DNA of 43,667 bases, from the NCBI GenBank assembly GCA_001801085.1, contig MGWR01000025.1, forward strand, positions 1-43,667, given 5' to 3'. The stretch is from Gallionellales bacterium GWA2_60_142 (GTDB lineage: Bacteria; Pseudomonadota; Gammaproteobacteria; Burkholderiales; Gallionellaceae). Of this stretch, positions 1 through 43,667 are shown in pieces (the stretch's first letter is position 1; each line of letters opens with the position of its first letter). A program made the position numbers and the translations under genes. The notes below the pieces were generated by a model. That model made no database searches. It was not told the DNA's origin and was given only the letters and a program-made list of their open reading frames with translations.

Positions 1-135
1 GTGAGCGATGCCAAGGCTGGCTTGCAGCGATACTTCGCACGTTACAACCAGATCAGGCCGCATTCGTCGCTTGACGACAAAACACCGGATGAGTTCTTTT
101 TCGAAAACCTGCCGGCACTGCCCAAAGCAGCGTAG
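1..135 (+). pseudogene. IS3-family transposase (OrfB) C-terminal end, cut by the window edge
   Basis: The reading frame is open from base 1 to a TAG at 133-135 and gives 44 residues ending in ...LPALPKAA. The stretch YNQIRPHSSLDDKTPDEFF is the typical tail of the DDE integrase core (rve domain) of IS3-family OrfB transposases, where YN..RPH.SL..KTP is highly conserved. The upstream catalytic part lies outside the window, so I cannot tell whether the element is intact. A GTG begins at base 1, but it lies inside the domain and is not a real start. About 65 bases of probable IS right end follow. Confidence 0.8.
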
Positions 136-200
136 GCATTAACCGCAAGGCTTCCACTTAAGAAATGGAATACTGTCCAACTGAGCGGAGCCACCTCTCT
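136..200. mobile_element. Probable right-end region of the IS3-type element
   Basis: This short non-coding stretch directly follows the transposase stop. It contains TTCCACTTAAGAAATGGAA (5-bp arms TTCCA/TGGAA) and then CTGTCCAACTGAGCGGAGCC, the kind of terminal sequence seen at IS3-family ends. The exact terminal inverted repeat and target duplication cannot be fixed because the left end is not in the window. Confidence 0.4.
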
Positions 201-285
201 TCGCTTACCTCGCAGAGGCTCTTGCGCCCTCCGGGTGATGACGCCCTACACTGAACGCCTTAAGCAGATTGGAGCACGCAGAACA

Positions 286-639
286 ATGACTTCGTCTCAG
301 CATGACATGATTAGACCATCGTCTCTCCACGGTGCGGTGGGCATCATCCGAGCGACATTCCCGGCAGAGGAATTGCAGGCTTGGGCTGCCCAGCCGGAGG
401 GCAGCGCGGGCGGGCAAGCCCATTTCGAGCTTGGCATGTGGATTCGAAATAATTGGGTACATGGATCAGGCTCGCCCTTGGCAACCCAGATCGAAAAATT
501 TGCCGGGGTCATCGATGCAGATCAAATTTCCGCTGCCATCGTCAAAGCTTTATGGCGGGTGCTTAACGGCTTACCCTGCTCAGAAATTGAAGAATTGGTT
601 AAGCCATCGCAGTCTCGAATTACTCTTGAGTGGGACTGA
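286..639 (+). CDS. DUF6794-like hypothetical protein
   Basis: This is a 117-residue ORF if started at the ATG at 286, which has GGAG at 271-274 as a distant Shine-Dalgarno. An in-frame ATG at 235 would add 17 residues. The central stretch FELGMWIRNNWVHGSGSPLA resembles the conserved GMWIRNNW core of the DUF6794 family. Members are small soluble proteins of unknown function, often encoded near toxin-antitoxin or immunity genes. There is no signal peptide or membrane segment. It sits between an IS end and a toxin-antitoxin pair, in accessory DNA. I recognise the motif from memory only, so the assignment is moderate, and no function can be given. Confidence 0.5.
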   Translation: MTSSQHDMIRPSSLHGAVGIIRATFPAEELQAWAAQPEGSAGGQAHFELGMWIRNNWVHGSGSPLATQIEKFAGVIDADQISAAIVKALWRVLNGLPCSEIEELVKPSQSRITLEWD

Positions 640-834
640 TGCCATAGCTCAATAAGCCGCGCGGTCGTCCGCGAAAGCGGCTGGCAGATTCGGATGGAGC
701 GGAAGATCAGTTATTGATCGACATTTGAGCCTGGCCCCTTCCTGTGTTGGCCCCTTTCTGTGTTTCTGCTTGGCTCTGGCATTAGGCAAAACGAACATCT
801 ATACTTACATCGTTCTGTACATTTGGAGTTTGCC
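640..834. other. Non-coding gap with REP/RAYT-like half-site and weak promoter for the antitoxin gene
   Basis: No gene is seen here. Bases 727-740 (GAGCCTGGCCCCTT) match the left end of the cassette at 23276 and look like a half-site of the same dispersed repeat family. A possible promoter for the phd-like gene has CTGGCA at 776-781 and TATACT at 800-805, spaced 18 bp. It is weak and unproven. Confidence 0.4.
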
Positions 835-1062
835 ATGAAACAAGCCACATTCACCGAAGTGCGCAACCATGCCAAGCAGTATTTCGACATCGTCGCATCG
901 GGGGAGTCGGTGCGCGTATTGCGCAATGGCAAGCCTATCGCCGACATTGTCCCCATCGCTGCCGATCTGCCGTCCTGGAAGCGGCGCAAGGCTCAGCCTC
1001 TGGTACTGGATTCTATTTCGGTTAGCCGCATGATTATCGAAGAGCGCGCTGCCGGTCTATGA
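835..1062 (+). CDS. Phd/YefM-family antitoxin
   Basis: This 75-residue protein starts at ATG 835 behind GGAG (825-828). The N-terminal MKQATFTEVRNHAKQYFDIV followed by GESVRVLRNGKPIADIVPI is the Phd/YefM fold: an N-terminal DNA-binding strand-helix region with the typical R.GKP.A.I.P motif, then a toxin-binding tail (about residues 50-75). It is expected to neutralise the PIN-domain toxin encoded 14 bp downstream and to repress the shared promoter as a dimer. Order (antitoxin first) and size fit a type II module. The tail rich in Arg, Lys and Glu (RMIIEERAAGL) is the likely toxin-contacting helix. Confidence 0.85.
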   Translation: MKQATFTEVRNHAKQYFDIVASGESVRVLRNGKPIADIVPIAADLPSWKRRKAQPLVLDSISVSRMIIEERAAGL

Positions 1063-1076
1063 GCAGGTAAAGTCAG

Positions 1077-1490
1077 ATGCGAATTTTTTTCGACTCGTCG
1101 GCATTCGTTAAGCGTTATATCAGCGAAGCTGGAACCGATGCCGTGCTGGGTTGGTGCGATCAGGCAACGGAAATAATTTTGTCCGGCATTGCACTCCCGG
1201 AAATAATTTCGGCATTTTGCAGGCTGCAACGGGAAGGCAAAATCACCGATACGCAATATCGTCAATTGAAGTCGTTGTTGCTGGCAGACATTGAAGATGC
1301 CGCTATTTGCGACCTGTCGCCCATCGTACTGGCACAGGCGGTTTCGAGTCTCGAAAATAACGTACTGCGCGGCATGGATGCCATTCACATCGGCAGTGCG
1401 GTTGCGCTGAAAGCTGAGGTTTTTATTTCAGCCGACATGCGCCAGCTTGATGCTGCTGCCCGCATGGGTTTGCGAGTCGAGGCGGTGTAA
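1077..1490 (+). CDS. PIN-domain toxin (VapC-like ribonuclease)
   Basis: This is a 137-residue PIN-domain protein. The acidic metal-binding residues of the family are visible: Asp in FFDSSAFVKRY near the N-terminus, Glu in ALPEIISAF, Asp in GMDAIHIGSA and Asp in ISADMRQLDAA near the C-terminus. Such proteins are Mg-dependent endoribonucleases, usually aimed at tRNA or rRNA. The gene follows the Phd-like antitoxin with a 14-bp gap, so both are probably translated from one mRNA. The Phd + PIN pairing (rather than VapB + VapC) is common. The target RNA cannot be inferred from sequence. It is convergent with mlaC. Confidence 0.85.
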   Translation: MRIFFDSSAFVKRYISEAGTDAVLGWCDQATEIILSGIALPEIISAFCRLQREGKITDTQYRQLKSLLLADIEDAAICDLSPIVLAQAVSSLENNVLRGMDAIHIGSAVALKAEVFISADMRQLDAAARMGLRVEAV

Positions 1491-1575
1491 ACGGAAAAGG
1501 GGGCAAACCTTTACCTTGCGGCTGGAGGCGATGCAACGGATTTCCATCATCCCGTCCGCAGTTCTCGCATAGCCG

Positions 1576-2208
1576 CTAATCCTCTTCGTGCTGATGTGAG
1601 GCCTTGTTTGCCGCATTCTTGTCCGTCAGGGTCTTGATCAATCCTTCTATGCCGCCCTGTTCCACTTGCTGGGCGAATATGCTGCGGTAAACGATGGCCA
1701 GGCTGATTTTCTCCACCGTCAGGTCGAACACCTTCCAGCCGTCGGAAGTTTTTTCCATTTCATAATCCACTGCAATTCGTTGTGCGCCCGGTTTCAGGAT
1801 GAGCGTTCTGACGGTCACCTTGTCGGCGTCCGGATGCGGGCTGACCGGCATGACTTCCACGGTCTGGTCCCGGTAGCGCGAGAATGCGTTGGCGTATGTG
1901 TTCACCAGCAGGTTGCGGAACTCCGTCACCAGCATATCCTTCTGTTTCGGCGTCGCACGATGCCAATCCTTGCCGGCCGCAAGCCGGGTCATGCGCACAA
2001 AATCGAAATGCGGCAACACTCGGGTTCCCACTATCGACATCAGGTTGTGCGGGTTGTTTGCCGGATCGACATTTTCCTGCCTGACGGCGGACAGCACTTC
2101 CTCCGCGACGTTCCTGATCAGCATGTCCGGTTCCGTCACTTCAGATCGTGCGCCCATCGATGCGAACATCGATGCGCACAGCAGGCACAGCACGATAATT
2201 TTCTTCAT
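1576..2208 (-). CDS. mlaC: MlaC/Ttg2D-type periplasmic phospholipid-binding protein
   Basis: The protein is 210 residues from the ATG at 2208. An in-frame ATG at 2223 is an alternative start. Residues 1-22 (MKKIIVLCLLCASMFASMGA) form a signal peptide. The rest matches the Tol_Tol_Ttg2/MlaC fold, with the typical LPHFDFVRMTRLAAGKDW segment and a C-terminal YRSIFAQQVEQGGIEGLI. MlaC shuttles phospholipid between outer and inner membrane partners. The notable point is context: no mlaA, B, D, E or F is adjacent, so this is a lone copy, divergent from tamA-tamB, which also serve outer-membrane homeostasis. The C-terminus is Lys/Asn/His-rich (KNAANKASHQHEED). Confidence 0.85.
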   Translation of the reverse strand: MKKIIVLCLLCASMFASMGARSEVTEPDMLIRNVAEEVLSAVRQENVDPANNPHNLMSIVGTRVLPHFDFVRMTRLAAGKDWHRATPKQKDMLVTEFRNLLVNTYANAFSRYRDQTVEVMPVSPHPDADKVTVRTLILKPGAQRIAVDYEMEKTSDGWKVFDLTVEKISLAIVYRSIFAQQVEQGGIEGLIKTLTDKNAANKASHQHEED

Positions 2209-2514
2209 TGCAACGCACCCCATTCTTTGCCTGCCTTTGTCGGTCTTGTCCCGCATTCACGTTGCCGGCACTCGCGACGAATGATCCGTTTGCGGACATG
2301 ATCGGAGTGAGCAAATGCTACAACGTGGGGGAGAAAATCATATAGGCTGGAATATGTAATTTCGGCCGGGGTTCATTGGATTGAAGCCGGAGTGGATTGC
2401 CGATTCGGCATGGGGGGAACTTCCCGACTGTTTGCATCAAATCATGATGCTGTATCCTAGTCCCCGCATCCGTGGTTAAACTTTTTTCGGCATTCCGTCA
2501 TCCGGCCAATCAAC
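2209..2514. promoter_or_regulatory. Divergent mlaC/tamA control region with a GCATCA-TGATGC palindrome
   Basis: This gap of about 300 bp between divergent genes has no ORF I trust. A perfect 6-bp inverted repeat, GCATCA (2434-2439) and TGATGC (2445-2450) with a 5-bp spacer, lies about 65 bp before the tamA start and overlaps a possible promoter (TTTGCA near 2431, TATCCT near 2452). It could be an operator, but no regulator is evident. Confidence 0.35.
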
Positions 2515-4281
2515 GTGTTTAACATCGACGAACACTATCGCTATCTTCCGGTCTTCGGGCTGGGATTGATGCTCGCTCTCGCCGCGCCGGATGGCCGCGC
2601 GGCGGAGCGTGTGCTGGATGCCGGCAGCAGCGTCGTCCTGTCTTCGCCCGCTCCGCTGCAGGAGTTGTTGAAGAAGCATTTCGAGATCCCTGCGGCCCTG
2701 CCGGACGATACCGCCAGTGCCGCGTTCATCCGCCGGGCAAGGCGGGAGATCGGCGCATTGCTGGCGACCGAGGGATATTTCTCCCCGACAGTGAAGCTGC
2801 ATCCCGCCGGGCCCGGCGGCACGCGGAAATTGGAGGTCGATCCCGGCCAGCGCACGCTGGTTTCCAGACTGGACATCGAGTTCATGGGCGATCTCGCCGC
2901 CGGCGATTCTCCCGAGCGTCAGGCCCGTATCGACCAACTGCGGGCGGCTTGGTCGCTGGGCATAGGCGCGCCCTTTCGCTCGCCCGCATGGGAGGATGCC
3001 AAGGCCGCGCTGTTGGCCAGTGTGTCGAGCGAGAATTATGCTGCCGCGCAAATCGTGGATAGCCGTGCGGAGGTCGATCCCGCCACCGCAACCGCGCGCT
3101 TGAAGCTGGTCGTCGATTCCGGTCCGGCTTTCCGTTTCGGCGAACTGGAGATAAGCGGTCTGAGCCGCTATGACAGAGACCAGCTGGTCCGCCAAATGCC
3201 GTTCCATCCCGGCGCACCTTATCGCCGGGATCTGCTGCTCGCTTTTCAGGCGCGCTTGCAGAGCATGCCCCAGTTCGGTTCGGTAATGGTTGATATCGAG
3301 CCCGATATATCCACCCATGCGGCGGCCCCGGTGAGGGTCGCGCTGACCGAGGCAAAGACCAGGCGCGTGGCGATCGGCGCCGGCATCAGCACCGACAACG
3401 GCCCGCGCAGCGAGATCAACTACCTGGACCACGATTTTCTGGATCGCGCCTGGAGTCTGAGCAGCGGACTTCGTCTGGAGCAGAATCGCCAGCAACTGTC
3501 CGCCGGTATCGACACCTTGCCGGACGACGACGGCTACCGCTTATCGTGGGGCGGGGCGACCGATGCCACCCTGATCGCGGGGCTACAGACCGAGCGCCAT
3601 AAATTGAGCGTGACCCGCAGCCGCACTCACGGAGCGATCGAGACCAGGCATGGCATCAACTGGCAACAGGAGAGCCGGAGACCGGCCGGCGGCGTGCAGG
3701 AGGTCAACCAGGCTCTGGTGCTGGACTGGCAGTGGCTCCGGCGCGCGATAGACGACCCGCTGTATCCGCGCAAAGGCAATGTGACCGAATTCCGTATCGG
3801 CGGGGGTAGCCGGCAGTTGCTGTCCGATCACGATTTCCTGCGCAGTTATGCGCGCCACCAGATATGGTGGCCGGCGTTCGAGCGCGATGCCCTGACCGTG
3901 CGCGGCGAAGTGGGCGTCACCGCCGCTTTGTCTCGCCTCGGCATTCCTCAGGAATATCTGTTCCGCGCCGGCGGTTCGCAGTCCGTGCGCGGCTACACCT
4001 ACCAAAGTCTGGGGGTGCAGGAGGGCGCGGCGGTCGTGGGTGGGCGGGCGCTGGTCACGGGCAGCATCGAATACACGCACTGGTTCGGCCGCGATTGGGG
4101 CGGGGCTTTGTTCGCCGATGCCGGCGGCGTTGCGGATTCCCTGCGCACCGTGCGCATGGCGGGTGGATACGGCAGCGGAGTGCGCTGGCGCAGCCCGGTG
4201 GGGCCGCTGGCGATGGATCTGGCCTGGGGGCAGCGATCGCATGCCATGCAGTTGCATTTTTCACTTGCTGCGGCGTTCTGA
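2515..4281 (+). CDS. tamA: TamA, outer-membrane Omp85-family translocation/assembly protein
   Basis: This 588-residue protein uses a GTG start at 2515. The N-terminus YLPVFGLGLMLALAAPDGRAA is a plausible signal peptide. Two or three POTRA domains follow (about residues 40-265), for example FRFGELEISGLSRY and the preceding repeats. The Omp85 barrel begins around VAIGAGISTDNGPRSEINY and ends in the aromatic strand MQLHFSLAAAF. The barrel signature VRGYTYQSLG (about residue 490) is the conserved lid-lock motif of loop L6. TamA works with the inner-membrane-anchored TamB encoded immediately downstream, linking envelope membranes for outer-membrane protein assembly and probably phospholipid transport. 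Confidence 0.93.
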   Translation: MFNIDEHYRYLPVFGLGLMLALAAPDGRAAERVLDAGSSVVLSSPAPLQELLKKHFEIPAALPDDTASAAFIRRARREIGALLATEGYFSPTVKLHPAGPGGTRKLEVDPGQRTLVSRLDIEFMGDLAAGDSPERQARIDQLRAAWSLGIGAPFRSPAWEDAKAALLASVSSENYAAAQIVDSRAEVDPATATARLKLVVDSGPAFRFGELEISGLSRYDRDQLVRQMPFHPGAPYRRDLLLAFQARLQSMPQFGSVMVDIEPDISTHAAAPVRVALTEAKTRRVAIGAGISTDNGPRSEINYLDHDFLDRAWSLSSGLRLEQNRQQLSAGIDTLPDDDGYRLSWGGATDATLIAGLQTERHKLSVTRSRTHGAIETRHGINWQQESRRPAGGVQEVNQALVLDWQWLRRAIDDPLYPRKGNVTEFRIGGGSRQLLSDHDFLRSYARHQIWWPAFERDALTVRGEVGVTAALSRLGIPQEYLFRAGGSQSVRGYTYQSLGVQEGAAVVGGRALVTGSIEYTHWFGRDWGGALFADAGGVADSLRTVRMAGGYGSGVRWRSPVGPLAMDLAWGQRSHAMQLHFSLAAAF

Positions 4282-4316
4282 CGATGAGCGGACATCCTAG
4301 CCCGGAGGTTGATGCG

Positions 4317-7300
4317 ATGCGTGCCGCAAAGCGCCGGCGGCTGCTGATCGCCGCGATCCTCGCGCTATCTGCGGCGGGAGGCTGGCTGCTGACCAGCACC
4401 GCCGGACTGCAACTGCTGGCCGCGACGGCGGCTCGCCTGAGCGCGGGCGGCGTTTCGTTCGACGGCGTGAGCGGCACGCTGCTCGGCCCGATCCGCGTGC
4501 GGACGCTGGTTCTGGATAACGGCAGCGACCTGCGCATCACGGCGCAAGACGTGAGCATGGACTGGCGTCCTGCCGCGCTGCTGGGCGGCAGGCTGGAAGT
4601 GCAGTTGTTGCAGGCGCGGGACGTCGAAGTGCTGTCGCTTCCGTCGCCCTTGCCGCAAGACTTGCGTCCGCCGCTGTCTTTGTCGATAGGGAAACTCGAT
4701 ATCGGTGCGCTGCGGGTGATAGCCGAAGACGGTGGCTCGCCTTATTTTTCCGCCGACAATATTGCGGCGAGACTGGACAGCGACGGTCGGAGTTACCGCT
4801 TGCAGGATCTGCGCGCCGGAACCGGATACGGCACGCTGACGGCATCCGGCCAGATGAACGGCATTCGCCCGTTCGCGTTGCAGGCACAGGGCGAGCTGGC
4901 CGGCGTCGGCGGCCTTGTGGGGCTTGAGGCCGCGCACATCGCGGCTAGCGTCGCCGGCGACCTGCAACAACTCACGATCAGCGCGCAGGGCAAGGGCGGA
5001 GGACTCGTCGGCAGCGGCGAAGCCCGGCTGACGCCTTACGGCGATTTCCCGCTCGCCGCGCTGCGGCTGAAGGTGAGCGGCCTCGATCCACGCGCCTTCT
5101 CGCCGGCCGCGCCCCACGCCGACCTCGCGCTGCAGGCCGATCTGCGGGGCAATGCCGACGGCCGGCTCGAAGGCGAGGTGTCGGCGAAGAATCTCATTCC
5201 GGCCCCCTTGGATCGCGGCGGCCTGCCGCTGCTCGGCGGGCAGGCCCACGCAACGCTCTCCGCCGACTTGCTGAAGTTCGACCGGCTCGCGCTCGCGCTC
5301 GCGGGGGGCGCATCCGTTTCCGGAAACATCGAGTGGCATCGCACGCAGGCAAAAGGCTCGGGCGTGCTGGCCGTCAGCCGCCTCGATCCCGCCGCGCTCG
5401 ACACAAGACTGCGCGCCGCCAGACTCAACGGTAGCATGAAGCTCAGCGGCGACGGCGCTGTCCAGCAGGCGGAGGTCGTGCTGGGCGACGGCAAGCTGCG
5501 GCTGGATGCGCTGCTGGTCAAAGCGGGCGAGACGCTGACGCTGGAGAAGTTGCGCCTCGCCCGCGGCCAGGCCGCACTCAGCGGGCACGGCAAATTGGCG
5601 CTGGACGGGCGGCGGGCCTACAGCTTCGACGGCCAACTGCAACGCTTCGACCTTGCCGCATTCCTGAGCGCCCCGCGCTCGGACCTGAACGCCAAGCTGA
5701 CGCTGGCGGGCGAACTGGAGCCGCAAATCAGCGGCAAGGTGAACTTCACGATGAGCGACAGCCGTTTCGCCGGCCAGCCTGTGAGCGGCACCGGCCGGGT
5801 CGAATTCGCCGGCATGGACAGAGGCAAAGCCGATGTCGAATTCCGCGTGGGCGACAACCGCCTGAGCGCCAAGGGCGGCCTCGGTGCAGCGACGGACAAG
5901 CTACAACTCGAACTCGCCGCGCCCGCGCTGGTACAACTCGGTCACGGCTTCGGCGGCGCGTTGAATGCACGGGCCACGCTGTCCGGTAGCCTGGCGCGGC
6001 CGGACGCCAGCTTCACGGCGGAAGGACGCAACCTGTCCATGCCGGACGAGCAGCATCTTGCCAGCCTGAGCGCCAGCGGGAAACTGGAGGGAGAGGCGCT
6101 GACGCTGAGCGTGGACGCCGGCGACTACCGGATGGGCGCAGCCCCTTCGGCAGAGTCCGGGACAGGCCCTTCGACGGAGCTCAGGACAGGCTTCAAGAGC
6201 CTGAAACTCGCCGCGAACGGCAGCCTCGCGCGCCACGAATTCGCTGCCGATGCGCTGCTGCACGACGGCGGCAAACTTGCGTTGCGCGCCAACGGAGGAT
6301 TCGGCGATGACGCCCGACGCCGGGGGAACATTCGCCGGGAGAACATCCAATGGCAGGGCGTGCTGACGGAATTGTCCGGCACGGGCGCGCTGCCGTTCAA
6401 TCTGCTGGCGGACACGCCGCTCACACTTGGACGGGGCCGCGTCGCGCTGGAGGCTGCGGCGTTCTCTGTGGTCAACGGCCGGGTCCACGTCGAAAGCTTG
6501 GCATGGACGCCACAGCGCTGGGGCAGCCGCGGGAGTTTCACCGGCATCGGGCTGCGTGCGGGCATCGGCTTCAAGCCCAACTTCCGCGCGCGGGAAGGCC
6601 GGGAATTCCTGCGGCTGGGGGGCGAGTGGGACGTCGCTTCCACGTCGCAACTGGAAGGTCGTCTGCGCGTCGCGCGCGAAAGCGGCGACTGGGTGTTGCC
6701 CGGCGATACGCCGGCCCCGCTGGGCCTGAAGAAGCTGGAGTTCACCGCCCGCGCCGCCGATGGGCGGATAGTCGGCGAACTGACGGCACAGGGGGAGCGC
6801 CTCGGGGAATGGCGCGGCAGCGTCGCCATGCCGCTGGCGCGATCCGGCGTGGGCTGGGCGGTGTCGGACCACGCCCCGCTCGCCGGAAAGATCCGCATCG
6901 ACGCGCCCGATCTGAGCTGGCTGGGGAACGCCATCAATGAAGATATCAAGACCTCTGGGCGAGCCGTGCTCGATGCCGATATCGCCGGAACTTATGCCGC
7001 GCCCCGCCTGCTTGGGCAAATGCGCGGCGACGATCTGGCGTTGGCGCTGCTGGATCAGGGCGTGCGGCTGGAACAGGGAACGCTGGCGGCGCGCTTCGAC
7101 CAGAAATCGCTGCACATCGACAACCTGAGTTTCGTCGCCCCGCACCAGCCGCAACCGCGCGACAGCCTGTTGGCCGGAATGAATCCCGTGCCCGGCCCGG
7201 GCAGGCTCAGTGCATCCGGCGCCATCGGCCTGAGCGGCGACAAGGGCGATCTCGAAATCAGTATTGTCCGGATGCCGCTGTCGCAGCGCACCGACCGCTG

Positions 7301-8195
7301 GATCATCGCTTCCGGCAGCGGACACCTCGGCATCGACAACGACCTGCTCTCGTTGACCGCCAACATCACTGCCGATGCGGGCCTGATCAATCAGCCCGTC
7401 AGCGGCCGGCCGGAACTGTCGGAAGATATTGTGATACTCGGACGGAGGGCTCCCGCATCCAAAGGCTCGCGCCTGTCCGTCGATGCCGCGCTGGATCTGG
7501 GCGAACACTTCTACCTGCGCGCCTCCGGGCTGGAAGCGCGGTTGGCGGGGAAGCTGAACGTGCGCGACACGCAGGGGCAGCAGTTGCGCGTCACCGGCAC
7601 CATCGCCGCCAGCGATGCCACGTTCGAAGCCTATGGCCAGCGTCTGACGGTGGAGCGGGGAATCGTCAATTTCCAGGGGCCGCTCGCCGATCCGGGGCTC
7701 AACATACTCGCCTTGCGCAAGGGCCTGAGCGTGGAGGCGGGGGTCGAGGTGACGGGCACCGCGCAGCATCCGTCCGTGCGGCTCGTGTCCACGCCGACGG
7801 TGCCGGATTTCGAAAAGCTCTCATGGATCGTCCTTGGGCGTCTGCCCACGGATGGCGGCGTCGATACCGCGCTGCTGTTCAATGCGGCCGGCAGCATACT
7901 GGGAGGGCAATCCGGCGGCATCACCGGGCAACTGAAACAATCGCTGGGCATCGATGAATTGTCGCTGCGGCAAGGCGAGAACAAAGCCGGACCTGCCGAC
8001 AACCCGTTAAGCAACCAGATCGCCACCATCGGCAAGCGTCTTTCGTCGCGCGCCTTCCTCAGCTACGAGCAGGGCATAACGGCAGCGGCAGGAGTGACCA
8101 AGCTCACTTATACCCTGACTCCCAGAGTGAATGTCGTCACCCAGGCCGGCGTTGAAAGCGCCATCGATATTTTCTACACCTTCAGCTTCGATTGA
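4317..8195 (+). CDS. tamB: TamB, AsmA-like envelope-spanning protein (DUF490)
   Basis: The protein is about 1292 residues (E. coli TamB is about 1260). I chose ATG 4317 because GGAGG (4304-4308) lies 8 nt upstream. ATG 4284, three bases after the tamA stop, is in frame and would add 11 residues. MRAAKRRRLLIAAILALSAAG is a single membrane anchor. The long beta-helical middle is rich in GSG/LA/LD repeats. The C-terminal TamB domain ends in VTKLTYTLTPRVNVVTQAG and a Phe-rich last strand (FYTFSFD), which contacts TamA. Oddity: codons at 6143-6190 consist of two tandem 24-bp REP-like units giving PSAESGTG-PSTELRTG, an in-frame repeat insertion. Confidence 0.92.
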   Translation: MRAAKRRRLLIAAILALSAAGGWLLTSTAGLQLLAATAARLSAGGVSFDGVSGTLLGPIRVRTLVLDNGSDLRITAQDVSMDWRPAALLGGRLEVQLLQARDVEVLSLPSPLPQDLRPPLSLSIGKLDIGALRVIAEDGGSPYFSADNIAARLDSDGRSYRLQDLRAGTGYGTLTASGQMNGIRPFALQAQGELAGVGGLVGLEAAHIAASVAGDLQQLTISAQGKGGGLVGSGEARLTPYGDFPLAALRLKVSGLDPRAFSPAAPHADLALQADLRGNADGRLEGEVSAKNLIPAPLDRGGLPLLGGQAHATLSADLLKFDRLALALAGGASVSGNIEWHRTQAKGSGVLAVSRLDPAALDTRLRAARLNGSMKLSGDGAVQQAEVVLGDGKLRLDALLVKAGETLTLEKLRLARGQAALSGHGKLALDGRRAYSFDGQLQRFDLAAFLSAPRSDLNAKLTLAGELEPQISGKVNFTMSDSRFAGQPVSGTGRVEFAGMDRGKADVEFRVGDNRLSAKGGLGAATDKLQLELAAPALVQLGHGFGGALNARATLSGSLARPDASFTAEGRNLSMPDEQHLASLSASGKLEGEALTLSVDAGDYRMGAAPSAESGTGPSTELRTGFKSLKLAANGSLARHEFAADALLHDGGKLALRANGGFGDDARRRGNIRRENIQWQGVLTELSGTGALPFNLLADTPLTLGRGRVALEAAAFSVVNGRVHVESLAWTPQRWGSRGSFTGIGLRAGIGFKPNFRAREGREFLRLGGEWDVASTSQLEGRLRVARESGDWVLPGDTPAPLGLKKLEFTARAADGRIVGELTAQGERLGEWRGSVAMPLARSGVGWAVSDHAPLAGKIRIDAPDLSWLGNAINEDIKTSGRAVLDADIAGTYAAPRLLGQMRGDDLALALLDQGVRLEQGTLAARFDQKSLHIDNLSFVAPHQPQPRDSLLAGMNPVPGPGRLSASGAIGLSGDKGDLEISIVRMPLSQRTDRWIIASGSGHLGIDNDLLSLTANITADAGLINQPVSGRPELSEDIVILGRRAPASKGSRLSVDAALDLGEHFYLRASGLEARLAGKLNVRDTQGQQLRVTGTIAASDATFEAYGQRLTVERGIVNFQGPLADPGLNILALRKGLSVEAGVEVTGTAQHPSVRLVSTPTVPDFEKLSWIVLGRLPTDGGVDTALLFNAAGSILGGQSGGITGQLKQSLGIDELSLRQGENKAGPADNPLSNQIATIGKRLSSRAFLSYEQGITAAAGVTKLTYTLTPRVNVVTQAGVESAIDIFYTFSFD
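6143..6190 (+). repeat. Two tandem 24-bp REP-like units inside tamB
   Basis: Unit 1 (6143-6166) and unit 2 (6167-6190) share 19 of 24 bases and both run CCCTTCG...GGACAGG. This sequence type is a common dispersed intergenic repeat in proteobacteria. Here it lies in a coding region, adds exactly 16 codons, and does not break the frame. Confidence 0.75.
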
Positions 8196-8466
8196 GTGTT
8201 CTCGCGGCCTGTCATCGCCGCAGTTCTGCCATCTCCGGACGCCGGCAGGCTAGGGAAAATCCTAGGCCTGAATGCATAGATAATTCGGCATATATATCTA
8301 TTCCGCCAGATTGGTAAAATGCGCGCCGAGCGATTCGGTTTGGTGCCATGCCCGACCTTCCGTACTCTCTCTCCTCACTAGGGCGACCTTCACCGGCCGC
8401 CCATTTTTTTGCCCGGGAGTTGTCCCGGAAGATCCGAAGTAATCCTGCGTCGCGAAAGAAGATCCC

Positions 8467-8497
8467 AAAAAAACAACGGGCGCCGAAGCGCCCGTTG
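8467..8497 (-). terminator. Strong intrinsic terminator, minus strand, without an obvious gene
   Basis: A perfect 10-bp stem, CAACGGGCGC and GCGCCCGTTG, closes a tetraloop that reads UUCG in the minus-strand RNA. Seven A residues on the plus strand (8467-8473) give a T-run after the hairpin on the minus strand. The only upstream minus-strand gene is tRNA-Arg, which has its own terminator at 8704-8737. Confidence 0.8.
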
Positions 8498-8703
8498 TCG
8501 TCCGGTGACGGACCTTGTGTTAACGATCATCGCGGTTGCGCCACCCTGAATGATGAAACGCCTATAGGTCATTCCCGGCAAGCCCGGTTGCAGCGCGTGT
8601 TGAGGCCGTTATTCCGCATTTGAGATGCACGGGGGATGGCGATTCCGATTCCGGGCGGCTATCCCTGCCTGAAGTGCCGGCGTTTATCGTGTGCGGTAAA
8701 AAC

Positions 8704-8737
8704 AAAAAAGGCTTATTTCCGGATGGAAATAAGCCTT
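8704..8737 (-). terminator. Terminator of tRNA-Arg
   Basis: A perfect 13-bp stem (8708-8720 with 8725-8737, loop GGAT) is followed on the minus strand by a T-run (A-run 8704-8709 on the plus strand). It lies 9 bases beyond the tRNA CCA end. Confidence 0.88.
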
Positions 8738-8746
8738 TTGAAGATG

Positions 8747-8823
8747 TGGCGCGCCCGACAGGAGTCGAACCTGTGACCCTTGGCTTCGGAAACCAATACT
8801 CTATCCAACTGAGCTACGGGCGC
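8747..8823 (-). tRNA. tRNA-Arg (anticodon CCG)
   Basis: Read on the minus strand, the 77-nt sequence starts GCGCCCGUAGCUCAGUUGG and ends CGGGCGCGCCA. The acceptor stem GCGCCCG pairs with CGGGCGC, the discriminator base is G, and CCA is encoded. The anticodon stem UUGGU/GCCAA closes the 7-nt loop UUCCGAA, giving anticodon CCG, which reads the Arg codon CGG. The T-arm CAGGUUCGAAUCCUG is canonical. Confidence 0.95.
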
Positions 8824-9157
8824 GTACTTTGGAGGCGCGCAGCATAGCGGTTTTTACCCTGGCAGTCCAACGCAAAGCGCGGCGTACCAAGTGGAGCGGT
8901 CAACTGAGGTTTCTAGGTTTAAGGCCCTGTGCGCGGGCGGGAATGCCCATCGAGCGAGCGCAACAAACCGCCCATGCCCGGATCGCATCGGCGACGCAGT
9001 TCAGATTCAAAAAAGATCCCTCCCCCCGGAAGGGAGAGTGGGAGGAGGGACAGAGGAACACACTTACTGCTGGTGATGCCGCGCACATTGCATGCACGGA
9101 GGGGGGAGGAAACGGCAGCCGGACTCACCACGATCCGGCTGTTGTGGTCGCCAAGTT
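8824..9157. other. 334-bp non-coding stretch between tRNA-Arg and ppsA
   Basis: No gene is seen. Bases 9011-9050 hold a purine/pyrimidine-rich imperfect palindrome (CCCTCCCCCCGGAAGGGAG...) related to the CCCTCCC repeats near 37750 and 43020. An 8-bp stem, CAGCCGGA (9116-9123) with TCCGGCTG (9134-9141), lies just past the ppsA stop on the minus strand. It lacks a T-run and may end the operon transcript in a Rho-assisted way. Confidence 0.5.
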
Positions 9158-11536
9158 TTAAGGCTTGGCAATTTCTTTCTCGGCCAACCTGCGCCAGGTT
9201 TCGATCACCGTGTCCGGATTCAGCGACATGGTCTGGATGCCGGCTTCAACCAACCACTCGGCGAAGTCGAAATGATCGGACGGGCCTTGCCCGCAGATGC
9301 CGACGTATTTGTCCAAGCGGTTGCAGGTGGTGATCGCCATCTTCAGCAAGGCCTTCACCGCCGGGTCGCGCTCGTCGAAGCGGTCCGCCACCAGGCTGGA
9401 GTCTCTATCTAGCCCCAGCGTGAGTTGCGTCAGGTCGTTGGAGCCGATGGAGAAGCCGTCGAAGTGTTGCAGGAACTCTTCGGCCAGCAGCGCGTTGGAC
9501 GGGATCTCGCACATCATGATCAGGCGCAAGCCGTTTTCACCGCGCTTCAGGCCGTTGCGCCCCAGCGTGGCGACGACTTCTTTCGCTTCATTCACGGTGC
9601 GCACGAAGGGGATCATCAGCTCGACGTTGATGTAACCCAGCTTCTCGCGCACGCGCTTCATCGCGCGGCATTCCAGTTCGAAGCAATCCGAGAAATTCGC
9701 CGCGACGTAACGGCCCGCGCCGCGGAAACCGATCATCGGGTTCTCTTCCATCGGCTCGTAAATCTCGCCGCCGATCAGCTTGCGGTACTCGTTCGACTTG
9801 AAGTCGGACATGCGCACGATGACCTTCTTCGGCCAGAACGCGGCCGCCAGCGTCGCCACGCCCTCGGTGATCTTCTCGACGTAGAACTCTTCCGGATTCG
9901 CATAGCCCGCCGAGCGTTGCATCACCGCTTCGTGCAGCTTGCCCGGCAGCTTGCCGTGTTCCAGCACCGCCTTGGGGTGGATGCCGATCAGGTTGTTGAT
10001 GATGAATTCGAGACGCGCCAGACCGACACCGGCGGAAGGCAGTTGCGCGAACTCGAACGCCAGCGTCGGGTTGCCGACGTTGAGCATCAGCTTGACCGGG
10101 ATAGGCGGCAGCTCGGCCTCGTCATGCACGACCACGTCGAAGTGCAGCTTGCCGTGGTACACGTAGCCGGTGTCGCCTTCCGCGCAGGACGCGGTGACGA
10201 TCTCGCCGTCTTGCAACGCGGTGGTTGCATGGCCGCAGCCGACGATGGCAGGAATGCCCAGCTCGCGCGCGATGATCGCCGCATGGCAGGTGCGCCCGCC
10301 GCGATTGGTGACGATGGCGGAAGCCCTTTTCATCACCGGTTCCCAGTTCGGGTCGGTCATGTCGGTGACCAGCACGTCACCCGCCTGCACCTTGTCCATC
10401 TCGGCGGTGCTCTCGACGATGCGCACGCGACCGGAGCCTATCTTCTGGCCGATGGCGCGACCTTCGACCAGTACCGTGCCGCGCTGATGCAAGCGATGCT
10501 TCTCCGTACCGCCGCTGGCGGCCTCGTTCGACTTCACCGTTTCGGGACGCGCTTGCAGGATGTAGAGCTTGCCGTCCAGCCCGTCCTTGCCCCATTCGAT
10601 GTCCATCGGGCGGCCGTAGTGCTGCTCGATGGACACGGCATAGCGCGCCAGTTGCAGCACGTCCGCGTCGGAGATGGAGAACTTCGCCTGATCGGCAGCG
10701 GGCACCGGCTCGATGCGGCAGGAACGCCCGGCAGAGCGCTGCTCGTCGAATACCATGCGCTGCTGCTTGGAGCCCAGCGCGCGACGGATGATCGCGGGGA
10801 AGCCTGCGGCGAGCTGCGGCTTGTGCACATAGAACTCGTCTGGATTCACCGCGCCCTGCACCACCATCTCGCCCAGCCCCCAGGACGAGGTGATGAACAC
10901 CGCGTCGCGGAAACCGGATTCGGTGTCCAGCGTGAACATCACGCCGGACGCGCCGAGGTCGGAGCGCACCATGCGCTGCACGCCGGCGGACAAGGCCACG
11001 TCGGCATGGGTGAAATCTTTGTGCACGCGATAGGAAATCGCGCGGTCGTTGTACAGCGACGCGAACACTTCGCGGATCGCATGCAGGATGTTGTCTATGC
11101 CCTGGATGTTCAGGAAAGTCTCCTGCTGCCCGGCGAACGAAGCGTCGGGCAAGTCTTCCGCAGTCGCCGAAGAGCGCACCGCGAAGCTGCCTTCGCCTTC
11201 CGCCACCAGTTGGTCGTAGTGGGTGCGAATCTCTGCTTCCAGACGCGCGGGCAACGGCGCTTCGACGATCCAGCCGCGTATCTTGCGTCCGGCTTCGGCC
11301 AGCGCGGCGACATCTTCGATATCCAGCGTCTCCAGCGCCTGTTCGATACGCTTGTCCAGTCCCTCATGCGCGAGAAAATCGCGGTAAGCCTGCGCCGTGG
11401 TGGCGAAGCCGCCGGGCACATGAACGCCGGACGAACTCAGGTTAGAGATCATCTCGCCTAGCGAGGCGTTCTTGCCGCCCACCTCCGGAATATCGGCGAT
11501 ACCCAGTTGCTGGAATGGAATGACGTACGGTTGCAT
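9158..11536 (-). CDS. ppsA: Phosphoenolpyruvate synthase (pyruvate, water dikinase)
   Basis: The protein is 792 residues from ATG 11536, chosen for the AGGGAGAAGG Shine-Dalgarno immediately upstream; a longer in-frame start at 11563 lacks one. It converts pyruvate + ATP + water to PEP + AMP + Pi, the entry to gluconeogenesis. Domains in order are the ATP-grasp-like PPDK N-domain ([11 protein letters not shown] near residue 20), the phosphohistidine domain with [15 protein letters not shown] (catalytic His418; Thr416 is the residue phosphorylated by PpsR-type regulators), and the PEP-binding TIM barrel ending with the catalytic-Cys motif [11 protein letters not shown]. It begins 33 bp after the small Cys-rich gene of the rnf-nifJ cluster, so it is probably the last gene of that operon. 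Confidence 0.95.
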
Positions 11537-11569
11537 GGCCTTCTCCCTCGTTGAATGCGTCATAAAAAA

Positions 11570-11752
11570 TCAGTGATCGTTATCGCAATGTCCCGCGCAA
11601 TGGTTGCCGCATCCGCCGCAACCTTCCTTGCCGTCCTCGCGCAGCGGGCCGAACTCCGGATGCCGCGCCGCATAGTTTCTCGCCGCCGCTTGCACCGCCA
11701 CCCAGGCGAACACCAGCGCGACCATGATGGACATGGCGATCAGGTATTTCAT
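11570..11752 (-). CDS. Small Cys-rich membrane protein, possibly NqrM/DUF539-like
   Basis: This is a 60-residue protein overlapping the rnfA stop by 4 nt (ATGA), so it is very likely translated by coupling. Residues 1-20 (MKYLIAMSIMVALVFAWVAV) form one membrane helix. The C-terminal tail is EGCGGCGNHCAGHCDNDH, with four Cys and three His. The layout of one helix plus a short Cys motif resembles NqrM, the small factor needed to mature Na+-NQR, a relative of Rnf that carries the same intramembrane Fe site. The exact GSCGG motif of NqrM is absent, so this is an analogy. A role in iron delivery to RnfA/RnfE is my inference. Confidence 0.65.
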   Translation of the reverse strand: MKYLIAMSIMVALVFAWVAVQAAARNYAARHPEFGPLREDGKEGCGGCGNHCAGHCDNDH

Positions 11753-12336
11753 CGCGCCACCCCTATGCCACCGAAGCCCATGAAGGCCAGCGACAGCAGC
11801 CCGGCCAGCATCAGCGACAGCGCGGTTCCCTGCATCGCGCCCGGAATGTCGGACAGCTTCAGGCGTTCGCGCACGCCCGCCATCAGCACCAGCGCCAGCG
11901 TGAATCCGGCACCGCCGCCGAGGCTGAAAGCGATCGACTGGCCGAGGTCGTAACCGCGCGCGGTCTGAAACAGCGCGACGCCCAGCACCGCGCAGTTGGT
12001 GGTAATCAGCGGCAGGTAGATGCCCAATGCGCGGAACAGCGCCGGTGAGAATTTCTTCATCGCCATCTCCACCAGTTGCACGGTGGAGGCGATCACCACG
12101 ATGTAGGAGATCAGGCGCAGGAACTCCAGTTCGAAATAGCCGAGCAGCAGATTCAGCCCGTAGGCGCACAGCGAGGCGACCAGCATCACGAAACTGGTCG
12201 CGATGCCCATCGGCACCGCGGTTTCCAGCTTGCCGGACACCCCGAGGAAAGGGCACAGCCCGAGGAACATCGCCAGCACGAAGTTGCTCGACAGCAGCGT
12301 GATGACGAAGATCTGGCCGAGGGACTCATGCTCCAT
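11749..12336 (-). CDS. rnfA: Rnf complex subunit RnfA
   Basis: This 195-residue integral membrane protein has about six helices. It shows the conserved LGLCPFLGVSG near residue 26 and TTNCAVLGVALF near residue 110. The two Cys residues are those that, together with the equivalent pair in RnfE, bind the intramembrane [2Fe-2S] cluster in the Rnf/NQR family. It passes electrons through the membrane between cytoplasmic ferredoxin-side and periplasmic FMN subunits. The start ATG lies inside the end of rnfE (11-nt overlap). The stop overlaps the next small gene by 4 nt. Confidence 0.93.
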   Translation of the reverse strand: MEHESLGQIFVITLLSSNFVLAMFLGLCPFLGVSGKLETAVPMGIATSFVMLVASLCAYGLNLLLGYFELEFLRLISYIVVIASTVQLVEMAMKKFSPALFRALGIYLPLITTNCAVLGVALFQTARGYDLGQSIAFSLGGGAGFTLALVLMAGVRERLKLSDIPGAMQGTALSLMLAGLLSLAFMGFGGIGVAR

Positions 12337-12955
12337 GGTTAGCCTCCTTTCTTCTCGCCCACCAGGCGAACAGCAGCAGCCACGCGCCCAGCACGAAGAA
12401 TCCGCCGGGCGGCAGCACCATCACCACCCAGGGCTGGAAATCGGCACCGAACAGCGTGACGCCGAACAGCTTGCCCGCGCCGAGTATCTCGCGCACGCTG
12501 CCCAGCGCCAGCAGGCCGATGGTGAAGCCGACGCCCATGCCGAATGCATTCAGCACCGCGGGCAGCGACGGACTCTTCGCCGCATGCGCCTCGGCGCGGC
12601 CGAGGATGATGCAGTTCACCACGATCAGCTGGATGAACGCGCCCAGCGCGTCGTACAGCGCGAGGCTGACCGCCTGGATGATGTAATCGACCAGCGTGAC
12701 GAAGGTCGCGATGATGACGATGTAGGTGGCGATGCGCACTTCCTTGGGAATGAAGTTGCGCAGCAGCGAGATCAGCCCGGCGGAGCACACCAGCACGAAG
12801 GTCGTCGCGACGCCCATGCCCAGCGCGTTGAACCCCGACACCGTCACCGCCAGCGTCGGACACATGCCCAGCGTCATCACGAACACCGGGTTCTGTTTCC
12901 AGATGCCTTCGAGCAGCTGCTCCATGTTGGTGACCTGCTTCGCGCCCATGGTCAT
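12326..12955 (-). CDS. rnfE: Rnf complex subunit RnfE
   Basis: This 209-residue membrane protein is paralogous to RnfA, with inverted membrane topology. Conserved motifs are VMTLGMCPTLAVT and LIVVNCIILGRAEAHA, whose Cys residues complete the RnfA/E iron-sulfur site. The start at 12955 overlaps the rnfG stop by 4 nt (ATGA). The C-terminus runs into rnfA. The gene order C-D-G-E-A is that of anaerobe-type rnf operons, not the A-B-C-D-G-E order of enterobacteria. Confidence 0.93.
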   Translation of the reverse strand: MTMGAKQVTNMEQLLEGIWKQNPVFVMTLGMCPTLAVTVSGFNALGMGVATTFVLVCSAGLISLLRNFIPKEVRIATYIVIIATFVTLVDYIIQAVSLALYDALGAFIQLIVVNCIILGRAEAHAAKSPSLPAVLNAFGMGVGFTIGLLALGSVREILGAGKLFGVTLFGADFQPWVVMVLPPGGFFVLGAWLLLFAWWARRKEANHGA

Positions 12956-13647
12956 GAGGAAGCTCCTTTCTCCAGTTGTTCCAGATGCGGGCGCAGTCGC
13001 GGCAGCAGCACTTGCACGCTGTCGTTGATGCCGCGCCCGACCGCCTTGGACGTGATGGTCGCGCCGGTGATCGCGTCAATCTCCCAGCCGAACTTCTTGC
13101 TGCCGTGCTTCACCGTCTTCACGTCATTGGCGAGCGACTTCATGTCGGTAGCGAGGCTCACGTCGAGCTTGTCGAAGTTGGCGACGAAGGCCGCATCGGT
13201 GATGATCTTGTCGCCGATGCCGGGCGTCTCCTTCATCTGCACCACGCGGATGCCGAAGATGCATTCGCACCCGGGACGGTAGCCGTACAGCACGCGCACC
13301 ACGTCGGCGTAGCCGCGTGCACCGCCCTCGGCGGCGATGGCGAGCAGCTTGCCGCCGCCGTCATAGGTCGCGTAGAAGCGCACCGCGCCGGCAACCGGAT
13401 CGCCCTGCGCCGGATGGATGCCGTCGGCTGCGGCGTCGTATTCGACGATGCGCGCGGCATCCGGCACCAGCGCCTTCACGCCGCGCTCCAGCATCACCTT
13501 CTTGTTCGCGGCAATCGCGGGCAGCGTCCATTGCCACACCGCGACGATCAGCGCGCCGCAGATCATCGTGACCAGACCCAGCGTGGCGACCAAGCGGCCG
13601 CTGCCGGTGATATCCGCTGGCGGAATGTCGGTTCTCTGATTGCTCAT
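12952..13647 (-). CDS. rnfG: Rnf complex subunit RnfG (covalent FMN)
   Basis: This 231-residue protein has one N-terminal membrane helix (about residues 18-45) and a periplasmic FMN_bind domain. The motif ITGATITSKAV places the FMN-accepting Thr at residue 197 (family motif S/T-G-A-T). ETPGIGDKI is also conserved. FMN is attached by the ApbE transferase, which is not encoded in this window. The pair of Cys in YRPGCECIFG (residues 127 and 129) is not a family hallmark that I know of. Both ends overlap neighbours by 4 nt. Confidence 0.93.
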   Translation of the reverse strand: MSNQRTDIPPADITGSGRLVATLGLVTMICGALIVAVWQWTLPAIAANKKVMLERGVKALVPDAARIVEYDAAADGIHPAQGDPVAGAVRFYATYDGGGKLLAIAAEGGARGYADVVRVLYGYRPGCECIFGIRVVQMKETPGIGDKIITDAAFVANFDKLDVSLATDMKSLANDVKTVKHGSKKFGWEIDAITGATITSKAVGRGINDSVQVLLPRLRPHLEQLEKGASS

Positions 13648-14672
13648 TTTTTCCGCGCTCCGAACACTTTCGGTTGCAGGTATTTGTCGATCAGCGGCGC
13701 GGCTGCGTTGCCGAACAGGATGGCGTACATCACCCCTTCCGTGAGTCCGCCGAAATAGCGGATCAATATGGTCACGACACCGATGATCGCGCCGTACACC
13801 CATATGCCCATCGGCGTGACCGGCGAGGTCGCCATGTCGGTGGCCATGAACAGCGCGCCCAGCATCAGGCCGCCGGACAGCAATGCGAGGTGCATAGGCG
13901 GGAACGCCTCGGGGTCGTACATCTGGAAACCCCAGGCCATAATCATTGCGCTGCCGACCACCGCCACCGGGATGCGCCAGTCCATGAAGCGACGTGCGAT
14001 CAGGTACAGGCCGCAGACCAGCAACAGCAGCGCCGAGGTCTCGCCGGTCGAGGCTGCTGCTGCGCCGGTAATCATGTCTTCCACCGGATAGACGAACTGC
14101 TCGAACTTCCAGCGCGCCAGCGGCGTCGCGCCGGTGAAGCCGTCCACCATGTTCGCGGTTACCCATGCGCTGATGTCGTTCGGCACGCAGAACGGCAGCG
14201 TCAGCGTGGACGGAATGAATTCGGTGAAGCGCTGCGGCGAGAACGCCGGTGCCCAAGTCGTGATTGCGGTGGGGAAGGCCGCCTGCACGAAGGCGCGGCC
14301 GACCAGCGCCGGGTTGAACGGGTTGTGGCCCAGCCCGCCGAACAGCGACTTGCCCAGCCACACTGCGGCGAAGCCTGCCACCGCGCCCATCCACAGCGGG
14401 AACGCGGGCGGCAGCGTCAGCGCCAGCAGGATGCCGGTGATGGTCGCGCTCCAGTCGGACAAGGTATTCACCGTGCCGGACATGCGGTTGGCGATGCGCT
14501 CGGCGGCGAGGCAGGACAGCGTGACCGTCGTAATCAGCGCGATGGCCGACAAGCCGTATTGCCAGATCGAGAATGCGCAGATGGGCAGCAGCGCATACAC
14601 CACATGGCGCATGATGGTCGGCACGTCGCGGCCGCTGTGCAGGTGAGGCGAGGCGCGCAGTTCCATGCTCAT
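13644..14672 (-). CDS. rnfD: Rnf complex subunit RnfD (covalent FMN)
   Basis: This 342-residue NqrB/RnfD-family membrane protein has about ten helices. DGFTGATPLARW holds the covalent FMN-linked Thr (residue 183). LGHNPFNPALVGRAF is the conserved family motif. I placed the start at 14672 because AAGGA lies 7 nt upstream and the ATG overlaps the rnfC stop by 4 nt. Another in-frame ATG is two codons later. RnfD is a core ion-translocating subunit. Whether this Rnf moves Na+ or H+ cannot be read from the sequence by eye. Confidence 0.93.
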   Translation of the reverse strand: MSMELRASPHLHSGRDVPTIMRHVVYALLPICAFSIWQYGLSAIALITTVTLSCLAAERIANRMSGTVNTLSDWSATITGILLALTLPPAFPLWMGAVAGFAAVWLGKSLFGGLGHNPFNPALVGRAFVQAAFPTAITTWAPAFSPQRFTEFIPSTLTLPFCVPNDISAWVTANMVDGFTGATPLARWKFEQFVYPVEDMITGAAAASTGETSALLLLVCGLYLIARRFMDWRIPVAVVGSAMIMAWGFQMYDPEAFPPMHLALLSGGLMLGALFMATDMATSPVTPMGIWVYGAIIGVVTILIRYFGGLTEGVMYAILFGNAAAPLIDKYLQPKVFGARKK

Positions 14673-16018
14673 AGCGGTTTCCTTTCGCGCAGGAAGGCCT
14701 TGGCGGCGCGGAACTGTTGCACCAGCGGGATGTGCGACGGGCACACATAGCTGCAACAGCCGCATTCGAAGCAATCGCCTAGATGGAATTGCTCCGACAT
14801 CTCGTCGAACTCCAGCTTGGCCGACAGCATGCCGAGCTGCGACGGGTTCAGCCCCATCGGGCAGGCGTTCACGCACGCGCCACAATGGATGCAGGCCCAG
14901 CTCTGCTGCGTGATCGGTTCCAGCATGCGCTTGTCGAATACCAGAATACCGGAGGTTCCCTTGGTCACCGGGATGTCGAGCGAGAACGCGGCCTGCCCCA
15001 TCATCGGCCCGCCGAGGATGACTTCGCGCTCGATGCAGTCCGGGTCGCCCGCCCATTCGAGCACGCTGCGCAAGGTCGCGCCGAACGGTATCCAGTAATC
15101 GCCGGGCTTCTTGATGCCGGGCCCGGCCAGCGTCACCACGCGCTCGATCAGCCCTTGTCCTGCAGGCAACAACCGGCCCAGCAGCGCCAGCGTGCCTACG
15201 TTGTGCATCACCAGCCCGAGTTGGCTGGGCAAGCTGCCCGGCGGCAGATCGAGATCCAGCAGCGACTTGATCAGCATGCGCTCCGCGCCCTGCGGATATT
15301 TGGTCGCCACCGCCCGCATCGTGATGCTGCCGTCTTCCGGCAGGTGCGGACGGATCGCGTCCAGCGCATCCAGCTTGTTGTCTTCGATGCCGATGATCGC
15401 GCGGGTCGCGCCGCTGGCGCGCATCGCGATGCGGATGCCGGCGATCAGCTCCTGCGGCCATTCGCGCATCAGCTTGTAATCGCAGGTGAGGTAGGGCTCG
15501 CACTCGCAGCCGTTGGCGATCAGCGTGTGCACCTGCTTGTCGGCGGGCACATTCAGCTTCGCATGGCTGGGGAAGGTTGCGCCGCCCAAGCCCACCATGC
15601 CGATCTCCTGGATCGCCGCGATGAGTTGCGCGTGATCCATCGCAGCGACATCCTGCGGCTGTCCGCAGCGCACCTCCTGCGTCGAAGCCTCGTACACGCG
15701 CAACACGATGGCGTCGGACCACTGTCCGCGCGAAACGGGCATCGGCGTGATCGCCTCGATCACGCCGTCGGCCGGCGCGTGGATGGGTGAGGACAACGTC
15801 CCTTCGGCTCGGGCGATGATCTGTCCGCGCGCCACTTCCTCGCCGATACCGACCAGCGGCAATGCCGGCTTGCCGATGTGCTGCGCGAGCGGCAGCACCA
15901 GCTTGCGCGGGAACGGCATGCGCTTGATCGGCTGGTCCAGCGTGCCCTTGTGCGGCGCGGGATGGATGCCGCGCGCGAAAGTCGTCGCGTGTTTCAGGAA
16001 GGGGAGTCGCAGATTCAT
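14669..16018 (-). CDS. rnfC: Rnf complex subunit RnfC
   Basis: This 449-residue peripheral subunit carries the NADH/FMN-binding region (VGLGGATFPSHAKLN, about residues 135-150, and the NGCECEPYLTCDY motif near 165-180). It also has two C-terminal [4Fe-4S] motifs, CIHCGACVNACP and CFECGCCSYVCP. It is the NAD-side module. Length is close to short RnfC forms, and the long Ala/Lys-rich C-terminal extension of E. coli RsxC is absent. The start at 16018 has only a weak Shine-Dalgarno (GAG). The gap to nifJ is filled by a palindromic repeat. Confidence 0.93.
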   Translation of the reverse strand: MNLRLPFLKHATTFARGIHPAPHKGTLDQPIKRMPFPRKLVLPLAQHIGKPALPLVGIGEEVARGQIIARAEGTLSSPIHAPADGVIEAITPMPVSRGQWSDAIVLRVYEASTQEVRCGQPQDVAAMDHAQLIAAIQEIGMVGLGGATFPSHAKLNVPADKQVHTLIANGCECEPYLTCDYKLMREWPQELIAGIRIAMRASGATRAIIGIEDNKLDALDAIRPHLPEDGSITMRAVATKYPQGAERMLIKSLLDLDLPPGSLPSQLGLVMHNVGTLALLGRLLPAGQGLIERVVTLAGPGIKKPGDYWIPFGATLRSVLEWAGDPDCIEREVILGGPMMGQAAFSLDIPVTKGTSGILVFDKRMLEPITQQSWACIHCGACVNACPMGLNPSQLGMLSAKLEFDEMSEQFHLGDCFECGCCSYVCPSHIPLVQQFRAAKAFLRERKPL

Positions 16019-16045
16019 CTCGAATCACTCAATAACAAACGACTT

Positions 16046-16171
16046 CGTCATACCGGCGCAGGCCGGTATCCAGTCAGCAGACAAGTCCCAGCGCAAGCGG
16101 ACAACGCCGAGGCTTTGTCTGCTTCGCAGAACATTTTTCATGTCTGGATTCCGGCCTGCGCCGGAATGACG
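16046..16171. repeat. Long inverted repeat (CGTCAT..CCGG type) between nifJ and rnfC
   Basis: A 28-bp arm at 16046-16073 (CGTCATACCGGCGCAGG...) and its near-perfect inverse at 16144-16171 (...CCTGCGCCGGAATGACG) enclose about 70 bp. Each arm is itself palindromic. This is a widespread dispersed repeat type. Within the operon mRNA it would fold into a large stem between two cistrons. Confidence 0.85.
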
Positions 16172-16196
16172 GGCTAGTGGCTTGTTCGAGTTCATA

Positions 16197-19100
16197 TCAG
16201 TTGAACTTCGCCGCCCGTGCGGTCAGCTTGTCGAGGTTGGGCTCGCCGGCGTTCCAGGGAGTGCCGGGGTGGATGACGCCGGCAGTGCACTTTTCCGCGG
16301 CCTTAACGATGTCCAGATAACTGCCCGCTTTCGGGTCGATGACGATGGCTTTTTTCGTTTCATTGTAGGCAAATACCTTGGGGTTGATGTTGATACATTC
16401 GTCGCATGCCGTGCATTCCGGCGTGTCGATCCACACGGCTTCATAGCCTTCCGCGTTCGCCGCTGCGGGCGCTGCACCGACTGTCGCCACAGCACTCGTG
16501 CTCGCGCTTCCGCCGGCCACGCCCAACGTGTCGGCGATGCGTTGCATCAGTTCGCGGCGCACGCGCTCGGTGACTTCCGCCTCGTTCGCCGCAGGGCGAT
16601 TGAGGCCGGCTACATCCTTGAGCTGCTTCCAGAACTGCATGCGCTCCTCGCAGGAGAGCACCATCTCCGTCGACACCAGCACGCGCACCAGACGGTTCTT
16701 CTTGTCCACCGTCCAGATGAACGGGAACTTGCCGTCGCGCTCGTCTTCGGACAATTTCAGGAAATCGGCCAGCAATACCTGATCGTCGTTCCATGTGTCC
16801 GGCGCGGCCTTCTTGAACTGCTTGGCGAAGCGGCCTTCGGACAACGCGAAGTCGGCAAAGGTCATCGCCAGCGTCATCGACTGTTGTCCCGCTTCGTCCA
16901 GATAGTCGAGCTTGTACTCGGGCCAGTCGGCATCCAGCGACGGGTTGCCTTCCAGTGTGGTGCACTCGGAGAAGGTGTCGCCCAGATCGGGGTTGTAGCG
17001 GAACAGCGGGAAAGCGCGCGACTCCACCGCCATCTTGCTCTGCGCCACCGCGCTGTCGTCGCCCACGCCGTGTTCCGGCGGGCACACCGCGTACACGTTG
17101 AACAGAGCCGGACGGCGGCTGTTGAGACCGTCGATGAAGCTTTCCAGCAGGTGTGTGGTGTTGGACAGCGAGCCCTGCATCACGAACGAGGTGCGGTGCG
17201 CCATTCCGATCACGCTGATCTCTTTGCGCTTCTCGGTCTTGCCGTGTTTGCTCGCGCCGTAGGGCGACATGTCCGCGACTTGTCCGATGAAGCCGGAGGT
17301 GCAGGCTTGACCGCCGGTGTTGGAATACACCTGCGTATCGACGATCATTACCTTGATCGGCATGCCCGACATCAGCGCGCGCGACAGGTTCTGGAAGCCG
17401 ATGTCGAACATCGCGCCGTCGCCGCCCATTGCCACTACCGGCGGGCACAGATGCCATTCTTCTTCGCTCAGCTTCTCCCAGTTGAAATGCGCGAGCGCCG
17501 CGCCGTGCTCGGCGGGATCGAAGCCGCCGGCCAATTCCTTCTCGACCATGCGCACGGCCTTGAAGCCTTCGACCATCTTCGCCATGTGGCCCTCGAACAC
17601 GCCCATCGCGACCGACGGCGAATCCTGGAACAGGTGCGAAGTCCACGGGAAAGGATAAGGGTTGAACGGGAAGGTGGACGCCCACACTGAGGTGCAGCCG
17701 GTGGAGTTCACCACGCCCATCTCGGCACGGCCGCGCTTGGTCGGGCCTTCGAGGTAGCGCCAGCGCAGGTCTTTTATCTTCTCCAGCATCTGCGTCACGC
17801 GGCGCAGCCATTGCGGGTCGATGGGCTCGCCGGGATTCTTCGCCAGCAGCGATTCGGACAAGTTCGCCAGCGTCAGGTCGTGCCCGCTGTGCGCTTGTAT
17901 CGCCTGCATCATCGCCTGCGTGTCGGTCAGATCGACGGTGCTGCTGAGTTTCAGGCGGATGTGGTTTTCCAGATCGGCGATCAGCCGGTCGATTTTCGCG
18001 ACAAACTTCTTCACGCGCGGCTGCATCAGCGCGGTGACCGTGCCGGTGAACAGGTGGATGGTCGCCTTCTCGCCGCAGCCCAGACACGCGCCGTCGCCGC
18101 TGGCCAGCGACTGGTAGTTGCGCTTGTCCAGCAGCAGCGTTTCCAGCGCGCCGACCTTCTCGTCCAGGTCGTCGATGCGGCTGAATTGCTGCGGCGTGGT
18201 CGGCAGGTCCAGCCAGAAATTCCAGTCGTCGCGCAGCGTCTCGATGCTCTCGTTGGTCTGCGTGACCATGGTCAGCGCCTGATCCTCGCACACCTCCACG
18301 CACAGCGCGCAACCCTTGCAGGTGTACGGGTTGATGGTGATGGAGAACAGGCCACCCGCGCCTTTTTCTTTCTTCTCTTTCTGCGTCCAGTAGGGTTTGG
18401 TGGTGGCGAACTTGAAGCCGCCGAGTTGTTCGCGCAGCAGGTTCAGTTCGTTCTCCAAACGGCCGCGGTCGTCGCCCTGAGTCGGGTCTTCGGCGAACGC
18501 TTCGGTGATCGCGTTGACGAGCAGCGCGCGCACATCGAGGCCGTCCTTATCCAGCGAGTTGCGCAGCTTCTTGTCTATCGCGCGGCTGAACTTGCGCAGG
18601 AAGCGGGTCGGGCGACCGCCGATCTCGATCTTCTGGATCGCGGTGTTGAGAATGTCGGTGGTGGTCGAAACCAGACCGGGGATCGCGCTGTCCGGGCATT
18701 GCGTGTAGCACTCGCCGCAGGCGGTGCACTTCTCGGCATGCCATTCCGGATGCTCGAAGCGCACGCCGGTCATGTCGCGGAACACGCCGGTGACGGCGGG
18801 GATCACCGACAGGCCCATGAAGGGATCGACCAGATTGTCCGAGCCCTGTCCCTTCATGTAAAAGCTGCCGGTCTGCTCCCAGAAACGATGGATGTCGGAC
18901 AGGCCGCCGTCGCCTTCCGGCTGCTGCTTCAGCATCACCGGCAATGTGGGCGCAGGCTTGCCGACGAACTTGGCGCGCTGGCCGACCTTCATCTGCTCGG
19001 GCGCGATCTCGAACATCTCTTCATAGCCGCGGCGCACCACGCGCAGGTTGTCCTCGACAATGCGCTTGCCCTTCTTACCGAACTTCGATTCGAGCTGGTT

Positions 19101-21128
19101 TTCGATGGCGGTGAACAAGGTCTCTTCGGACAGGCCCGCGCGCTCCTTCACGTCGGAGGCGCGGAAGAACGCGCCCTGGAAGGCGTTGCCCTGCATGCGT
19201 AGTTGCAGGTCCGGGTTGCTGGATTCTTCGCGGGCGATCTTGAACGCGTCGAGGTAGAACACGCGAACCTTGTTGTCCACGATGTACTGCTGCGTGCGCA
19301 CCGGGAAAGTCTCCCACACCGCTTCCGCGCTGCCCAGGTTGCTCTGGATGATGAACACGCCGCCCGGCTTCATGCCTTCCAGCGCGTTGGTGTGGCCGAA
19401 CACCTGCGGGTCGGGCGACAGCACCACATCGACGTGGGTGTATTCGCAGTTGATGCGGATAGGCTCGGGGGCTGCCGACAGATAATAGGTCGTCGGCTGG
19501 CCCTTCTTCTCCGAACCGTATTTCGGGTTGGCCTTGATGTCCCAGCCCAGCAATTCGAACAGCGTCATCGCCAGATTCTTGCCGGTGGTCACCGCCCCCC
19601 AGCCGCCGACCGAGTGCATGCGCACCGCGATGGCGTTCTTCGGCAACAGGTTCGGGTTCTCGGAACCGCGCAGCGCCATGTTCTTGATGCCGGGATAAGC
19701 GGCCTGCAATTCCTGCTGGCGGATTTCCTGTTTCGGGTTGGCCGACTCGTCGCGCACGAAATCCACCGACAGGTAATAAAACTTACGATGCGCCGCACCC
19801 GGCAACATGTTCTCCACGGCGGCGATCAGACCTTCCGGTTGCAGATCGCGCGAGCCCAAGCCGTAGCAGCCGGAGTACAGCGACGGCATGTCCTTGACGT
19901 GTTCGTATGCGGCGTAGCCTTCGTGATTTTGCTCCTTGCCGTTCTCCAGACATTTGGAAACCGTAGCGCGCACTTCGCGCATCAGCGGCAGGTCTTCCGA
20001 CAGCGGCTGGTCGGTGCGCTCCAGCACGGCCACGCCTTTCTTGCCCTTCAGCACTTGGCCCAGCACATCGCCGGGGAAGGGGCGGAACATGGTGATGTTG
20101 ACCACGCCCACCTTGATCTTGCGGTTCTCGCGCAGCCAGTCGGCGACCGCAGCGGCCTGCACCGTCATGCTGCCCTGACCGAGGATGATGTAGTCGGCAT
20201 CGTCGCAGCGATAGGCATCGACGCGGCTGTAGCGGCGGCCGGTCAGTGCGAAAAACTCATCCGCATTCTGGTCGAACAGCGCGGGGATGTGGTCGAAGAA
20301 ATACGGACGTTGCGCGGCCACGGCCTGCATGTAGGCGTCCTGATTCTGCACCACGCCGGTCTGCATCGGATTATCCACGTCCCAGTTCGACGGCACACGG
20401 CGGCGCTTCGGGCCGTACAGCATCTGCTGCGCGGGTGTCGGGGTCGTGATGATGTCGTCGGCATCGCCCAGATATTCGGCGATCAGCTCTTTTTCCGGCA
20501 CCTGCATAGGCTCGATCAGATGCGTGGTGAGGAAGCCATCCTGCGCGACCATCGCCGGCGTCAGCGCCAGCTCGGCGGTCTTGCGCGCGACCATGTTGAG
20601 GTCGGCGGCTTCCTGCGCGTTCTTCGCGAACACCTGGATGAAGCCGGTGTCGTCGGCGCAGTGGTAATCGTCGTGCGCGCAATGCACGTTCAGCGAGGTC
20701 TTGGTGATCGCGCGGCAGCCGAGGTTCAGCACGTAAGGCAGACGCTTGCCGACGGCGGCGTACAGCGATTCGTGCATGAAGGCCAGGCCTTGCGACGAGG
20801 TGAAGTTCACCGCGCGCAATCCGGTCATAGACATGCCTGCCGTCACGCCCGCCGCCGCATGTTCCGACTCCGGTTCGACAAAAATCAGCGGCTTGCCGGC
20901 GGCGTTCAGATGCCCCTTGGCGACTTCTTCCGCCCAGTATTCGCCCATCTGCGTCGAAGGCGTGATGGGGTAAGCGCCCGCGCCCTGCGAGGCTTCGCGC
21001 TCGACCAATATCACGGCGGTGTTGCCGTCGATGGCGTCGCGCGTGCCGGGATACTTGAAGGTGGCGGGCTTGGTCTCCGCGCCGGTCAGCGCATCGAGCA
21101 GCTTGTACTGTTTGATCTTTTCGAACAT
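16197..21128 (-). CDS. nifJ: Pyruvate:ferredoxin (flavodoxin) oxidoreductase, oversized single-chain form
   Basis: This 1643-residue PFOR is well above the usual 1170-1200. It reversibly converts pyruvate + CoA + oxidised ferredoxin to acetyl-CoA + CO2 + reduced ferredoxin. Seen in order: the alpha domain (EASQGAGAYPITPSTQMGEYW, residues 45-65), the gamma domain (SVGGWGAVTTGKNLA), ferredoxin motifs CTACGECYTQCP (Cys801) and CKGCALCVEVC (Cys937), GACLGCGE, and the thiamine-PP site GGDGAMFDIGFQNLSRAL (near 1236) with VYSNTGGQAC. Inserts separate the two ferredoxin motifs (136 residues apart) and GACLGCGE from STGCTSVW. An added C-terminal ferredoxin (CTACDECININP at 1572, CTAGVIHPG) extends the chain. 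GAGGAG precedes the ATG. It lies between rnfB and rnfC. Confidence 0.93.
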   Translation of the reverse strand: MFEKIKQYKLLDALTGAETKPATFKYPGTRDAIDGNTAVILVEREASQGAGAYPITPSTQMGEYWAEEVAKGHLNAAGKPLIFVEPESEHAAAGVTAGMSMTGLRAVNFTSSQGLAFMHESLYAAVGKRLPYVLNLGCRAITKTSLNVHCAHDDYHCADDTGFIQVFAKNAQEAADLNMVARKTAELALTPAMVAQDGFLTTHLIEPMQVPEKELIAEYLGDADDIITTPTPAQQMLYGPKRRRVPSNWDVDNPMQTGVVQNQDAYMQAVAAQRPYFFDHIPALFDQNADEFFALTGRRYSRVDAYRCDDADYIILGQGSMTVQAAAVADWLRENRKIKVGVVNITMFRPFPGDVLGQVLKGKKGVAVLERTDQPLSEDLPLMREVRATVSKCLENGKEQNHEGYAAYEHVKDMPSLYSGCYGLGSRDLQPEGLIAAVENMLPGAAHRKFYYLSVDFVRDESANPKQEIRQQELQAAYPGIKNMALRGSENPNLLPKNAIAVRMHSVGGWGAVTTGKNLAMTLFELLGWDIKANPKYGSEKKGQPTTYYLSAAPEPIRINCEYTHVDVVLSPDPQVFGHTNALEGMKPGGVFIIQSNLGSAEAVWETFPVRTQQYIVDNKVRVFYLDAFKIAREESSNPDLQLRMQGNAFQGAFFRASDVKERAGLSEETLFTAIENQLESKFGKKGKRIVEDNLRVVRRGYEEMFEIAPEQMKVGQRAKFVGKPAPTLPVMLKQQPEGDGGLSDIHRFWEQTGSFYMKGQGSDNLVDPFMGLSVIPAVTGVFRDMTGVRFEHPEWHAEKCTACGECYTQCPDSAIPGLVSTTTDILNTAIQKIEIGGRPTRFLRKFSRAIDKKLRNSLDKDGLDVRALLVNAITEAFAEDPTQGDDRGRLENELNLLREQLGGFKFATTKPYWTQKEKKEKGAGGLFSITINPYTCKGCALCVEVCEDQALTMVTQTNESIETLRDDWNFWLDLPTTPQQFSRIDDLDEKVGALETLLLDKRNYQSLASGDGACLGCGEKATIHLFTGTVTALMQPRVKKFVAKIDRLIADLENHIRLKLSSTVDLTDTQAMMQAIQAHSGHDLTLANLSESLLAKNPGEPIDPQWLRRVTQMLEKIKDLRWRYLEGPTKRGRAEMGVVNSTGCTSVWASTFPFNPYPFPWTSHLFQDSPSVAMGVFEGHMAKMVEGFKAVRMVEKELAGGFDPAEHGAALAHFNWEKLSEEEWHLCPPVVAMGGDGAMFDIGFQNLSRALMSGMPIKVMIVDTQVYSNTGGQACTSGFIGQVADMSPYGASKHGKTEKRKEISVIGMAHRTSFVMQGSLSNTTHLLESFIDGLNSRRPALFNVYAVCPPEHGVGDDSAVAQSKMAVESRAFPLFRYNPDLGDTFSECTTLEGNPSLDADWPEYKLDYLDEAGQQSMTLAMTFADFALSEGRFAKQFKKAAPDTWNDDQVLLADFLKLSEDERDGKFPFIWTVDKKNRLVRVLVSTEMVLSCEERMQFWKQLKDVAGLNRPAANEAEVTERVRRELMQRIADTLGVAGGSASTSAVATVGAAPAAANAEGYEAVWIDTPECTACDECININPKVFAYNETKKAIVIDPKAGSYLDIVKAAEKCTAGVIHPGTPWNAGEPNLDKLTARAAKFN

Positions 21129-21138
21129 GGGTGACTCC

Positions 21139-22014
21139 TCAGACTTCTGCCATCACTGGCAATGGTTGGATACGGATAATCTTACGGGCGGCGCGGCCCT
21201 TGTCGGCGCGGCCGCCGTCCAGCCAGACGATGGCCCCGGTGGGGCAACGCTCGATGGCGCGACGGTCGGCTAGCTCGTTGCGGCTGTAATCGATCACCGC
21301 CAGATTGCGTTCGAGGCTGATCAAGCCCGGCGCGGAATCGGCCACGCAACGACCGCAGGCGGTGCAGGAAACTACGCAGGAATTTTCGGAAGCATCGGGG
21401 GCCGCCTGATTCTTGCAGGCCACCCACAGTTGACGCGACACCGGCTCCAGCGAGAACAATTGCTTGGGGCAGATATCCACGCAGTCGCCGCAGGCGGTGC
21501 ATTTGTCCAGATTCACTTCAGGCAGGCCGTTACGGTTCATGAATATCGCGCCGAAGTCGCATACCAGCGCGCAATCGCCCAGCCCGAGGCAACCCCAAGA
21601 GCAGGAGCGCCCGCCGCCGCCGACCACCGCCGCCGAACGGCAGGTGGACTTGCCTTGATACCGCGCGCTGCTCTTCGCGACGTTGTTGCCGCCGGCGCAA
21701 GCCAGCCGCGCCACGCGCTTCTCGACATTGCCCAGCGAGATGCCCAGCAGCGCGGCGATGCTCTGGTTCTGCGCGGGAGGGTTGACGGTGCAGCGCGCCG
21801 GCTCGATCTGGCCGGCCACGACCTGTTCGGCGAAGTTGCGGCAACCGGCCGTGCCGCACGCGCCGCAATTGGAATGGGGCAGCATCTCTTCGACTGCGTT
21901 GATGCGCGGGTCTTCATAGACATAGAGGCGCTTGCTGGCCAACGCCAATAAGAACGCCAGCAGACCGCCCAAGCCCGCCATGAACGCTCCCGTTATCAAT
22001 ACGCTAGATGCCAT
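21139..22014 (-). CDS. rnfB: Rnf complex subunit RnfB (ferredoxin-side iron-sulfur protein)
   Basis: The protein is 291 residues from ATG 22014, chosen because GGAGG (22023-22027) lies 8 nt upstream; ATG 22038 would add 8 residues. It has an N-terminal membrane helix (SSVLITGAFMAGLGGLLAFL), then the CxxCGxxGC domain (SNCGACGTAGCRNFAEQ). A long Cys-rich middle (ACAGGNN...SCSWGCLGLGDCALVCDFGAI) marks it as anaerobe-type RnfB. Two C-terminal ferredoxin motifs follow: CTACGDCVDICP is complete, while the second reads CTACGRCVADSAP, with Ser where the fourth Cys is expected. It accepts or donates electrons to ferredoxin. It is the first gene of the apparent operon, 10 bp before nifJ. Confidence 0.92.
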   Translation of the reverse strand: MASSVLITGAFMAGLGGLLAFLLALASKRLYVYEDPRINAVEEMLPHSNCGACGTAGCRNFAEQVVAGQIEPARCTVNPPAQNQSIAALLGISLGNVEKRVARLACAGGNNVAKSSARYQGKSTCRSAAVVGGGGRSCSWGCLGLGDCALVCDFGAIFMNRNGLPEVNLDKCTACGDCVDICPKQLFSLEPVSRQLWVACKNQAAPDASENSCVVSCTACGRCVADSAPGLISLERNLAVIDYSRNELADRRAIERCPTGAIVWLDGGRADKGRAARKIIRIQPLPVMAEV

Positions 22015-22220
22015 GTCTCCCGCCTCCAAAATAATCATGCGTGGGGTCTGGTGGAACGCCCCTCTGTAAGAATCGCGTAAGCTTTTGATCCTATTGAATT
22101 ACTAGTGTTGTTATTGTGGAGGCGAGACTAAACCAAGCTACAATCCGGACGCGAATCAATTGTTTCAATCTTCATTATTAAAAAATGAAATATCGCTTTC
22201 GGGGAGAGGGGAAAACAGAC
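22015..22220. promoter_or_regulatory. Divergent rnfB/lysR control region
   Basis: A 206-bp gap lies between the rnfB and lysR starts. An AT-rich core (22083-22120) probably holds the operon promoter and LysR-type binding sites. TACAAT at 22139-22144 could be the -10 box for the plus-strand lysR gene. No perfect T-N11-A palindrome can be fixed by eye. Confidence 0.4.
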
Positions 22221-23168
22221 ATGGCGGAAGACAAACAGAGCTATTACAAAAACAACAGACTCAAGCAGATGCGCGCCTTCTGCGAAGTCGTGCGCAGCGG
22301 CAGCGTCACACTGGCCGCACAGAAATTATTCCTGAGCCAGCCCTCGGTGACCTTGCAAATTCAGGCGATGGAAAGAGAATTGGGCGCAACGGTTTTCGAA
22401 CGGCGCGGCCCCGTGCTCAAACTCACGCCGGACGGCGAGACCTTATATGCGTTGTCCAAACCGCTGGTGGACGGCATCGATAGCTTGGAAGAAAACTTCG
22501 CCGCACTGCACGGGCGTCTCGACTCCGGCGAACTGAAAATCGGCGCGGGCGAATCCACCATCCTTTATGTATTGCCCGAAGCCGTGCGCCGCTTCGTCGC
22601 CGCCCACCCCGGCATCCAGACCACGCTGCACAACGTCACCGGACGCGACGGCCTGAAAATGCTGCGCGCCGACGAGATCGACTTGGTGGTCGGCTCCATG
22701 CTGGACGTGCCGGAAGACATCAACTACGAACCCGTCGCAATGTTCGATCCCGCGTTGATCGTCCCGCTAAACCATCCGCTTGCCGCACAGCCGGAAGTCA
22801 CGCTGAAAGACATTAGCCACTACGGCCTGATCCTCCCCCCGCGCCACCTCTCCACCTGGAACACCGTCAAATACGTGTTCCAGCAACACAACCTCACCTT
22901 CAAAGTCACGCTCGAAGCCGGCGGCTGGGAAGTCATCAAGAAATACGTCGAACTCGGCATGGGCATCTCCATCGTCACCGACATCTGCCTCACCGGCAAC
23001 GAGAAACTGGTGCGCATCCCGCTGAAACAATACTTCCCGCAACGGGGATATGGACTGGTACTGCGCAAGGGGAAGTTTTTATCGCCGCAGGCGAGGAGGT
23101 TTGTGGAAATATTGCATGAGGTGTATGGGACGCAGATGGGCGTATCTGTTAACCTTCCGACGGCATAA
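22221..23168 (+). CDS. LysR-type transcriptional regulator, CysB-like
   Basis: The protein is 315 residues from ATG 22221, preceded by a GGGGAGAGGGG ribosome site. The in-frame ATG at 22185 adds 12 residues and is less likely. The N-terminal winged HTH (MRAFCEVVRSGSVTLAAQKL, LSQPSVTLQIQAMERELG) is followed by a periplasmic-binding-protein-like effector domain (LKIGAGESTILYVLPEAVRRF). STWNTVKYVF and VIKKYVELGMGISIV resemble the CysB/Cbl branch. It is divergent from the rnfB-nifJ-rnf-ppsA operon, the classical arrangement for a LysR regulator and its target. The effector is unknown. Confidence 0.88.
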   Translation: MAEDKQSYYKNNRLKQMRAFCEVVRSGSVTLAAQKLFLSQPSVTLQIQAMERELGATVFERRGPVLKLTPDGETLYALSKPLVDGIDSLEENFAALHGRLDSGELKIGAGESTILYVLPEAVRRFVAAHPGIQTTLHNVTGRDGLKMLRADEIDLVVGSMLDVPEDINYEPVAMFDPALIVPLNHPLAAQPEVTLKDISHYGLILPPRHLSTWNTVKYVFQQHNLTFKVTLEAGGWEVIKKYVELGMGISIVTDICLTGNEKLVRIPLKQYFPQRGYGLVLRKGKFLSPQARRFVEILHEVYGTQMGVSVNLPTA

Positions 23169-23206
23169 GGCCTATATATTTTCGAAAAATATATAGGCCT
23201 TTTTTC
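23169..23206 (+). terminator. Intrinsic terminator of the lysR gene
   Basis: GGCCTATATATT and AATATATAGGCC form a 12-bp or longer stem immediately after the TAA stop, followed by TTTTTT. The palindrome is nearly symmetrical, but the T-run favours the plus strand. Confidence 0.9.
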
Positions 23207-23396
23207 TGCTTGCTGCGGGAATGAGGGGCGGGATAGGATGCGGGCCGATGTTTGGTACGGCGAAGGGGAATATTCGAGCCTGGCCCCTTTAGTCTATGGT
23301 GGTCGATTGACATACGGGCGATTTTCCCATCCACCTTACGTTGGGCCTTTCGCAGCGTTGATGCGCTCACAAGTCAAAATTTATGAGGAGAAAAGC

Positions 23397-23771
23397 TTGA
23401 AGCAACTTACGTTCCGCATTGTAGTAACAGCCTTTTTCACGTTGATTTTCCAAACTTGGGCGATTGCACAGGATGGCATGACTGTCAAATGGACCAAAGA
23501 AGTTGGTTCTATCGTAAAACTGCTGCGCGTCGAGGCGGATGAACCCATCGGGGGCTTGCGCCTGGTGACATTTACATACGAAGCAGTGAAGCCCTGTGGG
23601 CAACTATCAGTTTATGGCCACAGCTATTCGAAAGATGATGTACAGCTTCCCTTGTTCAGTCTAGGCGCACAAAAAAGAAGCGTGACACCGGGACAGAGGT
23701 TCCGAGACCAAGCGGTTGTCACACACGAGTCAGGACATTACCTCCTTCTCGACAAAGCACATTGTTTCTAG
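23397..23771 (+). CDS. Small secreted hypothetical protein with one Cys pair
   Basis: I start this 124-residue protein at TTG 23397, which has GAGGAG (23385-23390) 6 nt upstream. The resulting N-terminus MKQLTFRIVVTAFFTLIFQTWAIAQ is a convincing signal peptide cleaved after about residue 25. The mature part of about 99 residues is beta-rich and has exactly two Cys (KPCGQL and the penultimate residue in KAHCF), able to form one disulfide in the periplasm. I recognise no domain. It precedes a colicin-immunity-like gene by about 120 bp inside a low-GC cassette. It does not look like a colicin or a lysis protein. Confidence 0.65.
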   Translation: MKQLTFRIVVTAFFTLIFQTWAIAQDGMTVKWTKEVGSIVKLLRVEADEPIGGLRLVTFTYEAVKPCGQLSVYGHSYSKDDVQLPLFSLGAQKRSVTPGQRFRDQAVVTHESGHYLLLDKAHCF

Positions 23772-23892
23772 TGATAGCAACTTCCAAGTTGCTACACCTG
23801 CAGACTTTCACAGGTGCCATCCAGGCCTCAACTAATCATTCGATCGGGGCGCATTAACATTTTTTCAACCACCAACCAAAGGGAGAAATTTC

Positions 23893-24252
23893 ATGCATCC
23901 AATAGTCCAAAAAACACTCGGCGGATTGTCCGCACAATACTATTTGCGCCAACTTTTTTTTGGCCTGCTCCTTGCTGGCATCATCTTCTTTATGTCAACG
24001 CAAGGCGAGCGATCAATGCCCATTGGCCTAATATTTCTCACTGTAATTAATACACTTCTTTACCCTTATTCTCGATTTGTCTATGAGGGTATGGTTGGTT
24101 TCATCATGGGCAAAAATGTCTTTTTCGTGAATGCCGTTTTGATGCTTTTCACAAAGTTCATAACTATGACGATATGTTGGTCCTTCGCCATATTTATTGC
24201 GCCAGTTGGGCTGGTTTATTTGTATTACCATCATAGCAAGTCCGAGCGCTAA
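23893..24252 (+). CDS. Colicin E1-type (microcin) immunity-like membrane protein
   Basis: This 119-residue protein starts at ATG 23893, with GGGAGA upstream. Three hydrophobic segments are evident: LRQLFFGLLLAGIIFFM, MPIGLIFLTVINTLLYPY and the paired C-terminal stretch FITMTICWSFAIFIAPVGLVYLYYH. INTLLYPYSRFVYEGMVGFIM resembles the LCPYSKYAIE region of the colicin E1 immunity family. FFGL near the start and the overall length also fit. Such proteins sit in the inner membrane and block the pore domain of a cognate colicin. No colicin gene is nearby, so this would be an orphan. Recognition is from memory of the family, hence moderate confidence. Confidence 0.6.
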   Translation: MHPIVQKTLGGLSAQYYLRQLFFGLLLAGIIFFMSTQGERSMPIGLIFLTVINTLLYPYSRFVYEGMVGFIMGKNVFFVNAVLMLFTKFITMTICWSFAIFIAPVGLVYLYYHHSKSER

Positions 24253-24456
24253 CTGATGGGAAGGACAATAGGGGACACGAATTAAAGGGGCCAAGCTCAC
24301 ATTAGTTTGAAAAACCCTGCTTCATTTCTTTCCCTTTTCAGTGCGTTTGCGCGATGAAACAAGGGGATCGAATTTCTTTATTTATATCGTCTCCTGCGAG
24401 ATATAACGGAAACATCCAGACTGGCAATGATTGCCGATTCCGATAGTTGTAGTCAC

Positions 24457-24491
24457 TTGACAATATACGGGCATCCCGTATAGTTTGCTCA
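24457..24491 (+). promoter_or_regulatory. Promoter with embedded operator for the toxin-antitoxin pair; implies leaderless mRNA
   Basis: TTGACA (24457-24462) and TATAGT (24479-24484) are spaced 16 bp. The spacer and -10 contain the perfect palindrome TATACGGG-CAT-CCCGTATA (24464-24482), a probable antitoxin operator. The predicted transcription start, 7 nt past the -10, is the A of the toxin ATG at 24491, leaving no 5' leader. Confidence 0.75.
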
Positions 24492-24787
24492 TGCGCACCG
24501 TGATCGAAACCCCCACTTTTCAAAAACAAGCCGACAAAATCTGGGCTGAATCCGAGCGTTTTGAATTTATTGACTGGATTGCAGCCAATCCTTTGGCGGG
24601 AGATGTGATTCCGGGGGCGGATGGGGCGCGCAAGGTGCGCTGGGGTCGCGCGGGTTCTGGCAAGCGCGGCGGTGTGCGTGTGGTGTATTTCAACCTGACC
24701 GAGCGCGAAGTGGTCATTCTAGTGGTGCTGTATGCGAAGGCCGATCAAGCCAACATTCAGCCCGGCGATATTGAAAAGGCGGTGTGA
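24491..24787 (+). CDS. HigB/RelE-family toxin
   Basis: The protein is 98 residues from ATG 24491. The sequence ETPTFQKQADKIWAESERFEF, IPGADGARKVRWGRAGSGKRGGVRVVYF and VVILVVLYAKADQANI matches the RelE-like mRNA interferase group of HigB2/COG4737 type. The basic GSGKRGG loop and Arg-rich strand would contact mRNA at the ribosome. No Shine-Dalgarno is present, consistent with leaderless translation from the promoter upstream. The antitoxin gene begins one base after its TGA. Toxin-first order is characteristic of hig modules. Confidence 0.88.
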   Translation: MRTVIETPTFQKQADKIWAESERFEFIDWIAANPLAGDVIPGADGARKVRWGRAGSGKRGGVRVVYFNLTEREVVILVVLYAKADQANIQPGDIEKAV

Positions 24788-24788
24788 T

Positions 24789-25097
24789 ATGGATATTGAA
24801 AAAATCGCTCGTGCCATCGAGCAGGATGCGGGTATGGATTTGCCGGATGTGCGGCAAGCGCTGGCCGAGGCCAAGGCGGGTGTCGGGCGAGTGACCACGC
24901 CGGAGCAGTTGCTGGTGCGCGCGGCGCGCGCCAAGGCCGGGTTGTCGCAACAGGCTTTTGCCGAGCGTATTGATACGCCCGTGGCGACATTGCGCGATTG
25001 GGAGCAAGGCCGCTTTACTCCACCGGGCGGCGTGGTGTGTTTGATGCGGCTGATCGAGCGGCATCCCGATTTGACTGCCGAGTTGGCAGTTCATTGA
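24789..25097 (+). CDS. HigA-type antitoxin (HTH_XRE)
   Basis: The protein is 102 residues from ATG 24789. The N-terminal half (MDIEKIARAIEQDAGMDLPDV...LAEAKAG) likely binds the toxin. The C-terminal XRE helix-turn-helix is VRAARAKAGLSQQAFAERIDTPVATLRDWEQGRF. It should bind the palindrome in the shared promoter and autoregulate. One base separates it from the toxin stop, so it depends on translation of the toxin frame. Confidence 0.9.
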   Translation: MDIEKIARAIEQDAGMDLPDVRQALAEAKAGVGRVTTPEQLLVRAARAKAGLSQQAFAERIDTPVATLRDWEQGRFTPPGGVVCLMRLIERHPDLTAELAVH

Positions 25098-25137
25098 GCC
25101 GCAAGTTTTCTAAGCAAACGCTTGATGGAAAACCTCA

Positions 25138-25210
25138 GAGACAGACCACGGTTTCCCGCCTTTGCCAACCTGTTGCTTTGCTAAACAATAGGGGACAGAC
25201 CACGGTTTCC
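25138..25210. repeat. Two direct copies of a RAYT-associated repeat (left side)
   Basis: GAGACAGACCACGGTTTCC at 25138-25156 and GGGGACAGACCACGGTTTCC at 25191-25210 are direct copies. An inverse copy lies at 25973-25989, beyond the transposase gene. ACAGACCACG is the shared core. Confidence 0.85.
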
Positions 25211-25257
25211 TGATCCTTGCTAGACTGTCCTCCCTCCCCCATGCAGCGGAGTTCATC

Positions 25258-25968
25258 ATGCCTCGCCGTGCCCGCATCGCGTTGCCCAATGTTCCCGTCC
25301 ATCTCATCCAGCGAGGCAATAATCACCAGCCCTGCTTTTTTGCCGATGAGGATTATCGCCGCTATCTCGATTGGCTGACCGAGTATGCCGGCAAGACCGG
25401 TTGCCGGATTCACGCCTACGTGTTGATGACCAATCATGTGCATTTGCTGATTTCTGCCGATCGCGCCGATGCGGGCGGTGCGCTGATGAAGTCGTTGGGG
25501 CAGCGTTATGTCTATGTGAATCGCGTTTACCGGCGTAGCGGCACTTTGTGGGAGGGGCGTTTCCGTTCGTGCCCGGTGCAGGAAGAGGATTACCTGTTGG
25601 GGTGTCAGCGATATATCGAGCTGAATCCGGTACGGGCGAATATGGTGGCGCATCCGGCGGAATACCGGTGGTCGAGCTATCGCGCCAATGCGCAGGGGGT
25701 GGCGGATGCTCTGATGCAGCCGCATCGGTTATACGACTCACTCGGCAGCGATGCGGCCTCCCGGCAAGCGGCTTACCGCGAGTTGTTCCGTTACGAGCTG
25801 GAGCCGGGTTTGGTGGATGAAATTCGGCGTGCAACCAACGGCAACTTTGCGTTGGGGAGCGCCCGCTTTGCGGCTGAGGTGGCGGAGATGATCGGCAGGC
25901 GGGCGATGCCGGGACATTCCGGGCGACCTCGCAAGCTTGTCGAGCCAGAGTCTGGCGAGCTTTTTTGA
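25258..25968 (+). CDS. REP-associated tyrosine transposase (RAYT, Y1/IS200-like)
   Basis: This 236-residue Y1-type single-strand transposase uses ATG 25258, with GGAG upstream. The N-terminal PNVPVHLIQRGNNHQPCFF and the HUH motif YVLMTNHVHLLISA (His-x-His before the hydrophobic residues) are diagnostic. The catalytic Tyr is probably in QRYVYVNRVYRR or in CQRYIELNPVRANMV, both typical of the family. RAYTs are domesticated relatives of IS200 that process REP-type hairpins. The gene is enclosed by inverse copies of ACAGACCACGGTTT. The host genome segment contains many palindromic repeats that such an enzyme could mobilise. Confidence 0.92.
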   Translation: MPRRARIALPNVPVHLIQRGNNHQPCFFADEDYRRYLDWLTEYAGKTGCRIHAYVLMTNHVHLLISADRADAGGALMKSLGQRYVYVNRVYRRSGTLWEGRFRSCPVQEEDYLLGCQRYIELNPVRANMVAHPAEYRWSSYRANAQGVADALMQPHRLYDSLGSDAASRQAAYRELFRYELEPGLVDEIRRATNGNFALGSARFAAEVAEMIGRRAMPGHSGRPRKLVEPESGELF

Positions 25969-26355
25969 GCCAAAACCGTGGTCTGTCCCTGGTTTTGCTT
26001 GCTGGTTTTGCTTTGCGGTTTTCCTTTGTGCACAACCCATCGCGGCTGAAGCCGCTCCTACAAAAAAACAGCCCGCTCACCGCTCGTGATTGAGTTCCTG
26101 CATCAGTTGCACCGATAGCTCTTCTATCGATTTCGCGGTGGTGTCGAACCACTTGATGCCCTCGCGCTCCATAGTTCTTTCCGTCGCGAGGTGCTGACTT
26201 GTACAAGCCAATTAAGGCGTCGCCATTTTGTCGGCAGTTTTCGGGTAGCAAATACGTCAACCTGCGTATTGCTGGCTACTGGCAAGGCTGGTATTTCTAA
26301 CTGAAGGGGGCGGCATCGCATTGGGCAGTTCGAGACATGAAACCGGGGAGACGGT
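25969..26355. other. 387-bp non-coding stretch: right repeat, REP, ppsR scrap
   Basis: AAACCGTGGTCTGTCCC (25973-25989) is the inverse of the left-side repeats. ATCGCGGCTGAAGCCGCTCC (from 26039, continuing to 26061) is a REP copy shared with 42351-42421. A ppsR-like 3' fragment is at 26077-26190 (-). From 26199 a short plus-strand reading frame (LYKPIKASPFCRQF...) ends at 26301. I do not recognise it and it has no start signal. Confidence 0.6.
26077..26190 (-). pseudogene. 3' scrap of a ppsR-like PEP synthase regulatory protein gene
   Basis: On the minus strand, the last 31 codons before TGA read MEREGIKWFDTTAKSIEELS... and end QLMQELNHER. This matches the C-terminus of the PpsR/DUF299 bifunctional kinase-phosphorylase (REGIKWL.STTKSIEEIA.T.LQE in beta- and gammaproteobacteria). 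The frame upstream holds only a few more plausible codons and then unrelated sequence. The first roughly 230 codons are gone. The break lies beside the RAYT and REP elements, which may have caused the loss. A functional ppsR could exist elsewhere in the genome. Confidence 0.6.
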
Positions 26356-27975
26356 ATGGCAAAAATAATCAAAGCCGAGCGAAGCAGCTTGCCCCGGACA
26401 GTGCCACGGCTGCTGCAAATTTTGTTCGTTCTGCTCAGGCACAATTTCCTGGGTGCGCTGCGCGGCAGGAAACATTTGCCGCAGCCGAAAGAGGTGCGGG
26501 AAACTTTTGAGGAACTCGGATTGATCTTCCTCAAGTTCGGCCAAGTGCTGGCCCTGCGGCGCGACCTGCTGCCGGACAACTACATCGCCGAACTGGAATT
26601 GCTGCACGACGAAGTGCCGGGGCTACACATTGATGCGGTGCGGGCCACGATCGAAGAGGAACTGCGCGCGCCGATGTCGGCCTTGTTCAGCCGCTTTAAT
26701 AAAACGCCGCTGGCCGCCGCCACCATCGCCCAGGTACATGAGGCAACCACCATCGACGGACGCCATGTCGCCGTCAAGGTGCAGCGGACGGGCCTCGACA
26801 CCGTGATCGCGACCGACGTCGCGGTACTTAATTTTCTGGTGGTGCTGGCGGAAAAACTCTTTCCGAGCCTGCGCGCGCTCGAACTTCCGCTGGCGGTCAG
26901 TGAATTCGAGATCAGCCTGAACCGGGAAACCGATTTCGGCCGCGAAGGGCGTTCCATCGTGCTTTTTCGTGCCGCGCTGATCGACGATCCCGATGTCTGG
27001 GTTCCCGATGTGCTGGCCGAATATTCTGGCCGGACCGTGCTGACGATGGAGTTTTCGGCCGGCGAGCGGATCGATTTATACGCTCGCAGTCATCCGGAAA
27101 CGATGCCGCACGCGATCAGCACACTGGTTCGGTTGATGCTCCAATCCATCTTCGAATCCGGCGTGTTCCACGCCGACCCGCATCCCGGCAACGTCTTTGT
27201 GATGCCGGACGGGCGATTGTCCCTGCTCGATTTCGGGATGACCGGCGATCTTGACGAAACGATGCGCGAGTCTCTGGTACTGCTGCTCGAAGCGGTGGTT
27301 AAACACGATGCGCGGGGCGTCAAGGAGGCGTATCTCGAAATGGCGACTGCAAGCGAAAAGGTCAACCGTGCCAGCTTGCTGCTCGACATCAAAGCCGTGC
27401 TGTATGAAATCCACCGCAGCGACTTGACCCAGGTTTCAATCGGCACCGCGTTCGATTCGCTGGTGCGGGCCGGCAGCAAGAACGGCGTGCACAATCCCAG
27501 CGAGTTTTTTTTGCTGACCCGTGCTTTCGTGATCCTGGAGTCGATGATTCGCCAGCTCGATCCGCACCATAACTACATCGAGTCGTTCCGCGTCGAGATC
27601 AAGCGGCTGACCGCGCAGCAATTCTCGGTCGCGCGAATCGAGGAAAAAACCATCAAGCTGGGACGCGACTCCGAGCGTTTGATCGGCGATGCGCCCGCCG
27701 ACATCCGCCGCGCGCTGCGCCGGGTCGCGTCAGGCCAACTCGGGCAGCTGCAGTTGCCGGCGCTCGAAGCCCTGGGCGGACGAATCAGCCGCAACCTGGA
27801 AAGTCTCAACGGCGCCATTGCGGCGGCGGCGCTGGTCATCGGCGGCGCCATGCTGGTGTCGAATCCACTGGCGTCATGGCATTCCGAGCTGGGCGAATAC
27901 ATGATCATCGGAGGAGTCATCGGCGCGCTGGTTATCTATATCGGCGCTTTGCGCCGCGACCGCGGTCGACGCTGA
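26356..27975 (+). CDS. ABC1/UbiB (AarF) atypical kinase
   Basis: This 539-residue protein starts at ATG 26356, with GGGGAG 5 nt upstream. Family marks are the KxGQ motif in LGLIFLKFGQVLALRRDLLP (near residue 60), the Ala-rich loop AAATIAQVHEA (canonical AAAS is here AAAT), the ion-pair Lys in VAVKVQR, VFHADPHPGNVFV and the DFG motif LLDFGMTGDLD. Two C-terminal membrane helices (AAAALVIGGAMLVSNPLA and YMIIGGVIGALVIYIGAL) anchor it. UbiB-like proteins support ubiquinone biosynthesis or lipid/quinone handling, probably as ATPases. No ubi genes are adjacent, so this may be a paralogue. It is convergent with the transporter gene. Confidence 0.9.
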   Translation: MAKIIKAERSSLPRTVPRLLQILFVLLRHNFLGALRGRKHLPQPKEVRETFEELGLIFLKFGQVLALRRDLLPDNYIAELELLHDEVPGLHIDAVRATIEEELRAPMSALFSRFNKTPLAAATIAQVHEATTIDGRHVAVKVQRTGLDTVIATDVAVLNFLVVLAEKLFPSLRALELPLAVSEFEISLNRETDFGREGRSIVLFRAALIDDPDVWVPDVLAEYSGRTVLTMEFSAGERIDLYARSHPETMPHAISTLVRLMLQSIFESGVFHADPHPGNVFVMPDGRLSLLDFGMTGDLDETMRESLVLLLEAVVKHDARGVKEAYLEMATASEKVNRASLLLDIKAVLYEIHRSDLTQVSIGTAFDSLVRAGSKNGVHNPSEFFLLTRAFVILESMIRQLDPHHNYIESFRVEIKRLTAQQFSVARIEEKTIKLGRDSERLIGDAPADIRRALRRVASGQLGQLQLPALEALGGRISRNLESLNGAIAAAALVIGGAMLVSNPLASWHSELGEYMIIGGVIGALVIYIGALRRDRGRR

Positions 27976-27997
27976 CGCCACCCGAAATAATCGCAGC

Positions 27998-28861
27998 CTA
28001 TGAAGCAAACCGTCGTGCCCCGAGCACGCACAGGCCAACCGCTAGCGCGGAGGCGATCATCGTCGCGCTGACGTGTTCGCCCAGCAGCGTCGCTGCCAGC
28101 CCAAGGCCGAAGAACGGTTGCAGCAATTGCAACTGGCTGACGGATGCGGTGCCGCCCAGTGCCAGGCCGTGGTACCAGAAGAAGAATCCGAGCAGTGTGC
28201 TGAACAGCGAGACGTAGGCAAGGCTCAGCAAGGCGGGCCCGGAGGCTTGCTGGAAATTGCCCGGCATTGTCCACAGGCTCAGCGGCAGCATCAACGGCAG
28301 CGACAGCACCAGCGCCCAGCAAATGACCTGCCATCCGCCCATGCTGCGCGACAGACGTGCGCCTTCGGCATAGCCCAGTCCGCACAAGGCAATCGCCGTC
28401 AGCATCAATAGATCGTCGGTCAGCGAAACGGCGATGCCTTGGCCCATCGCAAAACCTGCCATGACCAGGCTCCCGGATAGCGAGAACAGCCAGAACAAAC
28501 GACGCGGATTTTTGTCGCCGCGCAGCACGCCGAATATCACCGTCGCCATCGGCAACAGCCCGACGAACACGGTGGCATGCGCCGCGCTGACATTGCGTAG
28601 CGCCAGCGCGAGCAACAGCGGAAAACCGATCACCGCGCCCAGCGCGACCACCAGCAATGCAAGGCTGTCGCCGCGCGTGGGGCGCGGCTGGCGCAAAACC
28701 AGCAGGATCGCTGCGGCGATCACGCCGGCAATCGCGGCCCGCGCCAGTGAAAAAAAGACGGGGTCGAAGGTGGCGACCGCCACTCTTGTTGCGGGCAGCG
28801 TGCCGCTGAAGATCAGCACGCCCAGCAGTCCGCTGGTATATCCCTTGTATCCTTTGTCCAT
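27998..28861 (-). CDS. EamA/DMT-superfamily transporter
   Basis: This 287-residue protein has ten hydrophobic segments arranged as two EamA repeats. The first spans about residues 8-135 (SGLLGVLIFSGTLPATRVAVATFDPVFFSLAR). The second spans about 150-285 (LYVSLFSTLLGFFFWYHGLALGGTASVSQLQLLQPFFG, with the family's typical Q-P-F/V segment). It is probably an inner-membrane exporter of a small metabolite or amino acid. It is divergent from a MocR regulator with 116 bp between starts, a pairing that usually means regulator and target. The substrate is unknown. Confidence 0.88.
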   Translation of the reverse strand: MDKGYKGYTSGLLGVLIFSGTLPATRVAVATFDPVFFSLARAAIAGVIAAAILLVLRQPRPTRGDSLALLVVALGAVIGFPLLLALALRNVSAAHATVFVGLLPMATVIFGVLRGDKNPRRLFWLFSLSGSLVMAGFAMGQGIAVSLTDDLLMLTAIALCGLGYAEGARLSRSMGGWQVICWALVLSLPLMLPLSLWTMPGNFQQASGPALLSLAYVSLFSTLLGFFFWYHGLALGGTASVSQLQLLQPFFGLGLAATLLGEHVSATMIASALAVGLCVLGARRFAS

Positions 28862-28932
28862 GCTCGTGCCCGCCGTTTAATGCAAGAAGAAGCGGCATCA
28901 TCCCCCGCAAAGTTTTGGGGCAACAGAGACAG

Positions 28933-28977
28933 ATGGGTACAATTCAAAGATACTGTCCGCCATGCTCATGGGTACAA
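28933..28977 (+). promoter_or_regulatory. Direct repeats ATGGGTACAA, probable MocR binding sites
   Basis: ATGGGTACAA occurs at 28933-28942 and again at 28968-28977, 35 bp start to start, directly before the MocR start codon. MocR regulators commonly bind two direct repeats. These sit in the divergent promoter region shared with the transporter gene. Confidence 0.6.
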
Positions 28978-30375
28978 ATGATGAAAAACCAAGTCGATCA
29001 GAAAGACGGCACCCGCGTGAATGCGGTGATGCATACCATACGCGAGCAACTGGCCTCGCGCGTGCTGGTGCCGGGCGAGCGCCTGCCCTCCATCAGACAG
29101 ATGGCCGAACGTCTGGACGTGGCGAAGAACACCATCGTCGAGGCCTATGACCGTCTCGCCGCCGACGGCGTGCTGACCGCGAAACGCGGCTCCGGCTTTT
29201 ATGTGTGCGGGCATCTGCCGCCTTTGTCGCTGGCCGATGTGGGGGCGACGCGGGATCGCAGCATCGATCCGCTGTGGATCATCCGCCAGTCGCTCGAAGC
29301 CGAATCGGGCATGCTCAAACCCGGCTGCGGCTGGCTTCCCCCGTCATGGTTGCCGGACGAGGAAATCCGCCGCACCTTGCGGCGCGTGTCCAAGGAACAG
29401 CAAACCGGTTTGCTGGAATACGGGCATCCGTACGGGCACTTTGCATTGCGCGAACAACTCGGCCGCCGCCTCGGCGAACGCGGCGTCGCGGCCTCTCCGC
29501 GCCAGATCATCCTCGCCGATTCCGGCACCCAGGCCATCGACCTGATCTGCCGTTTCCTGCTGGAGCCGGGCGACACGGTGCTGATCGACGATCCGGGGTA
29601 TTTCAACTTTCAGGCCCTGCTGCACGCGCACCGCGTGCAACTGGTCGCCGTACCCTATACCGAACAGGGGCCCGATGTGCAGGCGATGGAACAACTGCTG
29701 GTGCAACACAAGCCGCGCCTGTATCTGACCAACACGGTTTTCCACAACCCGACCGGCGCGGTGCTCTCGCCCATCGTTGCGCACCGCGTGCTCAAACTGG
29801 CCGAAGACCACGACCTGCTGATTATCGAGGACGACATCTATGCCGAATTCGCGCAGAACACCTCGCCCCTGCTGGCCTCGTTCGACGGCCTGAACCGTGT
29901 CATCCACGTCGGCAGTTTTTCCAAGGTGCTGACGGCATCGGCGCGCTGCGGCTACATCGCGGTTCGGCAAGACTGGGCGGAACAAATCGTCGATCTGAAA
30001 CTGGCCACCACGCTGAGCAGTAACGGCCTGGGCGCGGAGCTGGTCTACTCCATGCTGCGCCAGGGCGCTTATCGCCACCATGTCGATGCGCTGCGCAGCC
30101 GGCTGGCGGATGCCATGGGCCGCACGCTGCACCGACTGGATAAACTCGGCATCGCCCCCTGGATGAAACCGCAAGGCGGCATGTTCCTCTGGGTGCGCCT
30201 GCCGCAAGGGCTGGACTCGGCCAAGGTATCCCGCAAAGCCTTGCACGACGGCATCGTCCTCGCGCCCGGCAACGCGTTCAGCCTGAGCCAGACGGCGTCG
30301 CCATTTCTGCGTTTCAACGTGGCGCAATGCCAGTCGCCGAAGGTTTTCGAGGTGCTGGAAAAGGCGATGGGATAG
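28978..30375 (+). CDS. MocR-family (GntR-aminotransferase) transcriptional regulator
   Basis: The protein is 465 residues from ATG 28978; a second ATG follows at 28981. The N-terminal GntR winged HTH spans about residues 8-75 (RLPSIRQMAERLDVAKNTIVEAYDRLAADGVL). A fold-type I aminotransferase-like domain follows, with HNPTGAV, the pyridoxal phosphate Asp/Tyr region IIEDDIYAEFA, and the Schiff-base Lys in VGSFSKVLTASARCGY (Lys316). It senses PLP or a PLP adduct of an amino compound. It is divergent from the DMT transporter that it probably controls. The extended upstream frame to 28915 runs through the putative operators and is unlikely to be translated. Confidence 0.9.
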   Translation: MMKNQVDQKDGTRVNAVMHTIREQLASRVLVPGERLPSIRQMAERLDVAKNTIVEAYDRLAADGVLTAKRGSGFYVCGHLPPLSLADVGATRDRSIDPLWIIRQSLEAESGMLKPGCGWLPPSWLPDEEIRRTLRRVSKEQQTGLLEYGHPYGHFALREQLGRRLGERGVAASPRQIILADSGTQAIDLICRFLLEPGDTVLIDDPGYFNFQALLHAHRVQLVAVPYTEQGPDVQAMEQLLVQHKPRLYLTNTVFHNPTGAVLSPIVAHRVLKLAEDHDLLIIEDDIYAEFAQNTSPLLASFDGLNRVIHVGSFSKVLTASARCGYIAVRQDWAEQIVDLKLATTLSSNGLGAELVYSMLRQGAYRHHVDALRSRLADAMGRTLHRLDKLGIAPWMKPQGGMFLWVRLPQGLDSAKVSRKALHDGIVLAPGNAFSLSQTASPFLRFNVAQCQSPKVFEVLEKAMG

Positions 30376-30459
30376 ATCGCAGAAACGGGCGGAACGATCC
30401 GCTCGGCATTGTTTTTCGGCAGTGGCATAATCGGCCATGCATATGCCGAATCTGCCAAC

Positions 30460-31419
30460 ATGAAAATCGCCCTGCTGCTCGAAGAAGGATCTACCTCCTC
30501 CAGCGTCGCCACTACGCTCGACATGTTCCGCCTCGCCCAGCGCTTCCAGCCGGATGCGGGCTGGCAGCCGCATTTATTTTCCACGCACGGCGGGCCGGTG
30601 CGCCTGACCGATGCGCTGCTGGTGGAGACGCACCGCCTGCCCGCCGACCTTGGCGGTTACGACGCGATCATCCTGCCGGGTTTCTTCGCCGAATCGGTCG
30701 AACGCATCGCCGAAAGCATGCAGACCATCTGGCGTAGCGTCATCTCCCGATTGCAAAAGCTGCCCGAAAATACGCTGGTCGCGGCGAGTTGTTACGGCAC
30801 TTTCGTGCTGGCGGAAGCGGGCTTGCTGGACGGTATTCCGGCAACGACCACATGGTGGTTCGCCGAAGCGTTCCAGCAGCGCTATCCGCAAGTGCAGCTC
30901 GATGCGGACAAGACGCTGGTCGATAGCGGACGCGCCATCACCGCAGGCGCGATGACCGCGCACACCGACCTCGCGCTGCATGTGCTGCGCCGTCTCGGCG
31001 GCGTGGCGCTGACGCGCAGCATCGGCGGCATCATGCTGGTGGACGGCGCGCGCACGTCGCAACGCCCGTTCATGTCCGTGCAAAAAGATTATTCCGAACC
31101 GCTGATCCAGAACGCCATCGCATGGATGGACAAACACCTCGCGCAACCCGTCGCCATCGACGAATTAGCCTGCGCCATGCATGTCAGCTACCGCACCCTC
31201 AACCGCCGCTTCGTCGAAATCACCGGCATGACACCCCTCGCCTATTTGCAGGCGCTGAAAATCGAACGGGCGAAGGAATTGCTGGAAGTTTCGAACGCAG
31301 ATTTCGAGACGATCACAGAGAAGGTGGGGTATGGTGATGCTTCGTCGTTCCGGCGCTTGTTCAAGCGCGTGACGGGGCTTGCGCCGGTGCAATACAGAAG
31401 GCAGTTCAAGTCCCGGTAG
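30460..31419 (+). CDS. GlxA-like AraC-family transcriptional regulator
   Basis: The protein is 319 residues from ATG 30460; the Shine-Dalgarno is weak. The N-terminal DJ-1/PfpI-like domain (MKIALLLEEGSTSSSVATTLDMF, YDAIILPGFFAE, ASCYGTFVLAEAGLLDG with the nucleophile-elbow Cys, TTWWF) is fused to a C-terminal AraC HTH pair (about residues 225-315: IDELACAMHVSYRTLNRRFVEITGMTPLAYLQ and VGYGDASSFRRLFKRVTGLAP). GlxA-type regulators respond to small metabolites. The gene runs directly into a qorB remnant, its possible former target. The palindrome-like TCGGCCATGCATATGCCGA at 30432-30450 just upstream could be an autoregulatory site. Confidence 0.88.
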   Translation: MKIALLLEEGSTSSSVATTLDMFRLAQRFQPDAGWQPHLFSTHGGPVRLTDALLVETHRLPADLGGYDAIILPGFFAESVERIAESMQTIWRSVISRLQKLPENTLVAASCYGTFVLAEAGLLDGIPATTTWWFAEAFQQRYPQVQLDADKTLVDSGRAITAGAMTAHTDLALHVLRRLGGVALTRSIGGIMLVDGARTSQRPFMSVQKDYSEPLIQNAIAWMDKHLAQPVAIDELACAMHVSYRTLNRRFVEITGMTPLAYLQALKIERAKELLEVSNADFETITEKVGYGDASSFRRLFKRVTGLAPVQYRRQFKSR

Positions 31420-31444
31420 GCTGCTTCGCTGTTACGCGGCGCTG

Positions 31445-31854
31445 GGCGCGGTATATGGTTGCGCGGGCGACGGGCGCATCTCTTCCGTCGCGCGTGCCGA
31501 CTATGCCGAGGCTGCCGCCGTCGTGCTGACCTCCGACAACCAGACCGGCAAGACCTACGAGCTGGCCGGCGATACGGCCTACACCCTGAGCGAATTTGCC
31601 GCCGAAATCTCGCGCCAAGCTGGCCGCGCCATCGGCTACGTCAACCTGTCGGAAGCGGAATACAAAAAGCGCTGCTAGGCGCAGGCCTGCCGGACTTCCT
31701 CGCCGAACTGCTGGCGAATTCCGACACGGGCGTATCGAAAGGCGCGCTGTTCGACGACGGCCATCAACTGAGCAAGCTGATCGGCAGGCCGACAATGCCG
31801 ATGGCGGAGTCGGTCGGGGCGGCGATTCAGACTGCGGGCACGCCACTGCCGTAG
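31445..31854 (+). pseudogene. qorB-like NAD(P)H:quinone oxidoreductase remnant, 5'-truncated and frameshifted
   Basis: Frame 1 reads GAVYGCAGDGRISSVARADY...YELAGDTAYTLSEFAAEIS...VNLSEAEYKKRC and stops. After the A-run at 31664-31668, another frame continues ALLGAGLPDFLAELLANSDTGVSKGALFDDG to a stop at 31854. Together these match the C-terminal half of QorB/YtfG (NmrA-type SDR quinone reductase). One extra A would restore YKKALLGAGLPDF. The N-terminal NAD-binding half is missing, and the fragment abuts the glxA-like gene. It is most likely non-functional. Confidence 0.8.
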
Positions 31855-31892
31855 GCGCGAGGGGATTTCACTCCTCCCTGCCGCTGCAGGAG

Positions 31893-32177
31893 TTACGAAA
31901 GCCGTCGTTTGCGTTCGGCGGTGAACGTCCACCAAGGACGGGCTTCCCCGCCATGCATGAAATCCACGACGGACATGAAGACGTCAATCACGCAGGGATC
32001 TTGTTTGTGCCCGGTTTTCTCGCACAGCGCCCGGTGCATCTCGAACGCGTCGCGTCCGATCAGTTGCTCCGGCGTGTCGATGCCGATGATGCGCAGATCG
32101 CCGGCCATTGCTTTGCCGACGTTGGGCAGGTCTTCGAGTTCTTGGAGTTGGTCGCGTCGGACTTTTTGCGGGTTCAC
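31893..32177 (-). CDS. Helix-hairpin-helix protein of the Cdd1/'pathogenicity locus' family
   Basis: The protein is 94 residues with a GTG start. QELEDLPNVGKAMAGDLRIIGIDTPEQLIG is a helix-hairpin-helix, followed by the family's ALCEKTGHKQDPCVIDVFMSVVDFMHGG and the Trp pair in ARPWWTF. Members of PF11731 have been linked to mitomycin resistance and DNA binding, but their biochemical role is unproven. GTG overlaps the yggS stop (GTGA), so the two are translationally coupled. Confidence 0.8.
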   Translation of the reverse strand: MNPQKVRRDQLQELEDLPNVGKAMAGDLRIIGIDTPEQLIGRDAFEMHRALCEKTGHKQDPCVIDVFMSVVDFMHGGEARPWWTFTAERKRRLS

Positions 32178-32869
32178 GCCGGTGATTTGCTGCGCACGCC
32201 GAAGATCGCCGTGCCGATGCGTACCATGGTCGCGCCTTCGGCGATCGCGGCGGGGAAGTCGTGCGACATGCCCATTGACAGGGTGTCGAGTTGCAGTCCG
32301 TCGCGGTTGAGTTTGTCGAATAGTTCGCGCAGCTGAGCGAATGCGGCGCGCTGTTCCGCGACATCGTCGGTGGGCGCGGGGATCGCCATCAGCCCGCGCA
32401 GACTAAGGTTGGGCAGCGCCGCGATGCCGCGCGCCAGTGCTTCTGCCTGTTCTAGCGGCACGCCGCTCTTGCTGGCTTCGCCGCTGACGTTCACTTGCAG
32501 GCAGACCTGTAGCGGCGGCAGATGCGCAGGACGTTGCGCCGACAGCCGCTCGGCGATTTTCAGCCGCTCGATACCGTGCACCCAGTCGAAATGCTCGGCG
32601 ATCAGGCGCGTCTTGTTGCTCTGGATCGGGCCGATGAAATGCCACTCGATTTGCAGGCCTTGCAGTGCGGCGATCTTGTCTTTGCCTTCCTGTACGTAAT
32701 TTTCGCCGAAGCGGCACTGTCCCGCGTCATAGGCCTCGCGCACTGCGTCGGCGGGGAAGGTCTTGCTGACTGCCAGCAGTTCGACGGCTTGCGGTGCGCG
32801 CCCGCAAGCCGTCGCGGCATCCGCTATCGCGGTACGCGTGGCTTGCAAGTTGGAAGCGATTGTTGTCAT
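32174..32869 (-). CDS. yggS: YggS/PLPHP-family pyridoxal phosphate homeostasis protein
   Basis: The protein is 231 residues from ATG 32869. VELLAVSKTFPADAVREAYDAG contains the PLP-binding Lys (SK), and FGENYVQEGKDKI, WHFIGPIQSNKTRLIAEHFDWVHGI, VNVSGEASKSG and LSMGMSHDFPAAI are all hallmark segments. The protein binds PLP in a single TIM-like barrel, has no known catalytic activity, and tunes free PLP and amino/keto acid pools. In many proteobacteria yggS is divergent from or next to pilT, as here. Confidence 0.94.
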   Translation of the reverse strand: MTTIASNLQATRTAIADAATACGRAPQAVELLAVSKTFPADAVREAYDAGQCRFGENYVQEGKDKIAALQGLQIEWHFIGPIQSNKTRLIAEHFDWVHGIERLKIAERLSAQRPAHLPPLQVCLQVNVSGEASKSGVPLEQAEALARGIAALPNLSLRGLMAIPAPTDDVAEQRAAFAQLRELFDKLNRDGLQLDTLSMGMSHDFPAAIAEGATMVRIGTAIFGVRSKSPA

Positions 32870-32973
32870 AATCCGGCGCACCAGCAGCCATTCAGGCCGC
32901 GTCGTTAACGTGAAACGCGCGTAAGCGTTCGTTTGCCCTTTCTCCCGCTTGCGGGGGAAAGTTGGATAGGGGG

Positions 32974-33024
32974 AACGGGCATGGCAAGTTTCATTATCAG
33001 GGGTGGCAACTTGCCATGCCCGTT
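32974..33024. repeat. Perfect 17-bp inverted repeat in the yggS-pilT gap
   Basis: AACGGGCATGGCAAGTT (32974-32990) and its exact inverse AACTTGCCATGCCCGTT (33008-33024) flank a 17-nt loop. It ends 17 bp before the pilT ATG at 33042. The preceding bases 32937-32973 (TCTCCCGCTTGCGGGGGAAAG...) belong to the dispersed CCCTCCC-type repeat family. Confidence 0.9.
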
Positions 33025-33041
33025 GAATCGGGAAGATTATA

Positions 33042-34085
33042 ATGGATATCACTGAACTGCTCGCCTTTGGTGTCAAGAACAAGGCATCCGACCTGCATCT
33101 TTCCGCCGGCCTGCCGCCGATGATCCGCGTGCACGGCGACATGCGCCGCATCAACCTGCCGGCGCTGGAGCACAAGGAAGTGCATGCGCTGGTGTACGAC
33201 ATCATGAACGACGGCCAGCGCAAGTTCTACGAGGAGAACAAGGAGGTCGACTTCTCGTTCGAGGTGCCGGGTCTGGCGCGCTTCCGCGTCAACGCCTTCG
33301 TGCAGAATCGGGGCGCGGCCGCGGTCATGCGTACCATTCCTTCCAAAATTTTGTCTCTGGAAGATCTGAAGTGCCCGAAGAGTTTCGAGTCTATTTCCGA
33401 CTATCCGCGCGGTCTGGTGCTGGTGACCGGCCCGACCGGTTCGGGCAAGTCCACTACGCTGGCCGCGATGGTGAATCATCGCAACGAACATGAGATGGGC
33501 CACATTCTGACGGTGGAAGACCCAATCGAATTCGTGCACGAGTCGAAAAAATGCCTGATTAACCAGCGCGAAGTCGGCCCGCATACGCTGTCGTTCCAGA
33601 ACGCATTGCGCAGCGCCCTGCGCGAAGACCCGGACGTGATTCTGGTCGGCGAAATGCGCGATCTGGAAACCATTCGTCTGGCGATGTCCGCAGCCGAGAC
33701 GGGGCACTTGGTGTTCGGCACGCTGCACACCAGTTCGGCGGCCAAGACCATCGACCGTATCATCGACGTATTCCCTGCGGACGAAAAGGAAATGGTGCGC
33801 GCGATGTTGTCAGAGTCGTTGCGCGCGGTGATTTCGCAGGCTTTGCTCAAGACCAAGGACGGCTCGGGCCGCGTCGCGGCGCACGAGATCATGATCTGTA
33901 CCCCGGCCATCCGTAACCTGATTCGCGAAGCCAAGGTGCCGCAGATGTATTCCGCGATCCAGACCGGCCAGAGCCTGGGCATGCAGACGCTGGATCAGTG
34001 CCTGACCAATCTGGTGAGATCCAATGTCATCACCCCGGCCGAGGCGCGCAGCAAAGCCGCCAACAAGGATCTGTTCCCCGGTTGA
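33042..34085 (+). CDS. pilT: PilT, type IV pilus retraction ATPase
   Basis: This 347-residue hexameric secretion ATPase starts at ATG 33042, with GGAAG upstream. Visible are the N-terminal KASDLHLSAGLPPMIRVHG domain, Walker A GPTGSGKSTTLAAM (about residues 131-144), the Asp box (ILTVEDPIEFVH), Walker B VILVGEMRDLETI, the His box GHLVFGTLHTSSAAKTIDRI, and the PilT-specific AIRNLIREAKVPQMYSAIQTG, which carries the AIRNLIRE retraction motif. It depolymerises pili from the cytoplasmic face, driving twitching. pilU follows 129 bp downstream. Confidence 0.97.
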   Translation: MDITELLAFGVKNKASDLHLSAGLPPMIRVHGDMRRINLPALEHKEVHALVYDIMNDGQRKFYEENKEVDFSFEVPGLARFRVNAFVQNRGAAAVMRTIPSKILSLEDLKCPKSFESISDYPRGLVLVTGPTGSGKSTTLAAMVNHRNEHEMGHILTVEDPIEFVHESKKCLINQREVGPHTLSFQNALRSALREDPDVILVGEMRDLETIRLAMSAAETGHLVFGTLHTSSAAKTIDRIIDVFPADEKEMVRAMLSESLRAVISQALLKTKDGSGRVAAHEIMICTPAIRNLIREAKVPQMYSAIQTGQSLGMQTLDQCLTNLVRSNVITPAEARSKAANKDLFPG

Positions 34086-34090
34086 TCGCT

Positions 34091-34148
34091 GTAGGGGCAC
34101 GGCGTGCCGTGCGGGTGCCCGAACAAAAGTTTTACGTGCCCACCCTAC
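34091..34148. repeat. GTAGGGGCAC...-type palindromic repeat between pilT and pilU
   Basis: GTAGGGGCACGGCGTGCCGT begins at 34091, and the inverse end CGTGCCCACCCTAC is at 34135-34148. The ends match the GTAGGGGCGCGATTC repeat at 38663-38730, so both belong to one family. It separates two genes that are otherwise expected to be co-transcribed. Confidence 0.7.
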
Positions 34149-34214
34149 GGTCGCTTTGCTGTCACAGTTACAAGCCACGAGCTACATGCTACTGGCCATA
34201 TTAGGAGCTTTACC

Positions 34215-35357
34215 ATGGAACGCGATCAGGCCACAGAACTCATTCACAACCTGCTGCGCGGGATGATCGGCAAGAAGGCGTCCGACTTGTTCATCACCTC
34301 GGGCTTTCCGCCGGCATTCAAGGTGGACGGCAAGATGACGCCGGTGTCCAACCAGACGCTCACCTCGGTGCATACCCAGGAACTGGCGCGCGCGATCATG
34401 AACGACCGTCAGGCCGCCGAGTTCGAGGCGACCCACGAGTGCAACTTCGCGATCAGCCCGCCGGGCATCGGGCGTTTCCGCGTCAACATTTTCATGCAGC
34501 AGCAGCGCGTCGGCATGGTGCTGCGCACGATCACCACCAAGATACCCGATCTCGATCAGATGGGCATGCCGGAAGTCCTCAAGGACATCGTGATGACCAA
34601 GCGCGGTCTGGTGATTCTGGTCGGCGGCACCGGTTCGGGCAAATCCACCACGCTGGCTGGCATGATCGGGCATCGCAACAAGAACAGCTACGGCCACATC
34701 ATTACCATCGAAGACCCGGTCGAGTACGTGCACGATCACATCAACTGCATCATCACCCACCGCGAGGTCGGCGTGGATACCGAGAATTGGCACAATGCGC
34801 TGAAGAACACGTTGCGCCAAGCACCCGACGTGATCTTGATCGGCGAAATCCGCGACCGCGAGACCATGGAATACGCGGTTGCGTTCGCCGAGACTGGCCA
34901 TCTGTGCATGGCCACGCTGCACGCCAACAGCGCCAATCAGGCGCTGGATCGCATCATCAACTTCTTCCCTGAAGAGCGTCGCGAACAGTTGCTGATGGAC
35001 TTGTCGCTGAATATCAAGGCACTGATCTCGCAACGCCTGATCCCGAAGAAAGACGGCGCCGGACGCGCGGCGGCCATCGAAATCCTGCTGAACTCGCCGC
35101 TGATCGCCGACTTGATTTTCAAGGGCGAGGTGCATGCGATCAAGGAAGTCATGTCCAAGTCGCGCGAACTCGGCATGGAGACTTTCGACGGCGCGCTGTT
35201 CAACCTGTACGAGTCGGGCATGATCGCCTACGAAGAGGCGTTGAAGAATGCCGACTCGGTTAACGACCTGCGCCTGCGCATCAAGCTGGAGAGCAAGCTG
35301 AGCGGTGACCGCGATGTGATGAGCGGTATCGAGAACCTGAAGTTGACCGAGCATTAA
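34215..35357 (+). CDS. pilU: PilU, PilT-dependent type IV pilus retraction ATPase
   Basis: The protein is 380 residues from ATG 34215, with AGGAG at 34203-34207. It shows Walker A GGTGSGKSTTLAGM, Asp box IITIEDPVEYVHDHINC, Walker B VILIGEIRDRETM, and His box GHLCMATLHANSANQALDRI. The longer C-terminus (EEALKNADSVNDLRLRIKLESKL...) is typical of PilU rather than PilT. It lacks the exact AIRNLIRE motif. PilU assists PilT in forceful retraction and surface sensing. A strong terminator follows. Confidence 0.95.
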   Translation: MERDQATELIHNLLRGMIGKKASDLFITSGFPPAFKVDGKMTPVSNQTLTSVHTQELARAIMNDRQAAEFEATHECNFAISPPGIGRFRVNIFMQQQRVGMVLRTITTKIPDLDQMGMPEVLKDIVMTKRGLVILVGGTGSGKSTTLAGMIGHRNKNSYGHIITIEDPVEYVHDHINCIITHREVGVDTENWHNALKNTLRQAPDVILIGEIRDRETMEYAVAFAETGHLCMATLHANSANQALDRIINFFPEERREQLLMDLSLNIKALISQRLIPKKDGAGRAAAIEILLNSPLIADLIFKGEVHAIKEVMSKSRELGMETFDGALFNLYESGMIAYEEALKNADSVNDLRLRIKLESKLSGDRDVMSGIENLKLTEH

Positions 35358-35376
35358 TCTCGGATCGCAGTTCCTG

Positions 35377-35410
35377 AAAAATAAACCGCGCCTCGGCGCG
35401 GTTTATTTTT
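35377..35410 (+). terminator. Intrinsic terminator of the pilT-pilU unit
   Basis: AAATAAACCGCGCC pairs with GGCGCGGTTTATTT around a TC loop, followed by T residues. The A-rich left flank makes it nearly bidirectional. Confidence 0.92.
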
Positions 35411-35469
35411 GGATTTCCGGAATCCGGGAGAATTCCTGGGTAATTGCCTGTTGTTATTCCTCCCGATCG

Positions 35470-35561
35470 GCGGCATGATGCTGCCTTGGGCAAACTTATC
35501 GAAAGGTAAGGACGCAATGCCACGGGGCTAATGGATTTCCGATGCTAGCCGGGCTGCCGGT
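35470..35561 (+). promoter_or_regulatory. Cyclic-di-GMP class I riboswitch (GEMM-I)
   Basis: The conserved core is present in order: GGGCAAAC (35488-35495), a stem CTTAT/GTAAG closed by CGAAAG (GAAA tetraloop, 35500-35505), GGACGCAA.GCC (35510-35521), GGGGCTAA (35524-35531), and TAGCCGGGCTGCCGG (35546-35560). P1 can form from CGGCA (35471-35475) with TGCCG (35555-35559). The GTTCAC/GTGAAC hairpin (35560-35579) and the ATCCG/CGGAT hairpin beyond are likely expression-platform elements. The regulated gene is the fliL-like ORF at 35662. Confidence 0.9.
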
Positions 35562-35661
35562 TCACGATGTGCGGTGAACTGCTTGAATCCGTCGATTTTC
35601 GGATCTTTGCGTCCTTCCTGTTTGGTCAGTCATCTCCCAAGACCAGCGCGGAGGAATCGTC

Positions 35662-36162
35662 ATGTCATACTGGAAACCGGTTGTTATGCTCATTGCAGCT
35701 TTGCTGTTGCTGATAGTCGCGGCGCTGACTATCAATTACATGCGCCCGATCGGTGATGGAACCGATACGCAGAGCAGCTATGTCGGAAAAGGCGCGGCCA
35801 TGGAGGGCAACTCAGGCTTCGTCAGCTTGGGGGAGTTCCTGGTCAACCTGAATAGCGACGAAGAAAGTCACTATTTGAAAACGTCGATCTCGCTCAAGCT
35901 GGACAAGTCCGGATACAACAAGGATGTCGAGGCGCGCATCCCGGAAATGAGGCATCACGTAAATCTGGTGCTGCAAAGCCAGACTGCAGACGAGCTGTCT
36001 ACCGGCGAGGGAAAGTTAAGGCTGGCCGAAGCAATCAAGGGGCATGCCGAGTATGTCATGGGTTTTCGCAAGACACTCCCCGATTCGGACGCTGCCGGCA
36101 CCCCGATAAAGATCAGCGCCATTTCCGATGTGTTGTTCACATCGTTCATCATTCAACGCTAG
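35662..36162 (+). CDS. FliL-like flagellar basal-body/surface-signalling protein
   Basis: This 166-residue protein starts at ATG 35662, behind GGAGG (about 35651-35655). One N-terminal membrane helix (VVMLIAALLLLIVAALTINY) precedes a periplasmic FliL/SPFH-like domain. It contains FVSLGEFLVNLNSDEESHYLKTSISLKL, then VEARIPEMRHHVNLVLQSQTADELST and a terminal ISDVLFTSFIIQR, the usual FliL plan (Y-L-K-x-x-I-x-L and the R-x-x-V/I-x-x-L-L/V segment). It is not in a flagellar operon. It is preceded by a c-di-GMP riboswitch and lies beside the pilus motor genes, so a role in the motile-to-attached switch is plausible. Confidence 0.82.
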   Translation: MSYWKPVVMLIAALLLLIVAALTINYMRPIGDGTDTQSSYVGKGAAMEGNSGFVSLGEFLVNLNSDEESHYLKTSISLKLDKSGYNKDVEARIPEMRHHVNLVLQSQTADELSTGEGKLRLAEAIKGHAEYVMGFRKTLPDSDAAGTPIKISAISDVLFTSFIIQR

Positions 36163-36173
36163 CTTAAGCCGGG

Positions 36174-37316
36174 TTACTTGGGCCGGTTACTGCCCGCGAC
36201 GATTTTGTATTCCAGCAAACGGCATTCGATTGCGCCATTAAACAGCGGCGTGCGTTTCGACGGCGACAGTCGCATCAGTTTCAGGATAGCCCTGTCGGCG
36301 GTGAACAGGTAAGCCGTCCAGCCGCCGAACTTCTTCTTCAGCGCGTCGCCCAATTGCGGGTACAGCTCGGCCAGTTCGTCCAGCTCGCCCATGCGCTCGC
36401 CGTAGGGCAAGTTCGCGACCAACACGCCGTGTTCCGCCGGTGGCGAGATTTCCAGCACATTGGCTTGTTTCAGTTCGACGCACTCCGCCAGTCCGGCTTC
36501 CTGCAGGTTGCGCGATGCGGTCCTCAGTGCGTCGCCGTACAGGTCGCTGCCGTAGAGCTCCAGCGGCTTGGGCGGCAGTTGCGCGGCGATGGCTTGTTCG
36601 CGCATAGCCTGCCATGTCTTCGCGTCGAAGTTTTTCAGTTTCTCGAAAGCGAAGCGGCGGGCGATGCCGGGCTGGATGTTCAGCGACATCTGCGCCGCCT
36701 CGATCAGGAACGTGCCGCTTCCGCACATTGGATCGACCAGCGGCGTGCCGGGTTGCCAGCCGGTCATGCGCAGGATGCCCGCCGCGAGGTTCTCGCGCAG
36801 CGGCGCGATGTTGGTGTACTGGCGCACGCCGCGCTTGAATAATGCGTCGCCGGAGGTGTCCAGATACAGCATCAGCAGATCGTCCTCGATGAACACATGG
36901 ATGCGCACGTCGGGTTCCAGCGTGTCCACGCTGGGGCGCTCGTTGCAGTGTTCGCGGAAGCGGTCGCACACCGCGTCTTTGACCAGCAGTGTGATGAACT
37001 CCAGGCTCTTCAGCGGGCAGCGTATCGCCGTGGTGTTCACGCGTATGGTGTTGGTCACGTCGAACCAGCGCTGCCACTGCAGCTCGAACACCGCCTTGTA
37101 GACATCCTGTTCGCTGCGATAGCGCGTCTCTTTCACGCGCCACAACACGCGGCTGGCGAGACGGCTCTCCAGATTGACGCGATAGCACAGCGGCCAGTCG
37201 CCGGAGAACTCCACGCCGCCGTCGGTGGCGCGCAGGTTTTGCGCGCCCATGGTTTCAAGGTCGCTGCGCAGTAATGCTTCGAGGCCGCGGGGGCAGGGGG
37301 CGAAAAATTCAGGCAT
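36174..37316 (-). CDS. THUMP-domain rRNA (guanine-N2)-methyltransferase, RlmL/YcbY N-domain type
   Basis: The protein is 380 residues. The N-terminal ferredoxin-like plus THUMP region (MPEFFAPCPRGLEALLRSDL, about residues 1-155) is followed by a Rossmann methyltransferase with TPLVDPMCGSGTFLIEAA (AdoMet site, near 190-207) and the catalytic NLPYGERMG (N-x-P-Y, near 305). It corresponds to the RlmL half of E. coli RlmKL, which makes m2G2445 in 23S rRNA. The RlmK half is not fused here. It begins 3 bp after hemJ and is convergent with the fliL-like gene. Confidence 0.9.
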   Translation of the reverse strand: MPEFFAPCPRGLEALLRSDLETMGAQNLRATDGGVEFSGDWPLCYRVNLESRLASRVLWRVKETRYRSEQDVYKAVFELQWQRWFDVTNTIRVNTTAIRCPLKSLEFITLLVKDAVCDRFREHCNERPSVDTLEPDVRIHVFIEDDLLMLYLDTSGDALFKRGVRQYTNIAPLRENLAAGILRMTGWQPGTPLVDPMCGSGTFLIEAAQMSLNIQPGIARRFAFEKLKNFDAKTWQAMREQAIAAQLPPKPLELYGSDLYGDALRTASRNLQEAGLAECVELKQANVLEISPPAEHGVLVANLPYGERMGELDELAELYPQLGDALKKKFGGWTAYLFTADRAILKLMRLSPSKRTPLFNGAIECRLLEYKIVAGSNRPK

Positions 37317-37319
37317 GGC

Positions 37320-37730
37320 TTAGAAGGGCTTGACGGTGGCGAGGATCACGATGGCCAGCAGCAAAAACACCGGCGCTTCGTTGAAGAAACGGTAGAACAC
37401 ATGACTGCGCGTGTTGCGATCGGCGGCAAATTCCTTCACCAGATGGCCGCAATAAAGGTGATAGCCGACCAACACCGCGACCAGCGTGGTCTTCGCATGC
37501 AGCCATCCGCCGGAGAAGCCGTAACCGAACCACAGCCACAGGCCGAAGATGACCGCCAGTGCGCCTATGGGCGTGACAAAGCGGTACAGCTTGCGCTCCA
37601 TCAGCTTCAGCCGTGCGATCTCCGCCGGTTCGGTCGCCATCGCGTGGTTGACGAAGATGCGTGGCAGATAGAACAGCCCGGCGAACCAGCTCACGACGAA
37701 GAAGATATGAAATGCCTTGACCCACAACAT
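37320..37730 (-). CDS. hemJ: HemJ, protoporphyrinogen IX oxidase
   Basis: This 136-residue protein has four membrane helices (UPF0093 family) and starts at ATG 37730 with GGGAG upstream. The conserved His in MLWVKAFHIFFVVSWFAGLFYLPRIFVNH and the Lys/His in WLHAKTTLVAVLVGYHLYCG fit the heme-binding HemJ signature. The typical C-terminal RFFNEAPVFLLLAIVILATVKPF is present. It oxidises protoporphyrinogen IX to protoporphyrin IX in the inner membrane. Confidence 0.93.
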   Translation of the reverse strand: MLWVKAFHIFFVVSWFAGLFYLPRIFVNHAMATEPAEIARLKLMERKLYRFVTPIGALAVIFGLWLWFGYGFSGGWLHAKTTLVAVLVGYHLYCGHLVKEFAADRNTRSHVFYRFFNEAPVFLLLAIVILATVKPF

Positions 37731-37749
37731 GAATAACTCCCAACGATAT

Positions 37750-37831
37750 ACCCCCTCCCTAGCCCTCCCCCTGAAAGGGGAGGGGATTGAGCTCCTTTCC
37801 CCTTTCAGGGGGAAGGTTGGGATGGGGGTGA
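37750..37831. repeat. CCCTCCC-type dispersed palindromic repeat
   Basis: CCCCCTCCCTAGCCC..., then CCTGAAAGGGGAGGGG and a second arm TTTCAGGGGGAAGGTTGGGA. It is related to copies at 32937-32973, 42951-43052 and, more loosely, 9011-9050. Confidence 0.75.
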
Positions 37832-37856
37832 AACTTCTAACTCACTGAAACTGGAT

Positions 37857-38642
37857 TTATTGCGACAGCCTCTTCCTGAACAACGCCAGCGACACATAAA
37901 ACCCCGCCATCGCGTAACCCAGCAGCACGCCCGCATGCAGCAGCCAGTTCGCCGGAACGGTGTCGTTCAGCAGCGGTCGCGCCAGATCGATCGCATGCGT
38001 CAGCGGCAGCACGGAAGACACGCCCTGCAGCGCCGCGGGCAACTGATCGACCGGAAAAAACACGCCGCATAATAGCACCATCGGCGTGATCGCCAGCGTG
38101 AAGTAGTACATGAAGAAGTCGTAGCCGGGCGCGAGCGCGGTGACGATCAACCCGATGGCGGCGAAGCACAGCCCGACCAGCAGCGCCAGCGGGATCAGCC
38201 ACAGCGTCAGCGGCGAATGCGACAGGCCGAGCGCCCAGATCACCGCCAGCACCGCGATGCCGGACAACAGGCTTTTGCTCGCCGCCCAGACGATCTCCGA
38301 GAACACGATGTCATCCAGCGTTACCGGCGTGTTCATGATCGCCTCCCAGGTGCGTTGCTCGTGCATGCGCGCGAAGCCGGAATACAGCGCCTCGAAGCTC
38401 GCGCTGTTCATCGTGCTGTAGCACACCGTGCCGGCGGCGAGGAAGGCGATGTAGGACATGCCGCCGACCTCCGGCAGCATGCCGCCGAGGCCGTAGCCCA
38501 GGCCCAGCATGTAGATCACCGGATCGGCGAGATGGCCGAGGATGGACGGGCCGGCCATCTTCTTCCACACCATGAAGTTGCGCCGCCAGATCGGGATGAA
38601 GCGCAGGCTGGGGCGGGGCAAGGCGAAATAATTTGTTCTCAT
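37857..38642 (-). CDS. ABC-2 type exporter permease, NodJ-like
   Basis: This 261-residue protein has six membrane segments. The N-terminus RPSLRFIPIWRRNFMVWKKM matches the NodJ/ABC-2 permease family, as do MAGPSILGHLADPVIYMLGLGYGLG and the C-terminal LCGVFFPVDQLPAALQGVSSVLPLTHAIDLAR. It pairs with the ATPase encoded upstream (38746-39663), forming a NodIJ-like exporter. Nodulation is not implied; this pair is common in betaproteobacteria and its substrate is not known. A 20-bp inverted repeat pair fills the gap between the two genes. Confidence 0.9.
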   Translation of the reverse strand: MRTNYFALPRPSLRFIPIWRRNFMVWKKMAGPSILGHLADPVIYMLGLGYGLGGMLPEVGGMSYIAFLAAGTVCYSTMNSASFEALYSGFARMHEQRTWEAIMNTPVTLDDIVFSEIVWAASKSLLSGIAVLAVIWALGLSHSPLTLWLIPLALLVGLCFAAIGLIVTALAPGYDFFMYYFTLAITPMVLLCGVFFPVDQLPAALQGVSSVLPLTHAIDLARPLLNDTVPANWLLHAGVLLGYAMAGFYVSLALFRKRLSQ

Positions 38643-38662
38643 CTCGGCGTCGCCATTTGTCC

Positions 38663-38730
38663 GTAGGGGCGCGATTCATCGCCCCCTTGTGTATGTCGAT
38701 GTGGCAGGGCGCGATGAATCGCGCCCCTAC
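38663..38730. repeat. GTAGGGGCGCGATTC inverted repeat between the ABC genes
   Basis: GTAGGGGCGCGATTCATCGC (38663-38682) and its exact inverse at 38711-38730 enclose 28 bp. Each arm also contains the smaller palindrome GCGATTCATCGC. Confidence 0.9.
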
Positions 38731-38745
38731 AGGTGGCGATAGAAA

Positions 38746-39663
38746 TCATTCCCGCATCTCCCGGCCCGTCAGTTTCAGGAACACGTCTTCCAGATTCGCC
38801 GGTCTGTGCAGATAGCGCAACTGCGGTTGATGCTGCAACTCCAGCAGCAGCGGTTGCGCGTCGTTCACGTAGCAGAATGCGGTCTCGCCGCTGACCTCGA
38901 AACGCTGTGCGTGATGTCCCGCGTGCTCGTTCGCCCAGGCCGCCGCATGCTCGCCGAACACCTCGATCACCTGTGGTTCGATATTGTCAGCGATCAGTTC
39001 GCGCGGCGAGCCTTGGCTGATGACGCGGCCCTCGTCCATCACCGCGAGGCGGTGGCACAGGCGTTCGGCCTCATCCATGAAGTGTGTGGTCAGCAGCAGC
39101 GTCTTGCCGCGCGCGGTCAGCTCGCGCAGGCGCTGCCAGATCAGGTGGCGCGCCTGCGGGTCGAGGCCGGTGGTGGGCTCGTCGAGGAAGATCACGTCCG
39201 GGTCGTTGACCAGCGCGCGCGCCACGGTCAGCCTGCGCTTCATGCCGCCGGACAGCGTCGGCACCTTCGCATCTTTCTTGTGCGTCAGGTTGGCGAACTC
39301 CAGCAGCTCCGGCAGGCGCGCCTCAATCTCGCTGTCCTTCATGCCGAAGTAGCGGCCATACACCATCAGGTTTTCGGTGACTGTGAAGTCCGGGTCGAGG
39401 TTGTCCATCTGCGGCACGACGCCGACGCGCAGCCGCGCCTCGCGCGCATGTCCCGGCACGTCGTGGCCGAGCAGCGTCAGCTTGCCGCCGTCCGGCGCGA
39501 CCAGGCCGAGCAGCAGGCGCAGCGTGGTGGTCTTGCCCGCACCGTTCGGCCCCAGCAGGCCGAAGCATTCGCCGCGCCGAATGGCTAGGCTGACGCCATC
39601 CACCACGCGCAGGTTTCCGTAGTTTTTGACCAGCCCTTCGGCGCGGATCACCGTGTTGTTCAT
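38746..39663 (-). CDS. ABC transporter ATP-binding protein, NodI-like
   Basis: The protein is 305 residues from ATG 39663, which overlaps the hydrolase stop (ATGA). A GTG at 39672 is possible. It shows Walker [21 protein letters not shown]-loop [14 protein letters not shown], signature [15 protein letters not shown], Walker [14 protein letters not shown] and H-loop [14 protein letters not shown]. The [10 protein letters not shown] stretch and the C-terminal [20 protein letters not shown] are typical of NodI/DrrA-type exporters. It energises the permease encoded downstream. Confidence 0.92.
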
Positions 39664-40280
39664 AGGCGACACCCGTGGAATTCATGCAACACGATCTGCT
39701 TCAACTGGCTCAGCCGCCCGTGAAAGAAATGCCCCGCCTCCGGCAACACCACGATGGGCAGATGCTGCGGGCGCGCCCAGTCCAGCGCGTCGGACAATGA
39801 AATCACTTCGTCATTTTCGCCGTGCAACACCAGCGTGTTGTGCGGCACATGCGGCATCGCGAAGCGCCCGACCGCAGGCGCGACCAGCACCAGCTTGTGC
39901 GCCTGTGGATGCAGATGCTGAGCTGCGCGCGCGGTCACATAGCCGCCGAACGAAAAACCGGAAAGGATCAACGGCAGATGGCCGAACTCGTCGCGAGCAT
40001 GCTGCACCATCGCCAGCAAGTCCTCGACTTCGCCGTTGCCGCTGTCGAACTCGCCCTCGCTGTTGCCGACGCCGCGAAAGTTAAAGCGCAGCGTGGCGTA
40101 GCCCAGCTCGGTGAAGGTCTTCGCCAGCGTCGTGACGATCTTGTGCTCCATCGTGCCGCCCATCGTCGGCAGCGGGTGCGCGACCACGGCGACCGCGGCG
40201 GGCTCATGGTCCGGCAGATGCCAGATGCCTTCGAGCCGGCCGGCCGGGCCGGCTAGAGCTATCTTGCGCTGTTCCGGCAT
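39660..40280 (-). CDS. Alpha/beta hydrolase
   Basis: The protein is 206 residues. [44 protein letters not shown] contains the usual HP..GG oxyanion region. The nucleophile elbow is [14 protein letters not shown] (Ser in GFSFGG), the acid is in [13 protein letters not shown] (Asp) and the terminal His is in [14 protein letters not shown], so the catalytic triad is complete. The small, lid-poor fold resembles carboxylesterase/serine aminopeptidase proteins (COG2945). The start shares one base with the ferredoxin stop (TGATG). Confidence 0.9.
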
Positions 40281-40591
40281 CAGATCTTCAGGCGCTCGAC
40301 CACGCGGCCATTCTTCAGGTGTTCTTCGATGATCTCGTCGAGGTCGCTGTTGTCGACGAAGGTGTACCAGGTGCCCTCGGGATAGACCACGATCACCGGG
40401 CCTTCGCCGCAGCGGTCCATGCAGCCGGCGGAGTTGATGCGGATGTTGTTGTGGCGGTTGGAGATGCCGAGTTCCTTCACCTTCTTCTTCATGTAGTCGC
40501 GCGCCTGCTGCGAGCCGTGGTTGGCGCAGCAATCCTCGCCGCCTTCGCGCTGGTTGGTGCAGAAGAAGACGTGCTTGTCGAAATAGCTCAT
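40280..40591 (-). CDS. Thioredoxin-like [2Fe-2S] ferredoxin
   Basis: This 103-residue protein starts with MSYFDKHVFFCTNQREGGEDCC. Cluster ligands are most likely Cys11 with the CC pair near residue 21, and the later pair in INSAGCMDRCGEGPVIVVYPEGTWY. This is the plan of Shethna-type/NuoE-like thioredoxin-fold ferredoxins (COG3411). The redox partner is unknown. Its tight coupling with the hydrolase gene suggests one mRNA. Confidence 0.9.
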   Translation of the reverse strand: MSYFDKHVFFCTNQREGGEDCCANHGSQQARDYMKKKVKELGISNRHNNIRINSAGCMDRCGEGPVIVVYPEGTWYTFVDNSDLDEIIEEHLKNGRVVERLKI

Positions 40592-40621
40592 CTGAAACTC
40601 CGGTTGTTTGGACGGGTGAAA

Positions 40622-41755
40622 TTATACTTTGCGGATGCGCCACAGATGCCACAACAGCAGCAGGGGATACAGCAGCGAGATCGTCTGCGCCAGGCCGTTG
40701 TAGTTCAGCAGGTGGCCGTAGTGCCAGTGGTAAATGCTCGCGGCGGAGGCGGGGGTGCTGTCGCCGAGCAGGAAGTTCACGATCACGAAATATCCCGCAG
40801 CAATCGAAGCGCCCAGCGAGATCATCGCCGCTCGCGGCGGCCACAGCAGCGCGGACAGCAGCAGCATGCCGAGCAGTATGCCCAGCACGGCTTCGCCGTT
40901 GATCCACAGCAGCAGCGCCAGCAGCAGCATGCCGAGCAGTATGCCCAGCACGGCTTCGCCGTTGATCCACAGCAGCAGCGCCCATGATTTCAGCAGCAGC
41001 GCGGCGGCGACGAATTTCGCCAGCGCGACGATGCTCAGCACCAGCAGCAGCGCGGTCACCACGTTGCGCGGCGCGCGCAGCAAGGTCAGCAGCAGCGTGC
41101 CCAGCATCAGCAGGTTCAGCATCACGGCGACGCTCTCCCACATATCGAACGGCGCGGGCGGGAGTGCGACGAAGGGCTGGCGCGCGACTTCGCTGATGAA
41201 CACATTGCCCAGCATCGGCAGCGAAGGGTTGATCTGGCCAAACATCCATAGCACCAGCAACGCCAGTCCGAAGTCCATCTCCTTGCCGTGATGGAACAGC
41301 CGGCTGCGCCAGCGCACCAGCAGCGTGAACACTCGGGTCCAGGAGGCGATGCTGATCGCGAGCAATGCGCCGATCAATGTGCCCGTGCTGTTGGACAGCA
41401 GATCCATGTTCGAACTGATACGCCTGGGCAGATACATCTGCAGATATTCCATGCCCGCCGACAACAGCACGCCGGCGGCCAGCGCCAGCGTAACGCTGGC
41501 CAGTGCACCGACGCGCGCGCGGAGCGCCAGCGCGACCAGCAGGCCGAGCGGCAGGTAGGAGAGCAGATTGAGTGCCGCGTCGAAGTGGGTGTAGGTCAGC
41601 GCCAGCGGCACGGCGAGCACGTCGGCAAAGTTCAGCCCCTGCTTGCGCCAGCCGGTGAATGGCGACAGGCTGGCGTATGCGATGAACAGTGCATAGCCCA
41701 GCGCCAGCCAGGTGCGCAGGCGCGCGCGGGTCTCGGTGATGAATAGCTCTCTCAT
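40622..41755 (-). CDS. VanZ-like membrane protein with an internal 21-residue tandem duplication
   Basis: The protein is 377 residues from ATG 41755; the upstream Shine-Dalgarno is poor and a start at 41812 is possible. The N-terminal VanZ domain includes FDAALNLLSYLPLGLLVALALRAR, SAGMEYLQMYLPRRISSNMDLLSNSTGTLIGA, with the typical D-x-x-x-N-x-x-G-x-x-x-G pattern. About ten more hydrophobic segments follow. An exact 63-bp repeat (40856-40918 and 40919-40981) doubles ALLLWINGEAVLGILLGMLL within the membrane region. VanZ-family proteins are of uncertain function; some confer teicoplanin resistance. There is no glycopeptide-resistance context here. Confidence 0.85.
   Translation of the reverse strand: MRELFITETRARLRTWLALGYALFIAYASLSPFTGWRKQGLNFADVLAVPLALTYTHFDAALNLLSYLPLGLLVALALRARVGALASVTLALAAGVLLSAGMEYLQMYLPRRISSNMDLLSNSTGTLIGALLAISIASWTRVFTLLVRWRSRLFHHGKEMDFGLALLVLWMFGQINPSLPMLGNVFISEVARQPFVALPPAPFDMWESVAVMLNLLMLGTLLLTLLRAPRNVVTALLLVLSIVALAKFVAAALLLKSWALLLWINGEAVLGILLGMLLLALLLWINGEAVLGILLGMLLLSALLWPPRAAMISLGASIAAGYFVIVNFLLGDSTPASAASIYHWHYGHLLNYNGLAQTISLLYPLLLLWHLWRIRKV
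40856..40981. repeat. Exact 63-bp tandem duplication inside the VanZ-like gene
   Basis: Unit 40856-40918 is followed without a gap by an identical unit 40919-40981. Both begin CAGCAGCAGCATGCCGAGCA. The period of 63 keeps the frame and adds 21 residues. Confidence 0.95.
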
Positions 41756-41824
41756 GGGCGGGGGAGTGTTGGCGAAATCGCCAGAGGTGTCAACACGGAA
41801 GACGAGCCGCACCCGGGCGCGTGG

Positions 41825-41837
41825 TAAACTTCGCTCC
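41825..41837 (+). promoter_or_regulatory. Probable -10 box of rnpB
   Basis: TAAACT at 41825-41830 lies 7 nt before the rnpB 5' end at 41838. No good -35 box is visible. Two small palindromes precede it: TGGCGAAATCGCCA (41770-41783) and GTGTCAACAC (about 41787-41796). Confidence 0.5.
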
Positions 41838-42325
41838 GAAGCTGGCTAGACAGTCGCCGCGTCCGCAAGGGCGGGGAGGACAACCCGCTCGCGTAAGCGA
41901 GCGGGTTGCGGTGTAGGCTAATTTGCGCAAGCAAGTTATGCCGAAGCCAAAGTGCGGGGGAACCCGGACTTTTCTCTCCGTCTGAGGACGGGGAGGAAAG
42001 TCCGGGCTCCGCAGAGCAGGATGCCGGTTAATGGCCGGACGCCGTGAGGCGATGGAAAGTGCCACAGAAAATATACCGCCGATGGCTCGGTACTGCTGTC
42101 CGCAAGGGGGGCGGCTGGGTACAGGTAAGGTTGAAATGGCGAGGTAAGAGCTCACCGCGCTGGTGGCAACATCAGTGGCAGGGCAAACCCCATCCGGAGC
42201 AAGATCAAATAGGCTGACTATGGCGTGGCTCGCGCCGTCAGCGGGTAGATTGCTTGAGCGTCAGGTAACGAAACGCCTAGAGGAATGACTGTCCACGACA
42301 GAACCCGGCTTATCGGCCAGCTTCA
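41838..42325 (+). ncRNA. rnpB: RNase P RNA (class A) with a 117-nt insertion between P3 and P4
   Basis: The 5' end GAAGCTGGC (41838) pairs with GCCAGCTTC (42316-42324) as P1, and AGACAGTC pairs with GACTGTCC as P2. P3 is complete as CCGC-GT-CC-GCAA-GG-GCGG (41857-41875). The conserved regions GGAGGAAAGTCCGGGCTCC (from 41992), GGTAAGAGCTCACCGCG, GGAGCAAGATCAAATAGG and ACAGAACCCGGCTTAT are present. Normally P3 leads straight into GGGAGGAAAGTCC. Here CGGGGAGGA (41872-41880) is followed by 108 bases and then by CGGGGAGGA again (41989-41997), joined to AAGTCCGGG. The RNA processes pre-tRNA 5' ends. Confidence 0.93.
41881..41997 (+). other. Structured insertion in rnpB flanked by 9-bp direct repeats
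   Basis: The insert holds a perfect 12-bp hairpin, CAACCCGCTCGC/GCGAGCGGGTTG with a GTAA loop (41881-41908). A second small hairpin, TTGC-GCAA-GCAA, lies at about 41923-41934. The arm CCCGGACTTTTCTCTCCGTC (41963-41982) is complementary over 20 positions (two G-U pairs) to 41987-42006, which includes the conserved P4 strand. No ORF is present. Confidence 0.8.
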
Positions 42326-42350
42326 CCTTCTTTTAATCCTGGATGGATTT

Positions 42351-42421
42351 GTGGGAGCGGCTTCAGCCGCGATTACTTTTTTATTCCCCACGCGGCTTAT
42401 CGCGGCTGAAGCCGCTCCTAC
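42351..42421. repeat. REP pair GTGGGAGCGGCTTCAGCCGCG after rnpB
   Basis: The arm at 42351-42373 and its inverse at 42399-42421 share 22 of 23 bases. Each arm contains the inner palindrome CGCGGCTGAAGCCGC. A single copy occurs at 26038-26062. The right arm overlaps the ogt stop codon. Confidence 0.92.
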
Positions 42422-42888
42422 GAGAATCGTGCGCCCTCGTGCTTTAGTAGCCAGCGTTTGATGCCCAGCGCGTCACCCTCCGCATGTTGCATGAATCCCC
42501 CCAGTCCGGCCTTGCCGACCACGCGGTGGCAGGGGACGACGATGGGGATGGGATTCGCGCCGCAGGCCTGGCCGACGGCTTGCGCGGCGGAATGCAGTTC
42601 GGTCGCCAGTTCTCCGTAGCTGCGCGTCTGCCCGCAGGGGATGTCCAGCATTGCATGCCAGACCTTCTCTCGATGAGCCGTGCCGTGCAGTTCGAGTGGC
42701 AGGGTGAAGCGCGAATGAGGATCGTTGAAATAGTGCAGCAGTTGTTCGCACACCTTTGCGGCGAATGCATTCGTTGGCGCTTGCGGCTGTTCCGATGCGG
42801 GCAGGAAGTCGATGCCGGTCAATGCGTCTGCCGTGCAGCGTATGCCCAGTATGCCGAATGGCGCTTTCAGTTTTGCTTGGTAGTTCAT
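42418..42888 (-). CDS. ogt: Methylated-DNA-[protein]-cysteine S-methyltransferase
   Basis: This 156-residue single-domain alkyltransferase has the active-site motif IPIVVPCHRVVGKAGLGGF (methyl-accepting Cys in PCHR, near residue 120). It also has the DNA-binding HTH part (VWHAMLDIPCGQTRSYGELATEL, near 78-100). It irreversibly transfers O6-methyl groups from guanine to itself. There is no Ada N-domain. The TAG stop (42418-42420) is supplied by the REP arm, so the last residues before it (KHEGARFS) may have been reset by the repeat insertion. Confidence 0.93.
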   Translation of the reverse strand: MNYQAKLKAPFGILGIRCTADALTGIDFLPASEQPQAPTNAFAAKVCEQLLHYFNDPHSRFTLPLELHGTAHREKVWHAMLDIPCGQTRSYGELATELHSAAQAVGQACGANPIPIVVPCHRVVGKAGLGGFMQHAEGDALGIKRWLLKHEGARFS

Positions 42889-42950
42889 TACACTCTCCCC
42901 CGCGGGTGCGATTCAAAGTGATGTGGATATGGTGTCTGTTGAGCGGACAG

Positions 42951-43052
42951 TTTCCTTCCCTCTTGCAGGGGGAAGGTTAGGATGGGGTAGGAATGTTCGG
43001 GATGGCACATAACGCTTCTACCCCCTCCCTCCCCCTGCAAGGGGGAGGGAGG
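42951..43052. repeat. CCCTCCC-type dispersed repeat pair between ogt and rplS
   Basis: TTCCTTCCCTCTTGCAGGGG with GGAAGGTTAGGATGGGG (42951-42988), then the inverse-oriented CCCCCTCCCTCCCCCTGCAA with GGGGGAGGGAGG (43021-43052). The two halves face each other. No ORF is here. Confidence 0.75.
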
Positions 43053-43071
43053 CCGAAACATAATAGCGCAC

Positions 43072-43104
43072 AAACAAAAACGGGAGCCGAGGCTCCCGTT
43101 TTGT
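43072..43104 (-). terminator. Terminator of the trmD-rplS operon
   Basis: CGGGAGCC (43081-43088) and GGCTCCCG (43091-43098) form an 8-bp stem, extended by A/T pairs. A T-run follows on the minus strand, and the T-run on the plus side makes it bidirectional. It lies 26 bp after the rplS stop. Confidence 0.9.
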
Positions 43105-43129
43105 TTGCAGCAGAAAAACTGCGCGCAGC

Positions 43130-43492
43130 TTAGCCGCGTACTGCCAGCTTTTCCTTGATACGTGCCGACTTGCCCGAACGCTCGCGCAGGTAGTACAGCT
43201 TGGCGCGACGCACGGCGCCCTTGCGCTTCACTTCGATGCTGGCGATAACAGGCGAGTAGGTCTGGAACGTACGTTCCACGCCTTCGCCGGCGGAGATCTT
43301 GCGCACGATGAATGCGGAGTTCAGGCCGCGGTTGCGCTTGGCGATCACCACGCCTTCGTAGGCCTGGACGCGCTTGCGCTCGCCTTCGACCACGTTCACG
43401 CTAACGACCACGGTGTCGCCGGGGGAGAAGACCGGGATGGTCTTGCCCAGACGGGCGATTTCTTCCTGCTCCAGTTGTTCGATCAGATTCAT
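43130..43492 (-). CDS. rplS: 50S ribosomal protein L19
   Basis: This 120-residue protein starts [82 protein letters not shown] and [22 protein letters not shown] are the classical L19 sequence. It sits at the 30S-50S interface of the ribosome. The ATG directly abuts the trmD stop (TAAATG), so translation is probably coupled, with the ribosome site inside the trmD end (AAAGGAG). Confidence 0.98.
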
Positions 43493-43667
43493 TTACTGCT
43501 CCTTTAATATCGGGTCTTGTTCCTTCTGGAACTGAGCCAGAAGCCGAGACTCCTCTTTTGTCAAATCGCGTTTGGCCAATAAATCCGGCCTGCGCAACCA
43601 CGTTCTGCCCAACGACTGCTGAAGCCGCCAGCGCTGTATGTCCGCATGATTGCCGGACAACAATACC
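43493..43667 (-). CDS. trmD: tRNA (guanine-N1)-methyltransferase TrmD, C-terminal part cut by the window edge
   Basis: The visible 57 residues read [20 protein letters not shown] and continue through [20 protein letters not shown] to a TAA at 43493-43495. L-S-G-(N/D)-H-x-x-I-x-x-W-R is the hallmark TrmD C-terminal motif that binds tRNA and reaches the active site. The enzyme makes m1G37 in tRNAs, which prevents frameshifting. The start lies beyond the window. Confidence 0.95.

Follow-up and report, generated by a model that had tools for sequence, protein, structure and literature searches.

The window analysed here is a stretch of 43,667 nt from what is apparently an iron-oxidising Gallionella, and it carries on its forward strand a gene for RNase P RNA (rnpB, 41838-42325). 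The gene matches the Rfam family RF00010 at 274.7 bits over the whole model, positions 1-367 (gathering cut-off 100). The strands of P1, P2 and P4 and the conserved regions of class A RNase P RNA are all present, and the 5' strand of P1 (41838-41847) pairs, as read from the sequence, with 42315-42324. The Rfam alignment starts at 41960, whereas the 5' strand of P1, by sequence, begins at 41838, because the model takes as P3 a second copy of this helix that lies inside an insert; RF00010 thus sets the 5' end of the gene in the wrong place. RNase P RNA is an essential molecule found almost universally, and the junction J3/4 is among its least variable places. A sequence-only reading of the window had claimed that rnpB is interrupted there by 117 bases, bracketed by a 9-bp direct repeat, and this held up on inspection: 117 extra bases (41881-41997) are flanked by two copies of CGGGGAGGA, at 41872-41880 and 41989-41997, with a spacing of 108 bases. 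P1, P2 and one P3 stand 5' of the insert. The features on which the argument depends are the following.

41825..41830, + strand: TAAACT, likely -10 box of rnpB (candidate; TAAACT or TAGACT stands 5' of P1 in many relatives, by eye, which would fit a promoter role)
41838..42325, + strand: rnpB, class A RNase P RNA with insert (RF00010 match; P1 pairing)
41858..41879, + strand: upstream P3 and first GGGGAGG, the interrupted J3/4 (comparison with 65 rnpB genes of the genus)
41880..41948, + strand: element E, 69 nt (family copies and their ends)
41881..41908, + strand: left hairpin of E (h1)
41909..41948, + strand: core hairpin of E, with GNA/GNA internal loop
41949..41972, + strand: hairpin h3, a P4-like strand AAAGTGCGGG and its inverted partner (sequence, folding)
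41963..41982, + strand: anti-P4 strand, which can pair with 41987-42006 (J3/4 and P4 5' strand; sequence, folding)
41974..41995, + strand: second P3 (P3'), contiguous with J3/4-P4, the P3 of the Rfam model (Rfam alignment, comparison)
41994..42010, + strand: intact J3/4 and P4 5' strand (CR-I; Rfam alignment, sequence)
42298..42312, + strand: P4 3' strand region (CR-V; RF00010 alignment, sequence)

Elsewhere in the window we observed a transposase-like gene (Y1_Tnp, PF01797; 25288-25620, + strand) within an open frame of 258 amino acids, with no E core adjoining, and a c-di-GMP-I riboswitch (35479-35561, + strand; 69.3 bits). Directly 3' of rnpB lies an inverted repeat, GGAGCGGCTTCAGCCGCG / CGCGGCTGAAGCCGCTCC (42353-42418); a second CGCGGCTGAAGCCGCTCC at about 26041 is perhaps part of another dispersed palindrome.

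The insert is strongly structured, with a folding energy of -73.2 kcal/mol for its 117 bases against a mean of -40.8 for shuffled sequences (z = -8.7; none of 200 shuffles as good). It consists of three parts, namely the element E, the hairpin h3 and a second P3 with J3/4 (41974-41997). E occupies the GG^AAAG bond of J3/4 and reads ACAAC-hairpin-GTTG, followed by the core hairpin CGGTGTAGGCT...ATGCCGAAGCC, in which the two halves pair on either side of a symmetric GNA/GNA internal loop; its left hairpin is the perfect 12-bp, GTAA-capped hairpin (41881-41908) that had been recognized from the sequence. The h3 strand AAAGTGCGGG resembles AAAGTCCGGG of P4, and 41959-41982 is an 88% inverted copy of J3/4-P4 (41987-42010). 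P3' continues straight into GGGGAGGAAAGTCC. The duplication of P3 and J3/4 is clearest in two relatives (G072 and G166; G000 denotes the source genome, and other G and L numbers denote the genomes and loci compared). In G072, P3' (CCCCGCATGTCACGGCGGGGAGG) is still similar to the first P3 (CCGCGCATGTAAATGCGGGGAGG), and likewise in G166, so that the flanking repeat belongs to the duplicated P3 and J3/4. The sequence-only reading had missed this duplication, the inverted copy of J3/4-P4 and the presence of a dispersed repeat within the insert. The sequence-only reading had attributed the 9-bp repeat to target duplication by the inserted element, which has to be abandoned: the ends of 22 two-hairpin copies place the borders of E at G^ACAAC...GCC^A. 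The second CGGGGAGGA lies 40 bases past the right end of E, and is therefore part of the duplicated P3 and J3/4. The same reading had placed the insert in the catalytic core, which is right for the point of insertion, but a second, intact copy of the junction lies downstream.

E belongs to a family of dispersed repeats with the core CGGYGNAGRCTNA-hairpin-TNAYGYCGNARCCA. The exact core occurs in 35 of 76 genomes of the genus (taken as Gallionella), against one of 76 for the backwards control. In named genomes a loose pattern matches at least 118 loci; of the 118 among the matches listed, 45 have the stricter core, and the other 73 fit nothing but the loose pattern, possibly by chance. Among the matches listed, the strict core is found in Ferriphaselus, Methylophilus, Methylotenera, Hydrogenophilus, Rhizobacter and Propionivibrio, and in one record titled only Gammaproteobacteria; the hosts of the family are Gallionella and other, mostly betaproteobacterial, genomes. 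We compared 116 distinct copies from all fetched loci, and the core halves pair around the GNA/GNA loop: the inner R-Y position is G-C in 108 and A-T in 8, with none mixed, the outer R-Y is paired in 107 and A-C in the other 9, and the Y-R next to the loop is paired in 107, 33 of them as U-G, and C-A in 9. The arms of E are partly complementary on average (5.2 of 8 positions, versus 4.6 for shuffled arms). Of the 22 two-hairpin copies, 21 are preceded by G and all 22 are followed by A, counts that do not represent 22 independent events because several copies are orthologous; at most one base of direct repeat is found at the ends.

Several copies of E lie within longer duplicated stretches, at the starts of radC, murG and nuoD and in P3 of rnpB. 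E stands at gene starts in L055, L057, L069, L212, L213 and L228, where the Pfam families are RadC, Glyco_transf_28 (a gene that we take, by its start, to be MurG), Complex1_49kDa, GDP_Man_Dehyd/Epimerase, Homoserine_dh and Mur_ligase, and in several loci the gene start is repeated on both sides of E. The duplicated start in L057 and L069 yields a short upstream ORF that overlaps the ATG of the next. Rfam searches over E at six loci (E <= 1) returned no family above cut-off except RNase P itself, so that E is a repeat family without an Rfam 15 family above cut-off in the loci tested; a weak match to ar9 in L236 (354-496; 31 bits, cut-off 45, E-value 0.06) overlaps the left hairpin of E (E at 468-527). 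Y1 transposase genes are present in 63 of the 76 genomes, and the core was found in the flanks of none of the 30 Y1 loci fetched, a fraction of the Y1 matches that exist; a partnership of the REP-RAYT kind between E and Y1/RAYT is therefore unsupported. A long, gene-bearing form of E was not found in 1.36 Mb of DNA fetched from the genomes, a biased sample of them, which holds three pairs of half-cores set 114, 133 and 505 bases apart. The searches of Y1 loci and half-core pairs thus yielded no mobilising enzyme. Judging from the dispersal of its copies, E is probably a mobile hairpin element, small and non-autonomous, and, since several copies lie in duplicated target stretches, its spread may be coupled to local duplication. 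The two origins that had been offered for the insert, a mobile sequence or a lineage-specific extra domain, apply together, a probably mobile repeat forming an extra domain, without the 9-bp duplication attached to the former.

A complete rnpB gene, with both ends, was obtained from 65 of the 76 genomes; it is incomplete in G004, G033 and G096, and there was no rnpB match in G014, G024, G066, G067, G073, G081, G083 and G095. Homologous inserts are present in six of the 65 (G000, G019, G072, G087, G089 and G092), with pairwise identities of 71-92%, whereas in the remaining 59 P3 runs into GAGGAAAGTCC. The insert thus sits where CR-I normally continues unbroken, as had been claimed, and is not an ordinary P3 extension common to all relatives. 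In G009 the J3/4 site is empty at the same locus, with flanks 86.6% and 87.8% identical. Other variation was also seen among these genes: a different extra P3 hairpin (GAATTC...GAATTC) in G011, G015 and G085 (L031, L040 and L277), a common long form of P12 with the end ATTGAGAAGGGATCAGG in L019, L021, L028, L029, L030, L271 and L279, and, in G080 (L263), an rnpB very unlike that of the genus, with an end branch of 3.89, possibly from a contaminant contig.

The six inserts share their structure. In the model, which was drawn from G000, one of the six sequences scored, 92.9% of the cells are paired versus 31-45% in slid versions, an excess that is in part expected because of that choice. Moreover, both partners have changed in 10 of 50 pairs (4.9 on average in shuffles, of which 1 in 500 reached 10), three of the ten in P3, two each in h2, h3 and P3', and one in a loop pair. 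The number of further pair types is weakly above shuffles (reached by 29 of 500), and h1, which is imperfect in most other insert-bearing species, has no pair changed on both sides. Because the insert recurs in six of the 65 genes with its helices kept through paired changes, it is real and not an accident of assembly. In G019, one of the six, the upstream P3 has lost its 3' half, and the first GGGGAGGA and half of h1 are also gone, but P3'-J3/4 is kept, which makes the upstream P3 the dispensable copy.

A second site within rnpB is occupied by a longer member of the E family, in J11/12 just 3' of ACAGAAAA, in six other genes of the genus:

G002, L038
G009, L039
G010, L036
G015, L040
G020, L037
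G093, L288

None of the 65 genes has both the J3/4 and the J11/12 insert. The long loop of the J11/12 insert in G009 is, by eye, complementary to the left flank. G020 also contains, upstream of an otherwise complete gene, a 5' piece of rnpB with a clean insertion of E, comprising a likely promoter, P1-P2-P3-GGGGAGG, E and then AAAGTCCGGGCTCCGCAG; in G025 a remnant of E and h3 lies upstream of rnpB. A plausible path to the form in G000 would be fusion of a G020-like 5' fragment with the gene behind it.

In a wider sample, the exact pattern of E at J3/4 matched in four of 399 genomes drawn from the order (G000, G089, G166 and G208; backwards control 1), a sample with only seven genomes of the genus and a pattern that misses variants such as G087. 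The match in G208 is not RNase P by Rfam. G166, which belongs to another family, carries E at precisely this bond of rnpB, followed by h3 and a long P3' (Rfam 207.9 bits; the named record L150 has the same sequence), and in its congener G122 the bond is empty. Either the J3/4 bond has therefore been hit at least twice, or E has moved between lineages. The J11/12 pattern was found in one of the 399 genomes (G009). With a looser pattern, 13 of 369 genomes of the class matched, rnpB being the locus only in G000, and the backwards control also matched often; at the other 12, the loci are not RNase P by Rfam (one of the two matches in G535 fell outside this check). One such chance match in another family, L337 (G582), contains a HEARO RNA at 2111-2334 (165.7 bits).

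The origin of the insert is a separate question from its function. A single old insertion followed by many losses, or transfer of the E-bearing segment, could replace repeated insertion at one bond, and we regard this as a serious possibility, though not the one we favour. The six inserts of the genus are homologous and yet scattered on the rnpB tree (64 of the 65 genes, with G001 left out and the long-branch outlier G080 included): the J3/4 carriers are not one clade and require three changes, which on this weak tree suggests that inheritance was not simple. The J11/12 carriers, on the same weak tree, are likewise not one clade (three changes). Against a single origin or transfer stand the carrier in another family with an empty congener, and the E, P3 and h3 of G166, which by eye are unlike the genus versions.

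How the RNA might function with this insert depends on the second copy. Insertion of E alone at J3/4 would be expected to kill the ribozyme. Because P3 and J3/4 are duplicated, and P3'-J3/4-P4 is contiguous, the RNA can have an uninterrupted catalytic junction, and one can place the extra domain between P2 and P3', a reading that G019 supports. We therefore consider it likely, judging from sequence comparison, that E entered J3/4, that a duplicated P3-J3/4 rescued the gene by providing an unbroken P3'-J3/4-P4 downstream, and that the transcript folds as a class A RNase P RNA in which several extra hairpins, retained as a domain, separate P2 from the working P3; the upstream P3 is presumably a relic. 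RNase P seems to stay functional through the second copy of the disrupted stretch, and the insert most likely stays in the RNA, tolerated as an additional domain.

Folding of the whole RNA without constraints gives a different picture, with J3/4-P4 in a 20-bp hairpin with 41963-41982 and P4 sequestered. P2 and P4 form a pseudoknot, and the folding program cannot predict both together. Keeping the 5' strand of P4 free costs 11.2-13.1 kcal/mol locally in five of the six species and 1.4 in G019. Formation of P4 would repay part of the larger cost, and h3 would be favoured during transcription, because its 5' strand is made first.

Cleavage of the insert in the RNA is an unlikely alternative to its retention. 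RNase III-type cleavage at the long hairpins, as in the intervening sequences of rRNA, would leave an RNase P RNA in two pieces joined through P1 and P2, or a trimmed one. The near-perfect hairpin of 20-24 bp at 41959-42010 and the 12-bp h1 could serve as substrates, and P1 and P2 would hold both ends together. However, h1 is not perfect in other species, and cleavage of the long anti-P4 hairpin would damage P4 itself.

We consider it improbable, too, that the competing pairings act as a switch, in which the anti-P4 strand pairs either with the 5' strand of h3, leaving P4 free (on), or with J3/4-P4 (off), and so regulates the level or timing of RNase P. The strength of the alternative pairing in five of the six species would fit such a role, as would the base that faces the C of P4, which is G in all six although its partner in h3 is mismatched in four. 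Such complementarity follows, however, from the inverted duplication, with no need for selection; the pairing is nearly lost in G019, and G166 has, by eye, a short version only. It would be a long shot to combine the two ideas, such that a mobile hairpin repeatedly enters one bond of a ribozyme core and the inverted copy that the rescue left behind becomes an anti-P4 switch, producing a bistable and possibly regulated RNA.

That rnpB of G000 is a decaying pseudogene with the working gene elsewhere is very improbable: the assembly is 80.5% complete and G020 does have an E-bearing 5' rnpB fragment beside an otherwise complete gene, but all eight motifs checked are intact in the six species (the downstream conserved regions had been correctly described as present), the tip branches of the six genes are not unusually long (0 to 0.049; median of all rows 0.015), and a single RF00010 match was found in each of the six genomes, G087 and G089 being 99% complete. 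Indeed, the search for a second rnpB that had been proposed gave only the one match in G000 (33 of 33 candidates scored in this draft genome), and all 12 genomes with an insert at either site have one match each, 10 of them at a completeness of at least 90%.

Our preferred reading, a disrupted junction compensated by its own duplicate, thus concerns one repeat family that occupies J3/4 in members of two bacterial families and, in other species of the genus, J11/12. It suggests that a structured RNA can survive invasion through a duplicated copy of the helix that was hit, or through an insert that folds on itself, and it provides natural variants for probing which junctions the RNase P ribozyme can spare. 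Literature searches on rnpB repeats and insertions and on Gallionella repeats, with subscription journals mostly outside their range, gave no description of this case among the papers listed. Divergent RNase P RNAs of CPR bacteria are treated in PMC8172020.

Several known systems resemble parts of what we observe. The palindromic elements of Rickettsia (RPE), like E, are short palindromes that insert into genes, where they are tolerated; for E, the open frame of L213 passes through the element into homoserine dehydrogenase, near the N-terminus. RPE differ in sequence and hosts, and the RNA target of E is the J3/4 bond of rnpB, with P3 and J3/4 duplicated. The REP/BIME sequences and the miniature elements derived from IS200/IS605 also have hairpins near both ends and no short end duplication, but their GTAG tag is not fixed in E: 31 of 116 copies have T as the variable base of the left GNA. 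A precedent for repeats within rnpB is the STRR of cyanobacteria, reportedly described by Vioque in 1997 (as cited in PMC2858038). STRR are short tandem repeats that lie in P12, whereas E is a two-hairpin element at J3/4 with a longer relative at J11/12. Finally, P3 of class A RNase P RNA is a place of length variation, as it is here; in this case, unlike an ordinary variable P3, the added sequence is a dispersed repeat, and there are two copies of P3.
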